From Lachnospiraceae bacterium (GTDB lineage Bacteria > Bacillota > Clostridia > Lachnospirales > Lachnospiraceae), in NCBI GenBank assembly GCA_017936785.1, contig JAGBEV010000064.1:1-45795 (forward strand): a DNA stretch of 45,795 bases. The letters run 5' to 3'. Made by a program: the position numbers and the translations under genes. The notes beneath the pieces were generated by a model. That model worked only from the letters and a program-made list of their open reading frames with translations, ran no database searches and was not told the DNA's origin. Shown here one piece after another: positions 1 to 45,795 of this stretch (positions are counted from its first letter, which is position 1; every line of letters begins with the position of its first letter).

Positions 1-66
1 AATCATCCGAAGGAACTGGATGATCTGATGCCTTGGGCACCTGATGTACAAGAACAATGTAAGTAA
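1..66 (+). CDS. IS66-family transposase, C-terminal end (partial)
   Basis: An open frame runs from the window edge to a TAA at 64-66 and gives 21 residues containing DDLMPWAPDVQEQCK. A short acidic stretch followed by an LMPW/LLPW motif and a basic end is typical of the C-terminal domain of IS66 transposases from Clostridia. Only the last 21 residues are visible, so it cannot be judged whether the transposase is intact. The IS66-like terminal motif at 126-135 supports the call. Confidence 0.5.
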   Translation, partial: NHPKELDDLMPWAPDVQEQCK

Positions 67-135
67 CGATTGTTGGGATGGTATTATATGCTATCCCTTA
101 TTTATTTAGTAGGCACTATCTTATTAAGCGCTTAC
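1..135 (+). mobile_element. Right end of an IS66-family insertion sequence
   Basis: The window opens inside the last codons of an IS66-type transposase. About 70 bases after its stop codon the sequence AAGCGCTTAC (126-135) matches the kind of terminus expected for IS66 elements, whose inverted repeats begin GTAA and therefore end TTAC on the right side. The left end and any 8-bp target duplication lie outside the window. The boundary at 135 is inferred from the terminal motif only. Confidence 0.5.
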
Positions 136-303
136 CCTATAAGGAAGCAGCAGGAAAAGCTGCAACAGGAAATCAATAAAACATTCACTCTAAAAAATCA
201 TGAGGCATGGTGATAGGCTATGTCCTTTAAATCATGGTAGATAATAGGGAATGGAAATGGTATAATCAGATTTGCAAATAGTAATCTGAAAGCAGGATAT
301 GGT
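136..303 (+). other. Spacer between IS end and CPBP gene; possible gene remnant and promoter
   Basis: Directly after the presumed IS end a frame stays open from 136 to a TGA at 211-213 and encodes a Gln/Lys-rich peptide (PIRKQQEKLQQEINK and on). This may be the tail of a gene cut by the insertion, or chance. Upstream of the CPBP gene a TATAAT lies at 261-266 with a weak -35 (TAGATA, 238-243) at 17 bp spacing. Confidence 0.3.
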
Positions 304-1080
304 ATGAGAAAGAAAGAGCCAGTTATAATTGGTATACTAACAATTTTATTAGCATTTATGGATATAACCGGATTGCCCAGTTCATTATTTATAAACATTG
401 AAGTTTTAGATATTACTCCATTTTATTGGACTTTAATGTTTAATTTTATTATTATTGCTATAATTGCATTTTTAACTTTAAAATATCTTTGTCCAAATTG
501 GAAATTAGGGCTGAATACGAATGGACTGAAAACAGGTTTAAAAAATTATGGGCTTCCTGGTATTATAGTTGGAATAATATCAGGTATGGCTTTTTATATT
601 GGATTACGACCATTTAATTACAGACCAACAATATTAAAAGTTTTAATTGAAGGGATTATATATTATTTAGGTGTTTCTATTGTTGAAGAATTATATGTCA
701 GAGGATTATTATTAAATCTTATTGAGAAGATGTTTAATAAAAATTGTAATAAAACAATAATAGCAATAATCACTTCTTCTGTTATATTTGGTTTAGGTCA
801 TATCTTTGGTGTTTTAGGGCAACCAATTCTTATCATAATAACAAAAATAATATGGACTATTGCCATGGGACTGTATTTTGGAGCAATATATAAGAAAACA
901 AATAATTTATGGCTGCCAATTATACTTCATTTTTTTATTGATATATGTGCTCTGCCATATTGTTTTACAACAATGCAAGGGTATTCTGATATTAGTTTAT
1001 ATATCATTTTACCAACTTATATAATATTAGGGATATATAGTTTGTTTATTATGAAAAGTGAAAAACAAATTATAAATTGA
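304..1080 (+). CDS. CPBP family intramembrane glutamic endopeptidase
   Basis: This 258-residue multi-pass membrane protein carries the three CPBP (Abi/CAAX protease) motifs: E128-E129 with R133 in VEELYVRG, H166 in FGLGHIFG, and H209 with D213 in HFFID. These residues form the intramembrane active site in the Rce1/MroQ family. In Gram-positives such proteins take part in peptide processing, bacteriocin immunity or protein maturation, but the substrate here is unknown and no peptide precursor is seen next to it. The start is supported by AGGA at 295-298. The gene is markedly AT-rich compared with the rest of the window and lies next to an IS66 end, which suggests recent acquisition. Confidence 0.85.
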   Translation: MRKKEPVIIGILTILLAFMDITGLPSSLFINIEVLDITPFYWTLMFNFIIIAIIAFLTLKYLCPNWKLGLNTNGLKTGLKNYGLPGIIVGIISGMAFYIGLRPFNYRPTILKVLIEGIIYYLGVSIVEELYVRGLLLNLIEKMFNKNCNKTIIAIITSSVIFGLGHIFGVLGQPILIIITKIIWTIAMGLYFGAIYKKTNNLWLPIILHFFIDICALPYCFTTMQGYSDISLYIILPTYIILGIYSLFIMKSEKQIIN

Positions 1081-1144
1081 TGTATTATGGTGGCGCAAAG
1101 ACATGTATATTTAAGGAAATGAAAGTTTGAAATTGGGGGACGAA

Positions 1145-1837
1145 ATGGATTTTAAAGTACTAAGCGAGATTTTCAAGGGAGTATCAGATTTAAAGAAAAG
1201 CAAAAGAGAACAAAAGGAAAACGGATATTCAGAACAGTTATTTGAAAGATTGGAACAGGATATTATAAAGAGAAGTCGGGTATTAAATGCGGGAAATAGT
1301 GGGTCAATATCAGATTATCAGTTCTATTATGCTGCTGTAACCAAAAAAATGATTAAATATATCGAGGCAGGAAGATTTGAAGATGCATTAAATACTTTTG
1401 AACGGGTATCTTGGGATGATTTCCTTCAAAATCTGAATCGCCCGGGAATGTCAACAAACAATATGAACCATATGTGGCATATTGCATATGGAATGATGTT
1501 ATATCTGTGGAAAGGAGATGTTGAGGCAGCATCTCAGATCTATGGGGATACGCCGAGACATTTTCAGTATTTTAGAAAGCATTCTGACATTGGGCATCGG
1601 GAAGCAGTTTTTGCAGAAGCATATTTATTTTATAAAACGGGCGATTATGAACAGGCAGCTAGTAGTATGAAATGTTTAAAAAAGAAACATGATTCTTTAA
1701 GCCTGGCGCTGATCCGTATATTGGAAGGAAAATTAGATGAGAGATTAAATGGTGGCCAACAGGCAGAACGGTACTATGATGAGGCAAGGAAAATGTGCGC
1801 TTTTCCGGCAGTGGAGAGGATGATCACAGAGTTATAA
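1145..1837 (+). CDS. Hypothetical protein with helical, TPR-like composition
   Basis: The predicted product is 230 residues, soluble, without signal peptide or membrane segment. I do not recognise a family. Residues from about 60 onward form helix pairs with spaced aromatic and alanine residues (for example FEDALNTFERV and YKTGDYEQAASSM) that resemble tetratricopeptide units, so a protein-binding helical scaffold is plausible. The start at 1145 is chosen because GGGGGA (1135-1140) lies just upstream; a TTG at 1127, preceded by AAGGAAA, would add six residues. It sits among orphan genes of low GC. Confidence 0.6.
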   Translation: MDFKVLSEIFKGVSDLKKSKREQKENGYSEQLFERLEQDIIKRSRVLNAGNSGSISDYQFYYAAVTKKMIKYIEAGRFEDALNTFERVSWDDFLQNLNRPGMSTNNMNHMWHIAYGMMLYLWKGDVEAASQIYGDTPRHFQYFRKHSDIGHREAVFAEAYLFYKTGDYEQAASSMKCLKKKHDSLSLALIRILEGKLDERLNGGQQAERYYDEARKMCAFPAVERMITEL

Positions 1838-1911
1838 AAAAGCATTATTGTTTATCTTGATCATATTTTCGTTAAAGGCAATTGAGTTGACTGGAAGGAA
1901 TAGAAACTTAC

Positions 1912-2256
1912 ATGAGCGATGATATAAAACCTATAGAACTGGTATGTCCAATGTGTGGTGGGAAAGAAGTATCTCTTGGAGAAGGCAGTGAAAAGGCACC
2001 TACCATATGGCATATGATACTGCCCGGGAAGTGGTCGAAGAATATTCCCAACCACATGCCGGTATACAAAAGGCTCCAAATTTTATGTGACTCCTGCGGT
2101 TATGCCTGGATGTTTGATATACCGAAGGAAAAGGTACGGCTTGTAAATCTAAAAACCAATGATTCTTTGCCCAAAATGAAGGATGTCAGGGAATACAAAA
2201 TAGGAAATGAAAATATATATCTGATTTTCAAAAATCGAAAGAATAAAGAAAAATAA
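1912..2256 (+). CDS. Small zinc-ribbon protein of unknown function
   Basis: A 114-residue protein with two Cys pairs, CPMCGG near residue 14 and CDSCGY near residue 60, which would form one zinc-ribbon site. The intervening segment is rich in Trp, Pro and His (IWHMILPGKW). No catalytic motif or membrane segment is visible. Zinc ribbons of this sort often serve as small regulators or adaptor proteins, but nothing here shows which. It follows the preceding orphan gene in the same direction by 75 bases. Confidence 0.6.
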   Translation: MSDDIKPIELVCPMCGGKEVSLGEGSEKAPTIWHMILPGKWSKNIPNHMPVYKRLQILCDSCGYAWMFDIPKEKVRLVNLKTNDSLPKMKDVREYKIGNENIYLIFKNRKNKEK

Positions 2257-2398
2257 GTGAACGCAAAAAAAGAAATAAATGGATTTAAAGAGAAAAATCA
2301 GTGATCTAAAGAGATTATTGTATACCCATTTGATTTCATGATATAGTGAATAAATAGAAATGTAACATGAGGCAGGCAGAACAATGAGGAGGGAAAAT

Positions 2399-3550
2399 AT
2401 GAGGAAGATAGTATTAGCAATGACGACGCTTTTATGTGTCATGCTTATTGGATGCGAAACAGGGGAAAGGAATCAGGAGAGCGGAGATGCAGTTGTAACA
2501 GAGGAAGGGGCTTCAGGGGAAGTCTCCATAGAACCGGCTGTTTCTGAAGATCTGGTGAGTGTAGAAGAATTTAAGGAATATTATCAAATGGGTGATGATG
2601 TGCCGGAGGATTATATTGAGGCATTTATTCAGCACAGACAATTGACCAAAGATTCATTGGGAGAGCAGAATTATGATGCTATGGTTAAGGAAATGTATGG
2701 AAGAGGGCTTACCTTTGGACCTAAGATTACGGATCTGATAGCGGGAGAAGCAGTACAGCTTTCTGAGGAGGATGATTTCTCAGATGTTGCTTACATTGTA
2801 ATGCAAAAGGGCATATATGAGGATGGAACGGACATATGCACACCACAAAATGTTGTTCTGGAGGTTGATAATCAGAAGGTTTATGTGACAGAAAAAAACG
2901 TGACAGAAGACTATACTACAGAAGAAAATGTGCGGGATATTTCTGAGGAGGAGATCACAGAGTGCCTGCAGAAGCTTCGCAGCATGATTTCCGATGAGTG
3001 GAATTCCCATCATACAACAGAAAGCAGAACATATAGCTGGAGATTGTCCATTGTTAAAGAAGATGGCTCCCAGATCTGTTATCAGGGTGAAGGACCTGAT
3101 GAAGTATTTCATCCGGGACTGGAGCAGTGGTGTCAGGATTATCTTGAAGCTGATACGGAAACAGCGGAACAAGGTGAAGAAGTTTCTTATTATGGGACAT
3201 GGAAGGTGTTGGATTATCAGCCAGCAGAGGTTTCAGCTCTTTCACAGGAGGAAATGGATGCATTTAGGGGTTATATCCTTACCTATGGACCTGATGGAGT
3301 ATTTCAAAATGACCATAATATGAATATTGCCAATTTGGAGTATAACGCTGAAGGGTATACAGAGGAAACATTAGTACAGGATTACCGTGTAAATCTTGGA
3401 GAATGGTGGAATGGAGTATCAGAAGTTTCCTGTGTCTCTATTACGTCAGAAGAGCCGTTTTTCGGTCAGCAGTTTTTTGATGTAAATGATGATGTTATAT
3501 GGATCTACTATGAAGGCGTATTTTTCCTGGCAAGAAGAGCGGAAGAATAA
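2399..3550 (+). CDS. Secreted lipoprotein of unknown function
   Basis: The 383-residue product starts with a basic n-region, a hydrophobic stretch and the lipobox LIGC with the modified cysteine at residue 19, so it should be a membrane-anchored lipoprotein. The mature part is strongly acidic, beginning with a Glu/Ser/Gly-rich linker, and contains no domain I recognise. The start at 2399 is preferred over the in-frame ATG at 2384, because a perfect AGGAGGG (2387-2393) lies five bases before it. Weak promoter-like hexamers can be found in 2315-2350 but are not convincing. Confidence 0.75.
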   Translation: MRKIVLAMTTLLCVMLIGCETGERNQESGDAVVTEEGASGEVSIEPAVSEDLVSVEEFKEYYQMGDDVPEDYIEAFIQHRQLTKDSLGEQNYDAMVKEMYGRGLTFGPKITDLIAGEAVQLSEEDDFSDVAYIVMQKGIYEDGTDICTPQNVVLEVDNQKVYVTEKNVTEDYTTEENVRDISEEEITECLQKLRSMISDEWNSHHTTESRTYSWRLSIVKEDGSQICYQGEGPDEVFHPGLEQWCQDYLEADTETAEQGEEVSYYGTWKVLDYQPAEVSALSQEEMDAFRGYILTYGPDGVFQNDHNMNIANLEYNAEGYTEETLVQDYRVNLGEWWNGVSEVSCVSITSEEPFFGQQFFDVNDDVIWIYYEGVFFLARRAEE

Positions 3551-3597
3551 AATTTATGGCAGAATAGAAATCAGGTATTATTCAATTCGGAAATCGG

Positions 3598-3707
3598 ACC
3601 GATATAATGAATAGGGTTTAAGCATTTATACTTTTTGATCAGTACAAGGATGGAAAAAAGCTAAGGACAGCATACTTTTTAAAAGAAGGTATTCTGTCCT
3701 TTTTATT
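3598..3707 (+). terminator. Rho-independent terminator with a promoter-like sequence just upstream
   Basis: The arms AAGGACAG (3663-3670) and CTGTCCTT (3694-3701) pair, with an inner ATAC/GTAT extension, followed by TTTTATT. This would end transcription of the lipoprotein gene. Upstream, ACCGATATAAT (3598-3608) contains both a TATAAT and a sigma-28-like ACCGATAT, so a short transcript of roughly 100 bases ending at this hairpin is possible. Confidence 0.6.
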
Positions 3708-3818
3708 AAATTTATTTAATTATATGTAGTCATGTGTAAATATGACATTCCTGATGTGTTGAAATTGATCAATGGGAACAGTTGTTCAGAAAGAGGATTC
3801 AGAAAGGGGAAATTGATT

Positions 3819-4313
3819 ATGAGTATAGAAGGTATTGGAAATTACAGTTACATAGGCAGTTATGCCGGAAATTCCAACAGAAAAGATAAGGCAGAGTCAG
3901 ATAAGGGATTCGTGTTGGAAGGTTATGAAAGTGCTGATCAGGTGCAGAATGAAAATACAGACAAGATCCCGGAGAAATATGCAGGCATGTCTTTCTGGGA
4001 ATTGATCAGCAGTGAAGGGGCAAAGAACCGGATTCCGGTAGTGAATGCTGTTGTAACGGCTAAGAATCCGGAAGATGAGAAAATTTATGTGACATTTTTT
4101 ACTGACCGGAAAATCTTTTGTCAAAATGCAGATGGTTCCAAAGTATGGGAAATGGGACTGGAAAATCAGCAGCAGAGAGATAAAGTTCAGAAATTTTTCA
4201 GCAATTATAAACCGGATCGTGATCTGGTAAAGGAATACTATTCGGATGCAGGTTTGGGAATTGTTTCTTCAAGAGATTTTTGGATAGCATTGTTAGAGGA
4301 CGATGCAGAGTAA
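3819..4313 (+). CDS. Conserved-looking orphan protein, function unknown
   Basis: With the start at 3819 the product has 164 residues; AAAGGGGA (3803-3810) sits eight bases before this ATG, so an upstream in-frame ATG at 3732 is unlikely. The N-terminus (MSIEGIGNYSY...) is Gly/Ser/Tyr-rich and probably flexible. The C-terminal half is a compact alpha/beta-like region containing KIYVTFFTDRKIFCQ and a conserved-looking NYKPDRDLVKEYY. There is no signal peptide. In style it resembles the orphan proteins at 26962-30207: soluble, with a short flexible Gly/Ser/Asn/Tyr-rich N-terminus followed by a compact acidic domain. No function can be given. Confidence 0.65.
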   Translation: MSIEGIGNYSYIGSYAGNSNRKDKAESDKGFVLEGYESADQVQNENTDKIPEKYAGMSFWELISSEGAKNRIPVVNAVVTAKNPEDEKIYVTFFTDRKIFCQNADGSKVWEMGLENQQQRDKVQKFFSNYKPDRDLVKEYYSDAGLGIVSSRDFWIALLEDDAE

Positions 4314-4365
4314 AAGAAAATAGTAATTTATTGAAATATTACCAGAGGATTCACATGCTTATAAA

Positions 4366-4403
4366 ACCTTCAATATATTATTATATAAAAAATTTTAGAA
4401 GGT
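4366..4403 (+). promoter_or_regulatory. Possible RBS-sequestering hairpin
   Basis: ACCTTC (4366-4371) is complementary to GAAGGT (4398-4403), the ribosome binding site of the ferritin-like gene starting at 4411. The intervening 26 bases are AT-rich and partly self-complementary. This could reduce translation initiation; the six-base stem is short, so it may be chance. Confidence 0.25.
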
Positions 4404-4410
4404 CTTATAT

Positions 4411-4959
4411 ATGAAAGAAAATGTGCAACCTCTGGTCAATGACTGCAGTTTTGTCAATGTAAAGCCGGCGATGGTGGATCTGCCCTATCCGCCCATTCAG
4501 GTAAAAGAGCGAAATCAGAAGTATGCGGATCTGCTGAGTATGGATTATTGCGGTTCCGTATCGGAGATGTCTGCAATCACCCAATACATTAACAATGAAA
4601 ACAGGATGTCCTGTGAAAAGTGTCCTTTAGCCAAAACGATTCTTGGAATTGCAATGGCGGAAATGATACATTTACAAAAATTAGGAGAGTTGATCCACTT
4701 ACTGGGCGGAAATATTGATTTTGTGGCAAGACAATCCAATGGAAGGCAGAAAATGTGGACGCCTGCATATCTGACCATTTCCCAAAATGTGGAAAAGATG
4801 ATATGGGCGGATATTGAATCCGAGCGGGCAGCCATTAATCAGTATAAGATTCATATGAAAGCAATCAATGATGAGTATGTAAATGCTGTTTTGGCAAGGA
4901 TCATTAAAGATGAGGAATATCACATCATGATGCTTCAGGCGGTTATGGAAGAGTTGTAG
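4411..4959 (+). CDS. Ferritin-like diiron-domain protein
   Basis: The 182-residue product has the four-helix ligand pattern of the ferritin/rubrerythrin superfamily: E52 in the first helix, E84xxH87 in the second, E138 in the third and E168xxH171 in the fourth. This is a full dinuclear metal site. The protein lacks a C-terminal rubredoxin domain, so it is not a classical rubrerythrin, and it is shorter than manganese catalases. It has a Cys pair at C68/C71 (CEKC) between helices one and two. Likely roles are peroxide detoxification or iron handling in an anaerobe. It converges with the MarR-GNAT gene; the two stop codons share a perfect palindrome. Confidence 0.75.
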   Translation: MKENVQPLVNDCSFVNVKPAMVDLPYPPIQVKERNQKYADLLSMDYCGSVSEMSAITQYINNENRMSCEKCPLAKTILGIAMAEMIHLQKLGELIHLLGGNIDFVARQSNGRQKMWTPAYLTISQNVEKMIWADIESERAAINQYKIHMKAINDEYVNAVLARIIKDEEYHIMMLQAVMEEL

Positions 4960-4985
4960 AACAATACCATGGTATTGTTCTACAA
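4954..4985. repeat. Perfect 32-bp palindrome across two convergent stop codons
   Basis: Bases 4954-4969 are the exact reverse complement of 4970-4985, centred on CCATGG. The palindrome includes the final Leu codon and TAG stop of both convergent genes. It could fold as a hairpin in either transcript and act as a bidirectional 3'-end structure, although neither side is followed by a clear U-tract. Confidence 0.85.
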
Positions 4986-5897
4986 TTCCAGATCCCAGCG
5001 TTCTTCAAGGACAGGGGCTCCCCAATCATCTGTTTCATGGGTGTCTGTAATCTCAAAACCTCTGCTTTGATATAATCGCCTTGCAGCTGTTTGTGCGCTT
5101 ACAGTCCATAGAAAGACTTTTTTATAATGATGTTCGCGGCAGAATTTAAGAGCCATATCCAGGAGTTTTCTGCCGGCACCCAGACCACGCATTTCAGGCT
5201 CTAAAAAGAAATATCTGAATTGTGCAGTATCATCATCTATATGTGTGATTGCAGCACACCCGGAGCGGGTACCCTGATATTCCAAAATGTAGATGCAATC
5301 CCTGGTGGGATCAAAATGTTCAATCAGTTGATTTACACCATCTTTCAGATATTTTGTCCAGATATCTGAAGTGAAATTACGTTCAACCGCATATAAGGTC
5401 AACTGTCTTGTAATAATATAATCCACATCTTCGCTTTTATAATTGCGGATCATGAGTTCGTTTCCCGAAGTAGTTAAATACTTTTTGATGGTATTCATTG
5501 CTTTATGAATTTCATTACGGGCATTTTCATCAAGGGGAGCGATCATTTCCCGGATCTGTTGTTCCGATCTGTCATTCAGCTTATGAAATTCATCCATGCC
5601 GTAATCTGTCAGATTAATTATGTTAGAGCGGTTATCGGACCGGGAGGCTATTTTTTGAATAAGACCGTTTTTCTCAAATTTTTTGATAATCCGGCTCATG
5701 TAGCTTGCATCTATGTTTAGTTGATGGCACAAAGTATTTGCAGTGCAATCTTCTGTTTTAAATATTTCAAATAATACTCTTGCTTCTGTCAGAGAATAAC
5801 CGGATTCCAGAATGTGTCTGTCCAGCAGTCCCAGAATGTTGGTATAAAAGCGGTTAAATCCTCTGATGTCTGTAATGATATCTGTATTTTTTTCCAT
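4980..5897 (-). CDS. MarR-type regulator fused to a GNAT acetyltransferase
   Basis: The first ~140 of 305 residues form a MarR winged helix (ARVLFEIFKTEDCTANTL, recognition helix around DASYMSRIIKKFEKNG, wing around RSDNRSNI). The remainder is a GNAT N-acetyltransferase with the acetyl-CoA-binding loop RGLGAGRKLL near residue 235 and a C-terminal QTAARRLYQSRGFE segment. This two-domain architecture is known in bacteria and may couple acetylation of a small molecule to transcription control. The gene is preceded by a 29-bp palindrome overlapping its own promoter, so autoregulation is likely. Substrate and targets are unknown. Confidence 0.9.
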   Translation of the reverse strand: MEKNTDIITDIRGFNRFYTNILGLLDRHILESGYSLTEARVLFEIFKTEDCTANTLCHQLNIDASYMSRIIKKFEKNGLIQKIASRSDNRSNIINLTDYGMDEFHKLNDRSEQQIREMIAPLDENARNEIHKAMNTIKKYLTTSGNELMIRNYKSEDVDYIITRQLTLYAVERNFTSDIWTKYLKDGVNQLIEHFDPTRDCIYILEYQGTRSGCAAITHIDDDTAQFRYFFLEPEMRGLGAGRKLLDMALKFCREHHYKKVFLWTVSAQTAARRLYQSRGFEITDTHETDDWGAPVLEERWDLEL

Positions 5898-5909
5898 TTT
5901 TTCACCTCT

Positions 5910-5938
5910 CTAAGTATTGGACACTGTCCAATACTTAG
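5910..5938 (-). promoter_or_regulatory. Palindromic operator for the MarR-GNAT regulator
   Basis: Two perfect 14-bp arms (5910-5923 and 5925-5938) flank a single central base. The core is ATTGGAC-A-C-T-GTCCAAT. It directly overlaps the predicted transcription start of the MarR-GNAT gene, as expected of an autorepressor site. A partial second half-site, TATTGGAC, occurs at 5950-5957 within the promoter spacer. Confidence 0.8.
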
Positions 5939-5965
5939 AATACAATATTTATTGGACTTTGTCAA
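5937..5965 (-). promoter_or_regulatory. Sigma-A promoter of the MarR-GNAT gene
   Basis: On the minus strand TTGACA (5960-5965) is followed after exactly 17 bp by TATTCT (5937-5942). The -10 touches the palindromic operator, so bound regulator would block initiation. Confidence 0.7.
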
Positions 5966-5980
5966 CTATATGACCTGCTG

Positions 5981-6009
5981 TTGACAAAATATATTTTTAT
6001 ATCAATAAT
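5981..6009 (+). promoter_or_regulatory. Sigma-A promoter of the hybrid kinase gene
   Basis: TTGACA (5981-5986), a 17-bp spacer and AATAAT (6004-6009) lie about 50 bases before the kinase start. It diverges from the MarR-GNAT promoter with only about 15 bp between the two -35 boxes, so the regulator bound nearby might affect both genes. Confidence 0.6.
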
Positions 6010-6061
6010 AAAATAAGCAAAAAAGTGGAGTAATGTATTAGAAGAGGAAAGGACTATAAAT

Positions 6062-9000
6062 ATGGAAGCAAAGGATTATGCGGTTATCCTGGACTCGATG
6101 CAGACCACAGGAGTCTACGTTATCCGGGAAGATAATCATCAGTTTTTATATTATAATAAACGGGTAAAAGAGGTGGCGCCAAACATTCAGCCGGGAATGA
6201 TATGTCATGAATTGTGGGCGGGTTCCTGCTCCAATTGTCCCCTTCTTACCATAGGGGATAAAAAAGAGAGCCGTGCTATCAATTATGACGATCCCTTTGG
6301 AAAGGCAGTGGATATTGTTGCTACCAGGATTTTGTGGGAAGAATCGATTCCTGCTTTTATAATCACTGTTACACCTCATGCAGAGACAGCAAGCTATACT
6401 TACCATAAGATCATAAAAGCAGATCTGGCTGCGGACAGCTTTCAGATCATAAAGATGGGCAGGGAGGAATGGACAGGTTCGGATTTGGGAAATACCAGTC
6501 TGTCTCAATGTTTTACGCAGTTTATAGAAGAGGGATATGTATATTGCAATGACGTTGAGCGTTTTCAAAAGTTTACCAGACTGGAATATCTGCAGGAGGA
6601 ATTGAAGCAGGGGAAAAAAATGCTGGTCTGTACTTATAGACGCAAGTCCCCGCAGGGATACCGGTGGAATACCATGGAGATTGTTCCTGATTTCAGTTAT
6701 AGTGAGGATAATCAGACTGTCATGGTGTATGTAAAGGATGTACATGATGTATATAGAAAAGGTCTGGAGCTGGAGGAAATCAATATTCAAAACCAGGAGA
6801 TCATCAGATCTCTGGGAGAGCAGAATTTTGCTGTTTATGTAATTGAACTGAATACAGGCGTGGCAAATCCTGTACGTGTAACGGAAAATGGGGAAGAAGC
6901 AGATGCAGGAATACAGGAATGGGATAGTTTGTTATTAAAAATGGTCAATGAATTTTATCATCCGGAATGCAGGGAGAAGGCATTGCAGAATTATTCATTG
7001 GGGGCTTTAAGGGAGTCCTGGAAAAAGGGAGAGAAGAAAGAATTACTTTGCCGCAGAATGATGAATGGAAGTTATCATTATGTGTTGACGACAGCTTATT
7101 TTCATGAGAATAGTACCAACAGTCATTATGTGATCGTAGCCATGCAGGATGTTGATGAACGTACCCGGCAGGAAATCAGGCGTACTCAGAATGACAAGAG
7201 AATGGCGGCGGTCATGAAGTCCAGATATAGTGTTATGAATACAGTAAATTTGGATACAGGTGTTTGTGAAAGGGTATATCTTAATGATGCCGATGATTCG
7301 GGAAGAGTTCATAGGGGAGATTATGAACACTTTATACAAAAGGCTGTTGATGAAATCGTTTACGAAGAGGATATTGATATATTTAAAAGTGATCTTTCCC
7401 TGGAAAGTCTGCGAAAGAAAGCAGAAGGAGTAGAAAACTTTTTAGAATTGATCTGCCAGTACCGGATAAAAGGACCGTCAGTTATCTGGGTAGAGGAGCA
7501 TGTGATCTTTCTCCGTCAGGATAAAGCAGTGCTGGTTAATATACTGGGCAGGGACATCACAAAGGAAAAGTTAAAAGAAGCGGCAGCTATGAAGGCAAAG
7601 GCTGAAAGGACCAATATTATCCATAGCCTGAGCAGTCTGTTCTTTGCAGCTTATTATATGGACATGGAATCCAATACTTTCCGTATGGTCACCCAGGTAG
7701 ACGAGGTCGGTGAAATATTGGGAACAGAGGCAAACTGCAGGGAAGGAATCCGTACCTATGCCCGCCATTTTGTACATCCTGATGACCGTGAAGAGTATCT
7801 GGAAAAGATGGATTTCCAAAATCTGCTGGACAATCTTAGTGAAGAGCATCCTGTCATTGCGGTGGAATACCGCAGGATAAGAGAAGAGGGGGATGGTTTT
7901 GAAGAAAACGGCTGGATTCGCGCAACGGCGGTGCTTGCTGAGACAAAGAACGGAAAAATCAGAAAGGCTTTATATGTTGCCCAGGATGTAACGGAGATCA
8001 AGCAAAAGGAAGAAAGGGAACACAGGATTTTAAAGGATGCCTGTGATGCGGCAAATCAGGCAAATGCGTCTAAAAGTGAATTTTTGTCCAGAATGAGTCA
8101 TGATATCCGTACTCCCATGAATGCAATCATCGGAATGACTGCCATAGCAGGAACGCATCTGGATGACAGGGAAAGGGTATCCGACTGCCTGAACAAAATT
8201 ACGGTTTCCAGCAAACATTTGTTGTCATTGATCAATGAAGTGCTGGATATGAGCAAGATTGAGTCAGGTAAGATCGATCTGGAGGAAGAGGAATTTAATT
8301 TGTCCGACCTGATCCAGAACCTTCTTATGATCATCAGACCATCCGTACAGGCAAAACAGCACGAATTGGAGCTGCATATTGCCAAGGTGGAGCATGAAGA
8401 TGTGATCGGAGACAGCATGAGGCTTCAGCAGGTCTTTGTAAATATTCTGGGAAATGCAGTAAAATATACACCGCCCGGAGGCAGGCTGGAGGTGGAAATA
8501 TCCGAGAAGCCATCAAAACTCTATGGATATGGATGCTATGTGTTTGTATTTCGGGATAACGGGATAGGTATGTCGGAGGAATATCAGAAACAGATATTTG
8601 AACCCTTCAGCCGAGCAGAGGATTCCCGTGTCAGCAAGATTGAAGGAACCGGTCTGGGTATGACTATAGCAATGAATATCATTCATATGATGAATGGGAA
8701 TATCAGTGTGGAAAGCAAGCTGGGAGAGGGCTCTCAATTTACGGTTACGGTATTTTTGAAGCAGCAAAATGTCACAGCTCCGGATATGGAGCAATTTGTC
8801 GATCTGCCTGTGCTGGTTGCGGATGATGATATGTATGCCTGTGAAGCAGCATGTATGGTACTGGATGAGATAGGAATGAAGAGCCAATGGGTATTGAGCG
8901 GAAGAGAGGCATTAAAGCGTGTACAGGAGGCGCACCGGACGGAAGAGGACTTTTTTGCAGTTATTTTAGACTGGAAGATGCCGGATATGGACGGTATTCA

Positions 9001-9622
9001 GACTGCAAGAGAAATCCGCCGGGAAGTAGGGCCGGATATTCCCATTATTATATTATCTGCCTATGATTGGAGCAGCGTGGAGGCAGAAGCGCGTCAGGCA
9101 GGAGTGAATGGCTTTATTTCCAAGCCTTTGTTCAGATCTAAGGTCGCATATTTATTTAAGCAGCTGGCAGGGAATGAAAATACAGAAGAGGGGCTTTCGG
9201 AAGAAGCTTTTACGGAACAGGATTTTCACGGAAAAAGGGTATTACTGGCAGAGGATAATGAATTAAACCGGGAGATTGCCCAAGAGATCATCGGAAGCAC
9301 AGGTGTTATTGTTGAAAGTGTTGTGGATGGGAAGCAGGCAGTGGAGAGGTTTCAGGAAACGGAGCCGGGATATTATGATCTGATCTTTATGGATATTCAG
9401 ATGCCGGTCATGAACGGCTACGAGGCAGCTAAGGCGATCCGGAAGACGGACCGGGCGGATGCCAGGAAGATTCCCATTATTGCCATGACAGCCAATGCCT
9501 TTGCGGAGGATGTGATCGCCAGCAGGAAGGCGGGAATGAACGAACATATAGCAAAACCACTGAATATTGAACAGCTTATGAAATGTATGAAGCACTGGTT
9601 CTCCAAAGGAAACAGCAAATAG
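6062..9622 (+). CDS. Soluble multi-PAS hybrid histidine kinase with two receiver domains
   Basis: The 1186-residue protein has no membrane segment. An N-terminal PAS-like region (about 1-110) contains a CHELWAGSCSNCPL Cys cluster; three or four further PAS-like repeats follow to about 660. The dimerisation domain has H680 in SHDIRTPMNAIIG. The ATPase domain (about 795-905) shows NILGNAVKYTPPGG, DNGIGM and GTGLGM. Two receiver domains follow, with phosphoacceptors D970 (LDWKMPDMDG) and D1111 (MDIQMPVMNG). No HPt domain is present, so the final phosphotransfer partner must be encoded elsewhere. Start is supported by AGGAAAGGA. The Cys cluster could sense redox state or bind metal. Its output is unknown; an AraC gene lies downstream. 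Confidence 0.92.
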   Translation: MEAKDYAVILDSMQTTGVYVIREDNHQFLYYNKRVKEVAPNIQPGMICHELWAGSCSNCPLLTIGDKKESRAINYDDPFGKAVDIVATRILWEESIPAFIITVTPHAETASYTYHKIIKADLAADSFQIIKMGREEWTGSDLGNTSLSQCFTQFIEEGYVYCNDVERFQKFTRLEYLQEELKQGKKMLVCTYRRKSPQGYRWNTMEIVPDFSYSEDNQTVMVYVKDVHDVYRKGLELEEINIQNQEIIRSLGEQNFAVYVIELNTGVANPVRVTENGEEADAGIQEWDSLLLKMVNEFYHPECREKALQNYSLGALRESWKKGEKKELLCRRMMNGSYHYVLTTAYFHENSTNSHYVIVAMQDVDERTRQEIRRTQNDKRMAAVMKSRYSVMNTVNLDTGVCERVYLNDADDSGRVHRGDYEHFIQKAVDEIVYEEDIDIFKSDLSLESLRKKAEGVENFLELICQYRIKGPSVIWVEEHVIFLRQDKAVLVNILGRDITKEKLKEAAAMKAKAERTNIIHSLSSLFFAAYYMDMESNTFRMVTQVDEVGEILGTEANCREGIRTYARHFVHPDDREEYLEKMDFQNLLDNLSEEHPVIAVEYRRIREEGDGFEENGWIRATAVLAETKNGKIRKALYVAQDVTEIKQKEEREHRILKDACDAANQANASKSEFLSRMSHDIRTPMNAIIGMTAIAGTHLDDRERVSDCLNKITVSSKHLLSLINEVLDMSKIESGKIDLEEEEFNLSDLIQNLLMIIRPSVQAKQHELELHIAKVEHEDVIGDSMRLQQVFVNILGNAVKYTPPGGRLEVEISEKPSKLYGYGCYVFVFRDNGIGMSEEYQKQIFEPFSRAEDSRVSKIEGTGLGMTIAMNIIHMMNGNISVESKLGEGSQFTVTVFLKQQNVTAPDMEQFVDLPVLVADDDMYACEAACMVLDEIGMKSQWVLSGREALKRVQEAHRTEEDFFAVILDWKMPDMDGIQTAREIRREVGPDIPIIILSAYDWSSVEAEARQAGVNGFISKPLFRSKVAYLFKQLAGNENTEEGLSEEAFTEQDFHGKRVLLAEDNELNREIAQEIIGSTGVIVESVVDGKQAVERFQETEPGYYDLIFMDIQMPVMNGYEAAKAIRKTDRADARKIPIIAMTANAFAEDVIASRKAGMNEHIAKPLNIEQLMKCMKHWFSKGNSK

Positions 9623-9650
9623 ACTGTTTATATCAGATAACAGCAAAAAT

Positions 9651-9700
9651 AAAAGCAGTACCTTACATTTGGGGGAATGTATAAGGTACTGCTTTTATTT
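9651..9700. terminator. Bidirectional terminator after the hybrid kinase
   Basis: AAAAGCAGTACCTTA (9651-9665) pairs with TAAGGTACTGCTTTTA (near 9682-9697) around a G-rich loop. A-rich and T-rich flanks let it work for the kinase gene on the plus strand and the miniprotein on the minus strand. Confidence 0.85.
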
Positions 9701-9707
9701 GGAAAAG

Positions 9708-9785
9708 TTACACACTGAAAACCATTGCTAATGTAGAAATACCTAAGAAGCCGATCACTGCAAATGCTAATCCGATATATTCCAT
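9708..9785 (-). CDS. 25-residue hydrophobic miniprotein
   Basis: The reading frame begins at ATG 9785, preceded by GGAGGA (9792-9797) at an ideal six-base distance, and ends with TAA at 9708-9710. The peptide (MEYIGLAFAVIGFLGIS...) is one predicted membrane helix of about 20 residues with an acidic Glu at position 2. It is followed directly by a strong terminator and has its own upstream TATAAT-like sequence. It is too short for automatic callers. Similar tiny single-helix proteins in Clostridia often go unannotated; the function is unknown. Confidence 0.65.
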   Translation of the reverse strand: MEYIGLAFAVIGFLGISTLAMVFSV

Positions 9786-9949
9786 AATGTTTCCTCCTTT
9801 TTGGTGGTGTACTTTTTAAGTTCACTTGTTATAATGTAATTATAGTGCATCAAAAACTTTCGTAAAATTACTATAGAGACAAGAAATGTAACTATACTGC
9901 CATATATAATGGAGTTTCTGACTGTCAGAGGAAAAGGCGGGAGAATCCA

Positions 9950-10855
9950 ATGAAAAACTTTCAGATTGATGATAAGATGCGGGAGATTCTGGATGATATT
10001 TTACCTGATTTTCCTTATGTCATCCATAAAGATGAAACTAAAAATTTTATTAGGGAATATGTTCCATGGCATTGGCATGAAGAGGTGGAATTTACATATG
10101 TTCTGGAAGGAACGCTAAAGGTCGGTTATAAAAACCGGATTATTATTTTAGAGCATGGAGATGGGGTGTTTACCAATTCCAATACCCTGCATACCATGTG
10201 TAATGGCGGGAAAAAGGGGAATAATGTAGTTTTTTATACCCAGATCATACAAAAGTCATTTCTCGGAGGAAGACCGGGCAGTATCTGGGAAAGGCGGTAT
10301 CTGCTTCCGCTTCTGGAAAACAGGGAGGTGGAATATTGCATTTTCCGTAACGGATGCCGGGAGGATGAGAAAATATTAGCAGGAATCAGAAGCTCTTCAG
10401 AGCTGGGATTGAAAAAGCCATGGGGATATGAATTTGAACTTCGAAACATTTTGTCCGGAGTATGGATTGAATTGTGTCATAAATACGATATTATAAATGC
10501 CTCCGGTTGGAAAGAGAATGATGAGGAAGATCAGCGGATCAAGAAAATGATGGGCTTTATTCAGGAAAATTATGATCAGTCCATACATGTAGAGCAAATT
10601 GCCAAAGCTGCTGATGTCAGTGCCAGAGAGTGTTTTCGGTGTTTTGAACGGAATTTGTCTATGACGCCATTCCATTATCTGATGCAGTACCGCGTTTTAG
10701 AAGCGGCAGACCGTTTAATCCGCAGCAATAGCAGCATAACGGAGATCGGATTGGAATGTGGTTTTCAGTCCAACAGTTATTTTACTAAGATATTTAAGCA
10801 GTATATGAATTGTACACCATCCCAATACCGGAAGATAAAAGTTAATGGAAAATAA
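9950..10855 (+). CDS. AraC family transcriptional regulator with N-terminal cupin
   Basis: The 301-residue protein has a cupin-like sensor domain (about 30-160; WHWHEEVEFTYVLEG and HGDGVFTNSNTLH) and a C-terminal pair of helix-turn-helix motifs (about 195-298) ending in the AraC signature GLECGFQSNSYFTKIFKQY. Such regulators typically sense a sugar or a related small ligand. No sugar-uptake genes are adjacent, so the target is likely elsewhere. The spacing to the upstream miniprotein gene leaves room for divergent control. Start is supported by GGCGGGAGAAT before the ATG. Confidence 0.9.
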   Translation: MKNFQIDDKMREILDDILPDFPYVIHKDETKNFIREYVPWHWHEEVEFTYVLEGTLKVGYKNRIIILEHGDGVFTNSNTLHTMCNGGKKGNNVVFYTQIIQKSFLGGRPGSIWERRYLLPLLENREVEYCIFRNGCREDEKILAGIRSSSELGLKKPWGYEFELRNILSGVWIELCHKYDIINASGWKENDEEDQRIKKMMGFIQENYDQSIHVEQIAKAADVSARECFRCFERNLSMTPFHYLMQYRVLEAADRLIRSNSSITEIGLECGFQSNSYFTKIFKQYMNCTPSQYRKIKVNGK

Positions 10856-10912
10856 AACTATAGAGTATAATATTAGAATGTGAAAGTGAGAAGATATATA
10901 CGGATCTCAGGG

Positions 10913-10952
10913 AGGTGCCCGTCCTGCCAGTGGTGGCAGGGCGGGCACCTTT
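10913..10952. terminator. GC-rich hairpin terminator
   Basis: A 17-bp stem (10913-10929 with 10934-10950, one G-U pair) with a four-base loop lies between the AraC gene and the converging alanine-rich gene. Only three T follow on the plus strand and there is no T-run on the minus side, so termination may be partial. Confidence 0.65.
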
Positions 10953-10977
10953 AGAAATATGTGAGTTTGGGAGCAAG

Positions 10978-11544
10978 CTATTTTGCAGGGGCAGCAGCCC
11001 TTAATCTGGCGATCACTGCAGCAACATTTGCGTCAGCGATAGCCTGATTGTCTGCCTTGGCTTTTTCGGCAGCAGCCAAAGTGGCAGCTACGGCAGCCTG
11101 CTGGGCAGCAACCTTCTCAGCATTTGCAGCTTCTACAGCAGCTTTATTCTGAGCGGCAATTGCTTCATTGTTTGCTTTTGTCTTTTCGGCAGCAGTCTCA
11201 GTAGCAGCTACAGCAGTTTTCTGAGCAGCAACCTTCTCAGCATTTGCAGCTTCTACGGCAGCTTTGTTTTGTGCGGCAATTGCCTCATTGTTTGCTTTTA
11301 CTTTGTCTGCAAGAGCCTGTGCAGCGGCTGCAGCAGCCTGCTGGGCAGCAACTCTTTGTGCATTGGCAGTTTCTACTGCGGCCTTGTTCTGGGCAGCAAT
11401 AGCACTGTTATGTGCATTTTGTGCAGATTGGAGCTGTGCGATTTCTTCCTGTACTCCTGCGTTTACAGGAACGGATGTTACAGCGATTCCGGCAGCAACA
11501 GCCAGAGCCATTACAGCGCCGAGTTTTGTCTTTCTTTTCATCAT
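10978..11544 (-). CDS. Secreted alanine-rich 40-residue repeat protein
   Basis: A signal peptide (basic start, AVMALAVAAGIAVTS core, likely cleavage after VNA) is followed by three tandem 40-residue repeats and a partial fourth. Each repeat reads roughly IAAQNKAAVEAANAEKVAAQ plus an Ala/Lys/Thr half. The composition is almost entirely Ala, Lys, Gln, Glu and Asn, so a long extracellular alpha-helix or coiled coil is expected. No anchor (LPXTG, lipobox) or enzymatic domain is present. AAAGGGG (11554-11560) is nine bases before the ATG at 11544, which is preferred; the ATG at 11550 would be only three bases away. The role may be structural or adhesive, but this is not shown. Confidence 0.75.
   Translation of the reverse strand: MMKRKTKLGAVMALAVAAGIAVTSVPVNAGVQEEIAQLQSAQNAHNSAIAAQNKAAVETANAQRVAAQQAAAAAAQALADKVKANNEAIAAQNKAAVEAANAEKVAAQKTAVAATETAAEKTKANNEAIAAQNKAAVEAANAEKVAAQQAAVAATLAAAEKAKADNQAIADANVAAVIARLRAAAPAK
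11053..11412 (-). repeat. Three tandem 120-bp coding repeats
   Basis: Units at 11293-11412, 11173-11292 and 11053-11172 encode the 40-residue repeats of the alanine-rich protein. The second and third units are nearly identical in protein sequence. Such repeats can expand or contract by slippage or recombination. Confidence 0.85.
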
Positions 11545-11729
11545 GTTCATTTTCCCCTTTCTAAGAGATTTGATTTTTTCTTGATATCTTTCGATGTACT
11601 TTTGTGATCATAAGCCCACACGGAATGTAAGGACCTATATAGAAAATTATATTTCGATCAGAAAGGAGAATCTACCACTTTGGGTCGGCAGAAGCGACAC
11701 TGTCAGTTGCATAAGAATAGATATCAGCA

Positions 11730-12620
11730 TTATTCCAAAGGTACCGGCCCTGCCAGTAATTCCCTTGTTACATACAGGCTCATGTCAGGTCTTGTGGCAA
11801 GAGTCCATTTTATCAATCTAATCTGTTTGTGCTCGATTTCCAGGCAGGTAATGCAGCGGGGGTGTACACAGCTTCCGCTGTTGTAATAATAAGTATCTTC
11901 TTCTGACAGGGCAGGGCGGTGAGTGTGCCCTGTGATCAGAATATGGTCCTCCTGTTTTGCCCAGTGGTGAAGGCGTTCTTCTGTTTTGCGTTTTCTGGTA
12001 TAGTTTTTTGCCGCACTTGTGGGATCTAAAACGCCATAATGTTCCAAGGGTTTCCAGAGGTACCTTACCAGAAAACAGTTCAGGCGCCAAAGGGTGGAAT
12101 TGAACAGATCGACCTGGTGCCCATGAGTCAGATATACATCTCTGGAGTCAGGAGTGTTGTTTTCCAAAATTATGCCGGAATGAAAAACCATATCGGGCAG
12201 AAGAGGTTTGTTTTCCCAATGGGGATTGGTACCGCAGCAGCAGGGATAGGTACTGCAGCTTTTTGATGTGTAGTGTTTATTTTTTTTGATCATATCATGA
12301 TTACCGTAAAGCATATAAAGGCGGTTCTGTTTTTGAAAAAGGGAGAGCAGCCAGAACACATTGCCGTGTGCTTCTATGATCTGTCCCATACTGCGGTTTT
12401 CCCACAATTCATCTCCATCGCCTAATTCAATATAGGTATATCCCATTTTGTAATAGTGCTGCAGGGCGGCAAAATACAGATTCTGGTTTTTCAGAAAGTT
12501 GTCGTTGGTAGTGCCTGTGCCCCGGTGGCAGTCACTGATCAGGATATATTTGGAGCAGTTATCGAGAGGGAGCCTTAAGGCTCCCTCAAAGGATTTGGAA
12601 AGACGGGAATAATAGCCCAT
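11730..12620 (-). CDS. Calcineurin-like metallophosphoesterase
   Basis: With the start at 12620 the product has 296 residues; AGAGGG lies upstream, within the last codons of the preceding gene. Metal-binding motifs appear in order: SDCHRGT (D-x-H), LGDGDE (GD), YGNHDM (GNHD) and TGHTHRP (GHTH), the full set for a dinuclear metallophosphoesterase. A CSTYPCCCG Cys cluster sits in a central insertion. The substrate cannot be read from the sequence. It is translationally coupled to the DUF4474 gene upstream (four-base gap). Confidence 0.88.
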   Translation of the reverse strand: MGYYSRLSKSFEGALRLPLDNCSKYILISDCHRGTGTTNDNFLKNQNLYFAALQHYYKMGYTYIELGDGDELWENRSMGQIIEAHGNVFWLLSLFQKQNRLYMLYGNHDMIKKNKHYTSKSCSTYPCCCGTNPHWENKPLLPDMVFHSGIILENNTPDSRDVYLTHGHQVDLFNSTLWRLNCFLVRYLWKPLEHYGVLDPTSAAKNYTRKRKTEERLHHWAKQEDHILITGHTHRPALSEEDTYYYNSGSCVHPRCITCLEIEHKQIRLIKWTLATRPDMSLYVTRELLAGPVPLE

Positions 12621-12624
12621 AAAT

Positions 12625-13518
12625 TTACCCTCTCTTTGGTTTTTGTTTTTTATATTTTCTGATACGGAGCATTTTGCGGAAGGCAAAAGGCAGATAGAAG
12701 TACAAATAGAGAAGTCTGTCAATGGAAAGACAGAAAGCCCTTGTAACAAATAAATACACTTTACACCAGAAACGGTTCATACACTGGGCAATGTGGATTC
12801 CCAGTCTTTTGAAAATGCCCCGTTTGCAGTTACGGCCTGTAAAGGTAAAAGTAACTGTATTGCAGCAGAGACGGATTTCTCTTTCATGGCAGCCGGCTTT
12901 GATCAATCCCTGAATAAATGCCTCTGCCATATCAGGAGTCTCTAAAGTGACGGAAGCACCCATGGACAGATCGGAGGGCTGGGAAAAGCATCCCATGGAA
13001 AATGCCGTAAGCCACCAATGTTTTTCACACAGATGGGCGAGCATTTTTTGATTTCGGAAAAGGTTAAAAGAGAGCTTTAGCATATCCTTGTTTTCTGCGC
13101 ATTGAAAAAGTGTGCGTGAAAGCTCATCTTCGTCCAGTATGCGGTCAGCATAATATACGCCGATCTCACAGCCTGTATTGATGCCGTATTGTCCCTTCCA
13201 AAATTCGATCATCCAGGTTCTGCCCTGATAGTTGAAATAAACAGGCAGGCAGTCAAAGATCATATTGAAGTGGGAAGCGGCTTTATCATAAAGGGTACAA
13301 TAACCGAATTCCCTCTGCCAGGCATCAATACGGGAAGTAAAGATATCCTGGGAGAGTATATAAGAATAACCGAAGGGTTCAATGATCTCATTTAAAATGC
13401 GGCATTTTTCATCCATACACATGGAGCAGACTTTCCTGATGATCCTCTTTCTGCGCCAGTGATTGACGCATACAAAGAAAAGAAGTACCAGAAAAAAGAT
13501 ACCGAAAAATAAATACAT
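12625..13518 (-). CDS. DUF4474 domain membrane-anchored protein
   Basis: This 297-residue protein has a single N-terminal membrane helix (residues 2-18) followed by a basic segment. The central part, with DIFTSRIDAWQREFGY and MIEFWKGQYGINTGCEIG, matches my recollection of DUF4474, a family of unknown function in Clostridia. The C-terminal end is basic and hydrophobic and may lie on the membrane. Its operon partner is a metallophosphoesterase. AGGAAA precedes the ATG by eight bases. Confidence 0.75.
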   Translation of the reverse strand: MYLFFGIFFLVLLFFVCVNHWRRKRIIRKVCSMCMDEKCRILNEIIEPFGYSYILSQDIFTSRIDAWQREFGYCTLYDKAASHFNMIFDCLPVYFNYQGRTWMIEFWKGQYGINTGCEIGVYYADRILDEDELSRTLFQCAENKDMLKLSFNLFRNQKMLAHLCEKHWWLTAFSMGCFSQPSDLSMGASVTLETPDMAEAFIQGLIKAGCHEREIRLCCNTVTFTFTGRNCKRGIFKRLGIHIAQCMNRFWCKVYLFVTRAFCLSIDRLLYLYFYLPFAFRKMLRIRKYKKQKPKRG

Positions 13519-13676
13519 TAGCAGTTTCCTGATAAATTGTTTTGTTCTATCTTATGTATTTATGTCGAAAAAGGTGTTATGAGAGAGATTTGGAAATTTG
13601 AAGTGCAATCTCCATAAAAATAGTGTATATTAAAGTATATTTGTAAAAGATAAAAAGAAAAGGAACAGCACAGGTT

Positions 13677-15440
13677 ATGACGGAAAATAAAGAATATACA
13701 ACAAAAGAACTGTTAAGACGTTTTGTACCTTATTATAAACCCTATTGGAAAACCATGGTCTTTGATCTGTTTTGCGCATCGCTCACTACCATATGTGAAT
13801 TGGTTTTACCTCTTATTATGCGTTACATTACCAATCAGGCATTGGCGGAGGTTATGACGCTGACCGTGAGAACAGTGGGAATCCTGGGACTGATCTATTT
13901 GGGATTAAGGGTCCTTGACTGCCTGGCAAATTTTTATATGGCGGATATGGGTCATGTAATGGGAGCAAAAATCGAAACGGATATGCGCCGGGATGCCTAT
14001 GATCATCTGCAGCAGTTGTCCAATACCTATTATAACAATACCAAGGTTGGACAGATCATGGGAAGGATCACCAATGATCTGTTTGATGTAACGGAGTTTG
14101 CCCATCATTGTCCCGAGGAGTTTTTTATCGCTTTTGTCAAAGCATTGGGCGGTTTTATGATTTTGGGAAATATCAATCTTCTGCTGACGGTGATCATTTT
14201 CATTATTGTACCGGTTATGCTGTTTACCTGTATGGGCTTGAATAAGAGGATGAAAAAAGCCTTTGCAAAGCAGAGAAACCAGATCGGTGAACTGAATGCC
14301 CGCATTGAGGACAGTCTGTTGGGACAAAAGGTAGTAAAGGCATTTACCAATGAGGAAATGGAAAAGGAGAAGTTTGAAAAGGATAATCTTTTCTTTTTGA
14401 ATATTAAGAAAGAAACCTATGTGTATATGGCAGGCTTTCAGACTACAACCCGCTTCTTTGACGGCATTATGTATCTGGCAGTCATTCTGGCAGGAGGAAT
14501 TTTTCTGGTAAAGGGTCTGATACAGCCGGGCGATCTGGTGGCATATCTATTATATGTAACTACCCTGATCGCAACCATCCGCAGGATCATTGAGTTTGCG
14601 GAGCAGTTTCAGCGTGGGATGACCGGCATTGAACGGTTTTTACAGATCATGGATGCGGACATTGAAATATTTGATGAGCCTGATGCCGTAAAGGTAGATG
14701 GCTTAAAGGGAGATATCCGCTTTGAAGATGTGACATTTGAATATCCTGATGACCATAATCAGGTTTTTGAGCATTTAAATCTGTCTATCCATCCGGGAGA
14801 AAAGGTTGCGATTGTAGGACCATCAGGAGGAGGGAAAACCACTCTTTGTAATCTGATTCCCAGGTTTTATGATACTACCTGCGGAACTATAACCATAGAT
14901 GGCATGGATATCCGCAAAATTGCCCTAAAGAGCCTGAGAGGTAATATCGGAATGGTCCAGCAGGAGGTTTATCTGTTTTCCGGGACGGTTTATGAAAATA
15001 TTGCCTACGGCAGACCTGGAGCATCTAAGGAAGAGGTAATAGAGGCGGCAAAGAGAGCCGGGGCACATGAGTTCATCGAGGAATTAAAGGATGGTTATGA
15101 TACCTATGTGGGCGAAAGAGGCGTAAAGCTTTCCGGCGGACAGAAGCAGAGGATCAGCATTGCCAGGGTGTTCTTAAAGAACCCGTCCATTATTATTCTG
15201 GATGAGGCTACCAGCGCTCTTGACAATGAAAGTGAATTTGCGGTAGCAAAATCCTTAAATGCCCTTGCAGAGGGAAGAACTACTCTGACCATTGCCCATC
15301 GGTTATCCAGTATCCAGAATGCTGACAGAATCCTGGTCTTAACCCAGGAGGGCATTGTAGAGGAGGGCAGTCATCAGGAACTGATGGAAGCAAAAGGAAT
15401 CTACTACCGCTATTATATGGCAGCAAGTGAAATCCGATAA
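13677..15440 (+). CDS. ABC exporter half-transporter (MsbA/multidrug type)
   Basis: The 587-residue protein fuses a six-helix type-1 exporter membrane domain (about 15-310) with a nucleotide-binding domain. The Walker A is GPSGGGKTT near residue 383, the signature is LSGGQKQR and Walker B with the D-loop is IIILDEATSALD; the H-loop is AHRLSS. It functions as a homodimer or heterodimer at the cytoplasmic membrane. No second half-transporter is adjacent, so a homodimer is more likely. Its substrate (drug, lipid or peptide) is not indicated. A Shine-Dalgarno AAAGGAA lies about 12 bases upstream, slightly far. Confidence 0.9.
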   Translation: MTENKEYTTKELLRRFVPYYKPYWKTMVFDLFCASLTTICELVLPLIMRYITNQALAEVMTLTVRTVGILGLIYLGLRVLDCLANFYMADMGHVMGAKIETDMRRDAYDHLQQLSNTYYNNTKVGQIMGRITNDLFDVTEFAHHCPEEFFIAFVKALGGFMILGNINLLLTVIIFIIVPVMLFTCMGLNKRMKKAFAKQRNQIGELNARIEDSLLGQKVVKAFTNEEMEKEKFEKDNLFFLNIKKETYVYMAGFQTTTRFFDGIMYLAVILAGGIFLVKGLIQPGDLVAYLLYVTTLIATIRRIIEFAEQFQRGMTGIERFLQIMDADIEIFDEPDAVKVDGLKGDIRFEDVTFEYPDDHNQVFEHLNLSIHPGEKVAIVGPSGGGKTTLCNLIPRFYDTTCGTITIDGMDIRKIALKSLRGNIGMVQQEVYLFSGTVYENIAYGRPGASKEEVIEAAKRAGAHEFIEELKDGYDTYVGERGVKLSGGQKQRISIARVFLKNPSIIILDEATSALDNESEFAVAKSLNALAEGRTTLTIAHRLSSIQNADRILVLTQEGIVEEGSHQELMEAKGIYYRYYMAASEIR

Positions 15441-15467
15441 CGGTCCGGTATGTTCAGAGGTGGAAAA

Positions 15468-16040
15468 TCAGCAGGTACAGCCGCCTCGTAAAAGCGTCTG
15501 CATTTCCATAACTCCCTTTTTCTGAGAGGAAATGATGGCATTTAGTATGGGGATTAATTCCGGGCAGATATCATATTGCAGCGTCGTTTCACTCATTTTG
15601 ATGGCGCCTTCGTGATGAGGGATCATTTCACGCATAAAGTTTTGGTTGATATTGTTGTTACTGTCGGCATTTTTCATTTCTGAGAACATTGTCTGCATAA
15701 TGCAGTCCATTTTCTGCTGATACTGCCATACGTTTCTTTCACAGTTTTGCGTTTTTTTGCAGGAACACAGGATCTTTTCCATATCAGCGATACTTTTTGT
15801 CTGTTCCTCAATGATGCCCAGAGCAATATTCTGTAATGGAATGTCAGTGGTATATTGCAGGAGATTGCGGGACATTTCAATGGCAGCCCTGTGATGAGGG
15901 ATCATCTGGACCATAAAGTTATAAGAAATACTGTCTGTAAGCCGGGCTTCTGTCATGCCGTGGATCATTTTATCCAAAATACAGCGGAAGGTTTTTAAAT
16001 ATTCCTTTGTAACAATACTTAATTGGCAGTTGTCATTCAT
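15468..16040 (-). CDS. Tandem DUF305 protein
   Basis: The 190-residue protein contains two copies of the ferritin-like DUF305 signature: FMVQMIPHHRAAIEMS near residue 45 and FMREMIPHHEGAIKMS near residue 140. The adjacent His pairs probably bind metal. It lacks a signal peptide, unlike many exported DUF305 proteins, and ends in Cys-Thr-Cys with a further CSCKK motif in the middle, so additional thiol metal ligands are possible. Function of the family is not firmly known; copper or other metal binding is suggested. Start is supported by AAAGGGTG. Confidence 0.85.
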   Translation of the reverse strand: MNDNCQLSIVTKEYLKTFRCILDKMIHGMTEARLTDSISYNFMVQMIPHHRAAIEMSRNLLQYTTDIPLQNIALGIIEEQTKSIADMEKILCSCKKTQNCERNVWQYQQKMDCIMQTMFSEMKNADSNNNINQNFMREMIPHHEGAIKMSETTLQYDICPELIPILNAIISSQKKGVMEMQTLLRGGCTC

Positions 16041-16127
16041 AGTACACCCTTTGTAGTTATCTGAAACATTTTACATTATTATATGTATGAAAGACGGCAA
16101 AGTGCAGACCGGAGATATCTGCAACCT

Positions 16128-16155
16128 TTGAAATCAATAAATCGTGTTATATAAA
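16128..16155 (+). promoter_or_regulatory. Sigma-A promoter of the lipoprotein gene
   Basis: TTGAAA (16128-16133), 16-bp spacer, TATAAA (16150-16155), about 33 bases before the lipoprotein start. Confidence 0.5.
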
Positions 16156-16187
16156 AGTAAATTTATTATTTTGGGAGGTTCAATGAT

Positions 16188-16934
16188 ATGAAAAAAAGAT
16201 TTTGGAGTCTTTTGCTGGTGGGGATGCTGTTTAGTATTTTTATGACCGGATGCAAAGAAAACCGTACGAAAGCAGAAGAGACCTATGCAGGGACCATAGA
16301 AAGAGAAAATCTGGAGTATTACTATTACTCAAGCGGTTCATCATCCGTATGCGAAAAATTTATGATTTATCAATATGATGATCAATTTATTTTTGCGGCA
16401 GATTATTTTGATTGCGGAGAGGGGCTTTTAGAAACGTATCCTTTGACAGAGGAACAGGTGGAGAGAGTTGTAGAGGAAGTAAATTCTGTTTCCCCGGCTG
16501 AGGCTTTTTCTGCTGAGGAAAAATCGGACGAAGAAATGCCGGATGGCGGAAGCAGAAGCTATGGAATTCTGATGGTTGATGGTGTTAGTTATAAGGTAGG
16601 GAAAATAGATTTTGAAGGAATAGGAATAGAAGTAAAAGACGCTGCTGAAATGGAATATCCTGGAGATATGGAGGATTCCTTTGAAATTGACGGATTTAAA
16701 GATCTTCAGGAATCTGATCAATGGAAAAGAAAAGAACTGTCCTCTGGTATGTTGGTATTTGCCGGAGCCGTGAAAGAGCAGGCAGAGGCACAGACAGGCG
16801 CTGTAATGGATGGAATGGCCATCGGTGAACTGGGGGAGGAAGATTTAACAGTAAAACTCCATACAAAAGAGGATGAATGGTATATTGCAACGGTTACCTA
16901 TAGAGGCTATGTTGCAGATATCGTAAAAGAATAG
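16188..16934 (+). CDS. Lipoprotein of unknown function
   Basis: The 248-residue product begins with a lipoprotein signal (MKKRF..., hydrophobic core, lipobox MTGC with cysteine at residue 22). The mature part is acidic and Tyr/Glu-rich without a recognisable domain. It is followed after 116 bases by the ABC cassette at 17051 and may share its transcript, because no terminator is seen between them. GGGAGG precedes the start by eight bases. Confidence 0.75.
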   Translation: MKKRFWSLLLVGMLFSIFMTGCKENRTKAEETYAGTIERENLEYYYYSSGSSSVCEKFMIYQYDDQFIFAADYFDCGEGLLETYPLTEEQVERVVEEVNSVSPAEAFSAEEKSDEEMPDGGSRSYGILMVDGVSYKVGKIDFEGIGIEVKDAAEMEYPGDMEDSFEIDGFKDLQESDQWKRKELSSGMLVFAGAVKEQAEAQTGAVMDGMAIGELGEEDLTVKLHTKEDEWYIATVTYRGYVADIVKE

Positions 16935-17050
16935 CCGGGTTCTGTCATAAAAGCATGTACAAAAGCTGCAGCCTGAAAAGACCGGAGATGTATCTGACCA
17001 AAACAGAGGAAAATTGTATGGAAATATGAAAAAAGGAAACATTGCAGACT

Positions 17051-17695
17051 ATGATTGAGATTTGTAATATTACAAAAAAGTTCGGAGCCTTTACCTGCCT
17101 GGACCATGTATCATTGACCATTCCAGACGGCACGATCTATGGGCTGGTGGGGGAGAACGGAGCCGGAAAGAGTACTCTGCTGCGGCTGATATCCGGGGTA
17201 TATGCGGCAGATGAAGGAGAAATCAGAATAGATGGGATCAAAGTCCCCGGGGTGGCGGCAAAAAAAGAAGTCTTTTATATGCCTGACCGGCAGTATCATG
17301 AAAGAAATGCCACACCTTTGACGATAGGTGACTTTTATCAAACCTTTTATCCCGGGTTTGAAATGGAGGAATACCGTTATCTGCTGGAGCAGTTCGGACT
17401 GGATGAAAATGCGCTGGCAGATGCCTTTTCCAAAGGGATGAAAAAACAGATGTTTATTGCAGCGGCAATCTGTGCCAATACCAGATATCTGTTATGTGAT
17501 GAGGTTTTTGACGGTCTGGACCCTCAGATTAGGAACAGGGTAAATGAGCTTTTGAAAAGCGCTGCAGAGGGGAGGAAAATGACCATTGTCATTGTATCCC
17601 ATTATCTGGAGGAACTGAGCCGGATCTGCACCGGAAAGGGATTTCTGCATCAGGGAAGGATAGTGGAAGAGAAGGAGTACAGCAGTTTCACATGA
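17051..17695 (+). CDS. ABC transporter ATP-binding protein (ABC-2 type cassette)
   Basis: The 214-residue ATPase has Walker A GENGAGKST, the signature variant FSKGMKKQ and Walker B YLLCDEVFDGLD. The lack of a canonical LSGGQ and the D-E-x-FDGLD sequence place it with the YtrB/BcrA-like group, and it closely resembles the ATPase at 36277. The start at 17051 (MIEICNIT) aligns with that paralogue (MITVKGVT) and has AAAAAGGAAA upstream; a TTG at 17042 would add three residues. Its stop overlaps the permease start by four bases (ATGA). No GntR gene precedes it, unlike the paralogous operon. Confidence 0.88.
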   Translation: MIEICNITKKFGAFTCLDHVSLTIPDGTIYGLVGENGAGKSTLLRLISGVYAADEGEIRIDGIKVPGVAAKKEVFYMPDRQYHERNATPLTIGDFYQTFYPGFEMEEYRYLLEQFGLDENALADAFSKGMKKQMFIAAAICANTRYLLCDEVFDGLDPQIRNRVNELLKSAAEGRKMTIVIVSHYLEELSRICTGKGFLHQGRIVEEKEYSSFT

Positions 17696-19704
17696 AATCG
17701 ATAAAAATGTTTTTGGGATTGCAAAAGGAAGATATAAAAAGGAAGCTATGGCTGGTTCTGTTATCCTGGTATATTTTGGGAATGATCTGCTTTTTATTTG
17801 CCACAAAAACTGTCATTCCGGCAGGTGAGGTCAGAAGTCTGTATGTAGGACCGGGAAATACTTCTTTTTTTGCTGCAATGGTCATATTTGGGATTGTTAT
17901 GGGGATTACAGGCTTTTCTTATCTGAATTCCGATGAGAAGGCTGATCTGTTTTTCAGTCTGCCTTTTTCACGGCAGCAGTTGTATCTTGCAGGAGTTCTC
18001 AATGATCTTCTGCTCTTTTTAGTTCCTGTCCTGATTTGTAAGCTGTTGTTTTTCCGCATTTCCCTTTCCATGGGCTACAGCCGGTATGAGGACAGCGCAG
18101 CCGCTGTGTGGATAGGTATCATGGTGCTGATACTGGGCTTTCTGTTTCTTCAGAATCTGTCCATGCTGGCACATTTTCTGACCCGGAATATCGGTTATAC
18201 TCTGGGACTATTGCTTTTGTTTCTCTTGGGACCGGATCTGGGACTGCATCTGGCAGAAAAAATGATGGGAATTTTTATTCCTTCCTTCTACCGTTCTGAA
18301 ACTCTGGAGTTACTCAAAGACTATGTATCGCCTTTTTCTCTTTTAAAAAATGCTGCCGGAATAGAAGGTTATGTGGATGGTGGGCAGTGGATTTGGAGAG
18401 AACATTTTTCTTACATATGTGTTTTGGCGGTTCTTGTCCTTTTGTTATCGTGTATCAATTGTGTGGTCTTTACCAGGCGTCCGGTGGAGACAAAAAGGGG
18501 AGTTTTTACCTTTTCCTTTGTGGAATGTTTTGTAAGGTATGGATGTGTGATTCTGGCAGTATTATGGCTGGCAGATGCCCTGCAGATTTTTGCTTTTGGA
18601 GGAGTTTCTAAAGGGCTTGCCCTGGGAGGCGTGATCTTTGGCATTCCCATTGTGCATGGACTGATAAATGTTGTTGTTTCTTTTGATGTAAGAAAATTTA
18701 TTTCAGGAAAATGGCATCTGCTGGGTGAATATATCTGTGCGGCAGTGCTGTTAGGCATATTTTTTCTGGCTGGAAAAGCAGGCGGGAATATTCCCGAGAA
18801 AAAAGATCTGGACTCCATGGCAGTTGTTCTGACGGCAATAGACAGCGGAGACCGGTGTGACACGGCGCTTTCCCAAATGTATCTGACCGGTGATGAGCTT
18901 TCTGCGGCATATGAGTGGGTTGCAAAAAATTGTATAAAGCAGCAGGATGTAAATGGGACTGAGGAAGAAAACTATGAGGTTCTGGTAAATTACCGGTTCA
19001 AAAAGGGTAAGGAAATGTATTGCAGATATTATGTTCCATGGTATGCCTTAGACGGATTTGGAGATGTTTTCGGGGGAGAGGAATTTAAGGAAGGCATGTT
19101 TTCATGCCTTACCGGGGATAGTCTCAAATATTATGAGATTCAATGGTCTAATGGTGTGGAGACTTATCAGCTGGATTTAAATGAGGAAGAACGTGAAAGG
19201 CTCTGGGAGGCATATACCGGGGATTTTGCAGCCCTGACATTTTCAGATATGAGGCAGCAGGTTCCTGTTGGATGCTTTACCCTCTGTTCCACGAAAAATC
19301 AGGGAGACAGCACAGGCTATATTTATCCCGGTTTTACACAGACGCAAAAGCTTCTTGGGGAATATGGTTTAAACGGGGAGAAAACCATAAAGGATTACAG
19401 GATTACCAAAATCCTGGCAGATAAATATATGGAAACGGAAGGCTTGCTTTATCATGTGCGTTCTCTTGAATGGGAGAAGGAGATCACCGGGGAGGAATAT
19501 GTCTATGAGCTGGCAGAGGATTTGCATTATGAAGGCTTTTGTGTGGATACCCTGCTGAATCAGAAGAATCCTTATCTGGAATTTACAGTTTATTACCGGG
19601 ATTCCCAAGGAAAAACGGTGAACAGCATCAAGTGCAGGGCACAGGCAGCGCCCGGAGAAAATGAGGTGCTCAAAGAGCTTATGAAAGGAAACGGTTCTTT
19701 TTAA
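17692..19704 (+). CDS. ABC-2 type permease with large C-terminal soluble domain
   Basis: Residues 1-360 of this 670-residue protein contain about eight membrane helices with loops such as FFSLPFSRQQLYLAGVL, which is typical of ABC-2 permeases working with YtrB/BcrA-like ATPases (cf. FSLPxxR). The last 300 residues form a soluble, presumably extracellular, acidic domain (YRFKKGKEMYCRYYVPW and following) also present in the paralogue at 37154. Both are expected to be involved in envelope stress or antimicrobial peptide export or sensing; this is inference. Four-base overlap with the ATPase gene indicates translational coupling. Confidence 0.75.
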   Translation: MKSIKMFLGLQKEDIKRKLWLVLLSWYILGMICFLFATKTVIPAGEVRSLYVGPGNTSFFAAMVIFGIVMGITGFSYLNSDEKADLFFSLPFSRQQLYLAGVLNDLLLFLVPVLICKLLFFRISLSMGYSRYEDSAAAVWIGIMVLILGFLFLQNLSMLAHFLTRNIGYTLGLLLLFLLGPDLGLHLAEKMMGIFIPSFYRSETLELLKDYVSPFSLLKNAAGIEGYVDGGQWIWREHFSYICVLAVLVLLLSCINCVVFTRRPVETKRGVFTFSFVECFVRYGCVILAVLWLADALQIFAFGGVSKGLALGGVIFGIPIVHGLINVVVSFDVRKFISGKWHLLGEYICAAVLLGIFFLAGKAGGNIPEKKDLDSMAVVLTAIDSGDRCDTALSQMYLTGDELSAAYEWVAKNCIKQQDVNGTEEENYEVLVNYRFKKGKEMYCRYYVPWYALDGFGDVFGGEEFKEGMFSCLTGDSLKYYEIQWSNGVETYQLDLNEEERERLWEAYTGDFAALTFSDMRQQVPVGCFTLCSTKNQGDSTGYIYPGFTQTQKLLGEYGLNGEKTIKDYRITKILADKYMETEGLLYHVRSLEWEKEITGEEYVYELAEDLHYEGFCVDTLLNQKNPYLEFTVYYRDSQGKTVNSIKCRAQAAPGENEVLKELMKGNGSF

Positions 19705-19727
19705 TGTCAAAATATTTATCTTGTGAT

Positions 19728-19758
19728 ATAGTATTATTCGGATGATAAAGAATACTAT
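19728..19758. repeat. Inverted repeat upstream of the MATE gene
   Basis: ATAGTATT (19728-19735) and AATACTAT (19751-19758) are perfect inverted arms separated by 15 bases, directly upstream of the MATE transporter start. It may be an operator or a hairpin in the leader; the binding factor is unknown. Confidence 0.35.
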
Positions 19759-19781
19759 TTTGGGTTTAGGAAGGTAATATT

Positions 19782-21143
19782 ATGGCGCATTCAGAAGAAA
19801 GACTGGGAACGGAAAAGATCGGCAGGCTTATTTTATCTATGGGAATTCCCACGCTGATCGCACAGGTTATCAATCTCCTTTATAATATTGTGGACAGAAT
19901 GTATATCGGACATATGGTAGGACCGGAGGCATTGACGGGTGTGGGGCTCACTTTGCCCATTATTATGCTGATTTCTGCCTTTAGCGCTTTTGTAGGAGCA
20001 GGAGGTGCGCCTCTTGCCGCAATAGCTATGGGACAGGGAGATAAAAAGCGGGCGGAAACTATCCTTTCCAATGCAGTTACCATGCTCTGCTTTTTTACGG
20101 TTGTGCTGATGGCGGTGTTTTTTCTGATTGAAAAGCCCTTTTTATATTTTATCGGGGCAAGCGACGTAACATATCCTTATGCAGGGGACTATCTGCGGAT
20201 TTATTTATTGGGAACCCTGTTTGTACAGATCGTTATCGGACTTAATCCGTTTATAACGGCACAGGGACAGTCTAAAATTGCCATGCTATCCGTTCTGATC
20301 GGTGCGGTTTTGAATATCGTACTGGACCCGGTGTTTATTTTTGTGTTTAAGATGGGTGTAAAAGGAGCTGCCCTTGCCACGATCATTTCCCAATTTGCCA
20401 GCGCCTTGTGGGCGATCCGCTTTCTGACTTCCGGGAAAACCTCCCTGCGGATTCATGCCAAATATCTGAAACCCCAGTGGAGGATCATGGGCAATGTGGC
20501 GGCATTGGGCATTTCTCCGTTTATCATGCAGAGTACGGAAAGCCTGATTTCCGTTGTACTCAGCAGCGGTCTGCAAAAATATGGCGGAGATATTTATGTG
20601 GGTTCCCTAACCATTCTGCAGAGCATTATGCAGATGATCAATACACCTATTTCCGGCTTCACCCAGGGAGTGCAGCCTATATTAAGTTATAATTTCGGAG
20701 CGGGCAATACAGAACGTGTAAAGGAGACTTACAAAAAGATCATAGCCATTACAGTTACAGCTTCCTTTGCCATTACATTATCTGCCATGGTTCTGCCGGG
20801 CATGTATGCAAGGATTTTTACCAATGATGGGGAACTGATAGCCGTGGTACAGCGGGTTATGCCGGTTTTCGTGGCCGGAATGCTCATATTCGGAGTGCAG
20901 ATGGGATGTCAGACAACCTTTATGGGACTGGGGCAGGCAAAGATTTCTCTGTTTATGGCACTTCTCAGAAAAGTCTTTCTGCTGGTGCCCTTTGCCATTA
21001 TTTTCCCTATGGTCACAAAGGATGTTATGAGCATTTATTTTGCTGAGTGCAGTGCGGATGTGATCGCGGCTGTTACCTGCGGAATTGTTTTCTTATGCAA
21101 TATCAAAAAGATTCTGGCAAGAGGACCTGCAGCTGCGGAATAA
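19782..21143 (+). CDS. MATE family efflux transporter
   Basis: The 453-residue protein has twelve predicted membrane helices in two similar halves. It starts with the typical LGTEKIGRLILSMGIPTLIAQ and contains YNIVDRMYIGHMVGPEALTGVGL in helix one (DRMYIG motif) and the half-two equivalent SYNFGAGNTERVKE. These are hallmarks of the MATE/MepA group, which extrudes cationic drugs or metabolites using Na+ or H+. AGGAAGG precedes the start. Substrate unknown. Confidence 0.93.
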   Translation: MAHSEERLGTEKIGRLILSMGIPTLIAQVINLLYNIVDRMYIGHMVGPEALTGVGLTLPIIMLISAFSAFVGAGGAPLAAIAMGQGDKKRAETILSNAVTMLCFFTVVLMAVFFLIEKPFLYFIGASDVTYPYAGDYLRIYLLGTLFVQIVIGLNPFITAQGQSKIAMLSVLIGAVLNIVLDPVFIFVFKMGVKGAALATIISQFASALWAIRFLTSGKTSLRIHAKYLKPQWRIMGNVAALGISPFIMQSTESLISVVLSSGLQKYGGDIYVGSLTILQSIMQMINTPISGFTQGVQPILSYNFGAGNTERVKETYKKIIAITVTASFAITLSAMVLPGMYARIFTNDGELIAVVQRVMPVFVAGMLIFGVQMGCQTTFMGLGQAKISLFMALLRKVFLLVPFAIIFPMVTKDVMSIYFAECSADVIAAVTCGIVFLCNIKKILARGPAAAE

Positions 21144-21196
21144 TCGAAATGAAACGGAAGTTAAATAAATTTTATCCGGTTCCCGTTTATATATAC

Positions 21197-21225
21197 TTGA
21201 AAAGCAAAAATCAATATGCTATTCT
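21197..21225 (+). promoter_or_regulatory. Sigma-A promoter of the Bax inhibitor-like gene
   Basis: TTGAAA (21197-21202), exactly 17 bp, TATTCT (21220-21225), about 36 bases before the start codon. Confidence 0.6.
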
Positions 21226-21261
21226 TTAGGAAAATGACAATATGAAGAAAAGGGGAAAATT

Positions 21262-22155
21262 ATGCAGACATACAATCCGAATAATAATCAGGGTAACCAA
21301 ACCGGTAATTACCAGAATGCTGACAATTATAATTATAATGCGGACCAATATAATTATGGCACAGGTAATTATCAGAATGCCGGCAATTATAATTATGATG
21401 CCAATTATAATTATGGAGGTCAATACAACGGGCAGGATTTCATGGATATGAATTCCGGATTTGAAGCAGGAGCTCCCATGGTATCCGGAATACAAAATCT
21501 GAAAAGCATTGCCGGGGAAGAGGTTGTTGCAAAATCCTTTCTGTTTATGGTAGTTGCTCTGCTGATCACCGCAGGAGCTGCGTTAACCACATCACCTGTG
21601 GTTGCCATCAGAATGCTAACCGGATATAACTTCTGGATCTTGCTTTGTGCAGAGCTTGCCATTGTTGCCGTTTCCAACTGGGCGGTTTCCAGAAATAATG
21701 CGATCCTGGCAGGTATTTTATTTGCAGTATATTCCTATTTAACGGGTATAACCTGCTCAGTACTGTTTTTAGTGTATACAGGAAGCTCCATGGCAGTAAT
21801 CTTTTTGATCACTGCAGGGCTTTTTGGTATTATGGCAGTTTTTGGACTGGTTACCAAAAAGGATCTGACAAGTGTTGGAAGTCTGTTGTTGATGGGACTT
21901 CTGGGTATTATTATTGCAAGCTTTGTAAATCTTTTGGTATTGAGAAACGGTATGTTCGATACAGTGCTCTGTGCGGCAGGTGTGCTGATCTTTGTAGGTC
22001 TGACTGCATATGATGCGCAGAAGATCAAGAGAATGGCGGCAATATCCAATGATGGCAATGTATTGTCACTGGCTCTGCTGGGAGCATTTGAATTGTATCT
22101 GGATTTCATTAACTTATTCTTAAAGCTGTTAAGATTATTCGGTAAGAGAAAATAA
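21262..22155 (+). CDS. Bax inhibitor-1/YccA-like membrane protein with Asn/Tyr-rich N-terminus
   Basis: Residues 75-295 form seven predicted membrane helices with the Bax inhibitor-1 (TMBIM/YccA) pattern, including FVGLTAYDAQKIKRMA and ALLGAFELYLDFINLFLKLL near the C-terminus; the paired Asp residues are those expected for the pH-sensitive calcium-leak site in this family. The first 55 residues are a low-complexity tail built of NYN/YNY/GNYQNA units, absent from typical YccA. The tail recalls those of the DUF4190 proteins at 40967 and 41361. Possible role: membrane stress or ion leak control. Start has AAAAGGGGAAA upstream. Confidence 0.85.
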   Translation: MQTYNPNNNQGNQTGNYQNADNYNYNADQYNYGTGNYQNAGNYNYDANYNYGGQYNGQDFMDMNSGFEAGAPMVSGIQNLKSIAGEEVVAKSFLFMVVALLITAGAALTTSPVVAIRMLTGYNFWILLCAELAIVAVSNWAVSRNNAILAGILFAVYSYLTGITCSVLFLVYTGSSMAVIFLITAGLFGIMAVFGLVTKKDLTSVGSLLLMGLLGIIIASFVNLLVLRNGMFDTVLCAAGVLIFVGLTAYDAQKIKRMAAISNDGNVLSLALLGAFELYLDFINLFLKLLRLFGKRK

Positions 22156-22184
22156 TAAATGTGTCGGGTAAATGGCAGAAATAT

Positions 22185-22223
22185 AAAAAGCAGTTTCAGG
22201 GATGCTCCCGAAGCTGCTTTTTT
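22185..22223. terminator. Terminator between convergent genes
   Basis: AAAAGCAG and CTGCTTTTTT arms with inner GGGA/TCCC pairing form a hairpin followed by a T-run. A-rich 5' side makes it bidirectional for the Bax inhibitor-like gene (plus) and mntP (minus). Confidence 0.85.
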
Positions 22224-22251
22224 GATTCCGGCAATTTGCCGGAAATAAGAT

Positions 22252-22821
22252 TTAGAAATGGATAATATTCAAATGTTCCAATAAAATCTTAATGCCCATA
22301 AGGATAAGTATGAGTCCTCCGGCAAATTCCGCTTTGGATTTATATTTTGCGCCAAAGGTATTTCCGATCTTTAATCCCACTCCTGATAAGATAAAAGTGA
22401 TGATTCCAATAAAGGATACAGCCGCAAAAATATTCACATCCGGCAGTAATGCAAAAGTGATTCCTACTGCAAGAGCATCAATGCTGGTAGCAACTGCCAT
22501 TAAGAACATGATCTTAACGGCAAAGGAGTCATTGGTATGCTCCTCATCCCTGGAGAGAGACTCACGGATCATGTTTCCGCCGATCAGACCAAGAAGAATA
22601 AAAGCGATCCAATGGTCCAGTGCGGTAATATATTGTTCAAAGGCAGATCCCAGCAAAAAGCCCAGCGCCGGCATAAGCGCCTGAAATCCCCCAAACCACA
22701 ATCCTACGGTCAAAAAGTGTTTTGCCCTCACTTCTTTTGTTGCAAGTCCTTTACAAATGGATACCGCAAAAGCATCCATGGAAAGTCCCACTGCAATCAG
22801 AAACAGTTCCCATAAATCCAT
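22252..22821 (-). CDS. mntP: Manganese efflux pump MntP
   Basis: The 189-residue protein has six membrane helices and the conserved acidic motifs of MntP (formerly DUF204): [14 protein letters not shown] in helix one and [14 protein letters not shown] in helix four, whose aspartates are needed for Mn(II) export. The start at 22821 is selected because AAAGGA lies eight bases before it, whereas the in-frame ATG at 22830 touches the ribosome binding site. A yybP-ykoY riboswitch with its own terminator precedes it, so the gene should be induced by high Mn(II). Confidence 0.95.
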
Positions 22822-22840
22822 GAATATCATCCTTTCGTAT

Positions 22841-22993
22841 AAAAAATCAGATACAAAACTGTATCTGACAATAAAAAAGGCTCAGATACAGCATATGCCA
22901 TACCATGAGTCTCGTTATTTAAGGCAAGCCAGATTCCTTGGAATCAGTGTGTTGACTTGTCACGACCTGTTGCGCTAACTACTCCCTCAAAGT
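22841..22993 (-). promoter_or_regulatory. yybP-ykoY manganese riboswitch
   Basis: In the leader of mntP the minus strand shows the characteristic elements in order: GGGAGTAG, GTCAACACAC, CTTGCC, AACGAGACTC and a closing GAGCC. A terminator hairpin (22841-22869; CAGATACA loop TGTATCTG then ATTTTTT) forms the expression platform. The 3' end of the aptamer contains CTGTATCTGAGCC, which is complementary to the 5' arm of the terminator and can therefore act as antiterminator. Mn(II) binding should favour one of the two folds and switch mntP on. Confidence 0.88.
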
Positions 22994-22999
22994 TTCTAA

Positions 23000-23028
23000 A
23001 TTTTACCATGGTATTATGGAAAAGTCAA
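23000..23028 (-). promoter_or_regulatory. Sigma-A promoter of the mntP riboswitch transcript
   Basis: On the minus strand TTGACT (23023-23028), 17-bp spacer and TAAAAT (23000-23005) lead to a start near 22993, just before the GGGAGTAG of the riboswitch. Confidence 0.75.
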
Positions 23029-23125
23029 TATGGGCAGCTTGGAAAATCATAGCGGCAACTTAAGAGGAGTGGTATTGTGAATAAAAGCGCCTTTTGCTAT
23101 ATTGAAACAGAAAGGAAGTGGAAAC

Positions 23126-23566
23126 TTGAAAATTACCATTCATTCCGATGAAAACCTGCAGGAAACAGAAATAAATATCCATTGCGGGAAGCTTACTCCG
23201 GAAATCGAAAGGATCATCTCTATGATAAGAATGCTGGAGATGAAGCTGACCGGTATTTCTGAAGGAGAAATCTGCTTTTTGGACCCTGCACAGGTTTTTT
23301 ATATTGATACGACAGATAAAAAGACATTTATTTACACAAAAGCAAAGGTTTATGAAACCAATTTGAAATTGTATGAGCTGGAAGAACAGTTTTCCGATGT
23401 GGGATTCTTTCGCGGAGGAAAGTCCTGCATTATCAATTTAAGACATATCCGGTCTCTTAAGGCAGATCTGGACCGGAGAATACGGGTAACCCTGGACAAT
23501 GGAGAACAGCTGATAGTATCCAGGCAGTACGCAGAAGCTTTGAAAGAAAGATTGGGGGTTAAATAA
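23126..23566 (+). CDS. LytTR DNA-binding domain protein (no receiver domain)
   Basis: The 146-residue protein ends in a LytTR domain (about 50-146) with GEICFLDPAQVFYIDTTDKK, FFRGGKSCIINLRHI and an RQYAEALKERL end. It has no phosphoacceptor domain, only a short N-terminal segment (MKITIHSDENLQETEI). The start is taken at the TTG at 23126, because AAAGGA lies nine bases before it and the resulting N-terminus matches this small LytTR family; a TTG at 23102 is less likely. It is followed immediately by a DUF3021 membrane protein. In known pairs the membrane protein inhibits the LytTR regulator. Confidence 0.88.
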   Translation: MKITIHSDENLQETEINIHCGKLTPEIERIISMIRMLEMKLTGISEGEICFLDPAQVFYIDTTDKKTFIYTKAKVYETNLKLYELEEQFSDVGFFRGGKSCIINLRHIRSLKADLDRRIRVTLDNGEQLIVSRQYAEALKERLGVK

Positions 23567-24052
23567 ATGGAAGAGAAGAAAACCATATTCGATTATTTGG
23601 GTCAGGTTTTTTGTGTATTCGGAATCGCAATGACCATCATGGCAGTGTTCTGTCTGTTGTTTGGAGAGGAATCCAAAGAAATTTCCACCATGTTTGCCTT
23701 GGGTAACAAAGGTCTGTCTGTTGAGACTATGGGGCAGTTCTTAGGGGTGACCGCTTTCATTGTGGGATTGCGTTTTTTGTTTTTTACTGATGTGCTGATC
23801 AAAACCATGTCGATTTTCATGAGAACGTTATTGATGTTAATAAGTGTGGTGGCTGTCATAGGCGTGTTTGTTTATTGCTTCGGATGGTTTCCTGTAGATA
23901 TGTGGCAGGCATGGCTTATGTTCCTTGTATGCTTTGGAATCAGTTTTGCGGTAAGCCTTCTGGTTATGTCATGGAAGGAAAAACTGGAAAACCGCAAAAT
24001 GGAAGAAGGATTGAAAAAGCTGAAAGATAAATTGGAGGACACCTGTGCCTGA
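23567..24052 (+). CDS. DUF3021 family membrane protein
   Basis: A 161-residue protein with four predicted membrane helices and a charged C-terminal coiled tail (KEKLENRKMEEGLKKLKDKL). Helix four, with QAWLMFLVCFGISF, is typical of DUF3021. The ATG immediately follows the LytTR stop codon, so translation should be coupled. In the LytTR regulatory system family the membrane partner binds and inhibits the transcription factor; this is known for the family, not shown here. Confidence 0.82.
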   Translation: MEEKKTIFDYLGQVFCVFGIAMTIMAVFCLLFGEESKEISTMFALGNKGLSVETMGQFLGVTAFIVGLRFLFFTDVLIKTMSIFMRTLLMLISVVAVIGVFVYCFGWFPVDMWQAWLMFLVCFGISFAVSLLVMSWKEKLENRKMEEGLKKLKDKLEDTCA

Positions 24053-24105
24053 TATTAAGGACAAGTATCCTCCAAAAGATTAGATTTTATGTAAGAATGC
24101 CGCCA

Positions 24106-25101
24106 TTAAGGATTCATACCGTTTTGGCTGCTCATTGTAACCGGAGCGACCATGCGGGTGCTGACGGTTCCGGTGTTTTCCTTGTAGGTTTGTTTGATCG
24201 TTCCAAATGCACCTACAGCCATTAAGACAAAACCGATCAGAAGATCCTTGACAACTGCACCCATGACTTCCGGCTCATTCAGGAAGTAAGGCACACTGTA
24301 AAATGCGTCAGTAAAGGTAATGGACGATGACCAGTCATTATATACCTTATAGATTTCAATGCTTAAGCAGATGTATTCTGCAAATAGAAGCATCAGTATG
24401 GAAACGATACAGGTAATGGCAATACCTAATTTGTTCAGCCTGCCGCCCAAAAGCTCATAGCCTTTCATGGAACAGATGACCATAACCAGTCCGCCTAAAG
24501 CGGAGATATAGCCCAGCTGATAAATTAAAACCCAGGCAGCAACACCGATCAGAGAACCTAATAAGGCACCTACAATACCGCCTATAACATTTCCGCTGCC
24601 CTGTTGTTTTTTCTTAAGAGCATTCTGCTGAATCTGCCCTGCCACATTGGAATAGCAGGAAGAACAAAGCATATGACCATAACCATCTACCTGATACAGG
24701 TTTAGTCCGGATTCTGTGCCGCAGCCTTCACAGCATGGCAGAAGCCCGTTACTTTGACAATAACCTGTTACTTCTTTAAGAAAAGCATCCAGACAGGGAA
24801 CATATTTTTGACCCCATTGAAATCCCAATCCCTGAAATTCTGCTGTGATCTTTGAACCGTTATAGGATGCGGACTGAAGATATTGGAATCTGGACCGGCT
24901 CTGATTCAAGTAGTCTGCAGTTGCAGGTACGGGCTGGGTAGTACCGGGCTTTGCCCAGAGATAAACAGTATGTTTTGCATCTGTTGTGGGATACTGCTGG
25001 ATCAGGACAAAGTAGCCATTAATAAGACCATAAACTAATCCGGCTTTTTCTTCAACAGTCAACCCATTGGCTATGCCATATTGTTTTACTTTTTTGTACA
25101 T
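24106..25101 (-). CDS. Membrane protein with zinc-ribbon-like Cys cluster
   Basis: The 331-residue protein has a soluble N-terminal half (1-165), including a four-Cys site made of CEGC and CSSC about 20 residues apart, preceded by an extra Cys. Four to five membrane helices follow (about 175-305), the first being rich in Gly (GGIVGALLGSLIGVAAW). The C-terminal tail is short and polar. I do not recognise a family beyond a general zinc-ribbon/TM architecture. GAGGAGG precedes the start ideally. Confidence 0.7.
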   Translation of the reverse strand: MYKKVKQYGIANGLTVEEKAGLVYGLINGYFVLIQQYPTTDAKHTVYLWAKPGTTQPVPATADYLNQSRSRFQYLQSASYNGSKITAEFQGLGFQWGQKYVPCLDAFLKEVTGYCQSNGLLPCCEGCGTESGLNLYQVDGYGHMLCSSCYSNVAGQIQQNALKKKQQGSGNVIGGIVGALLGSLIGVAAWVLIYQLGYISALGGLVMVICSMKGYELLGGRLNKLGIAITCIVSILMLLFAEYICLSIEIYKVYNDWSSSITFTDAFYSVPYFLNEPEVMGAVVKDLLIGFVLMAVGAFGTIKQTYKENTGTVSTRMVAPVTMSSQNGMNP

Positions 25102-25168
25102 TTGGTTTCCTCCTCATTTGAATGAACTGGCAATAAATATGTGATGAACAGGCAAAGCCTGCTCCCAC

Positions 25169-25215
25169 TCATTAACTTTTATTATATCATGAAAAACAGA
25201 AAGGTGACAATGTAA
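25169..25215 (-). promoter_or_regulatory. Promoter of the zinc-ribbon membrane protein gene
   Basis: On the minus strand TTGTCA (within the start region of the divergent ABC gene), an 18-bp spacer and TATAAT are followed by a short GCAGGC/GCCTGT hairpin in the leader. The divergent gene's ribosome binding site overlaps this promoter. Confidence 0.5.
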
Positions 25216-26078
25216 TGTTAAAGAATGAAAATAACCCTATCCGAATTGAAAAACTATCTCACCAATATGGACAACATCAGGTTTTGCGGGAAATTGACCT
25301 GAGTGTAGGCAAAGGGGAGATCATAGGTCTGCTTGGTCCTTCAGGGACAGGGAAGACAACTTTGATCCGGATTCTGACAGGCCAGCTGGCACAGACAGAA
25401 GGAAGGGCTTTTCTGCTGGGAGAGGACACAAGAAAGCTCAGGGGCGAAGCTTATGGGAAAATGGGTATGCTGCTGGATCAACTGGGGCTTTATGAAAGGC
25501 TGAGCTGTTATGATAACCTGAAATTATTTGGAGATATACATGGAGTGGACAAAAATGGTATAGAAGAGGTGTTGGAACGGGTAGGGCTTTATGATGCCAG
25601 GAAAAAAGCAGTTATGAAACTTTCCAAGGGAATGCGCCAGAGGCTTTTATTTGCCAGAGCGATCATGCATGACCCCCGGATACTTTTTTTGGATGAGCCT
25701 ACGGTTGGATTGGACCCTGCCGTTATGAAGGAGATCCACAAAATGATCCTGGAACAGAAAGAAAAGGGTACAACGGTTTTTTTAACTACCCATAATATGG
25801 AAGAAGCAGAAAGGCTTTGTGACCACGTAGCCCTTTTATATGAAGGCAGAATAGTAGAATATGGAAATCCCAGGGAGATGTGTATGCGGTATGACCATCA
25901 GCGGCGCATTGAAATTCTTTTGCAAAATGAAAGAGAGGTGACCATACCGAATTCCCCGGAGGCGGCAGAAGAAATGGCAGAAATCATATCTTCGGGAAAA
26001 GTCATCAGCATTCATACGACGGAGCCTGATCTGGAAACGGTATTTATGGAGCTGACAGGGGCCAATCTGAATGTTTAA
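25215..26078 (+). CDS. ABC transporter ATP-binding protein
   Basis: The 287-residue protein has Walker A GPSGTGKTT, signature LSKGMRQR and Walker B ILFLDEPTVGLD, followed by the H-loop TTHNMEEAERLCDH. The C-terminal ~80 residues include a small extra domain typical of CcmA/DrrA/NatA-like ATPases. It pairs with the downstream six-helix permease, probably as an exporter of sodium, antibiotic or lipid; the substrate is not shown. AAAGGTGAC precedes the start. Confidence 0.9.
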   Translation: MLKNENNPIRIEKLSHQYGQHQVLREIDLSVGKGEIIGLLGPSGTGKTTLIRILTGQLAQTEGRAFLLGEDTRKLRGEAYGKMGMLLDQLGLYERLSCYDNLKLFGDIHGVDKNGIEEVLERVGLYDARKKAVMKLSKGMRQRLLFARAIMHDPRILFLDEPTVGLDPAVMKEIHKMILEQKEKGTTVFLTTHNMEEAERLCDHVALLYEGRIVEYGNPREMCMRYDHQRRIEILLQNEREVTIPNSPEAAEEMAEIISSGKVISIHTTEPDLETVFMELTGANLNV

Positions 26079-26106
26079 AGGCGTGAAAGGTAAAGGAATA
26101 AGCAGA

Positions 26107-26811
26107 ATGAAAGAAATAAAAGCAGTTTTTACAAAACAGATCAAGGATACTTTAAAGAATAAGACAGTCCTGCTCCAGTTTGTAATGTTCCCCGTGCTGG
26201 TAGTCATTATGGAACATTCTGTTCATATGGAGGGAATGCAGGAACATTTTTTTGTTATGATGTTCGGGTCTATGTATGTGGGAATGGCGCCATTGACCTG
26301 TGCAGCAGCCATCATCTCTGAGGAAAAGGAAACAGGAACTTTGGGAATGCTTCTCATCTCCAATGTAAAAGCATGGGAATATCTCATAGGGATCGGGACC
26401 TATATCTTTTTGGCATGTATGGCTGGAGCGTTATGCTTTGCATTTACGGGAGAATATGAAGGATGGCAGTTTGGAGCATTTCTCTTAGTTCTGGCATCAG
26501 GCATTATGATCTCCATGCTGGTGGGTGCAGTGATCGGATTGATCTGCAAAAATCAGATGAGTGCCACATCAGTTACCGTACCGGTCATGATGATCTTTTC
26601 TTTCCTGCCCATGATAAGCATGTTTAACCAAAAGGTGCAGGAAGTATCGAAGTTCATCTATTCCTGGCAAGTACAAAATCTCATTGGAGCTCTCGGTGGC
26701 GCAAAGGAAGCAAGCCAACTGATAAGCGCAGAAAGTTTGGGAGTTTTAGCAGCTAATCTTCTCATTGCAGCTGTACTATTCGGATGTGCATATAAAAAAG
26801 TGCTAAAATAG
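26107..26811 (+). CDS. ABC-2 type permease
   Basis: The 234-residue protein has six predicted membrane helices with EEKETGTLGMLLISNVKAWEYL, a motif of the NatB/ABC-2 permease family between helices two and three (EKExGTLxxLL). The start at 26107 gives the typical MKEIKAVFTKQIKDTLKNK and has AAAGGA nine bases upstream; an in-frame ATG at 26071, overlapping the ATPase gene, would add twelve residues and has CAGGGG upstream. It forms an exporter with the ATPase just before it. Confidence 0.85.
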   Translation: MKEIKAVFTKQIKDTLKNKTVLLQFVMFPVLVVIMEHSVHMEGMQEHFFVMMFGSMYVGMAPLTCAAAIISEEKETGTLGMLLISNVKAWEYLIGIGTYIFLACMAGALCFAFTGEYEGWQFGAFLLVLASGIMISMLVGAVIGLICKNQMSATSVTVPVMMIFSFLPMISMFNQKVQEVSKFIYSWQVQNLIGALGGAKEASQLISAESLGVLAANLLIAAVLFGCAYKKVLK

Positions 26812-26883
26812 TTAGAGAGGCTTACTTATCAGTTCCCTGACTATGTATTCATTACAAAAAAATTCCCAGTCGTTACATTTTGG

Positions 26884-26910
26884 AGAAGTCTGTCTTTTTT
26901 CTGCCGATAT
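26884..26910 (+). promoter_or_regulatory. Possible sigma-28 (SigD) promoter
   Basis: GCCGATAT (26903-26910) is a perfect sigma-28 -10 element. The corresponding -35 (AGAA at 26884-26887, 15 bp upstream) is a poor match to TAAA. The site lies about 50 bases before the orphan gene at 26962. Confidence 0.35.
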
Positions 26911-26961
26911 AAATTATGGAATAAGTTTACGGGTATTCTCAGGAAAAGGAGTGATTTTCAC

Positions 26962-27933
26962 ATGGTAGTTGCCGGAGTGACCAACACAAATGTAACAGGT
27001 ACAGAGGTACAAAACAATGCAGGTGTGCAAAAGGACATTGTATTGAAAACCTATTCTTATAAAGACGGAAAAGGTCAGGAAACCACATATCATACAAAGG
27101 ACATGGTAGAAATATCTATGGAGTCCTATACCATACCCATGGGATGTGAAACTTATGAAAAGCTGAAATACCAGATGAACAAGATGCCCTGCCTTCCTCA
27201 CAATAAAATGTTTTATGAAACCTATGATGTTATGAAGGACTTCTATGATGGTAAAATTTCCAAAGAAGAAGTGGAAAATATCTTTAAGGAATACTGTTAC
27301 CATGCTATAGGAGAGCCTTCTGAATCGGACGGGGTGTATAAGCAACAGCGTGCCACACAGGCACTATCGGAGCTATATGAGTTTTTCAGCAGAGCCAATA
27401 CAAGATGTGCCAATGATCTGAACACACAGGAAGCAAAAAAGCTGCTGGAAGGAAACGGTCTGGGATTTTCCAGGTCCATATATTATAATTCAGACTATTA
27501 TTACCGGTGTGAAGAGATGCAGGAGATGTTCAGGACAATTGCTGATGAACTGGCGGATACATATGGCGGAGAACATGTGGATTTTAAGTATGTGGAAGAA
27601 AATACCAAATTTACTCTGGACGGAGGCATCACATTTAACGGGGTATGGAATTACCGTGTCTGGGCATCAGATCATAAGGGATATGGAAGTGCCGGAAAGA
27701 TAAAAGATGTAAATGCAGTGCCGCCCAGAGGTTTCCTGTATTGCAGCATATCCGGATATGGAACGCTGGAAGGCAAAGCCTCAAAGATTAGGGCAGATTT
27801 GGAAAAAATGGATCAGGATAGAAATATCCGCAGGGAAGGCTCATATGAGAAAGCAGCAGGCTTTTTAAGCCAGTTTGATATCAGACATGAATATAGGGGA
27901 GACTATCTGGAATTTCTGCGTATGGCAGAGTAG
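26962..27933 (+). CDS. Orphan soluble protein of 323 residues
   Basis: No signal peptide or membrane segment is present. The first 25 residues are Asn/Thr/Val-rich and flexible; the rest looks globular, with helical stretches (YEKLKYQMNKMPCLPHNKMF, EEVENIFKEYCYHAIG) and a C-terminal beta-rich part around FNGVWNYRVWASD and PPRGFLYCSISGYG. I do not recognise a family. It has its own terminator and perhaps a sigma-28 type promoter. Nearby genes include an orphan LytTR regulator and a FliD C-terminal-like protein, so a shared process is possible. AAAAGGAGTG precedes the start. Confidence 0.7.
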   Translation: MVVAGVTNTNVTGTEVQNNAGVQKDIVLKTYSYKDGKGQETTYHTKDMVEISMESYTIPMGCETYEKLKYQMNKMPCLPHNKMFYETYDVMKDFYDGKISKEEVENIFKEYCYHAIGEPSESDGVYKQQRATQALSELYEFFSRANTRCANDLNTQEAKKLLEGNGLGFSRSIYYNSDYYYRCEEMQEMFRTIADELADTYGGEHVDFKYVEENTKFTLDGGITFNGVWNYRVWASDHKGYGSAGKIKDVNAVPPRGFLYCSISGYGTLEGKASKIRADLEKMDQDRNIRREGSYEKAAGFLSQFDIRHEYRGDYLEFLRMAE

Positions 27934-27948
27934 AAAAAATTCATTACA

Positions 27949-27987
27949 AAATCAAGTCGGTTGGTTACATCCGGCTTGATTTTTTTG
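27949..27987 (+). terminator. Rho-independent terminator
   Basis: AAATCAAGTCGG (27949-27960) pairs with CCGGCTTGATTT (27971-27982, one G-U), followed by a run of T. It separates the 323-residue orphan gene from the response regulator gene. Confidence 0.9.
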
Positions 27988-28025
27988 TGGTAAATGACGA
28001 AATAATAGCAACAGGGAGTGATAAA

Positions 28026-28736
28026 ATGACCATAGCGGTTTGTGATGATGATGAGAAGACCAGAAAGCATCTTGCAGGTCTGATTCGTTCATTTATAGAT
28101 AAGGATATAGAATCAGTTCAGATACTTGAGTTTTCCGGGGGAAAAGAGCTTTTGGAATATCAGGGGCAGTTGGACATTGTGATCATGGATATCGGAATGA
28201 ATGGTATGAATGGCATGGAGACTGCTGCCAGGCTTCGGAAAGTATCGGATACCATATTGATTTTTGTTACGGCATGGAAGGATTATGTTTTTGACGCATT
28301 TGATGTAGGTGCCTTTCATTACCTTCTGAAGCCCGTTGATGAAAATAAATTCTTTGAAGTTCTGGAGCGGGCACTGACAGAGATCCAAACCAGAAACGGC
28401 AAAAAAAGTGCCGGATTCACCGTTAAAACCTTAGAAGGATTTCGCACAGTCAAAATCAAGGATATTTATTATGCAGAAAATATTGCCAGAAAAATTGTAC
28501 TTCATACCGGACAGGGAGATATTGCCTATTATGAAAAGATGGATCATTTAGAGCAGCAGCTGGGAAACGGATTTTTCAGATGCCATCGTGGATATCTGGT
28601 GTCTCTGGACAAGATCAAGCAGTATGACAGAAGGGAAATAGAACTGGTAAACGGAGATAAGATCCTGTTATCCAGACAAAAATATTCCGACTTTGTCCAG
28701 GCATATATGAAATATATGGTGGAAGAAGATTTATGA
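28026..28736 (+). CDS. LytTR family response regulator (AgrA/LytR type), orphan
   Basis: The 236-residue protein has an N-terminal receiver domain with the acidic cluster D7-D8-D9, phosphoacceptor D55 (VIMDIGMNG), the conserved Thr in FVTAWKDY and the Lys in LLKPV; a LytTR DNA-binding domain follows (about 135-236; FRCHRGYLVSLDKI). AGGGAGTG directly before the ATG at 28026 selects this start over a GTG at 27987. No histidine kinase of the AgrC/LytS type is adjacent, so its signal source is elsewhere. It is co-directional with the two orphan genes downstream (36-base gap) and probably regulates or is co-expressed with them. Confidence 0.92.
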   Translation: MTIAVCDDDEKTRKHLAGLIRSFIDKDIESVQILEFSGGKELLEYQGQLDIVIMDIGMNGMNGMETAARLRKVSDTILIFVTAWKDYVFDAFDVGAFHYLLKPVDENKFFEVLERALTEIQTRNGKKSAGFTVKTLEGFRTVKIKDIYYAENIARKIVLHTGQGDIAYYEKMDHLEQQLGNGFFRCHRGYLVSLDKIKQYDRREIELVNGDKILLSRQKYSDFVQAYMKYMVEEDL

Positions 28737-28772
28737 ATTCAGATAGAAGACAGCAGAAAGGGAGGAAAAAAT

Positions 28773-29564
28773 ATGGACCCAGTGTATTTAAATGCCACTA
28801 CGAGAGCTTATGAAAAGTATTTACAGACCCTCCAGCCGGGACACACAAAAAATGTATCAAAAACACCTAAGGCACGGGGGCTGAAGGAAGGGTTTGACGA
28901 AAACAGATTTCGTTTCGGAGATTTCAGGACCAAACTCCATACAGCTTCAGGCAGTCAGGGGTCAGGCAGTACATCAAAGGTTCAAGGTACAGGAAAATCC
29001 GGAAAAACTGACGGAATGAATACCATACCGGATCTGACTCAGGTTTCCAGAGAGAATATGACCATGGATGAATACAAAGCCTATATCCGGGAAAAGATTT
29101 ACAGAATACCCATAAATCCTTCCCAAGCTCTCAATTCCGTAGCGGTCGATATAACGGAGGAAGGCTTTGAGGCAATGAAAAATGATCCTGAATATGAAGA
29201 GTGGGTGATGAGCGGACTTAGGGCGGATTTTGCATCCTATGATCCATGGAGCAGCCTGTGCGGAGGACATTATGTGGTGCATCATTTTGGGGCATCCAGA
29301 GAGGAATACCGGGGAGAGAGCTGGTATCCTGAATGCCAGGGAGGATCGGGTAAGAGCATGTTTGAATCCAGGGCAGAGAAAAGCTTCTGGGAGCGGCGTT
29401 CGGATTCCATACAGACATATCTTAAAGAACAGGAAATGCTCAGCCTGCACCAGCGGCGGCTGGACAGGATCAATGGCAATTTACCAAAAGGAACTTATCA
29501 AACAAATATTTTACAAACTTTAGGGAGGCTTTATTATGCGGGTTACTACTCAAATGTTAAATGA
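28773..29564 (+). CDS. Orphan soluble protein of 263 residues
   Basis: Residues 30-95 are a Gly/Ser/Thr/Lys-rich flexible linker. The C-terminal part (about 100-245) is globular and includes MTMDEYKAYIREKIYRIPIN, a DITEEGFEAMKNDPEYEEWV segment and YDPWSSLCGGHYVVHHFG. The EAMKNDPEYEEW pattern recalls a group of uncharacterised Lachnospiraceae proteins (DUF6033-like, weakly recognised). There is no signal peptide. Its last 29 bases overlap the next gene, suggesting coupled translation. GGGAGG lies upstream of the start. Confidence 0.68.
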   Translation: MDPVYLNATTRAYEKYLQTLQPGHTKNVSKTPKARGLKEGFDENRFRFGDFRTKLHTASGSQGSGSTSKVQGTGKSGKTDGMNTIPDLTQVSRENMTMDEYKAYIREKIYRIPINPSQALNSVAVDITEEGFEAMKNDPEYEEWVMSGLRADFASYDPWSSLCGGHYVVHHFGASREEYRGESWYPECQGGSGKSMFESRAEKSFWERRSDSIQTYLKEQEMLSLHQRRLDRINGNLPKGTYQTNILQTLGRLYYAGYYSNVK

Positions 29565-30207
29565 ATCTGCCAGAAAGGCAGGCTTGCCGATCCATGACAA
29601 ATCCCTGCTCAACTATATCAATCAGGGAAACAGCGGGAACAGCCTGATGGAGGCGGTTTCGGGAAATAACAGTCAAAACAGCGGCACCAGCAAAATCCAG
29701 AAGAACAGCTTTGAAAAAATGGAAAAGCTTGCAGGAGGATTATATCAAAAAGCATCATTGTTTCTTGCAAAGGAAAATACTGTTTTTGATAAAGCAAGGG
29801 AAACTGGCGATCATAAAGAAGTTCTTGATAACATCAGGGATATGGTTGAGGCTTATAATGATACAGTGGGTGCTTTGAGCAAAGAAACCGGTGCCATCAA
29901 CCGGCTTTATCTGGAATCTTTAAAGAGTGCTGCAACAGAAAATTCTTCTTTGTTAAAAAATGTAGGAATCACCGCTTCCAAAGATGGGAAACTGGTAATT
30001 GATGAAGAAAAATTTAAAAATGCCGATCTGGATGATCTGGAAAAAGCATTTGGTAAGTCAGGTACCTTTTCCTCAAAGACCGCTTTTGTGGCAGGCAGGA
30101 TAGAGGATAATGCCGCTGCAAATCTGGAGAGTATTTCCAATCAGTATACATCAGCAGGTAATACCTATACAGCTGCCTTGTTAAACAAATTTGATCATAA
30201 GGGCTAG
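29536..30207 (+). CDS. Orphan protein resembling the FliD C-terminal domain
   Basis: The 223-residue product has a Ser/Asn/Gly-rich N-terminal third (to about 55) and a helical region that reads like the FliD (flagellar hook-associated protein 2) C-terminal domain: DNIRDMVEAYNDTVGALS, then GITASKDGKLVIDEEKF and a DDLEKAFG end. Real FliD is usually over twice as long and carries an N-terminal domain, absent here. No flagellar gene is in the window. AGGGAGG (29522-29528) inside the preceding gene supports the start. A strong terminator follows. Possibly a secreted or filament-associated protein; the link to flagella is an inference from motif style. Confidence 0.65.
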   Translation: MRVTTQMLNESARKAGLPIHDKSLLNYINQGNSGNSLMEAVSGNNSQNSGTSKIQKNSFEKMEKLAGGLYQKASLFLAKENTVFDKARETGDHKEVLDNIRDMVEAYNDTVGALSKETGAINRLYLESLKSAATENSSLLKNVGITASKDGKLVIDEEKFKNADLDDLEKAFGKSGTFSSKTAFVAGRIEDNAAANLESISNQYTSAGNTYTAALLNKFDHKG

Positions 30208-30226
30208 TTGTACTACTTATATATAG

Positions 30227-30265
30227 AAAAAGCCGTAGAGATCCGTACTGGTTTCTACGGCTTTT
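30227..30265 (+). terminator. Rho-independent terminator
   Basis: AAAAAGCCGTAGA (30227-30239) pairs with TCTACGGCTTTT after a 13-base loop. It ends the regulator/orphan operon. Confidence 0.92.
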
Positions 30266-30368
30266 GTATTGGAAATGGCAATATAAGATTCCTTGTGTTA
30301 TACTGGTTTGTAACAGAAAATCCGGTAATCGGTAACTGACATTGGATAGATGAGAGCGAGGAAGAAAT

Positions 30369-31400
30369 ATGAATTATCAAGAAGTGATGGAAGAAGCCAA
30401 AAAGACAATCGGAAGTTATTGCAGGGTATGTAAAGTTTGTAATGGAAGAGCATGCGGCAATCAGATGCCGGGACCCGGAGCCAAGGGAATCGGTGATACG
30501 GCAGTCCGCAATTTTGATGACTGGCAGAAAGTCCGCATCAATATGGATACTTTATGTGAAAACTGTAAGATTGACACATCGGTACAACTGTTTGGCAAGC
30601 AGTTTCGTATGCCTGTGTTTGCAGGACCTGTAGGTGCAGTCAATCTTCATTACGGAGATAAATATGATGATCTAAGCTACAACAGCATTTTGCTGGAGGC
30701 ATGTGCAGAAAGCGGTATTGCAGCATTTACAGGGGATGGTGTAAATGGACAGGTTATGATCAGTGCAACAGAAGCCATTAAGGCTGTAAATGGCATGGGA
30801 GTACCTACGGTAAAGCCATGGAGCAAAGAGATTGTCCATGAAAAAATGATGATGGTAAAGGAATCGGATGCCTTTGCAGTAGCCATGGATATTGATGCTG
30901 CAGGATTGCCTTTTTTGAAAAATTGCGAGCCACCTGCAGGAAGTAAAAGCGTGGAAGAATTAAAGGAAATCATAGGGGAACATAAAGTGCCGTTTATCGT
31001 AAAAGGAATCATTACGGTAAAAGGAGCGTTAAAAGCAAAAGAAGCCGGCGCCTCTGCAATTGTGGTTTCCAATCATGGGGGACGTGTGCTGGACCAGTGC
31101 CCTTCTACAGCTGAAGTGCTTCCGGAAATTGTAAAAGCATTAGAAGGCAGCGGTGTCAAAATTCTTGTAGACGGAGGAATCAGGAGCGGTGTGACAGTCT
31201 TTAAAGCCCTGGCAATGGGAGCGGACGGAGTGTTGATCGCAAGACCCTTTGTGACAGCAGTTTATGGCGGGGCAAAGGAAGGAGTAAAGGCTTATATAGA
31301 GCAGATTGCCGGAGAACTGGAGGATACAATGGCAATGTGCGGAGCTGCTGCAATAGATGAGATCACACCTGATATGGTAAGAGTACCATGGAAGGGATAA
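30369..31400 (+). CDS. FMN-dependent alpha-hydroxy-acid oxidizing protein with Cys-rich N-terminus
   Basis: The 343-residue protein has the FMN-binding TIM barrel of the lactate/glycolate oxidase family: the active-site region SNHGGRVLD with catalytic His, the Lys in FIVKGIIT and the Arg in DGGIRSGVTVFKALAMGAD. It is slightly shorter than typical members and the N-terminus is unusual, with C18, C21, C24 and C29 (CRVCKVCNGRAC) and a further pair C63/C66 (CENC). These could bind an iron-sulfur cluster or zinc. In an anaerobe it may act as a dehydrogenase rather than an oxidase. AGCGAGGAAG precedes the start; a YbaK gene follows by 21 bases. Confidence 0.88.
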   Translation: MNYQEVMEEAKKTIGSYCRVCKVCNGRACGNQMPGPGAKGIGDTAVRNFDDWQKVRINMDTLCENCKIDTSVQLFGKQFRMPVFAGPVGAVNLHYGDKYDDLSYNSILLEACAESGIAAFTGDGVNGQVMISATEAIKAVNGMGVPTVKPWSKEIVHEKMMMVKESDAFAVAMDIDAAGLPFLKNCEPPAGSKSVEELKEIIGEHKVPFIVKGIITVKGALKAKEAGASAIVVSNHGGRVLDQCPSTAEVLPEIVKALEGSGVKILVDGGIRSGVTVFKALAMGADGVLIARPFVTAVYGGAKEGVKAYIEQIAGELEDTMAMCGAAAIDEITPDMVRVPWKG

Positions 31401-31421
31401 AACCAGTAGGAGGAACAGAAA

Positions 31422-31898
31422 ATGTCAGTAGAAGCAGTAAAAAAATATTTTTCGGAATTGGAAATCGGGGACAGAGTGTTGGAATTTGAGCAGTCCAGCG
31501 CCACAGTTGAGCTGGCAGCAATAGCGGTGGGATGTGAGCCGGACCGGATCGCCAAAAGCATTTCCCTGCTTTTGGACGGAAAGCCTATCATCATCGTGGT
31601 CAGCGGAGAATCCAAAATAGATAATAAAAAGTATAAGGAGCATTTTCATGCAAAAGCCAAAATGATCCCTTTTGATGAAGTGGAACAGTACATAGGACAT
31701 GCCCCGGGAGGTGTGTGCCCCTTTGCCATAAAGCCGGATGTGACAGTTTATCTGGATGAATCCTTAAAAAAGTTTGAAACCGTATATCCGGCAGCAGGCA
31801 GCAGCAACAGTGCCATTGAACTGAATTTGGAAGAACTGGAAAAATATGCAGCCTCTTCGGGATGGGTGGATGTATGCAAAGGCTGTGAGATCCGGTAA
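31422..31898 (+). CDS. YbaK/EbsC family aminoacyl-tRNA editing protein
   Basis: The 158-residue protein is a stand-alone YbaK/ProX-type editing domain. The conserved Lys is K45 (RIAKSISL), and the GHAPGGVCPF motif with its Pro and Cys is typical of Cys-tRNA(Pro) or Ala-tRNA(Pro) deacylases. It is of normal family length. Substrate within the family cannot be fixed from the sequence. It is likely co-transcribed with the alpha-hydroxy-acid oxidase; AGGAGGAACAG lies before its start. Confidence 0.92.
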   Translation: MSVEAVKKYFSELEIGDRVLEFEQSSATVELAAIAVGCEPDRIAKSISLLLDGKPIIIVVSGESKIDNKKYKEHFHAKAKMIPFDEVEQYIGHAPGGVCPFAIKPDVTVYLDESLKKFETVYPAAGSSNSAIELNLEELEKYAASSGWVDVCKGCEIR

Positions 31899-32103
31899 AA
31901 AATATTTCAAAAAAAGATGAAATATTCTGACTAAAGGAAAAGAGAATGAACAGGTTTGCATAATAAGATTAAAAATGGTAAAATTCCTTTTATATCATGC
32001 GATAAAATTGTGTATGACAAGATTTGTTTTCCATGTACTATTTGTGTGAGTGTTAGAAAGTTACTGTAAACGGAATTGGAAACAGAAAAGAGGATATGCA
32101 ATT

Positions 32104-33510
32104 ATGGATAGAAAAGACAAACTTGAGGGGGAAGAAATCCAAAAGGGGTTAGAGCAATTTTTAGAACAGGAATTGTATGGAACCGCAGGAACAGTTTCCA
32201 CGTCTAAAAAAACAGGGGAACTGGATTTGTCTTTAGCGCAGTCTCAGTCTGCAAAAGGACCGGATGTAATACTGTCTTATGGAACAGATGAACTGGATAC
32301 GTCCCTGGCAAGACCGGCTTCGGGAAGATCTGCCCAAAACAGCACATCAGGACAAAGGGAACGGACAAAGACAGAAAGTAATAAAGCAGCACGACAATCC
32401 AGCAGCAATCAGAGAGAAAGCGGTCAGAGAGAGATGCCCCAGAGAAAAAAACAGGAGTCTGTAAGATCAAAAAAACAGGAAACAATCAGAAATAAACGGC
32501 AGGAACCACCAAAAAGCAGACGGCAGGAGCCTGTTAAAGGGAAAAAGGCAAAACAGGAAAAGGCAAAGAAGAAAAAGAAAAGAATCATTAAAATTCTGGC
32601 TGTTATTGCGGCTTTATTTGTCATCGGCTTTGTAGGTCTTTATATGTTTGTGGGCAGTGTTTATAAGAAAATGAATTATAAAGAGGCAGAAGATTTCACC
32701 TATGAAGCAATGAAAGAGGACGGCGTGATCAATGTGCTGTTGATCGGCAATGATTCCCGCCTGGCAGGTGATGACGGTAGATCTGATGCCATGATACTGG
32801 TTTCTATCAGCGATAAGACAAAGACGATTACCATGACATCCTTACTGAGAGATATGTATGTGGAAATTCCCGGCTATGGGGGAAACAGGTTAAATGCGGC
32901 TTATTCCTATGGTGGACCGGATCTTCTGATGAAGACTATTGAACAAAATCTGGATATTCCTGTACACAGATATGCGCTGGTCAATTTCCAGGCATTTGCC
33001 AATCTGGTAGATGCGGTTGGCGGAGTGGATCTGGAACTGACTAATGATGAAGTACAGTATGTCAACGGATATCTCATGGAGTACAATCAGTTAGAAGGGC
33101 GGGATCTTGCTACAGATTTCCTTGATCCTTCTTTAAGCGGAATGATCCATTTGAATGGACCTCAGGCTCTTGCCTTTACCAGAAACCGTTATATCGGCAC
33201 GGATTTCGGCAGGACAGAAAGACAGCGAAAGGTCTTATCTGCTGTTATTGAAAAGCTACCGGGAGCTGTGCTTACTAACAGCGGGGAGCTGACGGACGGT
33301 CTGTTTCCCAATCTGACCACCAATCTGAAACAGGGAGAATGCTTCAGCCTGTCCCTCAATGCATGGAAGTTTCTGGGATATGATATGGTGCAGCAGTGCG
33401 TTCCCGTGGAAGGAACCTATTCCAATGCCACCATTCGGGAAATGGCAGTGCTGGAAGTAGATTTTGAAGCTAATAAACGTTTTTTGAAGTCAACATTATA
33501 TGGGGAATAA
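32104..33510 (+). CDS. LytR-CpsA-Psr (LCP) family cell-wall ligase
   Basis: The 468-residue protein has a long cytoplasmic, Gln/Arg/Lys-rich disordered region (1-160), a membrane helix (about 162-182) and an extracellular LCP catalytic domain with GNDSR, DAMILVSI, TSLLRDMYVEIPGYG and the RNRYIGTDFGRTERQR helix. These Asp and Arg residues bind the polyprenyl-pyrophosphate donor. LCP enzymes attach teichoic acids or glycans to peptidoglycan. AGAGGA before the ATG at 32104 supports this start over a GTG at 32050. Genes for a membrane glycosyltransferase and an amidase follow directly, consistent with envelope polymer biogenesis. Confidence 0.92.
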   Translation: MDRKDKLEGEEIQKGLEQFLEQELYGTAGTVSTSKKTGELDLSLAQSQSAKGPDVILSYGTDELDTSLARPASGRSAQNSTSGQRERTKTESNKAARQSSSNQRESGQREMPQRKKQESVRSKKQETIRNKRQEPPKSRRQEPVKGKKAKQEKAKKKKKRIIKILAVIAALFVIGFVGLYMFVGSVYKKMNYKEAEDFTYEAMKEDGVINVLLIGNDSRLAGDDGRSDAMILVSISDKTKTITMTSLLRDMYVEIPGYGGNRLNAAYSYGGPDLLMKTIEQNLDIPVHRYALVNFQAFANLVDAVGGVDLELTNDEVQYVNGYLMEYNQLEGRDLATDFLDPSLSGMIHLNGPQALAFTRNRYIGTDFGRTERQRKVLSAVIEKLPGAVLTNSGELTDGLFPNLTTNLKQGECFSLSLNAWKFLGYDMVQQCVPVEGTYSNATIREMAVLEVDFEANKRFLKSTLYGE

Positions 33511-33565
33511 AGTGGTCTTGAGGAAACCCGAAATAGGAAAGGAAAATAGAAAAGAGGGGAAATTT

Positions 33566-34747
33566 ATGCCCAATGGGGAAATCCGTGTGATCGGGCGCAA
33601 TAAACGCATATTAAATATTCTGACTCTGGCAATTGCAATAGGTCTGGGCCTGCTGATCAGAAAAGAATTGATCTGGTATGTATCCAGGGATTGGACAGGT
33701 TATTTTGAAATATGGCTCAGTGAACTGGGGCAAAAAGGCTTTTGGGCATTGAAAGGGGATTTTTATGATTATGCTCCGGCGTATATGTATCTGCTTTTGA
33801 TCGCAGCGCAGTTTGGAGCAAAAAGCATGATCGCCATGAAGCTGATCTCGGTTTTTTTCGATCTGGTCCTTGCTGCAGCCGCAGGCTTGATCATATACGA
33901 AATACGCAAAAAAGAATCTCTTGCCATGCTGGTTTTCGGCATTGTATGGCTTGCACCTACTGTTATTTCCAACAGCAGTATGTGGGGACAGTGTGACGCT
34001 GTCTATTGTTCCTTTCTGTTGTTGACGGTTTTGTTTTTGATCAAGGATAAAAGCAGGACTGCCATGATCTTTTACGGAATTGCTTTTGCCTTTAAAATGC
34101 AGGCATTGTTTTGGTTTCCGGTCATTTTGCTGCTTTGGCTATACAAAAAGATCAAAACCATTGATTTTATCTGGCTGCCGGTCATGTACTTTGCAAGTAT
34201 AATCCCGGCATGGATTGCGGGACGACCCTTGACAGAGCTTCTGGGAATTTATTTTGCCCAGGTAGGCATTGACACCAACAGGCTTTCCATGAAATATCCC
34301 AATATATATTATATTATCGGAGAACTGAATCTGCCTGAATGGTATGGCGACGCAGGAAAACTCTTTGCCGTGGGGATTATTCTGCTATTTATGGTAGCCC
34401 TGATCTATAAGCTGATGCACACGAAGCTGACACCGGAGCTGTTGCTGCTCATCTGTTATTCCCAGGGGGCGCTGGCACTGTATTTTCTGCCCCAGATGCA
34501 CGAGAGGTATGGATATTTTATTGAGATCATAGCCATTATCCTGGGCGTGTTGTGTTTAAAAATGTTCTGGGTGCCGGTAACACATATATTGATCACTTTT
34601 ATTACCTATAGCTATTATTACAATTATGATAAGCCTAAAAACATACCCTTTTATGTGCTGGCACTTGCCATGCTGGGGGTAATGCTTTATATGGTATATC
34701 AGACCTTTCGTTATGATCAAAGAGAAGAGATAGAATATGAAAAATAA
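33566..34747 (+). CDS. GT-C type membrane glycosyltransferase
   Basis: The 393-residue protein has about ten membrane helices. A region of small loops contains an acidic pair in GDFYDYAPAYMYLL, and the C-terminal part carries LPQMHERYGYFIEI, a motif shared with GT-C mannosyltransferase-like proteins (QMHERY). The start at 33566 is supported by GAGGGG six bases upstream; an alternative ATG at 33500 overlaps the LCP gene and would add 22 residues. It probably uses polyprenyl-phosphate sugars on the outer face of the membrane, alongside the LCP protein. Its 3' end overlaps the amidase gene by 11 bases. Confidence 0.82.
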   Translation: MPNGEIRVIGRNKRILNILTLAIAIGLGLLIRKELIWYVSRDWTGYFEIWLSELGQKGFWALKGDFYDYAPAYMYLLLIAAQFGAKSMIAMKLISVFFDLVLAAAAGLIIYEIRKKESLAMLVFGIVWLAPTVISNSSMWGQCDAVYCSFLLLTVLFLIKDKSRTAMIFYGIAFAFKMQALFWFPVILLLWLYKKIKTIDFIWLPVMYFASIIPAWIAGRPLTELLGIYFAQVGIDTNRLSMKYPNIYYIIGELNLPEWYGDAGKLFAVGIILLFMVALIYKLMHTKLTPELLLLICYSQGALALYFLPQMHERYGYFIEIIAIILGVLCLKMFWVPVTHILITFITYSYYYNYDKPKNIPFYVLALAMLGVMLYMVYQTFRYDQREEIEYEK

Positions 34748-35675
34748 ATGCTGTTTATTGCCGGGGCTTATTGCGCTTGTGCTGTGTATGACCGGATGCG
34801 GAAACGACAACTCCCCAAATGAGTTGAGTACAGAAAATGCAGTTGTGGATGAAAACGGAACTTATCTTGCCGTGGGAGCCTATATTCCGGAAGTCGTAAA
34901 TAAGGAGAAGCCCTTTGAAAATTTTCAGAGGATTCCGGAGATTTCCCAAAATGAAATAGAAGGACCTTTTATAGAAGATACTGTGACTGTCCTGCCTTAT
35001 TCTGAGGATGCAAGAAAAGAGGAGAAAGAATCCTCCCCTCAGAAAGAAGGAATCCTTGTGGCGATCGATCCGGGACATCAGTCCAGGGGAAACAGTGAAA
35101 AAGAACCTGTGGGTCCGGGAGCGTCGGAAACCAAGGCAAAAGTTGCAGGAGGAACAAGAGGAGTATCTACCGGGGTTTATGAATATCAGTTGACACTGGA
35201 TGTATCCCTGAAACTGCGGGATGAGCTGCAGGCGCGGGGCTATGAGGTCTATATGGTGCGGGAGACCAATGATGTCAATATCAGCAATTCGGAAAGAGCG
35301 GTCATGTCCGCAGACGCCGGGGCGGATCTGCTGGTGAGGATTCATGCAAACGGTTCGGAAAATTCTTCCGCAAGCGGTATTATGACCATCTGCCCTACAG
35401 CGGCTAATCCCTATTGCAGCAGTATCTATTCCGATAGCAGAAGGCTTTCAGATGAGATTCTGGATCATATGCTGACAGAAACAGGAGCGGCAAGCAAGGG
35501 AGTCTGGGAAACGGATACTATGAGCGGAATCAACTGGTGCACCATTCCTGTTACCATCGTGGAAATGGGATTTATGAGCAATCCTGCTGAGGATGTATTG
35601 ATGCAGACAGCGGAATATCAGGATAAAATGGTAAAAGGAATGGCTGACGGGATCGATGCATATTTTGCCCAATAG
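34737..35675 (+). CDS. N-acetylmuramoyl-L-alanine amidase lipoprotein
   Basis: The 312-residue product has a lipoprotein signal with lipobox MTGC (cysteine at residue 21). After a linker of about 80 residues, the Amidase_3 zinc-peptidase domain begins: VAIDPGHQ (His ligand), YQLTLDVSLKLRDEL with the metal-binding Glu region, IHANGSENSSASG (His ligand) and VEMGFMSNPAED (catalytic Glu). It should cleave the bond between muramic acid and the peptide stem at the outer membrane face. It closes the LCP-glycosyltransferase operon. Confidence 0.9.
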   Translation: MKNKCCLLPGLIALVLCMTGCGNDNSPNELSTENAVVDENGTYLAVGAYIPEVVNKEKPFENFQRIPEISQNEIEGPFIEDTVTVLPYSEDARKEEKESSPQKEGILVAIDPGHQSRGNSEKEPVGPGASETKAKVAGGTRGVSTGVYEYQLTLDVSLKLRDELQARGYEVYMVRETNDVNISNSERAVMSADAGADLLVRIHANGSENSSASGIMTICPTAANPYCSSIYSDSRRLSDEILDHMLTETGAASKGVWETDTMSGINWCTIPVTIVEMGFMSNPAEDVLMQTAEYQDKMVKGMADGIDAYFAQ

Positions 35676-35778
35676 CCCTATAATATAAAGATTAAAAGAA
35701 ATCAATAAAATAACGGAAAAGAAGGCTGTGGCATTTCTGAGTGCCCGGTCTTTTATTTTTATAAAATTCAAAAAATTG

Positions 35779-35833
35779 TTGACAGGAGAAAAAGTTATAT
35801 GTTATTTTAAGTGTACTAACACAGATAGTACAC
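35779..35833 (+). promoter_or_regulatory. Promoter and inverted-repeat operator of the GntR-ABC operon
   Basis: TTGACA (35779-35784) is followed after 18 bp by TATTTT (35803-35808). Immediately downstream, GTGTACTA (35811-35818) and TAGTACAC (35826-35833) are perfect inverted arms with a 7-base spacer, as expected for a YtrA-type GntR autorepressor covering the transcription start. Confidence 0.7.
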
Positions 35834-35899
35834 GATGGTTTTAGAACCAATAGCAAAAGCTGTGGGTTTAAAGTGACACATTATGTTGAAGGAGAGATC

Positions 35900-36280
35900 A
35901 TGATGATTTGGATCGATTACACCGATGCAACACCCATCTATGAGCAGATCGTTACCAAGTACAAAAATCTCATAGTAAGAGGGGCGCTTGCACCAAATGA
36001 AAAGATGCCGTCAGTCAGAACGCTGGCGATGGAGCTTTCCATTAATCCAAATACGATTCAGAAGGCCTATGCCGAATTGGAGAGACAGGGATTTGTCTAT
36101 ACAGTGAAAGGCAGAGGAAATTTTGTTGCGAACAATGCGGGATTGAAAGAGATGAAAGAAAAAGAAATTTTACAAAAACTGGAAAGCGTGGTAAATGAGG
36201 CGGAGGAATCCGGTGTAGAGCTTTCTGTACTTATGGGATACTTAAATGAAAGAAAGGATAAAGGGGGTAAGCAGGCATGA
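35900..36280 (+). CDS. GntR family transcriptional regulator, YtrA type
   Basis: The 126-residue protein is a short GntR regulator: an N-terminal winged helix (TPIYEQIVTKYKNLIVRGAL, PSVRTLAMELSINPNTIQKAY) and a short C-terminal helical dimerisation tail without a ligand domain. This YtrA type normally controls an adjacent ABC exporter operon in response to envelope-active antibiotics. Two ATGs (35900, 35903) follow AAGGAG; either could be used. The stop overlaps the ATPase start by four bases. Confidence 0.92.
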   Translation: MMIWIDYTDATPIYEQIVTKYKNLIVRGALAPNEKMPSVRTLAMELSINPNTIQKAYAELERQGFVYTVKGRGNFVANNAGLKEMKEKEILQKLESVVNEAEESGVELSVLMGYLNERKDKGGKQA

Positions 36281-37185
36281 TTACCGTAAAAGGTGTTACA
36301 AAGAAGTTTGATGATTTTGTTGCGGTCAATCAAATTGATCTTGAGATGAGAGAAGGCATGGTATTTGGTCTGATCGGAACCAATGGTGCCGGCAAATCCA
36401 CCCTGCTGCGCATGATCAGCGGCGTGAGCCGTGCCGATACAGGAGAGATTCTCATAGATGATCTGAGTATATATGATAATCCGGCAGCAAAGGAAAAAGT
36501 ATTCTTCATTGCGGATGAACCATATTTTTTTGCCCATGCCAATGCAGTCGATATGGAAAAATACTATTCCATGGTATACAAGACCTTTGATAAGGATGAA
36601 TTTTATAAGCTCATGAGCCAGTTCGGACTGGAGGCAAAACGTAAGATCGGTACTTATTCAAAGGGAATGAAAAAGCAGCTGGCTTTTATTTTGGGATTGG
36701 CATCAAAGACCGGTTATCTGCTGTGTGATGAGACATTTGACGGGCTGGACCCGGTTATGCGTCAGGCTATTAAAAGCCTTCTGGCAAAGGAAATGGGAGA
36801 AAGAGGTCTGACACCCATTATTGCATCTCATAATTTAAGGGAATTAGAGGATATATGTGATACGGTAGGTCTGCTCCATAAGGGCGGAGTACTTCTTTCC
36901 AAAGATCTGGATGAGATGAAGTGCGGCATTCAGAAGGTGCAATGTGTATTCAAGGATGAAACGGAGTATGAGAAGGCATTATCGATCTGTCAGGTTATCA
37001 AAACAGAACGGAGAGGCTCCTTATATACTATAACGATCCGTGGGGAAAAGGCTGAAACCATGCACAAATTTGATTCCCTGGAAACAGTATTTTGTGAAGT
37101 GCTTCCATTGACCCTGGAAGAAATCTTTATCAGTGAAACGGAGGTAGTCGGATATGACATCAAAAAGCTCATTCTGGAAGCTTAG
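36277..37185 (+). CDS. ABC transporter ATP-binding protein (YtrB-like)
   Basis: The 302-residue ATPase has Walker A GTNGAGKST, signature YSKGMKKQ, Walker B YLLCDETFDGLD and H-loop ASHNLRELEDICD. It resembles the 214-residue ATPase at 17051 but has an extra C-terminal regulatory region of about 85 residues. It is encoded between the GntR regulator and the permease, both overlapping, so the three form one translationally coupled operon. Confidence 0.92.
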   Translation: MITVKGVTKKFDDFVAVNQIDLEMREGMVFGLIGTNGAGKSTLLRMISGVSRADTGEILIDDLSIYDNPAAKEKVFFIADEPYFFAHANAVDMEKYYSMVYKTFDKDEFYKLMSQFGLEAKRKIGTYSKGMKKQLAFILGLASKTGYLLCDETFDGLDPVMRQAIKSLLAKEMGERGLTPIIASHNLRELEDICDTVGLLHKGGVLLSKDLDEMKCGIQKVQCVFKDETEYEKALSICQVIKTERRGSLYTITIRGEKAETMHKFDSLETVFCEVLPLTLEEIFISETEVVGYDIKKLILEA

Positions 37186-39400
37186 CGGCTGGAATTTTAA
37201 GAAAAGACTGTGGACCTTTGCTCTTTGTACAGTCATCTGGTTTTTCATTCTGCCGGTATCTGTTTTTATGAGGGCAGGAGCGTTGATTCAGGGCTATGAT
37301 GCAGAGAGTTTAAAAGAGAACCTTAACTGGATCAGATATGTGATTGCCAACAGCAATATTTCCGGCGGCGGGTTTTATAGCATTGTGGCGATAGGTATGG
37401 GAATGCTTCTGGCTTTACAGGGATTTGCGTGGATCAACCACCAAAATAAGGTAGATATGTATAAGTCTGTTCCGGTAAAGGCTTCTGTCAGGTTTTGGTA
37501 CATCAATTTAAATAGTTTTTGGATATTCCTGATCAGTTTTGGCGTGAATATGATACTTGCCAATGGGGCAGCAGGTATCAGGGGGATTTGGAACCGGGCA
37601 TTTTTAGAAGCGTCCATATTAAGCTTTTTTATGCATTTGCTTTTGTTTATATCTTCGTATCTGCTGGTGCTCATTGCACAGAGCCTGACAGGGAATCTTG
37701 TGCTGGGCTTCTGCGGCGGTTCCATATTGCTGCTGATCGAACCTATGTGCTATGTATTAAGAGATGCATTGATGGGGACTTATTATGATACTTATATAAA
37801 TGAAATGGGATACAAATATTTTGGAAAAGGGATTTTTTCGCCGATCTCCGCTTATGTGGGAATGTATAAATCCGTGTCCATGAAGAATCTGGGATTTGCA
37901 GATAGTGAAAATTTTCATGCAGTCTGGGGATTTGTGGTCATACTGCTGGTACAGATCCTGATTTATGGAATGATAGCATATAAGCTGTATCGGAAAAGAC
38001 CGGCGCAGACAGGCGGAAAAAATATGATCTTTTCTAAAACAAAACCCGTTATTAAGTGTATGATCATGATCGTGGGCAGCTTGTATCTGGGTACGTTTAT
38101 GGCAAGATTTGATTCTTCTGCCACTCTTTGGTATGGTCTTTTCGGTGTGATCTGCGGATTGCTGATCCTTCAAGTGATCCTGCAGTCGATCATGGAAGGC
38201 GACTTTAAAGAGGCAGTTCACGGAAAAATTTCTTTTGGAGTTTCCGCAGTCCTGACATTGGCAGTATTCTTTATCTTTGCATTGGATTTGACCGGTTTTG
38301 ATACTTATCTCCCAAAAGCAGATCAGGTCAAAGATTTTGCCTTTGTGCGACCTGCAGAGTACTATTATAGTTTTATGGATGAAGACGGCAATTATGTATC
38401 TTCCCAGGATTATTTGATGGAAAACATGAAAATTTCCGATGAAAATGCCAAAGAACAGGTGCTGGCAATGCTGGAGGCGGCAATAAAGTCAGATGAGTAT
38501 TATTATAAAGATGACCAGGAGACAACCTTTTATGAAACAATAGGATCAGCCAGATCTGTGACCAGGTATTCCTATGACGGACATTCTTATGAGGACGGAG
38601 AATATAAAGAGGAAATTCGTGTGAAATTCCGTCTCGCCGGCGGCAGGGAGGTTGTACGCCGTTATTACCTGAAAAAAGATGCTGTCAGGGATTGCTGGAT
38701 GGGGCTGTATGAATTGGCAGATTATAAAACTGCACAGTATATGATTTTGAAAGATGGCATGGAAGAAAAGTACCTGAATTCTGAATGTATCCCTCGGGTT
38801 TCTTATCATACCTACAATGTAGGAGCCAGTGACTGCAACAGCAAAGCCTATGAAGTGGTAAAAGATTTATTTGATGCTTTGAAAGAAGATGTGGCGCACA
38901 GGAGTGCACAGACTGTGGTCAGTGGACCGCCGGTGGGAATTTTATATTTTAGTCAGGATTATTCCCCGGCTCAGATTGACATGTTTGGCAGGGAACTGAT
39001 AGGCTTTGAGATACCGGTTTATGAAGATGATGAAGCAACTATGGCATTGTTAGAAGAGCTGGGCTGGTATCAGGAGCCGGGATTCAAAGAAGATGAAGTG
39101 GCTAAGATCATCATATATCAGGCGGTAAACGAGGAACAGAATAAAGTGTTGGAAATCCAGCCGGGAGATCCATTGTTTACAGCAGCAGTTGATGATCTGA
39201 TTGTGTCCGATGCCGTCAACTATGTAGATTCGGGAGCATTTACCAAAATAAATTACTGGGCAGAGGCGATCACATATGGCGGTGTAGAAAGTGATGATTA
39301 TAATTACCGTTATTCGTGTCTTCTGGATGTATCCAAATTCCCCAAAGAATTGGAAAAAGCCTTTGAAGAAGTGGAAGTAGAAGAAGAGGAAGTTTATTAA
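37154..39400 (+). CDS. ABC-2 type permease with large C-terminal domain
   Basis: The 748-residue protein has about eight membrane helices in its first 400 residues, with KVDMYKSVPVKASVRFWYINL in the loop characteristic of this permease group (paralogue at 17692: FFSLPFSRQQLY). The long soluble domain that follows (about 420-748), presumably extracytoplasmic, starts with a Tyr/Asp-rich segment and ends in a Glu-rich tail. It starts 32 bases within the ATPase gene, with CGGAGG nine bases before. Likely role: detoxification of, or response to, cell-wall-active compounds. Confidence 0.8.
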   Translation: MTSKSSFWKLSGWNFKKRLWTFALCTVIWFFILPVSVFMRAGALIQGYDAESLKENLNWIRYVIANSNISGGGFYSIVAIGMGMLLALQGFAWINHQNKVDMYKSVPVKASVRFWYINLNSFWIFLISFGVNMILANGAAGIRGIWNRAFLEASILSFFMHLLLFISSYLLVLIAQSLTGNLVLGFCGGSILLLIEPMCYVLRDALMGTYYDTYINEMGYKYFGKGIFSPISAYVGMYKSVSMKNLGFADSENFHAVWGFVVILLVQILIYGMIAYKLYRKRPAQTGGKNMIFSKTKPVIKCMIMIVGSLYLGTFMARFDSSATLWYGLFGVICGLLILQVILQSIMEGDFKEAVHGKISFGVSAVLTLAVFFIFALDLTGFDTYLPKADQVKDFAFVRPAEYYYSFMDEDGNYVSSQDYLMENMKISDENAKEQVLAMLEAAIKSDEYYYKDDQETTFYETIGSARSVTRYSYDGHSYEDGEYKEEIRVKFRLAGGREVVRRYYLKKDAVRDCWMGLYELADYKTAQYMILKDGMEEKYLNSECIPRVSYHTYNVGASDCNSKAYEVVKDLFDALKEDVAHRSAQTVVSGPPVGILYFSQDYSPAQIDMFGRELIGFEIPVYEDDEATMALLEELGWYQEPGFKEDEVAKIIIYQAVNEEQNKVLEIQPGDPLFTAAVDDLIVSDAVNYVDSGAFTKINYWAEAITYGGVESDDYNYRYSCLLDVSKFPKELEKAFEEVEVEEEEVY

Positions 39401-39415
39401 GAACAAATAAAAAAT

Positions 39416-39455
39416 GGCGCATGGATTGGTATTTTCCAATCCCATGCGCCTTTTA
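39416..39455. terminator. Bidirectional terminator between convergent genes
   Basis: GGCGCATGGATTGG (39416-39429) pairs with CCAATCCCATGCGCC (39436-39450) with one bulged base; TTTTAT follows on plus and a T-run on minus. Confidence 0.92.
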
Positions 39456-39462
39456 TCTGTTT

Positions 39463-40326
39463 TTAATCTTTACACCATCGTCCGCTGGCACCGCAGGGAA
39501 GAACCAGACCGTTGGAGGTCACGGGCAAACCGATTTCTTCAGCTTCCACATGACCGCCAAATTGGTCAACGATGACAGTATTGATCATGTAGGAAAGCAC
39601 TGCGGGCTGCAGTCCTGTAGTATAGGAATTGATCAGGAAGAAAATGGAATCTTTATTCAAAAGCTTTGCTGTTAATTGAATAAAAGGATAAACGGATTCT
39701 TCAATCTTCCATATTTCCCCTTTGGGTCCTCTTCCATAAGAAGGTGGGTCCATAATAATACCATCATAGGTATTGCCGCGGCGGATTTCACGTTCTACAA
39801 ATTTTACACAGTCATCCACAAGCCAGCGGATAGGAGCATCTGCAAGACCGCTGGAAACTGCATTCTCTTTTGCCCAGGTGACCATCCCCTTGGAAGCGTC
39901 CACATGGGTAACGGCAGCGCCTGCTTTTGCGGCGGAAATAGTTGCGCCGCCGGTATAGGCGAAGAGATTTAGTACTTTCACCGGTCTGCCGGCATTTTTT
40001 ATCTTTTCTGCACACCAGTCCCAATTCACGGCCTGTTCCGGAAAAAGTCCCGTATGTTTAAAACTAAATGGCTTTAAATGAAAAGTCAGGTCTCTGTATT
40101 TGATTGTCCATTCCTTTGGAAGGTTGCGGAATTCCCATTCACCGCCGCCCTTACTGCTGCGGTGGTAGTGACCGTTTTTCTGTTTCCATGCCGGGTGGTC
40201 ATGACCGGTGTCCCATATAACCTGGGGATCGGGGCGGACCAGAATATAATCACCCCATCTTTCACATTTTTCACCGGAACAGGTATCTATGACTTCATAA
40301 TCTTTCCATTGATCTGCAATCCACAT
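39463..40326 (-). CDS. Class I SAM-dependent methyltransferase (RlmI/RlmK-related)
   Basis: The 287-residue protein has a Rossmann-type methyltransferase domain (about 120-260): motif I NLFAYTGGATISAAKAGA, motif II THVDASKGMVTWAKEN and motif IV IIMDPPSYGRG. These correspond to the family that contains RlmI-type 23S rRNA cytosine methyltransferases. It lacks a clear N-terminal PUA domain, though the first 90 residues may form an RNA-binding module. Probable rRNA methylase; the exact target is unknown. AGGAGG lies before the start. Confidence 0.85.
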   Translation of the reverse strand: MWIADQWKDYEVIDTCSGEKCERWGDYILVRPDPQVIWDTGHDHPAWKQKNGHYHRSSKGGGEWEFRNLPKEWTIKYRDLTFHLKPFSFKHTGLFPEQAVNWDWCAEKIKNAGRPVKVLNLFAYTGGATISAAKAGAAVTHVDASKGMVTWAKENAVSSGLADAPIRWLVDDCVKFVEREIRRGNTYDGIIMDPPSYGRGPKGEIWKIEESVYPFIQLTAKLLNKDSIFFLINSYTTGLQPAVLSYMINTVIVDQFGGHVEAEEIGLPVTSNGLVLPCGASGRWCKD

Positions 40327-40344
40327 AATAGTTCCTCCTATACG

Positions 40345-40788
40345 TTACCAATATTTCCCCACTTCTCCAAGATAATCAATGCCAAAGCTGACCAAAAGAA
40401 CATTTCGGACAAGGCAGAAAACAATGAGAATGATCAGGAATGCCCATAAAAAACCAAGATAAATGTCAAACCTTGCATCTCCATGCTGTTTGATCAGGAA
40501 AAACAGGGTCTTGAAATAGTAATAGATCAAGCTGGCTGCCATGTAGACGACCAGAGGATTGCACAAAAGGGATTCAATAATATGAAAATGAAGCAGATGA
40601 GCTACTGCACGGGTGCCTCCGCAGCCGGGACAGTAAAGATGCAGGTAAGTCTTTAAGCCACAAGGAGGAAAGAAGGCAGGATAGCTGTCCGCTGCTGCCA
40701 GATAACCGAAAGCGAAAAAGGGAATGAAAAATATAAAGATACTCAAAACGATAAATTGAACTTTTTTGATATGAGCATGATAATACAT
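40345..40788 (-). CDS. DUF2752 membrane protein
   Basis: The 147-residue protein has three to four membrane helices. The loop LYCPGCGGTRAVAHLLHF is the DUF2752 signature (CPGCGGTR), probably metal-binding or at least structurally important. Function of the family is unknown. It precedes the methyltransferase by 19 bases in the same direction, with AGGAGA before its start, and diverges from the DUF4190 gene pair; DUF2752 and DUF4190 genes are often neighbours in Lachnospiraceae. Confidence 0.85.
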   Translation of the reverse strand: MYYHAHIKKVQFIVLSIFIFFIPFFAFGYLAAADSYPAFFPPCGLKTYLHLYCPGCGGTRAVAHLLHFHIIESLLCNPLVVYMAASLIYYYFKTLFFLIKQHGDARFDIYLGFLWAFLIILIVFCLVRNVLLVSFGIDYLGEVGKYW

Positions 40789-40878
40789 GAAAATTCTCCT
40801 TTGTCGCTTCCTTGTGCAGGGGATATTTTTATCACATATACAATGTACAATATTTTTGCCTAATAGTCAAAAAGTAAG

Positions 40879-40932
40879 TTGAATAATTCAATAATATTGT
40901 GTATAATGTTTTTTATCAGCCAAAATTGGCTG
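40879..40932 (+). promoter_or_regulatory. Promoter and short palindrome of the first DUF4190 gene
   Basis: TTGAAT (40879-40884), 17 bp, TATAAT (40902-40907). The transcript begins with CAGCCAA-AA-TTGGCTG (40917-40932), a perfect 7-bp-arm palindrome that could be an operator or a 5' hairpin. Confidence 0.7.
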
Positions 40933-40966
40933 AAATATGATAAAAGAATTCTAGGAGGGAATAAAA

Positions 40967-41320
40967 ATGGATAACAACAATATGATGAACAATGATTTTG
41001 ACCAGCAGCCGGTTTACCAGCAGCCACAGCCGGTAGAGAATAAATCAAATACAAAGTCTATTCTGGCATTGGTATTTGGTATTCTTGCACTCTTGATTTC
41101 CTGTTGCTGTACATATCTTGGAATCATTCTTGGTATAGTAGGTATTGTTATGGCTGTACTTTCCAAAAATGATAATGACGGAAAGTTTTCAGGAATGGCT
41201 ATTGCAGGATTGATCTGTTCTATTCTTGGTATTGTAATCTCAGTAGTTTCTATTATTTTGGTATTAACTGGTACAGTTTCTAACGGATTTACAGAATATT
41301 TAAATTCCATGCAGTATTAA
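40967..41320 (+). CDS. DUF4190 domain membrane protein (first of tandem pair)
   Basis: The 117-residue protein has a polar N-terminal tail (MDNNNMMNND, then Gln/Pro repeats) and two membrane helices with SILALVFGILALLISCCC and GMAIAGLICSILGIVISVV, the DUF4190 signature. AGGAGGG precedes the start. Its function is unknown. Helix one carries a run of Cys residues (SCCCTY), which the second copy shares (CCCYG). Confidence 0.85.
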   Translation: MDNNNMMNNDFDQQPVYQQPQPVENKSNTKSILALVFGILALLISCCCTYLGIILGIVGIVMAVLSKNDNDGKFSGMAIAGLICSILGIVISVVSIILVLTGTVSNGFTEYLNSMQY

Positions 41321-41360
41321 TTTAATGGATTTTATATGGGATTTATGACAGGGAGTAGTA

Positions 41361-41873
41361 ATGGATAACAACAATATGATGAATAACGGTCCGGACGGAC
41401 AATTTAATTCTAATAACCAATATAATGGGGCGCTGCAGGGAAATCCTGCTCCTCAGTATTATGGGAATGGTCAGTACAATCCAAATGACCCGTTTACCAT
41501 GAATGGTTCATATGATCCCAATGCTCAATATGGTATGCCCGATTACAATCAGCCATATCAATCCTATCAGCCCTATCAGGGAAATATTTATGCGCAGCCC
41601 GGTGAATCTAACTCAGCAAATGGGAAAGCCGTTGCTTCATTGGTCTGTGGAATATTTTCTCTTCTGCTTTGCTGCTGTTATGGTGTTCCGGCAATTATTT
41701 TAGGTATCATAGCCATTGTTCTGGCGGTGCTTTCTAAGAAAGACAATATGGGACAGATGCCGGGAATGGCGGTTGCCGGTTTGGTTTTGGGAATTATAGG
41801 AATTGTTATGGGTGTTATTTACATACTGATACTTATCTTGGCAGTAGCAGAAGAAGGTATGTATGCAACCTGA
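41361..41873 (+). CDS. DUF4190 domain membrane protein (second of tandem pair)
   Basis: The 170-residue protein is a paralogue of the preceding one. The first 25 or so bases of the two coding regions are almost identical (MDNNNMMNN), but here the polar tail extends to about 90 residues with Tyr/Asn/Gln/Pro repeats (YQSYQPYQG). The two membrane helices match DUF4190 (AVASLVCGIFSLLLCCC, GMAVAGLVLGIIGIVMG). It lies 40 bases downstream, presumably in the same operon. CAGGGAG precedes the start. Confidence 0.85.
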   Translation: MDNNNMMNNGPDGQFNSNNQYNGALQGNPAPQYYGNGQYNPNDPFTMNGSYDPNAQYGMPDYNQPYQSYQPYQGNIYAQPGESNSANGKAVASLVCGIFSLLLCCCYGVPAIILGIIAIVLAVLSKKDNMGQMPGMAVAGLVLGIIGIVMGVIYILILILAVAEEGMYAT

Positions 41874-41924
41874 GATGATCAATGCAGGGCAATAAAATGT
41901 TCCATAATAATAATGTAAGAGTTC

Positions 41925-41962
41925 AAAAAAGAACAGACGATTTGACAGGTCTGTTCTTTTTT
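41925..41962 (+). terminator. Rho-independent terminator
   Basis: AAAAAAGAACAGAC pairs with GTCTGTTCTTTTTT around a 10-base loop, ending the DUF4190 operon. Confidence 0.95.
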
Positions 41963-42050
41963 CTTGTGTTGATGCGGATAAGTATGCTATTATGGGAAAA
42001 GTGAATTATTAGAATGAGTAACAGCGTTAAGAGGAGAGGAGTAGTTACAT

Positions 42051-43589
42051 ATGACAACATCAGACATTTGCATCCTGATTTCCATTGTGGCATATCTGCT
42101 GCTGGTAGTCTGGATTGGAGTTGCATTTTCAAGAAAGAACAAAACAACGGATGATTTTTATCTGGGAGGAAGAAAGCTGGGGCCTTTTGTTACGGCAATG
42201 AGCGCCGAGGCATCTGATATGAGCAGCTGGCTTTTGATGGGACTTCCGGGAGTGGCATATGCTACAGGTATTGCAGATGCCTTTTGGACTGCCATCGGAC
42301 TGGCAATAGGAACTTATATTAACTGGCTGGTAGTGGCAAAAAGACTGCGTAAATATACAGTGGCGTGTAACAATTCCACCACTATACCGATTTTCTTTTC
42401 CAACCGATACAGGGATGACAAGAAAATCCTGTCCGTAATTGCAGCAGTTGTAATCATTATTTTCTTTGTACCTTATACCGCTTCCGGTTTTGCAGCATGC
42501 GGAAAGTTGTTTGCATCCCTTTTTGGATGGGATTATTTTGCGGCTATGATCATCAGCGCTGTAGTAATCGTAGGATATACAACATTAGGCGGATTTCTTG
42601 CAGCAAGTACCTCTGACTTTTTGCAGAGTATTATCATGACCATTGCCATTTTTGTAGTATTGGGCTATGGTGTGGTTACAGCAGGCGGTATTGACAGTGT
42701 AATGGCCAACGCTGAAAGCATGGCAGGTTACTTTAGCCTGACTTCTGTTTATGATGCCGCTACAGGCACATCGGCGGACTATGGCATTATTACCATTTTT
42801 TCCATGCTGGCATGGGGACTTGGGTACTTTGGTATGCCTCATGTGCTTCTTCGGTTTATGGCTATTGAAGACCCTGGCAAGCTGAAACTGTCCAGAAGAA
42901 TCGCTACTGTCTGGGTTTTCATTTCCTTAGGAGTTGCAATCTTTATTGGTGTTGTGGGAAATGCCATGAGCAAAAAGGGCGTTATTCCCACATTGGATGA
43001 TCCGGAGACTATTATCGTTTCTATTGCAACTGTTATCAGCAAACATGGTATTGCTGCAGCGCTGATTGCAGGATTGATACTTGCCGGTATTCTTGCCGCA
43101 ACCATGTCAACAGCGGATTCCCAGCTATTGGCAGCATCCTCCAGCGCATCACAGAATATTATTAAGGAAGTCTTCTTTAAAAATCTGTCTGAAAGAGCGG
43201 CTATGATTATTGCCAGAATTACGGTTGTGGTTATTTCGGTTGTTGCAATCTTTATTGCCAAGGACCCTAACAGCTCTGTATTTGAAATTGTATCCTTTGC
43301 ATGGGCGGGATTCGGTGCTGCATTCGGACCGGTCATGCTGCTTGCCCTGTTCTGGAAACGTTCCAATAAATGGGGAGCTCTTACAGGAATGTTTACAGGC
43401 GGCGTTATGGTATTTGTATGGAAGTTTCTGGTAAAGCCACTGGGCGGCGCATGGAATATTTATGAGTTGCTGCCTGCATTTATTGCGGCAATTGCAGTAA
43501 ATGTTGTGGTTAGTATGTTGACAAAGGCGCCTACACAAGATATGGTAGATGAGTTTGATGGAGTGGTCAAAGAGTGTAAGGCAAAATAA
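42051..43589 (+). CDS. putP: Sodium/proline symporter (PutP type, SSS family)
   Basis: The 512-residue protein has thirteen predicted membrane helices. The N-terminal half contains DDFYLGGRKLGPFVTAMSAEASDMSSWLLMGLPG, the conserved sodium-binding region of PutP, and NNSTTIPIFFSNR. The later LAATMSTADSQLLAASSS segment (helix eight) supplies further Na+ ligands in this family. Length and order match PutP. It should import proline with Na+, although other amino acids cannot be excluded. GAGGAG precedes the start. A terminator follows. Confidence 0.88.
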   Translation: MTTSDICILISIVAYLLLVVWIGVAFSRKNKTTDDFYLGGRKLGPFVTAMSAEASDMSSWLLMGLPGVAYATGIADAFWTAIGLAIGTYINWLVVAKRLRKYTVACNNSTTIPIFFSNRYRDDKKILSVIAAVVIIIFFVPYTASGFAACGKLFASLFGWDYFAAMIISAVVIVGYTTLGGFLAASTSDFLQSIIMTIAIFVVLGYGVVTAGGIDSVMANAESMAGYFSLTSVYDAATGTSADYGIITIFSMLAWGLGYFGMPHVLLRFMAIEDPGKLKLSRRIATVWVFISLGVAIFIGVVGNAMSKKGVIPTLDDPETIIVSIATVISKHGIAAALIAGLILAGILAATMSTADSQLLAASSSASQNIIKEVFFKNLSERAAMIIARITVVVISVVAIFIAKDPNSSVFEIVSFAWAGFGAAFGPVMLLALFWKRSNKWGALTGMFTGGVMVFVWKFLVKPLGGAWNIYELLPAFIAAIAVNVVVSMLTKAPTQDMVDEFDGVVKECKAK

Positions 43590-43628
43590 AAATGTACTAA
43601 AAAAAGAACAATTTTTTTAAAAGGTTTG

Positions 43629-43659
43629 GAAAAAAGGGGCTTGCAAAGCTCCTTTTTTT
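43629..43659 (+). terminator. Terminator of the symporter gene
   Basis: AAAAAAGGGGCTT and AAGCTCCTTTTTTT form the stem (one G-U) with a GCA loop. Its 3' arm overlaps the S10 operon promoter. Confidence 0.9.
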
Positions 43660-43669
43660 CATATATACT
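43641..43669 (+). promoter_or_regulatory. Promoter of the S10 ribosomal operon
   Basis: TTGCAA (43641-43646), 17 bp and TATACT (43664-43669) lie within and just after the terminator of the symporter gene. It would start the long structured leader before rpsJ. Confidence 0.55.
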
Positions 43670-43675
43670 AGCAAT

Positions 43676-43890
43676 TGCTGTGGCATGATAGCAATGAAGC
43701 GTGAGGTTGCTGCACATGGTTGCAGGTTTTCCGTGGAGCGAATGTCAAGTTAGGAAACTGACGACAAGTCACTGTACAAACATAAATGTCTATCAGAGAG
43801 ATAGAAACGACGTGTGAAAGTCCTTAGGACACACACGGGAGAGTGTACAGTCACCGCTTGTCGTACTTAAGAAACAAAAGTGCGAAAAGG
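43676..43890 (+). promoter_or_regulatory. Structured leader RNA of the S10 operon
   Basis: The ~230-base leader contains a long-range helix, ACGACAAG (43761-43768) with CTTGTCGT (43857-43864) extended by ACTGTACA (43771-43778) with TGTACAGT (43844-43851). Inside it are two hairpins: TCTATC/GATAGA (43789-43805) and GTGTG...GTCC/GGAC...CACAC (43812-43836). This multibranch fold directly before rpsJ is the position where r-protein autoregulation (L4 in other bacteria) is known for S10 operons. The ligand here is not shown. Confidence 0.7.
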
Positions 43891-43904
43891 AGGCGACTTT
43901 TTTT

Positions 43905-44219
43905 ATGGCAAATCAGCAGGTAATGAGAATTACATTAAAAGCTTACGATCATCAGTTAGTTGATGCATCTGCCAAAAAAATCATCGAAACAGTCAAAAAG
44001 AACGGATCTCAGGTAAGTGGCCCTGTACCCCTTCCTACTAAAAAGGAAGTTGTTACCATCTTAAGAGCTACTCACAAGTACAAAGATTCCCGTGAACAGT
44101 TCGAACAGAGAACTCACAAGAGACTGATCGACGTAATGGCACCTACACAGAAAACTGTAGATGCATTACAGAGACTTGAGATGCCCGCTGGTGTTTTCAT
44201 CGGCATCAAAATGAAATAA
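43905..44219 (+). CDS. rpsJ: 30S ribosomal protein S10
   Basis: The 104-residue product is full-length S10: [19 protein letters not shown] at the start, the loop [19 protein letters not shown], and [12 protein letters not shown]. It is part of the 30S head and also a transcription antitermination partner of NusB. AAAAGGAGG precedes the ATG. It is the first gene of the S10 operon here, after the structured leader. Confidence 0.98.
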
Positions 44220-44348
44220 TTTCAAAGTAACAGATTAGATCCTTAAATTAGGTTTATATAGAAGCAACGAAAAGTTCCACTTATATGTACCTGGATCTAG
44301 TATGAACGGCGAGGGAAACCAATGACCCGTTCCGCTGTAGAAACAAGG
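44220..44348 (+). promoter_or_regulatory. Structured rpsJ-rplC intergenic region
   Basis: The 139-base gap contains TTAGATCC (near 44235-44242) complementary to GGATCTAG (near 44293-44300), an inner AGGT/ACCT with TATATA/TATATG pairing, and a second hairpin GAACGG/CCGTTC (near 44305-44332). No extra ORF or promoter is seen. It may be a second regulatory RNA before rplC. Confidence 0.45.
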
Positions 44349-44358
44349 AGGTAACAAA

Positions 44359-45042
44359 ATGAAGAAAGCTATTTTAGCATCAAAAGTCGGAATGACTCAA
44401 ATCTTCGATGAAGACGGCACTTTAATTCCTGTAACCGTTCTTCAGGCAGGACCTTGTGTTGTAACCCAGATCAAAACAGTAGAAAATGACGGTTACAGTG
44501 CAGTACAGGTCGGATTTGTTGATAAGAAAGAAAAAATCGTCAACAAAGACAAAGCAGGAAAGAAAGAAATCGTTCACAGACATGGCGTAAACAAACCTTT
44601 AAAAGGTCATTTTGACAAAGCAGGCGTTTCCGCAAAGAGATATGTGAGAGAGTTCAAGTTTGAAAACACAGATGAGTATGCACTCGGTGCAGAGATCAAA
44701 GCTGACATCTTTGAAGCTGGCGACAAAGTAGACGCAAGCGCAATTTCCAAAGGTAAAGGCTTCCAGGGTGCGATCAAGAGATTCGGTCAGCACAGAGGAC
44801 CTATGGCTCACGGTTCCAAATTCCACCGTCATCAGGGTTCCAATGGTGCTTGTTCTTCCCCTTCCAAGGTATTCAAAGGAAAAGGAATGCCTGGTCATAT
44901 GGGATGCAAGAAAGTAACGATCCAGAATCTTCAGGTTGTAAGAGTTGATGCTGAGAAGAACTTACTTTTAATCAAAGGTGCAGTACCGGGACCTAAAAAA
45001 GCATTAGTAACAATCAAAGAAACAGTTAAGGCTGAAGCTTAA
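44359..45042 (+). CDS. rplC: 50S ribosomal protein L3
   Basis: The 227-residue product begins [16 protein letters not shown] and has the conserved [21 protein letters not shown] and [20 protein letters not shown] regions, whose Gln is the usual methylation site in L3. It binds the 3' end of 23S rRNA near the peptidyl transferase centre. AAGGAGG precedes the start. It follows rpsJ after an unusually long, structured gap. Confidence 0.98.
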
Positions 45043-45067
45043 TTAGGACGAAAGGAGGACCATTCAG

Positions 45068-45688
45068 ATGGCAAACGTATCTGTTTATAATATGGAAGGC
45101 AAGGAAGTCGGCACAATGGACTTAAACGATGCGGTATTCGGTGTTGAAGTAAATGAACACTTAGTACACTTAGCAGTTGTTGCACAGCTTGCCAACAAAC
45201 GTCAGGGAACACAGAAAGCAAAAACTCGTTCTGAAGTTTCCGGTGGCGGAAGAAAACCTTGGAGACAGAAAGGAACCGGTCATGCAAGACAGGGTTCAAC
45301 AAGATCTCCCCAGTGGACAGGAGGCGGCGTTGTATTTGCTCCTACTCCCAGAGATTACACAATCAAATTAAACAAGAAAGAAAAACAGGCTGCATTAAAA
45401 TCTGCTTTAACAAGCAAAGTGCAGGAAGGAAGCCTGATCGTAGTTGATGAATTAAAATTTGACGAGATCAAAACAAAAGCTTTCAAAACAGTTATGGACA
45501 ATTTAAAAGTTGAGAAGGGCTTGGTAGTTTTAGCTGATAATGATGCAAATACCGTATTATCCGCAAGAAACTTAGACAAGATCGATACAACTCTTACAAA
45601 CACCATTAACGTATATGATGTTATGAAAGCAAAGAAGGTAGTTCTGACAAAGGACTCTGTTGCAAAACTTGAGGAGGTGTATGCATAA
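45068..45688 (+). CDS. rplD: 50S ribosomal protein L4
   Basis: The 206-residue product is typical L4: a basic loop ([21 protein letters not shown] and following [15 protein letters not shown]) reaching into the exit tunnel and a conserved C-terminal globular part. L4 binds 23S rRNA and in several bacteria represses its own operon through the S10 leader. GAAAGGAGG precedes the start. Its stop overlaps the rplW start by one base. Confidence 0.98.
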
Positions 45689-45795
45689 TGGCAGCAATCC
45701 AGTATTATGACGTTATCCTGAAACCGGTTGTAACAGAAAAGAGTATGTCCGGTATGGGAGAAAAGAAATACACATTCCTGGTTCATCCGGAAGCA
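45688..45795 (+). CDS. rplW: 50S ribosomal protein L23 (partial)
   Basis: The ATG at 45688 overlaps the last base of the rplD stop codon, with GAGGAGG ending about ten bases upstream. The visible 36 residues ([15 protein letters not shown]...) match the N-terminus of L23, where the TEKS motif is highly conserved. The gene continues beyond the window. Confidence 0.95.

Follow-up and report, generated by a model that had tools for sequence, protein, structure and literature searches.

Gene content of the locus

The locus lies in the genome of a Lachnospiraceae bacterium, within a stretch of 45,795 nucleotides (hereafter the window), and comprises four clustered genes on the forward strand, all of which are intact ORFs as described in the initial annotation. 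The first, P1 (26962..27933), encodes a 323-aa soluble protein with six cysteines and the N-terminus MVVAGVTNTN. It is followed by RR (28026..28736), encoding a LytTR response regulator of the AgrA type (Pfam REC, 1.4e-17; LytTR, 2e-20), by P3 (28773..29564), encoding the core protein of the module, and by P4 (29536..30207), encoding a 223-aa, cysteine-free protein that we describe as a short FliD. The overlap noticed between the last two genes, P3 and P4, amounts to 29 bp and is the same in two relatives (G002 and G006). Two strong terminators were recovered by folding, again as proposed: one downstream of P1 (27950..27986, forward strand, counting the core stem and its T run, with a shorter stem also predicted; region 27934-27992, -21.6 kcal/mol, z -5.7), and one closing the operon (30229..30266, forward strand; region 30222-30270, -22.7 kcal/mol, z -6.1).

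The claim that no flagellar genes are present is incorrect for the genome, which encodes flagellins and a normal 504-aa FliD away from the locus. The source is a flagellated, gut-type bacterium, and the idea of a module kept by a non-flagellate has to be abandoned.

Proteins encoded by the module

P4 matches the FliD_C profile (34.5 bits versus a curated cut-off of 25.4, E 1.8e-8), its counterpart in G006 falling just below that cut-off (25.1 bits). Structure prediction returned a FliD-like fold: 143 residues of the model, within positions 55-200, align to residues 43-411 of E. coli FliD, and the C-terminal end is disordered. With the E. coli domain limits that we assume, P4 is best modelled as a D1 (leg) domain alone, because 223 residues and this alignment leave no room for a D2-D3 head. 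The resemblance to FliD noticed earlier therefore stands, although in the model it extends beyond the C-terminal domain to which it had been restricted. Like the filament cap protein FliD (HAP2), P4 lacks cysteine, as do 24 of 30 members of the short-FliD family (versus 19 of 360 length-matched ORFs) and 94% of 31 FliD-labelled ORFs; filament proteins tend to contain little cysteine, but even flagellin-labelled ORFs are free of it in only 30% of 10 cases. Unlike FliD, it appears headless from the model, is encoded outside a fliD-fliS cluster, and occurs besides the normal FliD of the same genome.

P1 and P3 had been reported as unrecognised, and neither matches any family above cut-off in domain profile searches. 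A P1 homolog (56% identical) occupies the equivalent place in G006, and distant copies occur in tandem in G030 and once at locus L181. P3 is built of a conserved N-terminus of about 20 residues, a variable linker, an alpha/beta domain and long C-terminal helices. The alpha/beta domain seems distantly related to DUF6033 (PF19498), as P3 and DUF6033-group proteins align profile to profile (hhalign probability 94.2, E 1.2e-7), but P3 of the window has no DUF6033 Pfam match, staying below the cut-off, and only five of 38 family members reach E <= 1 (best 0.00086). Both DUF6033 and DUF3879 (PF12995), to which Pfam titles assign no function, occur within the RR-kinase-P3' run of locus L063. By hydropathy, P1, P3 and P4 all lack a signal peptide or membrane segment (highest 19-residue mean <0.5), as expected of substrates of flagellar type III export.

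Distribution and association with flagella

The module recurs across Lachnospiraceae and in some Oscillospiraceae, and we found no description of it in the papers searched, in line with the earlier proposal of an undescribed system. The locus is not unique, being one of the many copies of a module that is found widely. Among 250 genomes of the family, P3 is present in 21, and flagellin accompanies it in 20 of these versus 109 of the 229 genomes without P3 (Fisher 9.5e-6); the exception, G190, has a partial P3 match. Flagellin is also encoded by all 42 genomes behind the named P3 loci (42 of 80 loci, at least four of these genomes overlapping the earlier sets). Together with the FliD-like P4, this co-occurrence bears out a flagellum-related module, while nothing was found in support of a separate cell-surface filament.

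The flagellar association could also reflect proteins that stay inside the cell. P1, P3 and P4 may be cytoplasmic and regulate or chaperone flagellar assembly, with P3 acting as a partner of the kinase found in relatives or as a chaperone of P4, a scheme that we hold to be quite possible, though we do not favour it. The cysteine contents of the P1 (1.6%) and P3 (1.1%) families are close to that of unlabelled ORFs (1.7%) and show no depletion; P3 carries long C-terminal helices, overlaps P4 in the DNA and lies near the kinase gene in many loci. Against this, the short-FliD family is mostly cysteine-free, like FliD, and a short N-terminal leader, followed by differing bodies, is common to neighbouring families; it occurs in nine of 153 unlabelled near neighbours versus two of 641 elsewhere (p 1.2e-5, the motif having been defined once examples were known). 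N-termini of the leader type are not associated with sigma-28 promoter scores (3/94 versus 42/1,438 ORFs, p 0.53).

A direct repeat ahead of sigma-28-like -10 elements

The upstream regions of P1 and RR each contain a direct repeat, overlooked by the initial annotation, that fits KTSRTTACA-N12-KTSRTTACA without mismatch and with an exact period of 21 bp: box 1 (TTCATTACA-N12-GTCGTTACA, 26848..26877, forward strand) and box 2 (TTCATTACA-N12-TTGGTTACA, 27940..27969, forward strand). Box 2 overlaps the P1 terminator, its second half lying within the loop. This geometry is the one expected of a LytTR site, and the boxes appear to be the sites of the regulator encoded between them and P3, a pairing that we infer from co-occurrence. 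In the source genome, the only two boxes at <=1 mismatch are those of this locus.

Box 1 is followed after 25 bp by GCCGATAT (26903..26910), and box 2 after 26 bp by GACGAAAT (27996..28003), both sigma-28-like -10 elements on the forward strand; the former matches (M)CGATA and the latter departs from it by one change. The sigma-28 -10 element claimed before the first gene is therefore present, but taken alone it is not beyond chance (two occurrences in the window versus 1.2 expected, a count that is reached in 33 of 100 shuffles), and its -35 is poor: no TAAA was found 15-17 bp from it, AGAA or GAAG standing there instead. It gains weight from its position 25 bp after box 1 and from a sigma-28 matrix built from 11 promoters of flagellin and flaG genes in the genus, by which the P1 upstream region takes 4th place among 456; two of the three regions that score higher belong to the training set. 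The G006 P1 promoter does not score high with this matrix, and its support consists only of a box of the same kind and TACGATAA at 27 bp.

Comparison within the genus strengthens the composite arrangement. In four genomes box 2 is nearly invariant, and its -10 follows at an unchanged distance. Nine whole genomes contain 14 box matches at <=1 mismatch (versus one match for the reversed pattern), eight of them perfect; these eight all come from the four genomes that carry a close ortholog of P4. Eleven of the 14 precede P1, RR, a member of the P3 family or, in G006, one of two other genes without a name; six of these 11 played no part in writing the pattern, and four are on contigs other than that of the regulator. 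An element NMCGAWAN follows at 25-27 bp in 11/11 of the gene-preceding boxes and in 0/3 of those inside other genes (chance about 0.003 per site, for a 4-bp window picked after looking). The repeat thus connects the two promoters described here with genes of relatives that are not linked to the module, forming one apparent regulon.

Outside the genus, a suitably spaced repeat precedes NHCGAWAN in half of the non-redundant RR promoters (11 of 22, the other 11 failing the test) versus 3 of 455 controls (p 3.7e-14, sharp at period 21), and period 21 alone was found in 15/24 versus 36/300. The repeat was first noticed in 29 RR upstream regions, which these two tests partly reuse with settings chosen afterwards.

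The shared MCGAWA resembles the promoters that flagellin and flaG genes have in this genus. Such likeness to late flagellar promoters (FliA/SigD) is limited to the -10, as the locus promoters lack the TAAA -35 and the 21-bp-period repeat ends in its place. AgrA- and ComE-type promoters with a poor -35 usually depend on sigma-A, and here too the boxes could be regulator sites ahead of sigma-A promoters whose -10 is degenerate; the CGA core would then be common for another reason, and the flagellar link would reflect motility only. We consider this unlikely: although the -35 is absent and some sites read TATAA right after CGA (GCCGATATAAA at 26903), the common element is MCGAWA rather than TANNNT (GACGAAAT, GCCGATAG, TCCGATAT, TACGATAA), at near-fixed spacing. 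It also resembles, besides the genus promoters, the Butyrivibrio fibrisolvens sigma-28 consensus MCGATAa, in the form quoted in PMC3720852.

The missing kinase

Regulator homologs are 82% identical in G002, 82% in G006 and 66% in G004. In the first two (loci L057 and L058), the gene order is [variable gene]-LytTR regulator-kinase-P3-P4; the G002 protein between RR and P3 contains a GHKL domain (E 1.4e-21), and G004 has a 500-aa ORF at the same position. In the window, the corresponding junction (28734..28772, forward strand) lacks this gene for a GHKL sensor kinase of about 497 aa, the sequence reading cleanly from the stop codon of RR through 36 nt to the P3 leader. No kinase ortholog was found in the window or in the source genome, where the best match is 26% identical. 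The regulator thus looks orphan because the kinase gene is missing here, so its earlier description as an orphan holds for this locus but not for G002 and G006, where the kinase adjoins it.

Kinase loss could mark a decaying locus, with the remainder following. This seems improbable: none of the four ORFs is disrupted, P3 and P4 still overlap, both boxes match the pattern perfectly, and box 2 with its -10 is conserved. An assembly error is less probable still, for although the genome is a single draft assembly of 66 contigs with contamination given as 8.77%, the window contains no N, the junction reads cleanly, no kinase ortholog lies elsewhere, and another locus (L184, RR-P4-P3) likewise lacks a kinase between these genes.

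With its REC-LytTR regulator, a GHKL kinase gene that adjoins it in relatives, a putative direct-repeat site close to the promoter and apparent self-control, the module resembles AgrA/AgrC- and ComE-type systems. It differs from them in that no peptide-signal gene was noticed, its sites precede sigma-28-type -10 elements, and P3 follows the kinase in relatives, the kinase itself being missing in the window.

A proposed regulatory mechanism

We favour, with a probability of roughly two in three, a locus forming a LytTR-regulated branch of the sigma-28 late flagellar regulon, with output proteins acting together with the flagellum. The regulator would bind the repeat twice, upstream of P1 and of its own gene, both sites ending 25-26 bp before an MCGAWA -10 without a good -35. 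Given this position, the bound regulator would most likely stand in for the absent -35 and bring in sigma-28 polymerase. Expression of P1 and of the RR-P3-P4 operon would then require both an active flagellar sigma factor and a regulator that is on, and would be self-reinforcing because the regulator controls its own gene. In relatives, input would come from the GHKL kinase. In this species, having lost it, the regulator with both sites intact would work without it, through another kinase, a small phosphodonor, or in unphosphorylated form. P4, as a headless FliD leg, would most likely be exported and reach the tip of the filament or the junction between hook and filament, and P1 and P3 would partner it inside or outside the cell.

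A wider, rather doubtful extension is a flagellum-run secretion regulon in flagellated Lachnospiraceae and Oscillospiraceae, in which a LytTR two-component system would be a second lock on sigma-28 promoters, leader proteins would be exported by way of the flagellar channel, and headless FliDs would serve as tip adaptors. Its diverse small proteins, with common leaders (M-x-[IV]-x-G-[IV]-x..Y; MxNxIxxNYMTRxYxNxxK in P3; MR[VI]TTQMLN in P4) and differing bodies, might have their targets at the tip of the filament, in neighbouring cells or in the host.

The putative repeat-plus-minus-10 promoter is our strongest new result. A flagellar sigma factor normally needs no activator, and the locus would allow the action of a response regulator on one to be tested directly. 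Natural headless FliD leg domains would help dissect cap function. According to the abstract of PMC3720852, host cells are stimulated by the flagellins of Eubacterium and Roseburia species from the gut. Structural genes aside, the late regulon of these bacteria seems little charted. The promoter signature (21-bp-period repeat, 25-27 bp, MCGAWA) may provide a computable handle on hidden flagellum-associated genes; in the module, the regulator appears to act right in front of flagellum-type promoters and to switch on unstudied flagellum-associated proteins, among them the headless relative of the cap protein.

Genes of the locus and flagellar genes of the genome

The outline of the locus in the initial annotation holds on inspection. 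The ORFs of P1 (26962-27933), RR (28026-28736), P3 (28773-29564) and P4 (29536-30207), all on the forward strand, are intact and stand in the described order with the described overlap, and both terminators are genuine and strong. Pfam detects REC and LytTR domains in RR, which had been called a LytTR response regulator, a FliD_C match above the cut-off in P4, which had been likened to FliD, and no family above the cut-off in P1 and P3, reported as unrecognised. The claim that there are no flagellar genes is true of the window at most, as the 3.4-Mb draft genome of which the window is contig C46 carries FliD and flagellin matches. FliD_C matches comprise P4 and, on other contigs, a full FliD (C3), a FliD-like protein of 455 aa (C11) and a further short FliD (C61); there are three flagellin matches, with places noted on C56 and C3. 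We take the genes adjoining FliD on C3, read by eye, to be FlaG, FliS, FliW and CsrA. Judged by its genes, the organism is flagellated. Among 61 relatives, FliD_C and flagellin are positive in the identical 45 genomes.

The C11 gene (locus L055, 17011-18378) adjoins a NeuA-looking gene, and FliD-like frames of similar length occur in many flagellated relatives. The C61 cluster (L053, 6342-9688), also present in related genomes G002 and G004, encodes a 191-aa protein, the short FliD, a 201-aa Cys-free partner and a 389-aa protein. On C56 (L056, 2806-5826), a gene encoding a 1006-aa protein directly precedes a flagellin gene and has GCCGAAAT ahead of it.

Direct repeats and promoter signature

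Direct repeats with a 21-bp period were first spotted by side-by-side reading of 29 RR upstream regions. Of 24 non-redundant RR promoters, 15 show a 12-mer self-match of at least 9 at offset 21, versus 36 of 300 controls (p 5.8e-8), a count made after the discovery and partly on sequences where the repeat had been noticed; other offsets from 13 to 35 give a self-match in at most 4 of the 24. In the window, the repeat reads KTSRTTACA-N12-KTSRTTACA, ahead of P1 (box 1, 26848) and RR (box 2, 27940). The box pattern was derived from these two sites, the RR sites of G002 and G006 and the P1 site of G006, so these five are not independent. Scanning nine whole genomes of the genus with at most one mismatch gave 14 matches, versus one for the reversed pattern. 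Eleven precede P1, RR, P3-family genes or two unnamed G006 genes (329 and 221 aa), and the remaining three fall within unrelated genes. Six of the eleven played no part in writing the pattern; of the eleven, four are on contigs other than the regulator's and one is some 14 kb away from the regulator. NMCGAWAN follows 25-27 bp after all 11 gene-preceding boxes and none of the three within genes; with a 4-bp window, itself chosen after looking, a site would have it by chance with a probability of about 0.003.

Outside the genus, half-sites differ (e.g. ATTCACGCT), and a period-21 repeat rightly spaced before NHCGAWAN is found in 11 of 22 non-redundant RR promoters, versus 3 of 455 controls (p 3.7e-14) and 5 of 73 late-gene promoters (p 0.002); periods 17-20 and 22-25 are found in 0-2 of the 22. 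Four genomes share box 2 and GACGAAATAAT but differ in the bases between and flanking them. The sigma-28 matrix gives the P1 promoter of G006 a poor score.

In several RR upstream regions (L141-L172), ATTCACGCT-N12-ATTCACGCT is very conserved, along with (T/A)CGATATA, before RR-kinase-P3 operons. At 23102-24052 in the window, a LytTR protein lacking a receiver domain is encoded ahead of a probable membrane protein of 161 aa; this pair, conserved near the locus in G002 and G006, resembles a LytTR regulatory system.

Missing kinase gene and spread of the module

RR had been described as an orphan regulator, which is correct here, where no kinase gene lies beside it, but not in G002 and G006, where one adjoins it (MCP or P1, then RR-kinase-P3-P4; GHKL domain in the G002 kinase, E 1.4e-21). 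RR is thus orphan in the window because the kinase gene is missing: 36 nt separate RR from P3, and a search of the rest of the genome gave no kinase ortholog but four matches, of which the best reaches 26% identity over partial length. G004 has the order HD-GYP, RR, a 500-aa ORF and P4. Across the window, L057, L058 and L068, the gene preceding RR differs from species to species (P1, a chemoreceptor or an HD-GYP protein), and terminator, box and promoter are retained at the same loci.

The arrangement had been supposed to be kept in the family, and comparison of neighbourhoods across Lachnospiraceae agrees, the P3 module recurring in many genomes. Named genomes scanned with a P3 alignment encode relatives at 166 places, 80 of which were kept. 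By genome name, most are Lachnospiraceae; L136, L139, L178 and L194 carry Oscillospiraceae-type names, and the rest are just Clostridia, Eubacterium or Bacterium, plus one MAG called Alistipes. No more than 6-7 kb from P3, 48 of the 80 loci encode a GHKL-type kinase, 43 a LytTR regulator, 30 DUF6033-group proteins and 10 a short FliD, all lower bounds from families assigned by iterated profiles. At 29 loci, RR is followed by the kinase and P3 within three genes on one strand, and L063 has a single run RR-kinase-P3'-DUF6033-DUF3879. On these neighbourhoods, the RR-kinase-P3 module is widespread.

Flagellin accompanies P3. Among 250 family genomes, 21 have P3 and 129 flagellin, and the co-occurrence raised in the initial annotation is found in 20 of the 21 (Fisher p 9.5e-6); in G190, the one without flagellin, the P3 match is partial. 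All seven P3-positive genomes in the first set of 61 relatives have flagellin, as do 42 of 42 searched among those behind the 80 loci, a set that omits mostly near-duplicates and overlaps the earlier ones (L129, L134 and L130 are G002, G004 and G006; the genome of L192 gives the same match as G088).

P1, P3 and N-terminal leaders

P3 has a conserved N-terminus (MxNxIxxNYMTRxYxNxxK), then a variable linker and a domain bearing DPEYE and FGA..E motifs. Its predicted structure is confident for about residues 91-200 only, and the model matched no solved fold; profile comparison relates it to DUF6033-group proteins (prob 94, E 1.2e-7). P1, with six Cys, has relatives among fetched sequences in G006, G030 and L181 only, and Cys is not depleted in either protein. 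A leader motif, composed after examples had been inspected, is found in 9 of 153 unlabelled near neighbours versus 2 of 641 elsewhere, and in 20 of 25 members of the G030_178 group. Leaders common to neighbouring proteins suggest a shared destination. Sigma-28 scores are not raised among leader-bearing ORFs (p 0.53).

A small protein at 3819-4313 (forward strand, within ORF 3732-4313; likely start MSIEGIGNYSYIGSYAGN) has a leader of the kind seen in P3-adjacent proteins elsewhere. CCGATAT lies ahead of its gene at 3599, and no 21-bp-period box was found there at up to three mismatches.

Proposed regulation

The AgrA LytTR domain touches two consecutive major grooves (PMC8481266), two direct repeats accommodate a ComE dimer and other LytTR regulators reportedly exert positive self-control (PMC12482169). 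The -10 of the locus fits the Butyrivibrio fibrisolvens sigma-28 consensus TAAA-N16-17-MCGATAa, as quoted in PMC3720852; from this -10 sequence we infer the sigma-28 assignment. The regulator, bound at the repeat, would activate the sigma-28 promoter by contact, the simplest reading since the repeat ends where a -35 would start, and the P1 and RR promoters would be those of late flagellar genes additionally requiring the regulator. More speculatively, since the second half-site of box 2 falls in the loop of the P1 terminator, binding there might alter read-through from P1 into RR. We give this RR-regulated sigma-28 branch a probability of about two in three (0.66), slightly lowered in view of the overlap between the sequences used in several tests and the set in which the repeat was discovered. 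The parts are of known kinds, and listings of the open-licence literature gave no account of the combination of repeat, regulator and module. The proposed branch would amount to a prediction at the level of a regulon, and one easily tested.
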